Source: Xanthobacteraceae bacterium
GTDB lineage: Bacteria > Pseudomonadota > Alphaproteobacteria > Rhizobiales > Xanthobacteraceae
NCBI GenBank assembly: GCA_030037065.1
Contig: JASHRW010000399.1
Coordinates: 1-32,485, forward strand
Reading direction: 5' to 3'
DNA length: 32,485 nucleotides
Under the pieces are notes generated by a model. That model saw only the letters and a program-made list of their open reading frames with translations, was not told the DNA's origin and did not search any database. Positions 1 to 32,485 of this stretch are shown piece by piece. Every line of letters starts with the position of its first letter. Position 1 is the stretch's first letter. The translations under genes were made by a program, and so were the position numbers.

Positions 1-1083
1 ACCTCGCAGCTCAACGGCGCCAAGATGGCGGTCAGTCAGATCAACAAGAAGGGCGGCATCCTCGGCCGCGAGTTCCAGATTCTGGCCGAGGACAGCGCCG
101 CCAATGTCGGGCAGGCGACCGAAAAGCTCAACAAGCTCGTCGACCAGGACAAGGTCAATTTCACCGCCGGCGGTGTGTCGTCGGCCGAGGCGGCGGCAAT
201 GAGCCACGCCGCCAATCTGAAGAGCATGCTCTATATCGCCGTGGGCGGGCATGTCGACACGATCACCGGCACCGACTGCTACTGGAACACGTTCAAGCTG
301 TGTTCCGATACCTGGATGCTGAACAAGGCGCTGTGCGCCACGCTGCTGAAGAAGTTCGGCAAGCGCTGGTATTTCTGCACCCCCGACTACGCCTGGGGCC
401 ATTTCCTCTACAAAGGCGCCTCCGAAATCCTGGCGGAGGCCAAAGGCACCAATCTCGGCAACACGCTCATGCCGCTCGGCGCCACCGATTTCACCTCGGC
501 GCTGATCAAGGTCCAGCAGGCCAAGCCCGACGTGTTCGTCGTGTTCCAGAGCGGCGACGATTTCGTCAACCTAATGAAGCAGGCGGCCCAGTTCGGCATG
601 ACCAAGACGATGGCCTTCGGCGTCGGGCTGGCCGAGCTCGAGCCGTTGGTCTCCTTGCCGGTCGAAGCGCGGGTCGGCTGGGGCGTCATGGAATGGTGGT
701 GGAACCAACCCAACCAGCCCCACGTCAAGGAATTCGTGGCGGCGTACCAGAAACTCTACAAGGCCACGCCAAGCGGCCGGAGCTGGCTCGGCTATGCCGC
801 CGCGCACAGTTTCGCGCTGGCTGCGGAGAAGGCAAAAGGCATCGAGGCGCCGAAGATGGCACGTGCGATGGAAGGCTTGGTGCTGCCGCCCGAAGTCGCG
901 CTGGAGCCGTACAACCCGTATTACCGGGCCGGCGACCATCAGTGCATGATCACCGAGTTCGTCGGCGAGGTGAACCAGAACGGCAAGTATCCAGACCTGT
1001 TCACCGTGTCCGAGGAACTGGCGGGCGACAAGTTGGCGCGGTCGCCGGCGGAGAAGGGATGCAAGATGAGCTTTCCGGCGTGA
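1..1083 (+). CDS. ABC importer substrate-binding protein, type I periplasmic fold (5' end outside the window)
   Basis: The frame is open from base 1, so the signal peptide and first beta-alpha unit lie outside the window. The visible 360 residues read as a Peripla_BP_6/LivJ-type protein: a GGI-LGR segment, then KLNKLVDQDKV, a GGVSSAEA loop and a TDFTSALIKVQ segment are standard family landmarks. It should bind a small amide or amino-acid-like ligand in the periplasm and deliver it to the permeases encoded just downstream. The exact ligand cannot be told; similar proteins carry branched-chain amino acids, urea, short amides or aromatic acids. Six cysteines are visible (in DCYWN, KLCSD, KALCA, YFCTP, DHQCM and GCKMS), unusually many for this family, so disulfides are possible. 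A strong hairpin lies in the 139-bp gap to the permease gene. Confidence 0.9.
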   Translation, partial: TSQLNGAKMAVSQINKKGGILGREFQILAEDSAANVGQATEKLNKLVDQDKVNFTAGGVSSAEAAAMSHAANLKSMLYIAVGGHVDTITGTDCYWNTFKLCSDTWMLNKALCATLLKKFGKRWYFCTPDYAWGHFLYKGASEILAEAKGTNLGNTLMPLGATDFTSALIKVQQAKPDVFVVFQSGDDFVNLMKQAAQFGMTKTMAFGVGLAELEPLVSLPVEARVGWGVMEWWWNQPNQPHVKEFVAAYQKLYKATPSGRSWLGYAAAHSFALAAEKAKGIEAPKMARAMEGLVLPPEVALEPYNPYYRAGDHQCMITEFVGEVNQNGKYPDLFTVSEELAGDKLARSPAEKGCKMSFPA

Positions 1084-1154
1084 TCCTGGCGGTCTCGCGC
1101 GCGAAGGTTGCGATTGGTCGTTGACCGGACGGCGTCGGGTCGGCGGTAATAGTG

Positions 1155-1196
1155 AACCGGCGTCTTGAAGCGGCTGTCCGTTTCAAGGCGCCGGTT
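1155..1196 (+). promoter_or_regulatory. Strong intergenic hairpin between binding-protein and permease genes
   Basis: Arms 1155-1169 (AACCGGCGTCTTGAA) and 1182-1196 (TTCAAGGCGCCGGTT) pair over 15 bp with a single G-T wobble, around a 12-nt loop. No T-run follows, so it is not a classic intrinsic terminator. Hairpins at this place in binding-protein operons usually protect the 3' end of the upstream message, or partly stop transcription, so that the binding protein is made in excess over the permease. That role is inferred from position. Confidence 0.75.
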
Positions 1197-1222
1197 GCGT
1201 TGGCGGTCGGCGTCAGGCAGGA

Positions 1223-2101
1223 ATGGAAGCAATGGAGCTGTTGCTGTTCGACGGGTTCAACGGGCTGATCCAGGGCGCGTTCTACGCTTTGATGGCGCTC
1301 GGCCTGTCGCTGATCATTAGCCTCAATTCGGTGATCAATTTCGCCCACGGCGGGTTCATGGTCGTGGGCGCCTACCTAGCCTATACGTTGGCCCCGTATA
1401 TCGGGTTCTGGGGTGCCCTGTTGGCTGGGCCGATTCTCGCTGGCTTCATCGGCATCATCGTCGAACGCACACTCGTGCGCCACATGTACGGACGACCCGA
1501 CCCGATCTACAGCCTGCTGTTGACGTTCGGGTTCGCCTTGATCATCGAGGACGTGGTGCGCACGATATGGGGCGCGCAGGGCGTGCCGTTCGAGATCCCT
1601 GCGGCGCTCGGTTCACCCGTCAGTACGACCTATTTCTTCCTGACCGGATACCGACTGTTCGTGATCGCAGCGATCGCGGTGGCGACGATCGCGCTGTTTG
1701 CATTTCTACGCCTGTCGCGCTTCGGCATCCGCATCCGGGCCGGGATTCTTGACCTGGAGACGGTATCGACGCTGGGGGTCAACGTCTACCTGCTGCGCTC
1801 GGTCAATTTCGCCATTGGCACGTTGCTTGCGGGTTTCGCCGGCGTTCTTGCTGCCGGCATCCTGCAGCTGGCGCCGACTATGGGCGACGACGTGATCATG
1901 GCGACCTTTGTTGCGGTCGTCGTCGGCGGCATAGGGAGCTTGTTGGGCAGCGTGTTGGGGGGGCTGCTGATCGGCCTCGCCGCCGGGGTGACGACGGCCT
2001 ATTACCCGGCCGCCAGCGATGTGGTCATCTACATCATCATGGCCGTGGTGTTGATCGTGCGGCCGCGGGGCCTGTTAGGACAGGAAGGGCTGTTCGAATG
2101 A
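1223..2101 (+). CDS. livH: Branched-chain amino-acid-type ABC permease, LivH family
   Basis: A 292-residue integral membrane protein with about eight hydrophobic segments. It carries the LivH hallmark near the N-terminus (LSLIISLNSVINFAHGG, then VVGAYLAY) and the C-terminal IVRPRGLLG ending. It forms half of the inner-membrane channel with the LivM-type permease next to it. The start at 1223 has AGGCAGGA immediately upstream; a second in-frame ATG at 1232 (MELLLF) is possible and would remove three residues. The stop overlaps the next start (ATGA at 2098), which implies translational coupling. The ligand is set by the binding protein, so the amino-acid assignment is a family label rather than a proven substrate. 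Confidence 0.9.
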   Translation: MEAMELLLFDGFNGLIQGAFYALMALGLSLIISLNSVINFAHGGFMVVGAYLAYTLAPYIGFWGALLAGPILAGFIGIIVERTLVRHMYGRPDPIYSLLLTFGFALIIEDVVRTIWGAQGVPFEIPAALGSPVSTTYFFLTGYRLFVIAAIAVATIALFAFLRLSRFGIRIRAGILDLETVSTLGVNVYLLRSVNFAIGTLLAGFAGVLAAGILQLAPTMGDDVIMATFVAVVVGGIGSLLGSVLGGLLIGLAAGVTTAYYPAASDVVIYIIMAVVLIVRPRGLLGQEGLFE

Positions 2102-3042
2102 GCCGGCGGATCTACGTCAACGGCGCGGTGTGGCTGCTGCTGCTGACGGCGGCGCTGTGGCTGCCGCTGATCGGCGGCTACATGGCGCTGGCCTCGCGTG
2201 TCCTCGTTTACGCGCTAGCCGCCATGGGGCTTAACCTCCTGCTCGGGTTTACCGGTTGCATGTCGTTCGGGGAGGCGGCGTATTTCGGGCTTGGAGGGTA
2301 CGGGACCGGATTGTTCCTGACGCATCTCACCCACAGCACCGTGCTCGCGGTCGTCGCCGGAACGATCGTCGGCGGGCTCGCGGCCTTCCTCTTCGGCCCC
2401 CTGGTGATGCGCCGGCGCGGCATTTATTTCGCGATGATCACGGTGGCGATCGGCCAGATTTTCTATTTTATCGCCGAGCGGTGGAACAGCTTTACCGGCG
2501 GCGAGGACGGGCTCGCCGGGTTTTCGCGCCAGCCGCTGCATCTCGGCTTTGCGACCGTGCCGCTCGATGCGGTGGCGTTCTATTATTTCGTATTATTCTT
2601 TTTCGCGATCGGCGCCGGGGTCATCGCGCTGTTGCTGCATTCTCCGCTCGGCCACACCTTTATCGCGATCCGTGAGAACCGCCGAAGGGCCCAGTTTCTC
2701 GGCATCCATGTTGAGCGCTACGTCTGGGCCTCCTTTGCCATCGCCGGCGTTATCGCCGGATTGGCCGGGGCGCTCAACGCACTGCAAAACAACTTTATCT
2801 CGCCGATCAATCTCTATTGGGTCGAGTCGGGAAATCTTGTGATCATGGCGGTTCTCGGCGGCATGCGCAGCTTCTGGGGACCGCTCGTCGGCGCGATCAT
2901 CTTTGTCGGCATCCAGGATTATGTGAGCAGCTATTTTCCAAACAACTGGGAGACCTTTATCGGCGGCCTGTTCATCGTCGCTGTGATCTTCTTCCCGAAC
3001 GGCATTCTCGGCATCGTCCGCTGGCGGATGAAAGCGGCATGA
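2098..3042 (+). CDS. livM: Branched-chain amino-acid-type ABC permease, LivM family
   Basis: A 314-residue polytopic membrane protein. The family signature GLNLLLGFTGCMSFGEAAYF lies near residues 42-61, followed by the cytoplasmic coupling segment RENRRRAQFLGI and a C-terminal FPNGILGIVRWR, all as in LivM. The usual signature reads GYTGQ-SLGHA, so GFTGCMSFGEA is a mild variant. It pairs with the LivH-type permease to form the translocation path. It overlaps the gene before it by 4 nt and the ATPase gene after it by 4 nt (ATGA at 3039), so the operon is tightly coupled. Confidence 0.9.
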   Translation: MSRRIYVNGAVWLLLLTAALWLPLIGGYMALASRVLVYALAAMGLNLLLGFTGCMSFGEAAYFGLGGYGTGLFLTHLTHSTVLAVVAGTIVGGLAAFLFGPLVMRRRGIYFAMITVAIGQIFYFIAERWNSFTGGEDGLAGFSRQPLHLGFATVPLDAVAFYYFVLFFFAIGAGVIALLLHSPLGHTFIAIRENRRRAQFLGIHVERYVWASFAIAGVIAGLAGALNALQNNFISPINLYWVESGNLVIMAVLGGMRSFWGPLVGAIIFVGIQDYVSSYFPNNWETFIGGLFIVAVIFFPNGILGIVRWRMKAA

Positions 3043-3791
3043 GCCTGCTGCGGCTAACCAATATATCGCGCGTCTTCGGCAAGCTCGTGGCGTTGCAGAA
3101 CGTCGAGCTGGAGATGGAAGAGGGCCGCCTCTACGCGGTGATCGGCCCGAACGGCGCCGGCAAGACGACGCTGTTTAATTTGATAAGCGGCTTCTTTCCG
3201 GCGACGAGCGGCGAGATCTGGTTCGACGGCAGGCAGATCAACCGCGTCCCCGCTGCAGACCGGGTCGCGCTTGGCCTGGTGCGCACGTTCCAGATCACCG
3301 AGGTCTTCCCGGAGCTTTCAGTGTTCGAAAATGTCCGCATCGGGGTCGAGGCCGAGGCCCGGTGCAGCACGCGCCCGTGGCCGGGAGGCGCGCTCATCCG
3401 CCAGATCAACGAACGGGTCGAGGAGCTGCTTGAGACGACCGGGCTCGGCGCCCAGGCTGGTCGCATCGTCAGCGAGCTTGCCCACGGCGACCAGCGCGTC
3501 GTCGAGGTGACGATGGCGTTGAGCCGGAGGCCCAAACTGCTGCTCCTGGACGAGCCGACCGCCGGCATGGGCCAGGAAGAGACCGCGCACATGGTCAGAT
3601 TGATCCGAGACCTGCATGTGCGGCAACAGCAAAGCATCCTGTTTATCGAACATGACATGGACCTGGTCTTTGGCATCGCCGACCGGATCACCGTGCTCAA
3701 CTACGGCAAGGTCCTCGCCACCGGAACACCGCGCGATGTCGCGGCGGATCCTCTCGTGCAAGCGGCGTATCTGGGAGAAGCAGCCGCGTGA
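3039..3791 (+). CDS. livG: ABC importer ATPase, LivG family
   Basis: A 250-residue cytoplasmic ATPase that powers the importer. Walker A is GPNGAGKT (residues 36-43), the Q-loop region follows with RTFQITEVFPELSV, the signature is LAHGDQR (147-153) and Walker B is LLLLDEP (167-173) with the catalytic Glu at 172; the switch His is in FIEHDMD. The HGDQR form of the signature is normal for LivG-type subunits. The reading frame stays open further upstream, but the ATG at 3039 is chosen because it overlaps the LivM stop (ATGA) and gives the expected MSLLRLTNI N-terminus. The gene ends in a GTGA overlap with the next ATPase gene. Confidence 0.93.
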   Translation: MSLLRLTNISRVFGKLVALQNVELEMEEGRLYAVIGPNGAGKTTLFNLISGFFPATSGEIWFDGRQINRVPAADRVALGLVRTFQITEVFPELSVFENVRIGVEAEARCSTRPWPGGALIRQINERVEELLETTGLGAQAGRIVSELAHGDQRVVEVTMALSRRPKLLLLDEPTAGMGQEETAHMVRLIRDLHVRQQQSILFIEHDMDLVFGIADRITVLNYGKVLATGTPRDVAADPLVQAAYLGEAAA

Positions 3792-4540
3792 CCGACGCCA
3801 TCCTGAAAATCGAGAACCTGCATACCTATTATGGCAAAAGCCATATCCTGCACGGTGTGTCGATGGAGGTCACCGAGGGTGAGATCGTCACTCTCTTGGG
3901 CCGCAATGGCGCCGGCAAGACCACGACGCTGCGCAGCCTCAGCGGCCTGACCACGCCGCGGGAAGGTCGGATCGAGATTTTCGGCAATGACACCACTCGC
4001 TGGCCCGCCTACAGGATCGCCCGGCTCGGTGTCGGTTACGTGCCAGAGGGGCGCCGCATCTTTCCCAACCTCACGGTGCTGGAAAACCTCGCCGTGCCGA
4101 TGACGCGGCCCGGCCCGTGGACGGTCGACAAGGTGCTCGAACTGTTTCCCAATCTGGGCGCGCGGCGCGACAGTTGGGGGCGTCAGCTTTCGGGAGGCGA
4201 GCAGGAGATGCTTGCGATCGCGCGGGCTTTGCTTGTCAACCCCAAACTGCTGTTGCTCGACGAGCCGTCGCAGGGACTGGCGCCGCTGCTGGTGCGCGAG
4301 GTATTCCGCGTCGTCGCCTCAATGCGCCAGCAGGGTATCTCAATCCTCCTGGTGGAGCAGAATGCCCGTTTCGGCCTTGAAGTGGCTGACCGCGTCTATG
4401 TGCTGAACGACGGCCAGATGATCCATTCCGGTCCGGCCAGCGAACTCGCCAAGGATGAGGAACGCGTACGTGCCCTCGCGGGCGTAGGTGGCAAGGAAGG
4501 TGGAAGCCGGACCGCTAACCCGAAAATGTCGGTGGCCTGA
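3788..4540 (+). CDS. livF: ABC importer ATPase, LivF family
   Basis: The second 250-residue ATPase subunit of the importer. Walker A is GRNGAGKT (38-45), followed by the LivF hallmark GVGYVPEGRRIFPNLTVLEN. The signature is LSGGEQ (134-139) and Walker B is LLLLDEP with Asp158 and Glu159; the switch segment is LVEQNARFGLEVADR. The start is a GTG that overlaps the LivG stop (GTGA). The last 15 or so residues (from GGSRTANPK) extend past the usual LivF end and look like unstructured tail. It is the last gene of the operon; 50 bp separate it from a convergent lipoprotein gene, with no clear terminator between them. Confidence 0.93.
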   Translation: MTDAILKIENLHTYYGKSHILHGVSMEVTEGEIVTLLGRNGAGKTTTLRSLSGLTTPREGRIEIFGNDTTRWPAYRIARLGVGYVPEGRRIFPNLTVLENLAVPMTRPGPWTVDKVLELFPNLGARRDSWGRQLSGGEQEMLAIARALLVNPKLLLLDEPSQGLAPLLVREVFRVVASMRQQGISILLVEQNARFGLEVADRVYVLNDGQMIHSGPASELAKDEERVRALAGVGGKEGGSRTANPKMSVA

Positions 4541-4590
4541 TCCGGATTATTGCAACCGTTGCGCCTGACGTGACCGCCGTTCCCATCGTC

Positions 4591-5082
4591 CTAATCGGGA
4601 GACAGGCCGTATTTGGCGCACATTTTGGCGACGATGGCGACGTCTTTGCCACCGGCAATCAGACCCATCGTGGCGCCGACGATTTGACCGTTGGCGAGTT
4701 TGACCTCGACGATATACGCCTGCTTGCCGTTATAGGGCGGATACGGGCTCTTGGCGTTGACAGTGGCGCAGTAATTGCGCGAATCTTCGTCGGTATGCGC
4801 CGGAAATTTCGTCCAGTTATATTTGGCAGTTTGCGGATCTTTGAGGTTGAACTGGACCGCGTCCATGATGACTTTCTTTTCCGCGTCGCTCAGATCGCGT
4901 TGCGGGCCGCTTGTGGCCGCCGATACCGGCTTGTTCGTCGACGCGCCGCCCGCCGCTGACGTGCTGGTTTCCGGCGTGCTCGCGGCTGTCGGAGTGCCTG
5001 GGAGCTGCGGCCCTCCGGCGCAACCCGATAGCGCTAATCCGGCGGCCAACGCTGTGACCACTCTCAATCTGCTTGCCGGCAA
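4591..5082 (-). CDS. Putative outer-membrane or periplasmic lipoprotein of unknown function
   Basis: A 163-residue protein with a lipoprotein signal: basic N-terminus (ASRLR), a hydrophobic stretch and the lipobox LSGC with the acceptor Cys at residue 21. A low-complexity Ala/Thr/Ser/Pro linker (about 25-60) leads to a folded domain beginning LSDAEKKVIMDAV, with FNLKDPQTAKYNW, a CATVNAKSPY segment and MCAKYGLSPD at the end. Its two cysteines could form a disulfide. I do not recognise the domain well enough to give a function. The start is a TTG with AGGAAG just upstream; no ATG or GTG in this frame would keep the whole signal peptide, so the start is moderately sure. It is transcribed towards the importer operon. 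Confidence 0.75.
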   Translation of the reverse strand: MPASRLRVVTALAAGLALSGCAGGPQLPGTPTAASTPETSTSAAGGASTNKPVSAATSGPQRDLSDAEKKVIMDAVQFNLKDPQTAKYNWTKFPAHTDEDSRNYCATVNAKSPYPPYNGKQAYIVEVKLANGQIVGATMGLIAGGKDVAIVAKMCAKYGLSPD

Positions 5083-5528
5083 GGGCTTCCTATTCCTGGC
5101 TTGAGACTGCGTATGCCCGCGAGGGTGTGCTCCGCCGTCAAGACTTGGACGATTAAGGCCTGGACGATAAGGCCTGGACGATGAGGCTTGGACGATAAGG
5201 CTTGGACGAGCCGCGAAGCGGTGTTGGCTCCTCCGTATGGAGCCGAGCGGTCGGTTGCGTCAATCCCCTTCTCGTTATCCTGTCGGCCGCCGAGGAGCCG
5301 TCGTACGGTCGATGCGGGCGTTCAAATTCGCGGCCGCTTTTTCGGGTACTTCCGGCAGGAACCGCGGCGAAATCGGTGGAACGTGAGGGTGCGACAAATT
5401 GGCAGAGCCAAATCTCCGTATTTCGCCAAAGTCAAACGGGTGTTTGATATGCACTGTGTCTTTTCAGCACTAGGCATCCGCTCTCCGGCGCGTATGGTCG
5501 CTGCGTCCAATAGCACGGGGAGATGTCA
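5083..5528. other. Intergenic region between two lipoprotein genes
   Basis: This stretch of 446 bp separates the divergent TTG-started lipoprotein gene and the 31-codon lipoprotein gene, so it should hold both promoters. The only clear structure is the 14-bp tandem repeat at 5146-5209, listed separately. I found no convincing -35/-10 pair and no ORF with a ribosome-binding site; the short open frames here have neither coding character nor recognisable products. Confidence 0.6.
5146..5209. repeat. 14-bp tandem repeat, about 4.5 copies
   Basis: Successive units are 5146-5160 (15 nt, with one extra T), 5161-5174, 5175-5188 and 5189-5202, then a partial unit at 5203-5209. The consensus is TGGACGATAAGGCY. 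Copies differ at one or two positions, so the array is recent but not perfect. It lies about 65 bp upstream of the TTG start of the lipoprotein gene on the minus strand. It has no spacers and is not a CRISPR. Confidence 0.9.
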
Positions 5529-5624
5529 ATGAAGAAGCTTGCCCTTGCAATCGTCGCCGTTCTTGCTCTGGCGACCATTGCTGGTTGCGCCGCACCTCCG
5601 CCCCCGGTGGTGACGAAGGGTTGA
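5529..5624 (+). CDS. Very small lipoprotein, 31 residues
   Basis: An ATG at 5529 follows GGGGAG with 6-nt spacing. It opens a 31-codon frame: a KK basic start, a hydrophobic run, the lipobox IAGC with Cys at residue 20, and a short proline-rich tail ending in PPPPVVTKG. After signal peptidase II cleavage only about 12 residues would stay on the lipid anchor. Tiny lipoproteins of this kind (entericidin-like in size) are often induced by stress, but I cannot assign a family. A strong intrinsic terminator 26 bp after the stop supports a real single-gene transcript. An in-frame ATG at 5523 would add two residues but fits the ribosome-binding site less well. Confidence 0.75.
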   Translation: MKKLALAIVAVLALATIAGCAAPPPPVVTKG

Positions 5625-5650
5625 TTGGCCGCAACGAGGAGTACTCGAGG

Positions 5651-5684
5651 AAAAGGGCCGGCTTCGCGCCGGCTCCTTTTCTTT
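5651..5684 (+). terminator. Intrinsic terminator after the small lipoprotein gene
   Basis: A perfect 6-bp GC stem, GCCGGC (5657-5662) with GCCGGC (5668-5673), encloses the loop TTCGC and extends by G-T and G-C pairs. It is followed directly by CCTTTTCTTTT (5675-5685). A-rich sequence in front of the stem suggests it may also work on the other strand. Confidence 0.9.
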
Positions 5685-5697
5685 TGGAATCTCAGGG

Positions 5698-5781
5698 GGC
5701 AGACGACGGAGGACAGACGGCAGGTCGTTTCCGAATCCAATTCGCCATCTGTCCTCTGCCGTCCGTTCTCTGTCGTCCGCC
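5698..5781. repeat. Long imperfect palindrome, 26-nt arms, abutting the lyase stop codon
   Basis: Arm 5698-5723 and arm 5756-5781 are reverse complements apart from four transitions, each of which is a G-U pair in one of the two possible transcripts. The loop is 32 nt. The right arm ends exactly one base before the stop codon of the minus-strand lyase gene. It may end transcription from the lyase, or be one copy of a dispersed palindromic repeat; a single window cannot decide. Confidence 0.75.
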
Positions 5782-6681
5782 TTACTCGGCGGCGCGTTTT
5801 TGCATCAACGCGGCGGATTCCTTGTCGTAGCTTTCCTCGCGCGCCAGCATCTCTTTGAGGCCGACCAGCCTGTAGTAGTCCTCCAGCGGCAGCAGGTGGT
5901 CGAACGTGGCGGTGAGTGAGTTCTCGCGCTTGAGGATGCGCAGCACATGACGCACCGCATGCGCGGCGGCGAACAGCGCGATCGACGGAAATGTTGCGGC
6001 GACGACGCCGGCGGCTTCGAGGTCCTCGAGGTTGCGTTTCTTGTTGCCGGCCGCCTGCGACAGCGTCGCCATGTGCGGTCCGGGAATTTCGCGCTTGGCG
6101 CGCTTGATCTCCTCGATCGTATCGAAGCCCATCGGTTTCGCCATGTCGGCGCCCGCCTCCATGAATAGCTGGCAGCGCGCGATCGCCGCGTTTGGGCCTT
6201 CGACGCCGGCGGCGTCGGTGCGGCCGGCGATGAAGAAATCACCATCGCGCCGCGCATCGAGCGCGGCCTTGATCTTGGCCAGCATCTGTTCGACCGGGAT
6301 CACCTGCTTACCGGGCAGATAGCCGCAACGATTGGGAAACACCTGGTCGCTGATGAACACGCCGGCGACGCCGGCGGCTTCGAACGCGCGCACCATCTGC
6401 CGCACATTGTTGACGCCGCCGAACCCGGTATCGGCGTCGACATAGACCGGCACCTCGACGGCGCTTGCGAGGCGCCCATAGTGATCGGCGTAATCGCGCA
6501 TGTTGGACTGGCCCATGTCGGGCTGCGCCAGCATCGAGCCGATCGCGGCGTAGCCGCCGGCGCAGATCGCCTCGAACCCCTCGGCCTCCATGATGCGCGC
6601 CGACAGCGCGTCATAGGCGCCGGGCATGAGCACGAGGCGGCTTCCCGCCATGATCGCTCTGAATTTTTTACGCGCGTTCAT
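5782..6681 (-). CDS. Isocitrate lyase / PEP mutase superfamily protein (methylisocitrate lyase-like)
   Basis: A 299-residue TIM-barrel enzyme expected to cleave or form a C-C or P-C bond of a small 2-oxo or hydroxy acid, with Mg2+ bound at the DADTGFGG motif (Asp82, Asp84). The substrate is unknown. The gating loop reads ISDQVFPNRCGYLPGK: the catalytic-type Cys119 is kept, but two otherwise strongly conserved spots differ, with Ser-Asp for Glu-Asp before QVFP and NRCGY in place of KRCGH. FIAGRTDA and MEAGADM are standard family segments. The length is normal for 2-methylisocitrate lyases and oxaloacetate decarboxylase-like members. No prpC or prpD is nearby, so a role in propionate breakdown is not supported by context. 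The ATG start gives a normal N-terminus (MNARKKFRAIM). Confidence 0.85.
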   Translation of the reverse strand: MNARKKFRAIMAGSRLVLMPGAYDALSARIMEAEGFEAICAGGYAAIGSMLAQPDMGQSNMRDYADHYGRLASAVEVPVYVDADTGFGGVNNVRQMVRAFEAAGVAGVFISDQVFPNRCGYLPGKQVIPVEQMLAKIKAALDARRDGDFFIAGRTDAAGVEGPNAAIARCQLFMEAGADMAKPMGFDTIEEIKRAKREIPGPHMATLSQAAGNKKRNLEDLEAAGVVAATFPSIALFAAAHAVRHVLRILKRENSLTATFDHLLPLEDYYRLVGLKEMLAREESYDKESAALMQKRAAE

Positions 6682-6892
6682 CGAGTGCTCCTAAGCCGGC
6701 CACCAAAGTTGCTGACGCCTCTCAAGCGCCATTCTATGTCGCACGCCTTCGATCGCAAGCGTGCCGACAAGCGAAACCGCCGATCGTGGCCGGAGGAAAA
6801 GGCTGCAATCTGTTTCTCGAATCAGATGAGCGCAATCGGAAAATTTGTGTCTTCATTGCCCTCGGACACGGCAAGCATTAACTGACAATTTA

Positions 6893-6908
6893 TTGCGCGG
6901 CCGTGCAA
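6893..6908. promoter_or_regulatory. Candidate operator palindrome upstream of the YeeE/YedE genes
   Basis: TTGCGCGGCCGTGCAA is a 16-bp inverted repeat with only one mismatched pair. It lies 105 bp upstream of the YeeE start in the divergent region. Size and symmetry fit a dimeric regulator site. YeeE/YedE operons are often controlled by ArsR-type sulfide sensors, but no regulator gene is present here and the sequence does not match an operator I know. Confidence 0.4.
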
Positions 6909-6949
6909 AACTTGCGCATATCCGCATTGTCGAAAGATAAGACTGCCCG

Positions 6950-7012
6950 GGAGACAAGACTTTCCAGAAGACAAAGACATTTCAGGAGACAAGCCTTTCC
7001 AGGAGGCAACAC
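6950..7012 (+). repeat. Purine-rich degenerate tandem repeat leading into the ribosome-binding site
   Basis: Units at 6950-6966 (GGAGACAAGACTTTCCA), 6967-6984, 6985-7001 (GGAGACAAGCCTTTCCA) and a partial one from 7002 (GGAGGCAACAC) are 17-18 nt long. The first and third differ at one position. The last unit supplies the GGAGG ribosome-binding site of the gene at 7013. The leader thus holds several Shine-Dalgarno-like GGAGAC copies in a row. Confidence 0.8.
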
Positions 7013-7441
7013 ATGGCAAATTTTTCTCCAATCTCGGCGGCAATTGGCGGTGCATTGATCGGGCTCTCCGCGGTGCTGCTTATGCTGTTCAACGGCCGCA
7101 TCGCTGGCGTCACCGGGATCATGGATGGGATTTTCAACCCGCGCGCCGATGGTCGCTTGTGGCGCGCCGCCTTCGTCGCCGGTCTCATCGCAGCGCCGCT
7201 GGCGGCAGCTTTTCTCGGCTATCCGGTGGCGATGCCGCCGATGCCGGGCAGCACAATCGTCATTGCGGTTGCCGGGCTCCTGGTCGGCTTCGGTACCCGG
7301 CTCAGCAACGGTTGCACATCCGGGCACGGCATCTGCGGCATCGCCCGGCTGTCGCCGCGCTCTATCACGGCGACGATGGTATTCATGGCCGCGGCCATCG
7401 TCGTCGTCGCGCTGACGCATCACGTTTTCGGAGGTTTTTAA
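7013..7441 (+). CDS. YeeE/YedE family sulfur-compound transporter, first half
   Basis: A 142-residue membrane protein with four hydrophobic segments. The family hallmark [18 protein letters not shown] is present; its Cys is the residue that in characterised YeeE (TsuA) relays thiosulfate through the membrane by S-H contacts. It should therefore take part in import of thiosulfate or another reduced sulfur species. In many proteobacteria one long YeeE is replaced by two short proteins, and the next gene supplies the second half. GGAGG sits 6 nt upstream of the ATG within the tandem-repeat leader. Three bases separate it from the partner gene. Confidence 0.88.
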
Positions 7442-7444
7442 GCT

Positions 7445-7915
7445 ATGCCCGCGCTCGCCAGTCTCCTCTGCGGCTTCATCTTCGGCTTGGGTCTCGTCAT
7501 CTCGCAGATGGTCTCGCCTACAAAAGTTCTCGGCTTTCTTGATTTCTTCGGCATCCCGAGCGGCGCCTGGGATCCAAGCCTTGCGGTGGTGATGGCGGCC
7601 GGGCTTGCCGTCACCGGCATCGGCTATGCCTTGGTACGGCCGCGCATGCCGATCTTCGCGCCGCAGAACCAATGGCCGACGCTGACGGCGATCGACGGGC
7701 CGCTGTTGGGTGGAGCGTTGCTGTTCGGTATCGGCTGGGGCCTGGTCGGACTTTGTCCCGGCCCGGCCATTACGAACCTTGCCACGCTGTCGCCCGGCGT
7801 CTTCGTTTTCGTCATTGCCATGGCGATCGGCATGGCCGGCTACGATCTTTGGCCGGCCCGCGCCGCGGTCTACGCCGGACACAAGCTCAGCGGCGCAACC
7901 GCGGCGGACGGCTGA
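7445..7915 (+). CDS. YeeE/YedE family protein, second half (DUF6691-like)
   Basis: A 156-residue membrane protein with four hydrophobic segments, starting 3 nt after the previous stop. It has the second-half hallmarks: FGLGLVISQMVSPTKVLGFLDFFG near the N-terminus and GIGWGLVGLCPGPA around residues 96-109, whose Cys matches the second transport cysteine of full-length YeeE. It should pair with the upstream protein to form one transporter. No rhodanese, sulfur dioxygenase or ArsR-type regulator gene is adjacent, unlike in many similar loci, so the physiological substrate stays open. Confidence 0.87.
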   Translation: MPALASLLCGFIFGLGLVISQMVSPTKVLGFLDFFGIPSGAWDPSLAVVMAAGLAVTGIGYALVRPRMPIFAPQNQWPTLTAIDGPLLGGALLFGIGWGLVGLCPGPAITNLATLSPGVFVFVIAMAIGMAGYDLWPARAAVYAGHKLSGATAADG

Positions 7916-7999
7916 AGTATGACGTGTTCCACATAGTCGGTTGCGTTGGACCGATTGCCGAGATCCGGAAACCTGCGGCACCTGATGCGGCAGAAGATG

Positions 8000-8629
8000 T
8001 TAGCGGCGGTTGTCCTGCGCCATTTGCAGCCACGGCTGCTCCGCCGCAACGCGCTGCTCCCAGCTCGCGATCTCTTGCCGGTATTTGAGCGTGAGCCCGA
8101 TATCGTCGAGGCCTTCCAGAAGCCGCATGCGGTCGGCAGCGGCGATGTCGAAAGCAATATCGGCGCCGCCCGGCCCGCTGATCCGTTGCGTCTTTAGATC
8201 GACCGTGAACGGCGCCGCGCCGTCGACGGCGACGACCCGCGCGGCAAAAGCGTCCGCTGCGCCGGGCACAAGAACGATCGGCAGTACGCCGTTCTGCAGG
8301 CAGTTCTCGCGATAGATGTCGGCGAAGCTCTTGGCGACGATGACGCGGATGTTGTTCGCCGTCATGCTCCAGACCGCCGATTCGCGCGAGGAGCCGGCGC
8401 CGAAATTGTTGCCGGTCACCAAAATTCCGGCGTTGCGGAATTGCGGTTTGTTGAGGACGAAATCCGGATTCTCGCTGCCGTCCTCGCGCCGGCGGGCGCG
8501 ATGGAACAGCATCGGCTTATAGTCCTCCTTGAGGCTCCGCGAATGCAGGATCGGGGCGATCTGGTCGGTGTTGATGTCGTCCTTGAGCATCGGCACCGCG
8601 ATTGCGGTATGCGAGGTGAACGGCTGCAT
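8000..8629 (-). CDS. leuD: 3-isopropylmalate dehydratase small-subunit-like protein (LeuD family, divergent)
   Basis: A 209-residue swivel-domain subunit that should pair with the LeuC-like protein encoded just upstream. INTDQIAP near the N-terminus, NPDFVLNKPQF, the NFGAGSSRES loop and AKSFADIYREN-QNGVLP follow LeuD. The substrate loop differs from housekeeping LeuD, where I would expect NFGCGSSREHAPWAL: here it is NFGAGSSRESAVWSM. The frame is open further upstream, but the ATG at 8629 overlaps the leuC stop (TGATG) and gives the correct N-terminus (MQPFTSHTAIAVP). It may act on isopropylmalate or on another hydroxy-diacid; no leuB or leuA is nearby. Confidence 0.82.
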   Translation of the reverse strand: MQPFTSHTAIAVPMLKDDINTDQIAPILHSRSLKEDYKPMLFHRARRREDGSENPDFVLNKPQFRNAGILVTGNNFGAGSSRESAVWSMTANNIRVIVAKSFADIYRENCLQNGVLPIVLVPGAADAFAARVVAVDGAAPFTVDLKTQRISGPGGADIAFDIAAADRMRLLEGLDDIGLTLKYRQEIASWEQRVAAEQPWLQMAQDNRR

Positions 8630-10038
8630 CACGCCTCCCCCGCCATCAACCGCCGCACGTCGGCGATGCGTCCGGCAATCGCGCTCGCCGCCGCCGTCGC
8701 CGGCGACGCAAGATGCGTTCGCACCTTCGGTCCCTGGCGATTCTCGAAATTGCGGTTGGTGGTCGACACGCAGCGCTCGCCCGGCGCGCCGCGGTCGCCA
8801 TTGCCGCCGGCGCACATCGAGCAGCCGGATTCGCCCCAGAAAAAGCCGGCATCGCGGAACACGCGATCGAGGCCCGCTTCCTCCGCCGCGCGTTTCACGC
8901 TCGACGAGCCGGGCACGACCATCGCGGTGACGCCCTCGGCAACGCGGCGTCCGTGCACCACCGCAGCGGCCACTTCAAGATCGGGGACTCTGCTGTTGGT
9001 GCATGAGCCGATGAAGACGCGGTTGATGGGTAGCCCCGCCAGCGGCGTTCCCGGCTGCAATCCCATATAGGCGAAGGCGCTCTCGGCGGCGGAGCGCCGG
9101 CCGGGATCGATGACCGCCGGGTCGGGCACGCGGCCGGAAATGCCGACCACCTGGCTCGGATCGGTGCCCCAGGTGATTTGCGGTTCGAGCGCGCTGCAAT
9201 CGAGTGCGACCTCGCGGTCGAATTCCGCCTCGTCATCGCTCGCGAGCGTGCGCCAATAGGCGAGCGCGCGATCCCACAGCGCGCCCTTCGGTGCGTAGGG
9301 CCGGCCATGCAGCCAGGCGAAAGTCGCCTCGTCGGGCGCGATGAAGCCGGAGCGGCCGCCCATTTCGATATTAAGATTGCATAACGTCATGCGTTGCTCG
9401 ATCGGCATGGCGGCGATCGCAGAGCCAGCATATTCGACCGCATAGCCGCGCCCGCCGGCGACGCCGAGTTCGGCAATCAGCCGCAACGCCACGTCCTTGG
9501 CGCTGACATGGGCGGCGAGCCGGCCATCAAGCTGCGCGCGCATGCGCTTTGGCCGCTTGAGCGCCATGGCCTGCGTGGCGAGGATGTGAGTCATCTCGGT
9601 CGTGCCGCAACCGAAAGCGAGCGCGCCGATGCCGCCGACCGTGCTGGCGTGGCTGTCGGGCACCGCGTGTGTTGCTCCCGGCAGCACGAGGCCGACCTCC
9701 GGCGCCACCACATGCGAGATGCCCTGCTCCGGATCATCGATATCGAACAGCCGGATGCCGTTGCGGTGCGAGCCTTCGCGCATCGCCTTGATGAAGGCGG
9801 AACCCGAGGGGTTGGTGTTGTCGTCGCGTCCGGGCCGGGTGGCGACGGTGTGATCCTGCACCGCGAAGGTCAGATCCGGTCGGCGCACGGGCCGCTGTTC
9901 TTTCTCCAATTGCGTAAAGCCGTGATGCGCGTGCAGCTCGTGCAAAACGTGCCGGTCGATATAGAGGAGATCGCGCCCGTCGGCGCGCTGCCCAACCAGA
10001 TGAAAGTCCCAGATTTTATCGAACAAGGTCCGCGGCAT
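8629..10038 (-). CDS. leuC: 3-isopropylmalate dehydratase large-subunit-like protein (LeuC family, divergent)
   Basis: A 469-residue aconitase-superfamily hydro-lyase. The three [4Fe-4S] ligands are visible as Cys346 (GSCTNSR), Cys406 and Cys409 (GCSMC), at almost the same positions as in E. coli LeuC. LLYIDRH, RMTLCNLNIEMG and GERCVSTTNRNFENRQG are standard. Several active-site-proximal motifs deviate: HELHAHHGF instead of the usual HEVTSPQAF, VPDSHAST instead of CGDSHTAT, and CSMCAGGNGD instead of CSMCLAMN-D. It is therefore probably a paralogue with altered substrate, although leucine synthesis cannot be excluded. It is co-transcribed with the LeuD-like gene and divergent from a VOC gene (82-bp gap). 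Confidence 0.85.
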   Translation of the reverse strand: MPRTLFDKIWDFHLVGQRADGRDLLYIDRHVLHELHAHHGFTQLEKEQRPVRRPDLTFAVQDHTVATRPGRDDNTNPSGSAFIKAMREGSHRNGIRLFDIDDPEQGISHVVAPEVGLVLPGATHAVPDSHASTVGGIGALAFGCGTTEMTHILATQAMALKRPKRMRAQLDGRLAAHVSAKDVALRLIAELGVAGGRGYAVEYAGSAIAAMPIEQRMTLCNLNIEMGGRSGFIAPDEATFAWLHGRPYAPKGALWDRALAYWRTLASDDEAEFDREVALDCSALEPQITWGTDPSQVVGISGRVPDPAVIDPGRRSAAESAFAYMGLQPGTPLAGLPINRVFIGSCTNSRVPDLEVAAAVVHGRRVAEGVTAMVVPGSSSVKRAAEEAGLDRVFRDAGFFWGESGCSMCAGGNGDRGAPGERCVSTTNRNFENRQGPKVRTHLASPATAAASAIAGRIADVRRLMAGEA

Positions 10039-10120
10039 ATGGTTATCCTAACCGGGCAACGCCCGCCATCTTGGGCGCGCGTGCGGACCATGGCAAGTCA
10101 TCTACCAATTGGAGGATCCA

Positions 10121-10552
10121 ATGCCGCGCGTTGTCGGTATCGATCATCTCGTTCTTAGCGTCGGCGATTTCGCACGCTCGAAGACGTTCTACAAGAAGCT
10201 CTTGGCCTTTCTCGGCTTCAAGCTCAAACACGAGTACGCCGACATGGCCGGTTGGAGCAACGGCAAGACGCTGTTCTGGATCGCCGCCGCCGACGCGCAG
10301 GGGCGCAAGCGCAAGTACCGCAAAGGCGATATCGGCTTTCACCACTATGCGTTCGAGCTGTCGAGCCGCAACGACGTCGATGCGCTTGGCGCCTTTCTGA
10401 AAAAAAACGACATGACGATCGTCGACCCGCCCGGCGAATATTACGAAAATTATTACGCGGTGTATTTCATCGACCCGGACGGCATGAAACTGGAAGCCAT
10501 GATCTGGGGGCCGCCGGAGAAGAAGTCGCGCAAGCGGAGCAAAAAGTCGTGA
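10121..10552 (+). CDS. VOC (glyoxalase/bleomycin resistance) superfamily protein
   Basis: A 143-residue single vicinal-oxygen-chelate domain pair. IDHLVLSVGDFARSKTFYKKLL is the classic first beta-alpha unit; metal ligands are likely the His of IDHLV, a His of FHHYAFEL and the Glu of KLEAMIW. The second half ends in VYFIDPDGMKLE, as expected. It probably acts as a small metalloenzyme (isomerase, lyase or dioxygenase-like), but the substrate cannot be told. GGAGG at 10111-10115 decides for the ATG at 10121 rather than the in-frame TTG at 10109. The C-terminal tail is very basic (KKSRKRSKKS). Confidence 0.88.
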   Translation: MPRVVGIDHLVLSVGDFARSKTFYKKLLAFLGFKLKHEYADMAGWSNGKTLFWIAAADAQGRKRKYRKGDIGFHHYAFELSSRNDVDALGAFLKKNDMTIVDPPGEYYENYYAVYFIDPDGMKLEAMIWGPPEKKSRKRSKKS

Positions 10553-10601
10553 GCGTGATTGCCGTCAATGACGAAGCGAGCGGTTACTTTATCTGCTCCT
10601 C

Positions 10602-10644
10602 CCCGCGAAAGCGGGCCCCGGCACTGGATTCTCACTTTCGCGGG
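10602..10644. repeat. Palindromic repeat (CCCGCGAAAGCGGG type) between convergent genes
   Basis: CCCGCGAAAG (10602-10611) and CTTTCGCGGG (10635-10644) are perfect inverted arms. The left half on its own forms a tight hairpin, CCCGC-GAAA-GCGGG (10602-10615), with a GNRA loop. The sequence resembles a dispersed palindrome seen between genes in many alphaproteobacteria. It lies between the convergent VOC and diguanylate cyclase genes and could stop transcription from both sides, though it lacks a T-run. Confidence 0.75.
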
Positions 10645-10660
10645 AATGAGCGGGATTGAA

Positions 10661-12337
10661 TCAGGACGCCAGCCTGAACAGCGCCGCCGCGTGTGCCACC
10701 ACCGTATTGCGGCCGTTGCGTTTGGCCGCATAGAGCGCATTGTCGGCGGCTTCGACCAGATCGGACGCGGTGCCGCTCTTGTCGGGGATAAGCGATTCGA
10801 CGCCGATGCTGATGGAGACAAGGCCGCAGGGCGCTTCAGCGTGCGTGATGAGAAGGTCTTCGATCGATTTGCGGGCCTCTTCGGCAAGCGCCGCGGCGCG
10901 CGCCAGATCGAGACCGGGCAAGAGCAGCGCGAATTCCTCGCCGCCGTAGCGGGCGACCAGTACCGCCTCTTCGAGGGTCACGAGCGACAATGTCTCGCCC
11001 ACTGCGCGCAGGCAGGTGTCGCCGGCGACGTGGCCGTAGCGATCGTTGTAGAGCTTGAAATGATCGATATCGATCATCATCAGCGCCAGCGGCTCGCGCC
11101 GGTCGCGCGCGGCCTGCCAGACGCGTTCGAGCTCGCGGTCGAAACCGCGGCGATTGGCGAGTCCGGTCAGCCCATCGAGACTCGCCAGCTCTTCAAGATG
11201 CTGATTGGCGATGCGCAACTCCTCCTCGCGCGCGGCCAGCCTGTCCGCCATGTCGTCGAAGGCGGCGGCGAGCGGCTCGAATTCCGCTGCCCAGTGCTGG
11301 CGGCTTGCACGTGCGTTGAGGTCGCCGCGGCCGAAGCGCGCCACCGTGCGTACCAGGGAGCGGATCGGCCGCACGATAAGCTGCTCGCCGCCGAACCATG
11401 TGACCAGCAGAACAAAGATGCCGATCGCGGCAAGCTGCAGATAGGCGACGCTGATAGCGTGATCGATGCCGTTGTCCACGGCCCTCTGGTCGAGGCCGAC
11501 GGCGAGGCGCGCCTGTGTCCACGGTACGCGCACATAGGCGAAGATGCGGCGCACGCCGTCGAGGCCTGCGCCCGTGACGGTGCCCTGATCGTGGGCGAGT
11601 ATGTCGCGCACGACGGGCAGGCCGGCAAAGCGTTGGCCGATCAAATTCTGCACGTTGGCCGAGGCGGCGACCAGCGTGCCGCCGCCGTCGAACAGCAGCA
11701 CCGAGCTGCCGGGCCGCTCGGCGGCGCTCGTTGCGAGCTGGCCGATCCATTGCAGATTGACCGAAGCCAGGACGATGGCGCTGACGGCCCCATCGCTGCC
11801 GATGGCCGGAAAGGCGGCGTACATGCTCGGCGCCCGGCGGGTGACGTTGATGAAATAGTCGCTCAGCGCGAACTCGCGCTTTTGCAGCGCCCGCAGAAAG
11901 TGACCGTGGTCGGTTATATTCAATCCGATCGCCCGCGGTTCGGTCGAGCAGCGGATTTGGCCATTCGTGCCGGCAATGGACATCGACACGATCCACGGCA
12001 CGTTGGACGCCAGGCTGCTCAGGTATTCGTTGCAGTCGCGCTCTTCGAATGGCATCCGCGCGTAGACGTGCGCCACGATTTGCAGGAGTGCGCGTACCGA
12101 GGAGACGACCTCCTCTTGCGCCTCAGCCCCGCGCCGCGCCAGCTCGATCACATCGGCGTGGGCGCGCGCGGCGTGCTCGATGCGTGCCGTTTCCAGGCCG
12201 TGGACGCGCTCGAACATCAGCGGCGCGATGGCCACAAGCGCAAGCACGATCAGCCGCGCGCGGATGCTCAGGATCGGCTTTCCACGCACCGACTTCTTAA
12301 GCGACTTGTCGTGTGACTTGGCCCGCTTGTCCGGCAT
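10661..12337 (-). CDS. Membrane-bound diguanylate cyclase (Cache-HAMP-GGDEF)
   Basis: A 558-residue inner-membrane sensor. After a basic cytoplasmic start, TM1 spans about 26-42, a periplasmic Cache-type sensor domain about 45-290, TM2 about 297-315, a HAMP linker about 317-370, a short coiled coil to 385 and the GGDEF domain about 386-555. The active site is intact (RYGGEEF, 463-469), as are LDGLTGLANRRGFD and the Mg2+-binding IDIDHFK. It should make cyclic di-GMP from GTP in response to a periplasmic ligand. The inhibitory I-site (RxxD before the GGEEF strand) is absent; the aligned positions read E-E-A-V. A lone cyclase lacking an EAL domain suggests an on-switch not limited by product. 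Confidence 0.93.
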   Translation of the reverse strand: MPDKRAKSHDKSLKKSVRGKPILSIRARLIVLALVAIAPLMFERVHGLETARIEHAARAHADVIELARRGAEAQEEVVSSVRALLQIVAHVYARMPFEERDCNEYLSSLASNVPWIVSMSIAGTNGQIRCSTEPRAIGLNITDHGHFLRALQKREFALSDYFINVTRRAPSMYAAFPAIGSDGAVSAIVLASVNLQWIGQLATSAAERPGSSVLLFDGGGTLVAASANVQNLIGQRFAGLPVVRDILAHDQGTVTGAGLDGVRRIFAYVRVPWTQARLAVGLDQRAVDNGIDHAISVAYLQLAAIGIFVLLVTWFGGEQLIVRPIRSLVRTVARFGRGDLNARASRQHWAAEFEPLAAAFDDMADRLAAREEELRIANQHLEELASLDGLTGLANRRGFDRELERVWQAARDRREPLALMMIDIDHFKLYNDRYGHVAGDTCLRAVGETLSLVTLEEAVLVARYGGEEFALLLPGLDLARAAALAEEARKSIEDLLITHAEAPCGLVSISIGVESLIPDKSGTASDLVEAADNALYAAKRNGRNTVVAHAAALFRLAS

Positions 12338-12450
12338 TGCGCCCTACCCCGTTCCACAGCCTAGCCGACAAGCGTAAAGATGATATTGGCGCGGCCGATA
12401 AAATTCGAAGTTTGCAACCTATCGGTGCAGTCGGTTTGAACGTTGACGCA

Positions 12451-13131
12451 ATGGAAACCATGACCAAACCTTGGGGCCTTGCGGCGGTGCACCAAAACAT
12501 CGAGCGCGCCTGCCGCGATGCTGGCCGCGATCCGGCAACCGTTACGCTGGTGGCGATTTCGAAGACCTTCGGCGCTGACGCGATCGAGCCGGTGATCGCG
12601 GCGGGCCAGCGCGTGTTCGGCGAGAACCGCGTGCAGGAGGCCAAGGCGAAATGGCCGCGTTTACTCGATGGGCATCCCGGAATCGCGCTGCATCTGGTCG
12701 GCTCGCTGCAGTCGAACAAGGCGAAGGACGCCGTGGCCCTGTTCGATGCCGTTCACTCGCTCGATCGCGCCAGCCTCGCCGAGGCGCTTGGCAAAGAGAT
12801 CGCCAAGCAGTCGCGCCGGCCGCTCCTTTTTGTCGAGATCAACACCGGCGCCGAAGCGCAAAAGTCCGGCGTTCTGCCGCAGGACGCCGACGGTTTTCTG
12901 GCGGCGTGCCGCAACCAGTACGGGCTGTCCGTGTCGGGACTGATGTGTATCCCGCCGGCTGACGAAGCGCCGGCGCCGCACTTCGCGCTTACCGCGCAGA
13001 TCGCCAAACGCAATGGGCTGCAATTGCTGTCCATGGGCATGAGCGCGGATTTCGAGGTTGCCATTGCCTTCGGCGCCACCCACGTCCGCGTCGGCACCGC
13101 TATTTTCGGCGCCCGCTCGCAGCCGGGGTAG
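12451..13131 (+). CDS. YggS/PLPBP family pyridoxal-phosphate homeostasis protein
   Basis: A 226-residue protein with the alanine-racemase-like PLP barrel. The PLP-binding Lys is in VAISKTFG; GENRVQEAKAKW, HLVGSLQSNKAKDAV, FVEINTG, SMGMSADFEVAI and GATHVRVGTAIFG are the family landmarks in the right order. Members bind PLP in the cytoplasm and buffer it and amino/keto-acid pools, with no proven catalysis. The frame is open further upstream, but the ATG at 12451 gives the family's normal length; an ATG at 12460 is equally possible. Neither has a strong ribosome-binding site. It is divergent from the diguanylate cyclase (113-bp gap). Confidence 0.92.
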   Translation: METMTKPWGLAAVHQNIERACRDAGRDPATVTLVAISKTFGADAIEPVIAAGQRVFGENRVQEAKAKWPRLLDGHPGIALHLVGSLQSNKAKDAVALFDAVHSLDRASLAEALGKEIAKQSRRPLLFVEINTGAEAQKSGVLPQDADGFLAACRNQYGLSVSGLMCIPPADEAPAPHFALTAQIAKRNGLQLLSMGMSADFEVAIAFGATHVRVGTAIFGARSQPG

Positions 13132-13142
13132 ATTGACGTAGG

Positions 13143-13199
13143 GCGTAGGGGCGGCCCTCGTGGCCGTCCTGAGGGCAGATACAAGGCCTGCTCCTACGC
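13143..13199. repeat. Nested palindromic repeat between convergent genes
   Basis: Outer arms GCGTAGGGGC (13143-13152) and GCTCCTACGC (13190-13199) pair with one mismatch. Just inside, GGGCGGCC and GGCCGTCC (from about 13149 to 13169) form an 8-bp stem with one G-U pair around CTCGT. The motif is like the widespread GTAGGGGCG-type intergenic repeats of several phyla. It sits between the convergent YggS-type and L,D-transpeptidase-type genes. Confidence 0.7.
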
Positions 13200-13208
13200 T
13201 CCTTTGCC

Positions 13209-13763
13209 CTAAAGATGAACTAGGATTCGGGTTTTCGGCGACAGGCGGGTTACCAGAATCTTAAGGTCGCGGCGCGTGAGCGCGATGCAGCCCGCCGTGG
13301 GGCGAAGGCCCGCGCGCGCGATATGAATGAACACGGCACTGCCGCGCCGGGCGATCCGCGGTCGCGTATTGTGGTCGATTTCGACGATCAGATCGTAGAG
13401 GTCGTCGGCCCGGCGCAGCCGGTCGCCTGGTTCATTGGCCGAGCGGCGGAAGGCGCGATTGTAGCGCCGGTCCGCCGGATCCTCGCACCAGGCGTCGGCG
13501 AGACCGATGCGGCGAACCGGCAGCATAGCGCGGGGACGCGGCAGGCGGTCGGCCCGCCACCACAGCCGCACCGGGTGGAATGAGCCGGCCGGCGTGCCAC
13601 CGTCGCCCTCGCGTTTGGCGGCGCGGATGCCGCCCCACCCGAGCGCAACCGGCAAGGTCAGCCCGCCGGCAAACAGCAGCCCCTGTGTCGGCCGGCCCGG
13701 CCGCGGCCGGACGCGGATACGGCGAAGGGAGGTTCGCTTGCGTTCACCGTCGCGGGTCCCCAC
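13209..13763 (-). CDS. L,D-transpeptidase catalytic-domain (YkuD-fold) protein without signal peptide
   Basis: A 184-residue, very arginine-rich protein. GLLFAGGLTLPVALGWGGIRA, KREGDGGTPAG and the C-terminal HIARAGLRPTAGCIALTRRDL match YkuD-fold proteins; the catalytic Cys would be residue 159 and a conserved His residue 147. The canonical SHGC is replaced by TAGC, as in the subgroup of alphaproteobacterial homologues of this length. Role in peptidoglycan cross-linking or lipoprotein attachment is inferred from family only. No Sec signal is seen. The frame is open to 14003, but that would overlap the divergent response regulator; a GTG at 13763 with GGGA upstream gives the best length. TTG starts farther up are possible. 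Confidence 0.75.
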   Translation of the reverse strand: MGTRDGERKRTSLRRIRVRPRPGRPTQGLLFAGGLTLPVALGWGGIRAAKREGDGGTPAGSFHPVRLWWRADRLPRPRAMLPVRRIGLADAWCEDPADRRYNRAFRRSANEPGDRLRRADDLYDLIVEIDHNTRPRIARRGSAVFIHIARAGLRPTAGCIALTRRDLKILVTRLSPKTRILVHL

Positions 13764-13934
13764 CTGAACGTCCCATCCGGCTCGATTTCGCGGGTAACGG
13801 CGTTTTGCAAGTGCCGCTTGCGCTTTTGCCCACCCGTGTTCTACTTCGCGGTCAATGCGCGGCAAAGTCGCGACGGTCCGCAGCCGACGGGATCGCGGCG
13901 GCCGCGGCGCGGGGCGTAGCCTGTTGGGGGTTGA

Positions 13935-14621
13935 ATGCCGAATACGCGGAAGATTCTCATCGTCGAGGACGATTCCGAGCTGCGCGACGCGCTGAGCGAG
14001 CAATTATCGCTGCATGAGGAATTCGAAGCCGTCGCGGTGGAGAACGGCAGCAAGGGCGTGCAGACCGCCAAGGCCGGTCAGATTGATCTCGTCATCATGG
14101 ACGTCGGCTTGCCCGACATCGACGGCCGCGAGGCGGTGCGCATCCTGCGCAAGAACGGCTTCAAGGCGCCGGTCATCATGCTCACCGCCCACGATACCGA
14201 TTCGGATACGATCCTCGGACTCGAATCCGGCGCCAACGATTACGTCACCAAACCGTTCCGCTTCGCCGTGCTGCTGGCGCGCATCCGCGCGCAGTTGCGC
14301 CAGCACGAGGCGAGCGAGGACGCGATCTTTGCCATCGGTCCCTACACCTTCCGGCCAAGCTCGAAGCTTCTGCTCAATCCGAAGGGCAACAAGGTGCGGC
14401 TCACTGAAAAGGAGACCTCGATCCTGCGGTACCTTTACCGCGCCGGGCAGCGGCCGGTATCGCGCGAGACGCTGCTGCAGGAAGTGTGGGGATACAATTC
14501 GGGGGTGACTACCCATACGCTCGAGACTCACATCTATCGCCTGCGCCAGAAGATCGAGAAGGACGCCGCCGCGCCCGCCATCCTGGTCACCGAGGCGGGC
14601 GGCTATAAGCTCGTGCCGTAG
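13935..14621 (+). CDS. OmpR/PhoB-family two-component response regulator
   Basis: A 228-residue regulator. The receiver domain (1-120) has the acidic pocket EDD (11-13), phospho-acceptor Asp56 in IMDVGLPD, Thr84 in MLTAHD and Lys106 in YVTKPF. The winged-helix DNA-binding domain (about 130-228) shows VRLTEKETSILRYLY, the recognition-helix region YNSGVTTHTLETHIYRLRQKI and the AGGYKLVP ending. It should bind direct repeats upstream of target genes when phosphorylated. No histidine kinase gene is adjacent, so it is an orphan here; the downstream cyclic-nucleotide-binding gene is probably in the same operon (29-bp gap). The start is the ATG with a normal receiver N-terminus. Confidence 0.93.
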   Translation: MPNTRKILIVEDDSELRDALSEQLSLHEEFEAVAVENGSKGVQTAKAGQIDLVIMDVGLPDIDGREAVRILRKNGFKAPVIMLTAHDTDSDTILGLESGANDYVTKPFRFAVLLARIRAQLRQHEASEDAIFAIGPYTFRPSSKLLLNPKGNKVRLTEKETSILRYLYRAGQRPVSRETLLQEVWGYNSGVTTHTLETHIYRLRQKIEKDAAAPAILVTEAGGYKLVP

Positions 14622-14650
14622 AAGCGCGGTCCCGCCGCAAAGGCGCTGCA

Positions 14651-15106
14651 ATGACCATCGACGATGAAATCGCCCTGCTGTCACGCGTGCCGGTCTTCGC
14701 CCGGCTGGGCAACGGCGCGCTGCGCAGCCTCGCCATCGCTGCCGAGAGCTATGCGATCGAGGCGGGCGAGGTGCTGTTCACCGCTGGCGAGACTGCCGAC
14801 GGCGCCTACATCATCCAGTACGGCACGGTCGGCCTGCAGCCGGATCGCGGCGATGAAATCGTCGTCGGTCCGGGCACGCTGCTCGGCGAATCGGCACTGC
14901 TGGCGGAAACCAAACGGCCGGCGACTGCTGTCGCCCGCGAAGTCTGCCGGGCGATGCGCATCTCGCGCGCGACGTTTCTCAAAGTGCTCGATTCCTATCC
15001 GGACGCCGCCTGGCGGCTGCGCGACGCGCTCGCCGCGCACACCGATCAATGGGCGCGCGAGATGGAGAATATCCGCTCGACGTTAAAGCGCGGCGAGGGG
15101 GAGTAG
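14651..15106 (+). CDS. Stand-alone cyclic-nucleotide-binding domain protein
   Basis: A 151-residue protein made of one CRP-type cNMP-binding domain. LLSRVPVFARLGNGALRSLA is the entry helix; the phosphate-binding cassette is GESALLAETKRPATAVA with the conserved Glu and Arg. After it comes a helical tail (about 110-151) rich in Arg and Glu, with no helix-turn-helix, so it is not a Crp/Fnr transcription factor. It may sense a cyclic nucleotide and act through protein contact. Directly behind a response regulator gene, it could modulate that pathway; this link is inference from operon position only. Confidence 0.85.
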   Translation: MTIDDEIALLSRVPVFARLGNGALRSLAIAAESYAIEAGEVLFTAGETADGAYIIQYGTVGLQPDRGDEIVVGPGTLLGESALLAETKRPATAVAREVCRAMRISRATFLKVLDSYPDAAWRLRDALAAHTDQWAREMENIRSTLKRGEGE

Positions 15107-15201
15107 GCGAGACGGCTGCCATCGTCCTCGGGCCAAGCCGTGGCAAGGCGCAGCTACCGTAAACAAAGTCGCCACTCGTCCTATCGTTAGAGATAATTAT
15201 G

Positions 15202-15230
15202 TTGACTTTTGTCCTTGTTTGAGGTACATG
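15202..15230 (+). promoter_or_regulatory. Candidate sigma70-type promoter of the structured RNA
   Basis: TTGACT (15202-15207) and TACATG (15225-15230) are separated by exactly 17 nt. An AT-rich tract (TAGAGATAATTATG, 15188-15201) precedes it, unusual for this GC-rich region and suggestive of an UP element. The -35 matches consensus at 5 of 6 positions, the -10 at only 3 of 6. A start near 15236 would place the first nucleotides in the outermost stem of the candidate RNA. Confidence 0.5.
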
Positions 15231-15233
15231 ATT

Positions 15234-15636
15234 CCGCTATCTCGCTCGTCACAGGACGCCTTCGGCCGAGGGTAAATCCGAATGCGGAGCGAGTGCGGTG
15301 CCCGCGGGCGGGCTTACCACCCGCTCCCGGGCGGCTCGGGCATCACCCTGCCGGCACTATGACCGGCGCGTGAGGTGCTCACTGGACGGTGACAGGACGG
15401 CGCGGGTAACGCCCGTGGAGATGCGCATGGTACTCGCCCCGGTTGGCGGTCCATAGGATCATGCGCTCCGGCCGAGTCTCCGGAAGCGTGGCCTGACGCC
15501 GAGCCTTGGGGACTAACTGTCCCCTTGGCGAGAGCCGCGGTAGGACGCCGACAGGCGGGCGCGCTTTGCAAGGCGCGCGCCGCAACGGCGGTTGCGGCAG
15601 TTGGTTCACGTCTGTCGGCGTTCTGCCTCCTTTTTT
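15234..15636 (+). ncRNA. Candidate highly structured non-coding RNA, about 400 nt, of unknown class
   Basis: No ORF here has coding character, but perfect stems follow each other. CCGC (15234) and CTCGCTC (15241-15247) pair with GAGCGAG (15287-15293) and GCGG (15295). GCGGG (15308-15312) pairs with CCCGC (15320-15324). GGTGCCCG (15297) pairs with CGGGC and CACC at 15337-15347. GCGCATG pairs with CATGCGC around 15423-15475. GGGGAC-TAACT-GTCCCC lies at 15508-15524. A 16-bp closing stem joins 15539-15554 to 15612-15627 and encloses two further hairpins, one of them GCAAC-GGCG-GTTGC (15582-15595). TCC and six T follow at 15628-15636, like an intrinsic terminator. Not recognised as RNase P RNA, tmRNA, SRP RNA or 6S RNA. 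The strand is chosen from the promoter and the T-run. Confidence 0.5.
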
Positions 15637-15949
15637 CTTCCCTTGGCCGACAGTGAGGCGAAGGGAAACAAGAAGCTCCGAAGACCGCCGAAAGGCGGAA
15701 GCTCGCGGAGCGAATCATTCCAGTCCGCGCGCCGCGAATCGAAAAATCGCGCCACGGGAACGGGATCGTTTCCCCCTTCCCGCCCGCGCGCAGAGCGCGC
15801 GGCGGCAGGCGCTTTGTCGGAGGGCCACGCGCGAACGAATGTCGCCGCTTTCACCCCCACCCGCCGCGTGGAGCTTGTCATCGGACCGGCCACTTCGGGC
15901 TGGACCCGTTGGCGCGGCGACCTTCCCCCTGGAGGGGGGAGTTGTTTGT
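15637..15949. other. Hairpin-rich non-coding tail before the ABC exporter
   Basis: No gene seen. Successive perfect hairpins continue: TTCCCTT (15638) with AAGGGAA (15661); GCTCCG (15675) with CGGAGC (15706) enclosing CCGCC-GAAA-GGCGG (15685-15698); CGCGA (15733) with TCGCG (15747); CCGCGCGC-AGA-GCGCGCGG (15784-15802); and a CCCCC/GGGGG stem at about 15925-15939, which lies just downstream of the minus-strand exporter stop. The region may belong to the RNA element upstream or be stacked intergenic palindromes. Confidence 0.6.
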
Positions 15950-17797
15950 TCACTCCGCCGCTTGCATGTCGGTGGCGTCCAAAAAGCCGCCGGCCTGGCG
16001 GCGCCAGAGTGCGGCGTAATGGCCGTCACGGGCGAGAAGCTCACGGTGACTGCCTTGCTCGACGATGCGGCCGTGCTCAAGCACGACGAGGCGATCCATC
16101 TGGGCGATGGTCGAAAGCCGGTGCGCGATGGCTATCACGGTCTTACCCGCCATCAGCGTGCCGAGGCTCGATTGGATCGCGGCCTCCACCTCGCTGTCGA
16201 GCGCCGAGGTCGCTTCGTCGAACACCAGGATCGGCGCGTCTTTGAGAATGACGCGGGCTATGGCGATGCGCTGGCGTTGGCCGCCGGACAATTTCACGCC
16301 GCGCTCGCCGACGTGGGCGTCGTAGCCGCGCCGGCCATTCCAATCTTCCAGATCGAGGACGAATTCGTGCGCATGGGCGAGCTTGGCGGCGCGCTCGATC
16401 TCCGCGTCGCTCGCCTGCGGCCGTCCGTAGCGGACGTTTTCCCGGATCGAGCGGTGCAGAAGCGAAGTGTCCTGCGTCACCACGGAGATCTGCGCGCGCA
16501 GCGATTCGGCCGTCAGCCCGGAAATATCCTCGCCGTCGATCAGAATGGCGCCGCCTTCGAGATGGAAGAAGCGCAGCAACAGATTGACCACGGTCGATTT
16601 GCCGGCGCCGGAGCGGCCGACCAGGCCGATCTTCTCGCCGGGATGGATCGTGAGATTGAAATTCTGCAGGACACCGGCCTCGCGGCCGTAGCCGAAGCTG
16701 ACGTTCTTGAAGTCGATGCGGCCGGCGCGCACGGTGAGCGGCCGCGCGTTTTCCGGATCGGGCAGTTGCAGCGGCTGCGCGATGGTCAGCATGCCCTCCT
16801 GCACCACGCCGACATCCTCGAAGATTTCGGTGATGCGCATGGCGATCTGGCGCGACATGTTGGTGAGCTGCAAGGTCAACGGCAGCACCATGGCGATGGC
16901 GCCGACCTCGATGGCGCCATAGCGCCACAGCACGACCGCCAGCGCGCCAGCGCCGGTGATGAGCAGCACGTTGAGCACGTCGAGCAACGTCACGAACGCG
17001 GTCAGCAGACGCTGCGCGGCCTTGAACAGATCGACATGGGCGTCGACCGCATCGCGCACATAGTCGTCCTCCTCTCGCGCGCGGGCGAACAGCTTGACCG
17101 TGAGGATATTGGTGTAGCTGTCGACGATGCGCCCCATCAGCGTCGAGCGCGCGATCGACGAGACTTTCGAGCGCTCGCGCATGCGCGGCACGAAATAAAC
17201 GAGCAGGGCGGCGTAACCGGCGAACCACAGCACCAGTGGCAGCGCGAGCCAGCGGTCCGCCGCCGCCGCGAGTGTGATCGCCGACACACCGTACACCGAG
17301 ATGTACCAGACGGTGGTGATGGTCGCGGTCAGCGTGGAGCGCACCGACGGGCCGGTTTGCATGACGCGGTTGGAAATGCGGCCGGCGAAATCGTTTTGAA
17401 AGAACGCCCAGCTCTGCCGCACCACGTGCCAGTGCGACTGCCAGCGAATCAAGCCGGTGAATGGCGCCGCGATGGCCTGGTTGGAGATCAGGTAGCGCAT
17501 CAGCGTCACCGCCGGCCGCACGATGACGACGAACGCCGCGACGCCGAGAAGCCAGGGCCACTTGTCGGCGAACAGGCGGTCGGGCGGCGTCTTGGTCACC
17601 ATGGTGACGATGCGACCCATGAACCAGGGCACCGCGCTGTCGGTCAGCGCCGACATGCATTCGACGACGAACAAGGCCGCAAACAGCCATTTCGCCTGCC
17701 GGGCAAAATGCCACAGGAAGGCAATAAGCTTGGCCGGCGGTTCGGGATTTTCCGGCGGGGCCGTCGGCGTCAGGATTCGTTCGAAAAATGCAAACAT
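15950..17797 (-). CDS. ABC exporter, fused permease-ATPase (MsbA/multidrug type)
   Basis: A 615-residue half-transporter that should work as a homodimer in the inner membrane. About six transmembrane helices lie in residues 35-330. The nucleotide-binding domain has Walker A GRSGAGKS (394-401), Q-loop VVTQDTSLLHRSIRENVRYG, signature LSGGQRQR (503-510), Walker B ILVFDE with catalytic Glu528, D-loop SALD and switch His in IAHRLST. Substrate could be a lipid, peptide or drug; nothing specific is seen. It is transcribed away from the divergent Bug-type receptor gene (178-bp gap). No ribosome-binding site is obvious before the ATG (CCGAAAATG), so the start is only moderately sure. Confidence 0.92.
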   Translation of the reverse strand: MFAFFERILTPTAPPENPEPPAKLIAFLWHFARQAKWLFAALFVVECMSALTDSAVPWFMGRIVTMVTKTPPDRLFADKWPWLLGVAAFVVIVRPAVTLMRYLISNQAIAAPFTGLIRWQSHWHVVRQSWAFFQNDFAGRISNRVMQTGPSVRSTLTATITTVWYISVYGVSAITLAAAADRWLALPLVLWFAGYAALLVYFVPRMRERSKVSSIARSTLMGRIVDSYTNILTVKLFARAREEDDYVRDAVDAHVDLFKAAQRLLTAFVTLLDVLNVLLITGAGALAVVLWRYGAIEVGAIAMVLPLTLQLTNMSRQIAMRITEIFEDVGVVQEGMLTIAQPLQLPDPENARPLTVRAGRIDFKNVSFGYGREAGVLQNFNLTIHPGEKIGLVGRSGAGKSTVVNLLLRFFHLEGGAILIDGEDISGLTAESLRAQISVVTQDTSLLHRSIRENVRYGRPQASDAEIERAAKLAHAHEFVLDLEDWNGRRGYDAHVGERGVKLSGGQRQRIAIARVILKDAPILVFDEATSALDSEVEAAIQSSLGTLMAGKTVIAIAHRLSTIAQMDRLVVLEHGRIVEQGSHRELLARDGHYAALWRRQAGGFLDATDMQAAE

Positions 17798-17975
17798 TTT
17801 CGGATGGGTACAGGCGCCATATGGGAGGCGTCAATCGGCCGACCAAGAGGGTTCAAGGAGCTTGGGATAAAGTCGCAAGCGCGCGGTCACGACAGCGTTG
17901 CTGACCTTTTAGACCGGGATGACCCGTGCCATCGTTGCGGTAAGTCGCGAGAAAAATTCGGCAAAGGGGAGGACA

Positions 17976-18950
17976 ATGAGAAAAGCTGCCTTCGCGATGG
18001 CGCTGCTCGCCATCCTGTTCGCTACGCCTGCGGTTCGCGCCGATAATTATCCATCGCACCCGATCACGCTCCTGGTGGGATTCCCACCCGGCGGGCCGAC
18101 CGACGCACTGGCGCGGCTGCTGGCCAAGGGGATGGAGACGCCACTCGGCCAAACCATTGTGGTGGAGACCGTGAGCGGCGCCAGCGGCACGATCGCAACC
18201 GGCCGCGTCGTTCACGCCGCACCGGACGGCTACACGATCGGCATCGGCAACTGGACGAGCCATGTGGGCTCGCCGGCGATCTACAAGCTCGATTACGACG
18301 TGCAGAAGGATTTGCAGCCGATTTCGCTGCTGGCCTATTCGCCGCTGTGGATCCTCGGCAAAAATGCGATCCCGCCGAAGACAGCGTCCGAGTTGATCGC
18401 CTGGCTGAAGACGCAGAAGACGCCGGTGACGTTCGGTACGGTCGGCACCGGCAGCGCCGCGCAGCTTGCCGCGCTCGCCTTCGCCAACGCCATCGGCGTG
18501 AAGTTCGATTACGTGCCGTATCGCGGCGCCGGACCGGCGATCCAGGATTTGCTGGCCGGCCAAATCGATCTGTCGTGCCTCGAAGCGTCGGCCACGCTGC
18601 CCTACGTGCAGGCCGGCAAGTTCAAGGCCTTTGCCGTGGTCGGCCAAAAGCGCTGGCCGAAATCACCCGATACGCCGACGTTGATCGAAGCGGGCGCGCC
18701 GGGCGTAAGCCTGCCGTTCTGGCATGGCCTGTGGACCACCAAGGGGACACCGCAGGCCGTCGTCGATCGGCTCGACAGCGCGGTGAAGACCGCGCTTGCC
18801 GACCCGGCGGTGAGGGACCGGCTCACCCAGCTCGGCATGGTCATCTTTGCGGCCGATCAGCAGAACCCGGCGGCCTTGGCAGCCTATGAGAAGGCCGAGA
18901 TCGACAAATGGTGGCCGATCATCAAGGCCGCCGGCATCAAGGCGCAGTAG
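17976..18950 (+). CDS. Tripartite tricarboxylate transporter (Bug/TctC) family periplasmic receptor
   Basis: A 324-residue secreted binding protein. A clear Sec signal peptide (basic MRK start, hydrophobic core, cleavage after VRA near residue 22) is followed by YPSHPITLLVGFPPGGPTD, the Bug-family hallmark. GTIATGRVVHAAPDGYTI, FGTVGTGSAAQLAAL, VPYRGAGPAIQDLLAGQID and TPTLIEAG are in the usual order. Ligands of this family are carboxylates, aromatic acids or amides; the ligand here is unknown. AGGGGAGG just upstream fixes the ATG at 17976, although the frame is open before it. No tctA or tctB permease gene is adjacent, so it is an orphan receptor, as is common for this family. Confidence 0.92.
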   Translation: MRKAAFAMALLAILFATPAVRADNYPSHPITLLVGFPPGGPTDALARLLAKGMETPLGQTIVVETVSGASGTIATGRVVHAAPDGYTIGIGNWTSHVGSPAIYKLDYDVQKDLQPISLLAYSPLWILGKNAIPPKTASELIAWLKTQKTPVTFGTVGTGSAAQLAALAFANAIGVKFDYVPYRGAGPAIQDLLAGQIDLSCLEASATLPYVQAGKFKAFAVVGQKRWPKSPDTPTLIEAGAPGVSLPFWHGLWTTKGTPQAVVDRLDSAVKTALADPAVRDRLTQLGMVIFAADQQNPAALAAYEKAEIDKWWPIIKAAGIKAQ

Positions 18951-19812
18951 CGCGCCGCTGCCGCAGCAGACCCTCTTGCGCGACCGAGGCGATCAGCGTG
19001 CCGTCGCGCGAAAAAATCAGGCCGCGGGAAAATCCACGCGAGTCGAAGAGACTTGGACTGTCCTGGGCGTAGAGCAGCCACTCGTCGGCGCGGAACGAAC
19101 GATGAAACCACAGCGCATGATCGAGGCTCGCCGCCATGATGTCTTCGCTGAACACGCTCTTGCCGTGGGGAATGAGCGCGGCATCGAGCAGCATCATGTC
19201 GGATGCGTAGGCCAGCACGCATTGATGGATCGCCGGCGCGTCGGGCAGCCGTCCCGTCGCGCGAATCCAGACGTTGAAGCGGCCTTCCGGATTTTTTTCG
19301 CCGAGATAACGGCCCAATTCGACCGGGCGCAGCTCGATCGGCCGCTCGCGCTCGTAATAGCGGCGCACTGGCTCGGGCATCACTGGCCAGATGCGCTCTT
19401 TCATCTGGGCTTCGGTCGGCAACGCTTCGGGCATCGGCACGTCGGGCATTTTCGCCTGATGCGAAAGACCGACTTCGGCCACGTGATACGAGACCGCCAT
19501 GGTGAAGATGGCGTGGCCGTGCTGGATCGCGACCACGCGGCGGGTGGTGAAACTCTTACCGTCGCGGATGCGGTCGACCTCGTAGACGATCGGCACTTTG
19601 GGATCGCCGCCGAGCATGAAATAGGCGTGCAGCGAATGCGGCGGGCGTGTCGCCACGTCGTCGACCGTGCGGCAGGCGGCGACCAAGGCTTGGCCGATGA
19701 CCTGGCCGCCGAACACACGCTGCCAGCGCGATTGCGGCGATCGCCCGCGGAACAGATTTACTTCCAGGGGCTCGAGATCGAGGATTCCAATCAATTCCTC
19801 AACGGCGGACAT
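18937..19812 (-). CDS. tesB: Acyl-CoA thioesterase II (TesB family)
   Basis: A 291-residue double hot-dog thioesterase hydrolysing acyl-CoA to free fatty acid and CoA in the cytoplasm. Landmarks: ELIGILDLEPLEVNLFRG, RVFGGQVIGQALVAA, PHSLHAYFMLGGDP and TRRVVAIQHG in the N-terminal hot dog; the catalytic-region Asp in LAYASDMMLLDAA, SLDHALWFHR and the Gln in ASVAQEGLLR in the second. Length is close to E. coli TesB. GAGGAACAG upstream supports the ATG at 19812 rather than the longer frame to 19872. Its 3' end overlaps the convergent receptor gene by 14 nt, so there is no room for a terminator between them. Confidence 0.93.
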   Translation of the reverse strand: MSAVEELIGILDLEPLEVNLFRGRSPQSRWQRVFGGQVIGQALVAACRTVDDVATRPPHSLHAYFMLGGDPKVPIVYEVDRIRDGKSFTTRRVVAIQHGHAIFTMAVSYHVAEVGLSHQAKMPDVPMPEALPTEAQMKERIWPVMPEPVRRYYERERPIELRPVELGRYLGEKNPEGRFNVWIRATGRLPDAPAIHQCVLAYASDMMLLDAALIPHGKSVFSEDIMAASLDHALWFHRSFRADEWLLYAQDSPSLFDSRGFSRGLIFSRDGTLIASVAQEGLLRQRRATAP

Positions 19813-19906
19813 GACCTGTTCCTCGCGGCGACGCCATCGGCCCTTTGCATACGGGAACGCCCGCGGGGTCAAGCCCGGACCGGCGGGTCATGCTAGACTT
19901 GCAGTC

Positions 19907-21268
19907 ATGAGGCGGAACGGTACAGACGTGCTGATCGCCGGCGGCGGTTTTGCCGGCCTGACGCTGGCGATCGCCTTGCGGCAGGCGCTCGGACCCTCGT
20001 TCGCCGTGACGGTCGCCGATCCGGCGCTGGGCAAAAGTCACGCCGGCGACGAGCGCGCCTCGGCCATCGTCGCGGCGGCGCGCCGGCTGTTCGAGGCGCT
20101 CGGCGTTTGGGCGAGCGTTGCCGACGAGGCGCAGCCGATTCTCGACATGGCCGTCACCGACAGCCGGCTCAACGACGCGGTGCGGCCGGTATTTCTCACC
20201 TTTAGTGAGGAGATCGAGCCGGGCGAGCCGTTCGCCCACATGATCGAGAACCGGCTGCTGGTCGACGCCCTGGAAACCAAGGCACGCGAGTGTGGCGTCG
20301 AGCTTCGTGCTGCGGCGGTGCAAGAAGTTTTCCCTCCCCCCGCGAGCAGAAGCGAGCGGTGGGGAGGGTCGCGAGCGCAGCGAGCGGGGTGGGGGGTCTC
20401 TTTCGACAAAGAAGATACCCCCCACCCCCGACCCCTCCCCACCGTTCCGCTTCGCTTCACGGGGGGAGGGGATGATCCTTCCGGTATCCGCGTAAAATTT
20501 TCTGACGGCGGCGCGATGGCCGCGCGGCTGCTTGTCGCCGCCGATGGCGCCCGCTCGACCATCCGCCAGAGCGCTGGCATCGCCACCCATGGCTGGAATT
20601 ACGATCAGTCGGCCATCGTCATCAACGTCGCGCACGAACGCGATCATAACGGTCGCGCGGATGAGCATTTTCTGCCCGCCGGACCGTTCGCCATCCTGCC
20701 GCTCAAGGGCCGGCGTTCCTCGATCGTGTGGACCGAGCGCACGGTGGAAGCCGAGCGCATCGTGGCGCTTGCCGACGACGCCTTTCATGCCGAGCTCGAG
20801 CAGCGCTTCAAGCTGCAGCTCGGCGAGATCAAGGTGATCGGCGCGCGACGCGTGCATCCGCTCGGCTTCTTCGTCGCCCGTTCGTTCATCGCCGAGCGCA
20901 TCGCGCTGGTCGGCGACGCCGCTCATATCATTCATCCGATCGCCGGCCAGGGTCTCAATATGGGACTGAAGGACGTCGCCGCGCTCGCTGAAGTGATCGT
21001 CGATGCCGCGCGGCTCGGCCTCGATCCTGGCGCGCCGGATGTGCTTGAGCGCTATCAGCGCTGGCGGCGCCTCGACACGATGGCGATGGGCATTGCGACC
21101 GACGGGCTCAATCGCCTGTTCTCCAACCGCTCGGACGTGTTGCGCCTTGCCCGCGACGTCGGGCTCGGCATGGTCGAGCGTCTGCCGGGATTGAAGCGCC
21201 TGTTCATTCGTGAAGCGGCGGGCTTGGTCGGCGAAGTGCCGAAACTGTTGCGCGGTGAAGCGCTATAG
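19907..21268 (+). CDS. UbiH/COQ6-like FAD-dependent monooxygenase with an in-frame palindromic insert
   Basis: A 453-residue flavoprotein hydroxylase, probably for ubiquinone ring hydroxylation. The Rossmann motif is [15 protein letters not shown] (residues 10-24), the DG motif is [10 protein letters not shown] (211-220), and [21 protein letters not shown] is the UbiH/COQ6 signature. Homologues are near 400 residues; the excess is an odd Pro/Gly/Arg-rich block, roughly residues 142-190, encoded by a palindromic repeat. The flanking sequence ([10 protein letters not shown] before, [11 protein letters not shown] after) joins as in uninterrupted homologues. The frame is intact, so the protein may still work if the insert lies in a surface loop. 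It is the first gene of an operon with gpsA (8-nt gap). The start is the ATG at 19907. Confidence 0.88.
20330..20476. repeat. Palindromic repeat element inserted in frame within the UbiH-like gene
   Basis: Left arm about 20332-20395 and right arm about 20414-20471 are an extended imperfect inverted repeat. On the left are CCCTCCCCCC, AAGCGAGCGGTGGGGAGGG and GGGGTGGGGGGT; on the right are ACCCCCCACCCCCGACCCCT, CCCCACCGTTCCGCTTCGCTT and GGGGGGAGGGG. The extra protein block measures 49 codons (147 bp), a multiple of three. Sequence of this kind is typical of intergenic repeats in Bradyrhizobium relatives. Exact ends and any target duplication cannot be fixed by eye. Confidence 0.85.
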
Positions 21269-21276
21269 TCGCCGGC

Positions 21277-22260
21277 ATGACCTTCGATAACTTCGCAGTC
21301 ATCGGCGGCGGCGCCTGGGGAACGGCGCTGGCGCTCACTTGCGCGCGTGCCGGGCGCAAGGTGACGCTATGGGAACACGATTCCGCCAACGCGGCGAATC
21401 TCAAGAACAAGCGCGAGAGTTTGTTTCTTCCGGGCGTGCGCCTCGACGACAGCATCACTATCGCCGCCGATATTGCTGACGCCGCGGGCAAGCAGGCGAT
21501 CCTGTTGGTAGTGCCGGCGCAAGCGGTGCGCGACGCGGCGCTGGTGCTGGCGCCGTTGCTCGCTTCGCCCGCGCCCGTGATCGTCTGCGCCAAGGGCATC
21601 GAGCGCGGCAGCAAAAAATTCATGACCGAAGTGATCGCCGAATGTGGACCCAACGTCGTGCCGGCGATCCTTTCCGGTCCGAGTTTTGCCGCCGACGTGG
21701 CGCGCGGCCTGCCCACCGCCGTGACGCTCGCCGCCCGCGACGGCAAGCTCGCCGCCGATCTGGCGCAGGCGATCGGCTCGGCGGGTTTCCGGCCGTATCA
21801 TTCCACCGATGTCCGCGGCGTCGAGATCGGTGGTGCCGCCAAGAACGTGCTCGCGATCGCCGCAGGCATCGTTGCCGGCCGCGGGCTCGGCGCCAGCGCC
21901 GCCGCGGCTTTGACCACGCGCGGCTTCGCCGAGCTGACACGCTTCGGGCGAGCCTACGGCGCCAGGCCGGAGACGATGATGGGCCTTTCTGGACTGGGCG
22001 ATTTGCTGCTGACCTGTTCGAGCCCGCAATCGCGCAATTTTTCCTTCGGCGTCGCGCTTGGCCGCGGACAAAGGCCTTCGGAGATCCATGGCGGCCTCGC
22101 CGAAGGCGTTTTCACCGCCCCTGTGCTCCTGGACATGGCGCGCGACCGCGGCGTCGACATGCCGATTTCCAGTGCCGTCGCCGCGCTGTTGTCCGAACAG
22201 ATGAGCGTCGGCGCGGCGATCGAATCTTTGCTGACGCGACCGTTCAAAGCGGAGGAATAA
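21277..22260 (+). CDS. gpsA: NAD(P)-dependent glycerol-3-phosphate dehydrogenase
   Basis: A 327-residue cytoplasmic enzyme that reduces dihydroxyacetone phosphate to sn-glycerol 3-phosphate for phospholipid synthesis. The nucleotide site is [10 protein letters not shown] near the N-terminus. [39 protein letters not shown], the catalytic Lys in [13 protein letters not shown] and [33 protein letters not shown] are all present. Length is normal. It starts 8 nt after the UbiH-like stop and ends one base before the EVE-domain gene, so the three form an operon. In many relatives tsaD precedes gpsA; here it does not. Confidence 0.96.
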
Positions 22261-22261
22261 G

Positions 22262-22684
22262 ATGGCGTACTGGCTGTTAAAAACCGAGCCGGAAGAATTT
22301 TCCTGGGACGATCAGGTCAAGCGCGGCGCCAAAGGCGAGCCGTGGGGCGGCGTGCGCAATTTCACCGCGCGGCGGCATCTGAAGGAAATGAAGAAGGGCG
22401 AGAAGTTTTTCTTCTACCACACCGGCGCCGAGAAACAGGTGGTCGGCATCGGCGAAGTGCTTCGCGAGGCGTTTGCCGATCCGACGGCGAAGAAAGGCGA
22501 GCCGTGGGTCGCCGTACAGACCGGCGCTGTCGAGCCGGTGCCGAAGCCGGTGACGCTTGCCGCCATCAAAGCCGAACCGAAACTGAAAGACATGGCGCTG
22601 GTCAAATACGCCCGCCTGTCGGTGCAGCCGGTGACCTCCGACGAGTGGAAGCTCATCTGCAAGATGGCTGGCGTGAAGGCTTAA
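22262..22684 (+). CDS. EVE-domain protein (thymocyte nuclear protein 1-like)
   Basis: A 140-residue single-domain protein. MAYWLLKTEPEEFSWDDQ, GVRNFTARRHLKEMKKGEKFFFYHTG, the VGIGEV strand and VAVQTGAVEPVPKPVTL are family hallmarks. EVE domains have a PUA-like fold that binds modified bases in DNA or RNA. In this housekeeping setting, following gpsA by one base, a defence role is unlikely; an RNA- or DNA-base reader of unknown duty is the fair statement. A palindromic repeat directly follows the gene. Confidence 0.93.
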   Translation: MAYWLLKTEPEEFSWDDQVKRGAKGEPWGGVRNFTARRHLKEMKKGEKFFFYHTGAEKQVVGIGEVLREAFADPTAKKGEPWVAVQTGAVEPVPKPVTLAAIKAEPKLKDMALVKYARLSVQPVTSDEWKLICKMAGVKA

Positions 22685-22698
22685 AGCCGTTGTTGGTG

Positions 22699-22747
22699 GA
22701 GCATGATCTTTTCCGAAAACCGGTGTCCACTTTTCGGGATCATGCTC
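22699..22747. repeat. Rhizobiales-type GAGCATGATC palindrome, probable bidirectional terminator
   Basis: GAGCATGATC (22699-22708) and GATCATGCTC (22738-22747) are perfect 10-nt arms; the interior TTTTCCGAAAACCGG and CCACTTTTCGG adds further pairing. This 45-50-bp palindrome is a very common intergenic repeat in Rhizobiales, which supports the taxonomic guess. It sits between the convergent EVE gene and purH and its right end overlaps the purH stop codon by two bases. Confidence 0.85.
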
Positions 22748-24338
22748 AATGCCGGAAGTGCCGCGTGCCGGTGAACACCATGGCGACATTGTGATCGTCG
22801 GCGGCCTTGATCACTTCGTCGTCACGCACCGAACCGCCCGGTTGAATGACCGCGGTCGCGCCGGCTTCGATGGCGACGAGGAGGCCGTCGGCAAACGGAA
22901 AGAACGCATCGGAGGCGACCACCGAGCCTTTGGTGGCGGGCTCGGCGAGCCCGGCCGCTTGCGCTGCGTCGGCGGCCTTGTGCGCGGCGATCCGCGCGGC
23001 ATCGACGCGGCTCATCTGCCCGGCGCCGATACCGACCGTGACCGAATCCTTGGCGTAGATGATCGTGTTCGATTTCACGTGCTTGGCGACACGAAAGGCA
23101 AAGCGTAGATCGCGCAGCTCAGCATTGGTCGGCGCCCGCTTGGTCACGGACTTGAGGTCCATGTCATCAATCACGGCGTTGTCGCGCGACTGGACCAGGA
23201 GGCCGCCGGCGACCGTCTTCGCCGTCAGGCCACCGGCGCGCGGATCGGGCAAGCCGCCGGCGAGCAGGAGCCGCAAGTTCCTCTTCGCGCCGACGATACC
23301 AATAGCCTCATCGGTCGCGTCCGGCGCGATGATGACCTCGGTGAAAATTTCGGTGATGGCGCGCGCCGCGTCGGCATCGAACGTGCGGTTGAGCGCGACG
23401 ATGCCGCCGAACGCCGACACCGGATCGCAGGCGAGCGCCTTGCGATAGGCGTCGAGCAGGTCTTGGCCCTCGGCAACGCCGCATGGATTGGCGTGCTTGA
23501 TGATCGCGCACGCCGCCGTGCGCACCGGATCGAACTCGGCGACGCATTCGTAGGCCGCATCGGTGTCGTTGATATTGTTGTAGGAGAGCTGCTTGCCCTG
23601 GACTTGGCGTGCAGTGGCGACGCCGAAGCGCTTAGCTGGCGTGCGATAGAACGCCGCCGACTGGTGCGGATTTTCGCCGTAGCGAAGCTTTTCGATCAGC
23701 CGGCCGCCGAAGGCTCGGTAGTCCGGTGCGATCTCGGCAAGTTCGCCGGCGAACCAATTCGCAATCGCCGCATCATAAGCGGCCGTGCGGGCAAACGCCT
23801 TGGCGGCGAGCCGGCGGCGCAATGCCAGCGTCGTCATGCCGCCATGCCGCGCCAACTCGTCGAGCAACGCGGCATAATCGCTCGCGTCGACCACGACGGC
23901 GACATCCTCGTGGTTCTTGGCCGCGGCGCGGATCATCGCCGGTCCGCCGATGTCGATATTCTCGATGCAGGCGGCAAACGCGGCGCCGCGTGCCACGGTT
24001 TCCTCGAACGGGTAGAGATTGACCGCGAGGATATCGATCGGCCGGATTCTTTGCGCACGCATCGCTTCGACATGCTGCGGGTTGCCGCGCACCGCAAGCA
24101 AGCCGCCATGCACGGCCGGATGCAGCGTCTTGACGCGGCCGTCCATCATCTCGGGGAATCCGGTCAGATCGCTCACGTCGAGCACCGGCAAGCCGGCATC
24201 GCTCAGTGTCTTGCGTGTGCCGCCGGTGGATACGAGTTCGACGCCGTAGGCGGAGAGCGCGCGGGCAAATTCGACGATTCCGGCCTTGTCGGAGACGGAA
24301 ATGAGGGCACGGGTGGCGCGGCGCAACTGCTCTGTCAT
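22746..24338 (-). CDS. purH: Bifunctional AICAR transformylase / IMP cyclohydrolase
   Basis: A 530-residue enzyme performing the last two steps of IMP synthesis. The N-terminal MGS-like cyclohydrolase domain (about 1-200) shows [47 protein letters not shown] and NLYPFEE. The C-terminal transformylase domain shows [13 protein letters not shown], the [16 protein letters not shown] segment, the catalytic-region [11 protein letters not shown], and [23 protein letters not shown]. It ends [17 protein letters not shown]. coli PurH has 529 residues. The frame is open upstream, but the ATG at 24338 gives the family N-terminus. It follows the heparinase-like gene, a gene order found in many Rhizobiales. 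Confidence 0.96.
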
Positions 24339-24397
24339 GCCGTGTTCAATCCCATTCTCCGCCGCCTGGCGCAAGCACGGCGAGCGACGTCGACGTC

Positions 24398-26164
24398 CTA
24401 CAGCGGCAGTTTTGGTTCGTCTGCGCGCGCGCCGCGCGCGGTCGTCCGCGTGAAGGCGGGCGCGCTGGTTAGCTGCAGATTCCAGGCGACGCGCGGCATA
24501 TCGCGGGCGTTGCCATACACCACGAGCTGTACCGTGCGCCGCGGGCCCTCGGCACCGGCCAAATAGACGCTGTCCTCGAGATCGACGCGGCCATCGCGGA
24601 CGACGAAGGTCCATACGTCTTTGTCGGGCGCCATCAGCATCGCGCCGTGCCCATCGGAAAGCCGCGTGGCCTTGACCGAGGGGTGAACATGGAAGCGTAC
24701 GGCATATTTGTTGGGCATGGTGTCCGGCGCGTGATGGTCGTCGGTCGAGAAAAACGCGTCCTCGCCTTCGAGCCGCGTGCCGTCGGCGGCGAGGAGCAGC
24801 GTGCGTTCGTGCAGGATGCCGAAACGTTTGGCGTAGCCGTCATGGGTCGCGCGCAAGACCAGGGCGTCATCGCGATCCTCGCGCCTCACCGCGACGTGGC
24901 TCGGCCCATCAAGCATGGGCGCGCCGCCGAGCACGCGGCGAACAGCCGGCGAGATGACAAAGCGCGCCGACGATGTGTCGTTGAACGTTACCGTCGAATG
25001 GGCTGGCGTTGCACGGGCGAGCTGCCGCCAGTCTTCGCGCGCGGTCGGCGGCATGCCGCAATTGACGATCAGCGGATTTTGCTTGGGCGTGGAAAACTCG
25101 AACGAAAGGCAGCCGGCATGCGCTTCGAGACTGAGTTCGATCGGCGGTGCGCGGCCGACGTCCACGATCAGCACACCGCCGCCGGCCTCAAGGCGCTGAT
25201 AGCCGGAATGCGGTGCGTTCGACAGCGGCGCCCCGCCGGTTTCATCGTAAGCGAGCAGCGTCAGCAATTGATCAGCGGGCGTCGCGCCCATGCCGTTGAA
25301 ACGGGCGAAGCCGCCGTCCGAATGACGGAAGAACCGCAACATCGGCATCATGCGGTCGAGGGCATTGAGAAGCGCCGGCGGCGGCGCGATGTTGCGCGAT
25401 GAATAGGCGCGCCGCAGCGGCAATAATTCGAGCAGGATTTCGATGATCGCGCCGGGATCGCGGCTGGCGTGGCCGCCGTCGGGAAGGATCTGCCGCTGCA
25501 GCTCCTGGCGCAGCCGTTCGGTTGCCGTTTTGATGCGGCGGGCTTGGCTGGCGATACAGAGTGCCGAGTCGGTGAGCGCAATGATCGCCTGCAACTGCGC
25601 CACGCCGCGCCGGGCGTCGGTGTGGCGCAGGTAGCGCACCTGACGAACGATGCTGCGCAGGAAGCGTCGATAGAACGACACATCGGTATCCTGCAGTACC
25701 AGTGTCGCTTGGCTCAGCCACGAGATGATGCGCCGCGACAGCACGTCCTGCCGCCACGCCAGGGGATGCCAGGAGCCTTGCAGGGCGATCCATTCGTCGA
25801 CGAGCGCGCGGCCGTTAGCGCGCGTGATGGCCGATTCGGCGGCGCGCAGGTGGCGCAGCCAGGCAAACCCGAGAAGCTCAGCCGCCCACTCCTCGGAAGG
25901 CGGTTCCATTTCGAAGATCGAACGGCCGTCGCAGATCACCACCTTGCCGGCGAAAGCAAAACGGCCGGAGTAGATTTCGCTGGCGCGGGTGGCGTCGGCG
26001 GTGCGCAAGTCTGGCGGTGCGATCAGCAGACGATCGGCGCGGAACGGTATGAGCGGCCAGAAAACGGACGGAAGGCTGGTCACGCGTCCGGCAAGCTGCC
26101 GCCATGCGCCGCGCAGCAGCAGCCAGGACAACTTCGCATGATGGCCGAGTTCAAGGCGCGCCAT
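24398..26164 (-). CDS. Heparinase II/III-like family protein
   Basis: A 588-residue protein. An N-terminal alpha-helical toroid region (about 1-300, with [40 protein letters not shown] and [25 protein letters not shown]) precedes a C-terminal beta-sandwich domain (about 320-588, with [19 protein letters not shown] and [20 protein letters not shown]). This is the layout of Hepar_II_III proteins. Related genes stand between rsmB and purH across Rhizobiales; a polysaccharide lyase role on an envelope or capsule glycan is presumed from the fold, not shown. No signal peptide is evident at the chosen start. The gene ends 59 nt before purH, so co-transcription is likely. Confidence 0.87.
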
Positions 26165-26268
26165 CGCGGCGCTCGCCCCTTTCTGCCCCCATAACGCGGG
26201 CGCCTGTTGCCGCCGGCACCATAATGAACGGCAGGTTGACGGCCAAACAGTGATCTAACACGCTGACG

Positions 26269-27621
26269 TTAATATAATTTTTCCAATCGGGCGGCAAAGA
26301 AGCCGTCAAGCCCGGAAAGCCGCAAGTCGCTATCGCGAAGCTGGCACGGCAGCGTGCGCAGGTCGCCTTTTTCACTGATGAACTCGGCCTGCCCGGAAAT
26401 TTCGCGCGCCGCGACCGGCACCCGGCGCGCTCCGGGTTGGCGCGCCAGAAGCGCAGCAACGACGTCCTCGTTCTCCTCCGGCTCGAGCGAGCAGGTGCAA
26501 TAGACCAGTGTGCCGCCGTTTCTGGTCAGCGTCAGCGCGTGTTCGATCAATTGGCTTTGCACGCGTGCCAGAGCGGCAATATCGCGCTCGCGTTTGAGCC
26601 ACGGCACGTCCGGATGACGGCGGATGGTGCCGGTTGAAGAACACGGCGCATCAAGCAGCACCGCGTCGAATTTCTGTTCGACCGTCCAAGTCGCTGCATC
26701 GGCGCAAGTAAGCTCAGCCGTCAGCGAAAGCCGTTGCAGATTGTCGCGCACGCGCTCAAGCCGCGCCGGCGCCCGGTCGACGGCGGTGACGAGCGCGCCG
26801 GCGGCGGCAAGCTGCGCCGTCTTGCCGCCCGGCGCGGCGCACAGGTCGGCGACGCGCTTTCCCTTCAGCTCGCCGAACAGCCGCACCGGCAGCGCCGCCG
26901 CCGCATCCTGAACCCACCAGGTGCCTTCGGCGAAACCCGGCAATGCGGTCACCGGACCGTGAGCGATCGTGCGCACCGTGCCGGTCGGCAGTACCCGCCC
27001 GTCGAGGCGTTCGGCCCAGACGTCGGGGTCGCTCCTGACGGTGAGATCAAGCGCCGGCTCATGGCCGTGGGCGGCGGCGATGGCGCGTGCCTTTGCCTCC
27101 CCATAGGTTTTGCTCCACCGCGCCAACAGCCAGTCCGGAGTATCGAGAATGGCGGGATCGAGCCCAGCGAGGCGGTCGGTGCCCTCGCGGGCCACGCGCC
27201 GCAACACGGCATTGACCAAGCCGGCGTATCGAGCCGCGTTGCGATCCGCCTGGGTGAGACGCACCGCAAGATCGACCGCGGCGTGATCGGGGATGTGCAG
27301 AAAAAGAATCTGCGCAGCGCCAAGCAGCAGCGCCGTCTCAACAAGCGGCGCCTGCGCCGGCGGACCGCGATCGAGAAATTGCGCAATGAGATAGCGCAAG
27401 GTGCCGAGCCGGCGCAGCACCGTTGCGATGAGCGCGCGCGCGAGCGCACGGTCGCGCTCGGGCAGTGCGGCCAGTTGTTTGGAGGCCTCAAGTTGTTCGT
27501 CGAGCGCGCGGTGGCGGCGCAGCACGCCATCGATAATAGCGGCGGCGATGCGTCGTACCGCAAGGCCCGGCGCTGAGTCTGGATCAGGATCGCCAACTGG
27601 CGTCTTGTGTGCGCGCTTCAT
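26269..27621 (-). CDS. rsmB: 16S rRNA m5C967 methyltransferase-like protein, RsmB/NOL1/Sun family
   Basis: A 450-residue RNA methyltransferase. The N-terminal NusB-like domain (about 20-165) is followed by the Rossmann-fold methyltransferase. SAM binding is at VADLCAAPGGKTAQLA; the two cysteines of the m5C mechanism are in LLDAPCSSTGTIRRHPD and LVYCTCSLEPEENEDVV. GLDGFFAARLEKLY closes the fold. It should methylate C967 of 16S rRNA using SAM; other targets such as tRNA cannot be excluded. The start follows AGGAA with a somewhat long spacing. It is divergent from the SDHAF4-like gene (64-bp gap). Confidence 0.93.
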   Translation of the reverse strand: MKRAHKTPVGDPDPDSAPGLAVRRIAAAIIDGVLRRHRALDEQLEASKQLAALPERDRALARALIATVLRRLGTLRYLIAQFLDRGPPAQAPLVETALLLGAAQILFLHIPDHAAVDLAVRLTQADRNAARYAGLVNAVLRRVAREGTDRLAGLDPAILDTPDWLLARWSKTYGEAKARAIAAAHGHEPALDLTVRSDPDVWAERLDGRVLPTGTVRTIAHGPVTALPGFAEGTWWVQDAAAALPVRLFGELKGKRVADLCAAPGGKTAQLAAAGALVTAVDRAPARLERVRDNLQRLSLTAELTCADAATWTVEQKFDAVLLDAPCSSTGTIRRHPDVPWLKRERDIAALARVQSQLIEHALTLTRNGGTLVYCTCSLEPEENEDVVAALLARQPGARRVPVAAREISGQAEFISEKGDLRTLPCQLRDSDLRLSGLDGFFAARLEKLY

Positions 27622-27685
27622 CGGAGAAATTCCTGGCGGCGGCCGGCACTTGCAGAATTGCCACGGCTACGCCAAGTCAAAGCCC

Positions 27686-27922
27686 ATGCCAACCGACCAA
27701 ACGGCGCCGCGGCAGGCCGCAATGACGCCGGCTCAGAACGCACCAGGTGAAACGCGTTCGCTGCCGCCGGCGGCCGAGCGCGCGCTTGCTGAAGCAGACG
27801 TCCGCCGCGCCGAACGCGAGCAGAGCAGTGCTGAGGCGCCGAACGAAGTCAACGGTCGCGGCGGTGCCGATCCGACCCGCTACGGGGATTGGGAAGTCAA
27901 CGGAATCGCGTCGGATTTCTGA
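27686..27922 (+). CDS. SDHAF4-like protein, DUF1674 (succinate dehydrogenase assembly factor)
   Basis: A 78-residue protein whose conserved C-terminal block GRGGADPTRYGDWEVNGIASDF identifies DUF1674. The mitochondrial homologue SDHAF4 binds flavinated SdhA before it joins the complex; the same is presumed here. The N-terminal 45 residues are Ala/Pro/Glu-rich and probably disordered. The frame is open far upstream, antisense to rsmB, so the ATG at 27686 just outside rsmB is chosen; a second ATG at 27722 would remove 12 residues. In related genomes it is a regular neighbour of rsmB. Confidence 0.88.
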   Translation: MPTDQTAPRQAAMTPAQNAPGETRSLPPAAERALAEADVRRAEREQSSAEAPNEVNGRGGADPTRYGDWEVNGIASDF

Positions 27923-28004
27923 CCTGCTCGGGAGGCGAGGCACACGAGGCTCACCGCGACGCAACCGCCGCCAGGGATAGGGTCGGGCCGACGCCTGTGG
28001 CGGA

Positions 28005-28526
28005 TTACCGCGTGACTACGACCGGTGTGCCGACACTGACCCGGCTGAAGAGATCGGTGATATCGGCGTTGTACATGCGGATGCAGCCATGGGAGACAAA
28101 GCTGCCGATCAAATTCGGCTGATTGGTGCCGTGGATGGCGTATTGTCCGCCGCCCGACAGCGTCATCGCCGCCACGCCCATCGGATTGTGTGGCGAACCG
28201 CCCGGGATCACGGCCGGCAGCTTGCTGTAGTCGCGCCGGATCGAGGCCGGTGCGGTCCACGCCGGTTCGACGTACTTGCCGTCGATCCGCACCGTGCCGA
28301 ACCATTGCATGCTGGGGCGGCCGACGGCGACCGGATAGCGGATGGCCTCGCCGTTGCCGAGCATGAGGTAGAGGCGCCGCTCGGCGGTACGTATCACGAT
28401 GGTGCCTGCCGGATAGCTCTCCTGCACCGTTACGAGCTCCGCGCGGGCCATCGCCGGCTTCGGCGCCAAGGCAAACGTTACCGCGCAGGCCGTCAGTACG
28501 GCCGCAAGCAGAATTTTCCCTCGCAT
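28005..28526 (-). CDS. L,D-transpeptidase, ErfK/YbiS family, secreted
   Basis: A 173-residue protein with a Sec-type signal (MRGKILLAAV core, cleavage near AMARA). The YkuD domain begins at GTIVIRTAERRLYLML. It carries both catalytic blocks: HGTNQPNLIG and VSHGCIRMYNADI, with nucleophile Cys148. GGSPHNPMGVAAM is also typical. It should make 3-3 cross-links in peptidoglycan or attach lipoproteins to it in the periplasm. An ATG at 28541 would add five residues; the ATG at 28526 has GGGGA with better spacing and a more normal signal peptide. It is convergent with the SDHAF4-like gene. Confidence 0.92.
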   Translation of the reverse strand: MRGKILLAAVLTACAVTFALAPKPAMARAELVTVQESYPAGTIVIRTAERRLYLMLGNGEAIRYPVAVGRPSMQWFGTVRIDGKYVEPAWTAPASIRRDYSKLPAVIPGGSPHNPMGVAAMTLSGGGQYAIHGTNQPNLIGSFVSHGCIRMYNADITDLFSRVSVGTPVVVTR

Positions 28527-28610
28527 AATAATCCCCGCCATGATGCCGCCCCGCGCAGGCCGCGGGCCCCAATCGCGGTCACCAAGTGGAAACCATCATA
28601 GCCGAGATGG

Positions 28611-28634
28611 CGGCGCCGCTCAGCAGCGGCGCCG
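28611..28634. promoter_or_regulatory. Perfect 10-bp hairpin downstream of acs
   Basis: CGGCGCCGCT (28611-28620) and AGCGGCGCCG (28625-28634) form a perfect stem around CAGC. It lies 55 bp past the acs stop on the minus strand and about 85 bp upstream of the transpeptidase start. No T-run follows on either strand, so it may be an mRNA 3'-end stabiliser or weak terminator. Confidence 0.6.
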
Positions 28635-28688
28635 AGTTATGGTGAAATTTTTACAAACGACGTTCGGCAGTCCGCGCAATCCGCGTCG

Positions 28689-30641
<1,953 letters not shown>

Positions 30642-30711
30642 CGCGTTCCTCCGTCATACCGCGGCTCGAGGCCTTCATGGCGCAGGGCCAATGCTGCCGC
30701 GGAGCAGCTTG

Positions 30712-30724
30712 TAATGGACCATTA
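30712..30724. promoter_or_regulatory. Candidate operator upstream of acs
   Basis: TAATGGACCATTA is a perfect palindrome with one central base, AT-rich in a GC-rich setting. It lies 71 bp upstream of the acs start in the 246-bp gap to trxA, where a regulator of acetate use would be expected to bind. The rest of this gap shows no other clear site. No regulator gene is adjacent and the motif is not one I can name. Confidence 0.4.
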
Positions 30725-30887
30725 TGCGCTGGCCGCGCGGAAGGCGACAAGGCCGTCCAAGTTATCGGTTTGTCGCAGTGCCGCAGTTCACAGAGCCACG
30801 GGCTGCGCGGGCAGCCTCGCAGTTCGGCCAAACGCCCGTCAAGGAGCCTGCGGGCATGCATTTATGATCGGTGGAGGAGGGAGAGGA

Positions 30888-31205
30888 TCACACTGAGCCG
30901 GTGATCCATTGTTCAAGCTTCTGCTTGGGGGCGGCGCCGACCTGGCGGGAGGCGAGCTGGCCGTCCTTGAACAGCATCAGCGTCGGGATCGACATGATGC
31001 CGTACTTCGCCGCTACGCCGGGGTTCTCGTCGACATTGAGTTTGACGATCTTCACCTTGCCGTTGAGCGATTTGGAAATCTCTTCGAGCGCAGGCGCGAT
31101 CATCCGGCAAGGGCCGCACCACTCAGCCCAGAAATCGACGACGACCGGTCCGCTCGCTTTGAGCACGTCCTGATCGAATGATGCGTCGGTGACTTTGTCG
31201 ACCAT
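30888..31205 (-). CDS. trxA: Thioredoxin
   Basis: A 105-residue cytoplasmic thioredoxin. The redox site is WCGPC (Cys30 and Cys33), within [48 protein letters not shown] holds the cis-Pro, and the KQKLEQWI end is typical. It reduces disulfides with electrons from thioredoxin reductase. GCGAGG upstream supports the ATG at 31205 against the longer frame. It lies 71 bp after addA on the same strand, as in other Rhizobiales. Inverted arms GGATCAC/GTGATCC (30885-30891 and 30901-30907) straddle the stop codon. Confidence 0.97.
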
Positions 31206-31276
31206 GGAAGACCTCGCCGTTCTTAAAAAATCTCTGCGCCCTCGGGTGCCGAACCTATGAACCGCCTTGGGAGGCG

Positions 31277-32485
31277 TCAAGGGACCTTCACCGGAGAGTG
31301 ACCGTCATCCATTAGCACTTTGGCAACGGCTGTTTCCATCACTACGTCCGGCAACTCGATCAGGTGCGGGCCCTCGGTAAAAATGAGCGCGGCGCGGACC
31401 TTTCTGCCTGGATAGAGCGGCGACAGGACTGCGCGGTAGAGCCCAAGCTGGGCGACATAAGGTTCGACTTCGCCAAGTCCGTCGGGAACGCGGCGATCGG
31501 TCTTGTAATCGGCTATCAGGACAGCGTCGGCGGAAACGGCCAATCGATCCACCTGACCCGAAACCAGGATCGGATCGCCTCCGGCGCGCAGGATTCGGCC
31601 GACGATCGGAACCTCGGGCCGGCTTCCGCCCGCAAACAGGGCGGCGAATTTTTCGTCATCCAGAATTTTCAGAGTTTGGCTAGCAAGTCGCGCTTGCTCT
31701 TGCGCGTGAAGAATTGTGCCAGCTTTCGCGAGATAGCGTTCTGCTTCGGCTCGGCGGCGCTCCCGCGGAATATCGGGCAATGATTGCAGTAGCCGGTGTA
31801 CAAGACGCCCGCGCGCAAGGGCGCTTTGCCGGTCGGCGGCGGACGCGGCGCCAGGTCGATCGACGCGGCTCTCCTCGTCAAAGGCGGCAGACGGCGACAG
31901 CGGCGCGCGGCGCAGATTCGTCTGCGCTGACGGCTGCCGCAGCCACGCCGGCAACACAGCCGGAATCGCCGGGCTGGATGCCGTGTCGGCGATTGCGGCC
32001 TCAGGCTCCGTCGTGTCAGGCGTTTTTTGATAATGCCAGACTTTCTCACCGCCGCGGTCCTGCTCGACGAGCAGCGGCGCCAGCGCATCATGCACCAGGC
32101 CATACCAGCAGCCCTTCGGCCGTCCACGCAGGCCATCGGCGCCGCAGATAATCAGCCGCTCGGCGGCGCGTGTCATGGCGACGTAGAGAAGCCGGCGATA
32201 TTCGTTCTCGGCTTCGGTGAGCGCTGCGGCGCGCGCCGTGGCGACGCTGCCCGGATCGTCGTCCTTGCGACCGGCCCAGACGAGCGCGCCACCATCGAGC
32301 CGCAACAGCCGTGGCGGCCGCGGCCCGGCGGGCGGCGTCGTGGTATCGGCAAGGATGACGATCGGCGCTTCCAGACCCTTGGCGCCGTGCACGGTCATGA
32401 CCCGGACTTCGTCGCGCGCGATCTCCATATCGCGTTTGACTTCGGCCCGGGCGTCGCGCAGCCAAGCCAAAAAGCCCTGCAGCGA
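31277..32485 (-). CDS. addA: Double-strand break repair helicase-nuclease AddA, C-terminal part (5' end outside the window)
   Basis: The last 402 residues of a UvrD-like helicase/exonuclease. [23 protein letters not shown] is helicase motif V and [20 protein letters not shown] is motif VI. The C-terminal RecB-type nuclease domain shows [26 protein letters not shown] and [10 protein letters not shown], with the catalytic-type Asp residues and the Lys of DYK. With AddB it resects double-strand breaks for homologous recombination. The frame runs off the right window edge, so about two thirds of the protein is unseen. trxA follows 71 bp downstream. Confidence 0.94.

Follow-up and report, generated by a model that had tools for sequence, protein, structure and literature searches.

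The locus

The window, by which we mean the whole stretch of 32,485 nucleotides that was analysed, contains at positions 14651–15106 a 151-amino-acid ORF which follows a response-regulator-like gene. This ORF presumably specifies a cyclic-nucleotide-binding (Crp-like) domain; both genes were named by eye. Between the crp-like gene and an ABC gene further downstream lies an RNA of about 400 nt which is one member of a large, unnamed, multicopy RNA family. Read directly, the + strand from 15202 to 15636 holds a TTGACT/TACATG pair and all of the stems described for it previously (Table 1). A second short dispersed repeat, of about 50 nt, is found downstream of the RNA (window 15867–15918); lookalikes occur in G000:C305 (two places), C278 and C444, and beside the ABC orthologue in L244.

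Table 1. Features of the RNA locus in window coordinates
Feature	Position	Strand	Basis
-35 box, TTGACT	15202–15207	+	TTGAC in 44 of 50 distinct full-length copies (window copy excluded)
-10-like TACATG, 17 nt after the -35 box	15225–15230	+	Read from sequence
Predicted RNA	15236–15636	+	Start inferred from promoter; full-length copy homology stops at 15634–15640; covariation
P1 enclosing P2	15241–15293	+	P1 15241–15247/15287–15293; P2 15257–15263/15280–15286
P3, 15295–15299/15534–15538; closes 5' multibranch domain	15295–15538	+	98.1% paired, 0 pairs changed on both sides
P4 hairpin	15301–15331	+	3/8 pairs changed on both sides (31 copies)
P5, 15332–15340/15492–15501	15332–15501	+	97.8% paired, changes one-sided only (31 copies)
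P6 hairpin, loop type CAYTAYGA	15349–15368	+	6/6 pairs changed on both sides (35 copies)
P7 hairpin, loop mostly GGTGC/GGAGC	15370–15382	+	4/4 pairs changed on both sides (both alignments)
P8, 15387–15393/15476–15482; variable arm 15394–15475	15387–15482	+	5/7 pairs changed on both sides (31 copies)
P9 hairpin	15503–15529	+	3/3 pairs changed on both sides (31 copies)
P10, 19-bp stem 15539–15557/15609–15627; closes 3' domain	15539–15627	+	98.0% paired, 8/19 pairs changed on both sides
P11, 15562–15565/15572–15575, and P12, 15583–15586/15591–15594	15562–15594	+	4/4 and 3/4 pairs changed on both sides
T-run after P10, terminator-like	15631–15636	+	Read directly; absent from scan list
Likely leftover of the spacer preceding the four-cysteine gene in G000:C85	15641–15769	+	73.5% identity of 15601–15769

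Promoter and 3' end

The preliminary description of this locus gave the RNA a promoter of its own, a TTGACT/TACATG pair with 17-nt spacing. Both elements are in place as described, and the -35 box is conserved within the family; the count in Table 1 was made on distinct copies, with duplicates removed and the window copy excluded. In the aligned rows, which still held duplicates (for example L040 and L088), TTGAC occurs in 76 of 84, as against 116 of 1680 shuffled rows. Among the remote loci discussed below it lies upstream in two of nine, both (L393 and L394) of the window's own family, and in none of the seven RNA hits outside that family. Many aligned copies have TATAGT, TATATT or TACAT at the -10 place; some have none of these. 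Our promoter scan did not list the TTGACT/TACATG pair, TACATG failing the rule of that scan (T at position 6). On inspection by eye, the -35 box in the window's genus is often bordered by GTGAC/GAGAC-like and GTCAC/GTCTC half sites (window 15150–15230 and homologues). This suggests a shared regulator, a by-eye reading made without a test.

An own terminator had also been claimed, and here the result is mixed. TCC and six T residues do follow the closing stem, and stem and T-run together are terminator-like; the terminator itself remains unproven, and none was listed at 15640 by the scan. The T-run is common in copies of the window's genus, while other copies have a hairpin without it.

Secondary structure and covariation

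On folding the + strand of the window RNA alone we obtained -226.5 kcal/mol (z = -5.5), with none of 100 shuffles as good. The - strand folds nearly as well (z = -5.1) and single-sequence folding therefore cannot choose between the strands. The covariation counts given here were made on the + strand alignment; the - strand had no separate covariation test.

The full-length alignment of 31 copies has 12 helices with 83 pairs, 94.9% of the cells being paired. Forty-two of these pairs are changed on both sides (shuffle mean 24.0), and the covariation score is 0.321, compared with 0.169 in shuffled alignments and at most 0.088 with slid partners; none of 500 shuffles was as high on any of five measures. 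In the 5' domain, for which 35 more diverse copies including Rhodoplanes and Pseudorhodoplanes were aligned, 90.9% of the cells are paired and 25 of 38 pairs are changed on both sides, with a score of 0.460 (0.216 shuffled). It should be borne in mind that the 31-copy structure was largely derived from the alignment used for counting, that the same holds for the 35-copy test, and that relatedness was only partly controlled in both. Absence of covariation in homologues had been named as an outcome that would refute a functional RNA; covariation across copies is strong.

The stems described from the window alone are all present, some of the consensus helices differing from them in length. Thus the 16-bp closing stem is there, its consensus counterpart P10 having 19 bp. 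The first stem, P1, is CTCGCTC/GAGCGAG in the window and, by eye, in many copies, CCATTC/GAATGG in L128 and CCTGCTT/AAGCAGG in L102 and L181. Five of its seven pairs are changed on both sides in the 35 copies and two of seven in the 31; for P2 the figure is six of seven in either alignment. P3 and P5 are only weakly supported by covariation, since they are nearly invariant or show one-sided changes only. The CAYTAYGA loop of P6 and the GGWGC loop of P7 are kept in most copies. P8 has one U-U mismatch in the window copy, and its variable arm is short or missing in many copies. In genus g153 (L330–L345) we noticed by eye an apparent extra 3' domain just downstream of P10, around a conserved AACAACAGGGG, with a possible pseudoknot pairing.

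Distribution and copy number

BLASTN located the element in all 20 genomes of the window's genus (its own included), in two of 17 genomes from other genera of the family and in none of 24 genomes sampled elsewhere in the order; a genome with the element usually has it at several places. The window's genome gave 30 matching pieces with a query that included 320 nt of downstream sequence; these counts are of pieces, not of copies. Full-length homology in other contexts starts at 15197–15239 or at 15284, and its end is given in Table 1.

A degenerate pattern for the 3' stem matched at least 120 stretches in named genomes. Those listed were mostly from Xanthobacteraceae or Hyphomicrobiales MAGs and Rhodoplanes piscinae MAGs; also among the matches listed were R. 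elegans, R. tepidamans, a Pseudorhodoplanes MAG, Pseudolabrys MAGs and Rhodopseudomonas rhenobacensis. Of the 121 loci from the pattern scans (named genomes plus viral), 100 were matched by a profile made from the first copies obtained. The 21 others, which include five Pseudolabrys loci shown and a viral contig, were not counted as carriers. The RNA is present in the cultured strains Rhodoplanes elegans DSM 11907, R. tepidamans DSM 9987 and Rhodopseudomonas rhenobacensis DSM 12706. Pattern hits in Streptomyces, Nocardioides, Deinococcales and Magnetococcales had no profile match, and an IMG/VR hit (L208) had no RNA match; all were taken as chance.

Wider searches employed R1, a calibrated model of the 5' domain only. 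The Pseudolabrys loci (L125, L145, L153, L158 and L166), which the first profile does not match, have no significant R1 match either (L145 reached 16.6 bits, E 0.27); four of the five match a broader profile, and these were likewise not counted as carriers. R1 matches 146 of 248 genomes and 34 of 47 genera of the window's family. Thirteen of the 47 sampled genera lack a match, g43 among them, for which the order-wide sample lists 14 genomes without one; the RNA is therefore not essential in the group. Order-wide, R1 matches 22 of 397 genomes at E ≤ 1e-3, and 19 of the 22 lie in seven families other than that of the window, many of them weak (E up to 3e-4). Copy numbers from these two surveys are lower bounds, as at most 12 candidates were scored per genome in the family and at most seven order-wide. 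Six genomes of one or two contigs have 16, 16, 11, 14, 10 and 9 copies at E ≤ 0.01. In the window's genome at least 12 copies of the RNA stand against four hits to the protein described below at E ≤ 1e-3. L043 has a partial second copy (897–1011), consisting of the 5' part only, about 1.3 kb upstream of the full one.

As R1 does not extend to the 3' motif, that motif could be held out and checked in nine of eleven remote loci; L396 and L397, in which the match is not at the standard place, were left out. L393 and L394, of the window's own family, have two mismatches each. Of the seven loci from other families three (L392, L395 and L399) have 3–4 mismatches, L390 and L391 have 7 (their controls reached 4) and two have 9–10; the controls had means of 8.0–9.4 and minima of 4–8. 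The 3' end therefore bears out some of the hits outside the family and not others. The homologue searches and the covariation together uphold the suggestion of a new RNA of about 400 nt common to related Hyphomicrobiales.

Searches for known RNA classes

Rfam 15 gave nothing at gathering level over the whole window; relaxing the cut-off to E ≤ 10 for 15100–15960 brought up just two matches, both scoring far below gathering. Fifteen further loci with diverse copies yielded only a 6S RNA and a tRNA, both away from the copies. The 6S RNA (L182:1675–1829, - strand, 75.3 bits) lies about 270 nt upstream of an element copy on the same strand. A tRNA/tmRNA search was negative. An Rfam hit to a known class would have removed the novelty of this RNA, and no family matched. 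The conserved cores of RNase P, tmRNA, SRP and group II RNAs had been reported absent and no model hits to them were obtained; with many dispersed copies besides, resemblance to these classes was dropped. A group II intron is further disfavoured by the promoter which copies carry at their 5' end, and OLE RNA was set aside for want of an Rfam hit to it at the copies. A phage or plasmid origin was rejected, the plasmid and phage collections giving no match by DNA or by two proteins (one protein only for the phage collection).

A four-cysteine protein encoded downstream

Comparison of the neighbours of RNA copies revealed one recurrent gene, located downstream of the RNA on the same strand. Its product is small and basic, about 90–140 amino acids in most members, with the motif C-x4-C-R-R-x4-C-x5-7-C; 26 members share four invariant cysteines in a core W-x2-C-x4-C-R/K-x4-C-x6-C. 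Neither Pfam nor PHROGs places these 26 in a common family, only single-member matches at E 0.019 or worse being returned, and PDB sequences gave no match. The AlphaFold model of the L088 protein is of good quality (pLDDT 82.4) and all helical, and has no fold neighbours at E ≤ 0.001 in PDB or BFVD. No known RNA-binding relative was found by sequence or by fold.

In 201 loci (1.64 Mb) there are 25 matches to the motif. Twenty-four lie 177–576 nt downstream of an RNA on the same strand, and the remaining one is a low-complexity stretch; matches to the protein profile begin about 60–540 nt after the RNA. Because the loci were chosen for holding the RNA, such counts show position rather than exclusivity. 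With duplicates removed, 21 of 150 copies having at least 800 nt of downstream flank have the protein downstream on the same strand; none has it in any of the three alternative positions, upstream or on the opposite strand. The other 129 have no cysteine motif downstream by the expression used, which more divergent proteins may escape, and the protein is thus not needed in cis. The window copy has no remnant of the protein. Its segment 15601–15769 nevertheless resembles the region before the four-cysteine gene in copy G000:C85 (Table 1), and so it may have lost the gene.

Searches were also begun from the protein. In genomes chosen for having the RNA, all five protein hits have an RNA upstream; no hit to the protein came from two of the five genomes, and L268 probably repeats locus L124. 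In an order-wide search of 297 genomes, the first profile found the protein in five genomes other than the window's, all in three other families. The RNA upstream is clear in L084 (41.6 bits), borderline in L081 (18.7 bits) and L080 (16.6 bits), partial in L082 (13.7 bits) and not above 8 bits in L083. As to the nine remote RNA hits, a protein motif follows the RNA convincingly in L390 and L391 and possibly in L398; the matches in L393 and L399 are apparently fortuitous. A class-wide search of 385 genomes with a broader profile, in which at most 12 candidates were scored per genome, gave a single match besides the window's own genome (E 7e-4), which we took as chance.

By eye, stretches resembling a diverged 3' stem of the RNA can be seen upstream of the four-cysteine gene in L080–L083, as can a CACTATGA-type loop in L080–L082; model scores there are weak or absent. 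The RNA family may extend further than R1 shows.

Dispersal and sites of the copies

Both genes that precede the window copy are conserved among congeners: the response-regulator gene was found in 18 of 19 loci and the crp-like gene in all of them. In none of the 19, for which 0.4–1.5 kb of downstream sequence was available, does the RNA follow the crp-like gene. Nor does it lie beside any of 12 orthologues of the downstream ABC gene, nine of whose loci reach at least 0.8 kb past the 3' end.

Genome G435 has 12 copies with pairwise identities of 0.94–0.99 per 20-column block over columns 61–280, the P8 loop excepted; the 3' part, at 0.57–0.88, occurs in two variants. The P8 loop of these copies (L330–L341) appears hypervariable, with an identity of 0.60 in 20 columns. 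Eleven of the 12 are alike from the -35 box on, and L336 only from near the start site. The sequence before the -35 box differs between copies, subsets of which share other short repeats.

One G435 copy precedes prfC, the 3' end of the RNA abutting the conserved prfC leader. The RNA is absent from this site in all 19 congener loci read (29 congeners were searched), and in G550, G557, G552, G473, G527 and G558 only 113–281 nt separate the aligned neighbour gene from prfC. Because the stretch added in G435 includes other repeats as well, and the site is occupied in some congeners by about 1 kb of different sequence, a single clean insertion cannot be inferred from it. In six G435 copies the longest match between the ends as terminal inverted repeats was 5 nt, and direct words that might represent target duplications were 0–7 nt long with no common rule. 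A MITE was rejected on the lack, in these six, of terminal inverted repeats and of a consistent target-site duplication. As for the P8 loop as a possible guide for the copy's own neighbourhood, no signal above background was seen: over 12 copies, the longest word shared with the flanks averaged 7.9 nt for own flanks versus 8.1 nt for those of others.

Interpretation

The structure of the RNA, the conservation of its -35 box within the family, its dispersal in many copies, and the order and strand of the protein gene are all observed, and it is on these that our interpretation is built. Solo copies keep promoter and fold, which argues that the RNA matters by itself; the fixed position of the protein gene argues for a dedicated partner. 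Taken together they favour a structured RNA that acts in trans, in a ribonucleoprotein with the four-cysteine protein, an explanation which we consider to have an even chance of being correct.

In such a scheme a sigma-70-type promoter would direct synthesis of the RNA of about 400 nt, transcription being inferred in the absence of transcript data. The product is predicted to fold into a 5' multibranch domain (P1–P9) and a 3' domain closed by the 19-bp stem (P10–P12). Acting in trans, it would serve as scaffold for a ribonucleoprotein, with the small basic protein encoded just downstream of some copies as its dedicated partner; we infer this binding without binding data, and the action in trans and the job of the particle without phenotype data. 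Most copies, that of the window included, would be solo RNA genes, with promoter and fold kept and no protein gene seen, served by protein made at other loci. The promoter–RNA unit may have spread to many intergenic sites by an unidentified copying process, its mode of spread being likewise an inference. A bolder version, in which a particle of the RNA and a protein of no known family itself drives or controls the spread of the promoter–RNA unit and moves solo copies in trans, would amount to a new class of mobile or semi-mobile genetic system; this we regard as doubtful.

The main rival overlaps with the favoured ribonucleoprotein reading. It is a mobile RNA-plus-protein element organised like HEARO/IscB, in which the RNA inserts with or without the protein, and solo copies are non-autonomous and moved in trans. 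That congeners lack the RNA at the crp-like, ABC and prfC loci, so that its sites are lineage-specific, is what one would expect of it, as are the twelve similar copies in G435 and the RNA-then-ORF order on one strand with many solo RNAs. We nevertheless hold it to be somewhat unlikely, though a real possibility: in six copies terminal inverted repeats do not exceed 5 nt and target duplications follow no consistent pattern, neither a nuclease nor a transposase-like protein is attached, the prfC site with its other repeats and other congener sequence shows no clean single insertion, and the plasmid and phage collections gave no match. A palindromic DNA repeat of the REP or MITE type, without RNA function, would account for a multicopy intergenic element often found beside other repeats. 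Such repeats would not be expected to have 42 of 83 pairs changed on both sides, several of them long-range, nor conserved loops, a conserved -35 box or a protein gene in constant position, and terminal inverted repeats are lacking; this explanation is very improbable indeed.

Two other possibilities centre on the protein gene, and both seem improbable to us. Were the RNA a cis-acting, riboswitch-like leader of that gene, with solo copies as decayed remains, the fixed order and strand and the distance to the protein matches would follow naturally; most copies, however, have no gene and yet the family keeps the -35 box and the pairing, ORFs picked beside copies in closed genomes lie on either strand, and a T-run or hairpin stands between RNA and gene. 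The other is a toxin–antitoxin system in which the small basic protein is kept in check by the structured RNA, and solo copies are orphan antitoxins. While a small protein beside a structured RNA, many copies and a patchy distribution are in its favour, the 26 proteins share no Pfam or PHROGs family, and the alignment, looked at without a repeat finder, has no type III-like repeat array.

Comparison with known systems

Few classes of large structured bacterial RNA are known, and those that have been solved are often ribozymes, scaffolds or guides. We found no RNA of this description named in the literature, by which we mean open-licence PubMed Central only. A term search of two surveys of bacterial noncoding RNAs, limited to their main text, returned no alphaproteobacterial terms (PMC11109978, PMC8632094). 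The alphaproteobacterial suhB RNA (RF00519) is similarly multicopy and has its own promoter and terminator and no fixed neighbour (PMC1273637). Unlike the present family it has one short conserved helix besides the terminator (PMC1273637), and no Rfam match to RF00519 was found at the copies. Br-REP1 and Br-REP2 of Bradyrhizobium and Rhodopseudomonas are also intergenic repeats of related bacteria, but are palindromes of tens of bases; within the accessible part of their description neither a 400-nt RNA nor a protein partner is mentioned (PMC5082802).

OLE of the Bacillota, with OapA and OapC, is also a large structured RNA of open function and works as a ribonucleoprotein. Its partner gene adjoins the RNA. 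OLE is about 600 nt and Gram-positive, whereas the present family is about 400 nt, belongs to Hyphomicrobiales and has many copies per genome. Among HEARO elements solo RNAs are common. HEARO/IscB resembles our family in having the RNA gene directly upstream of the protein gene on the same strand, and 65% of the 5' UTRs of HEARO nucleases hit RF02033 (PMC9755519). In contrast, our family has no RF02033 match; its four-cysteine protein is small, with an all-helical model, no Pfam nuclease domain and no RuvC or HNH; and its variable P8 loop has no flank match beyond background (12 copies; 5' flank not covered).

The combination looks like a new RNA–protein system in which binding is inferred and the function is open. 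As the RNA is abundant, occurs in cultured strains and has a candidate partner protein, that function is directly testable. No known family was matched by the RNA or by the protein, while the layout has analogues in HEARO and OLE.
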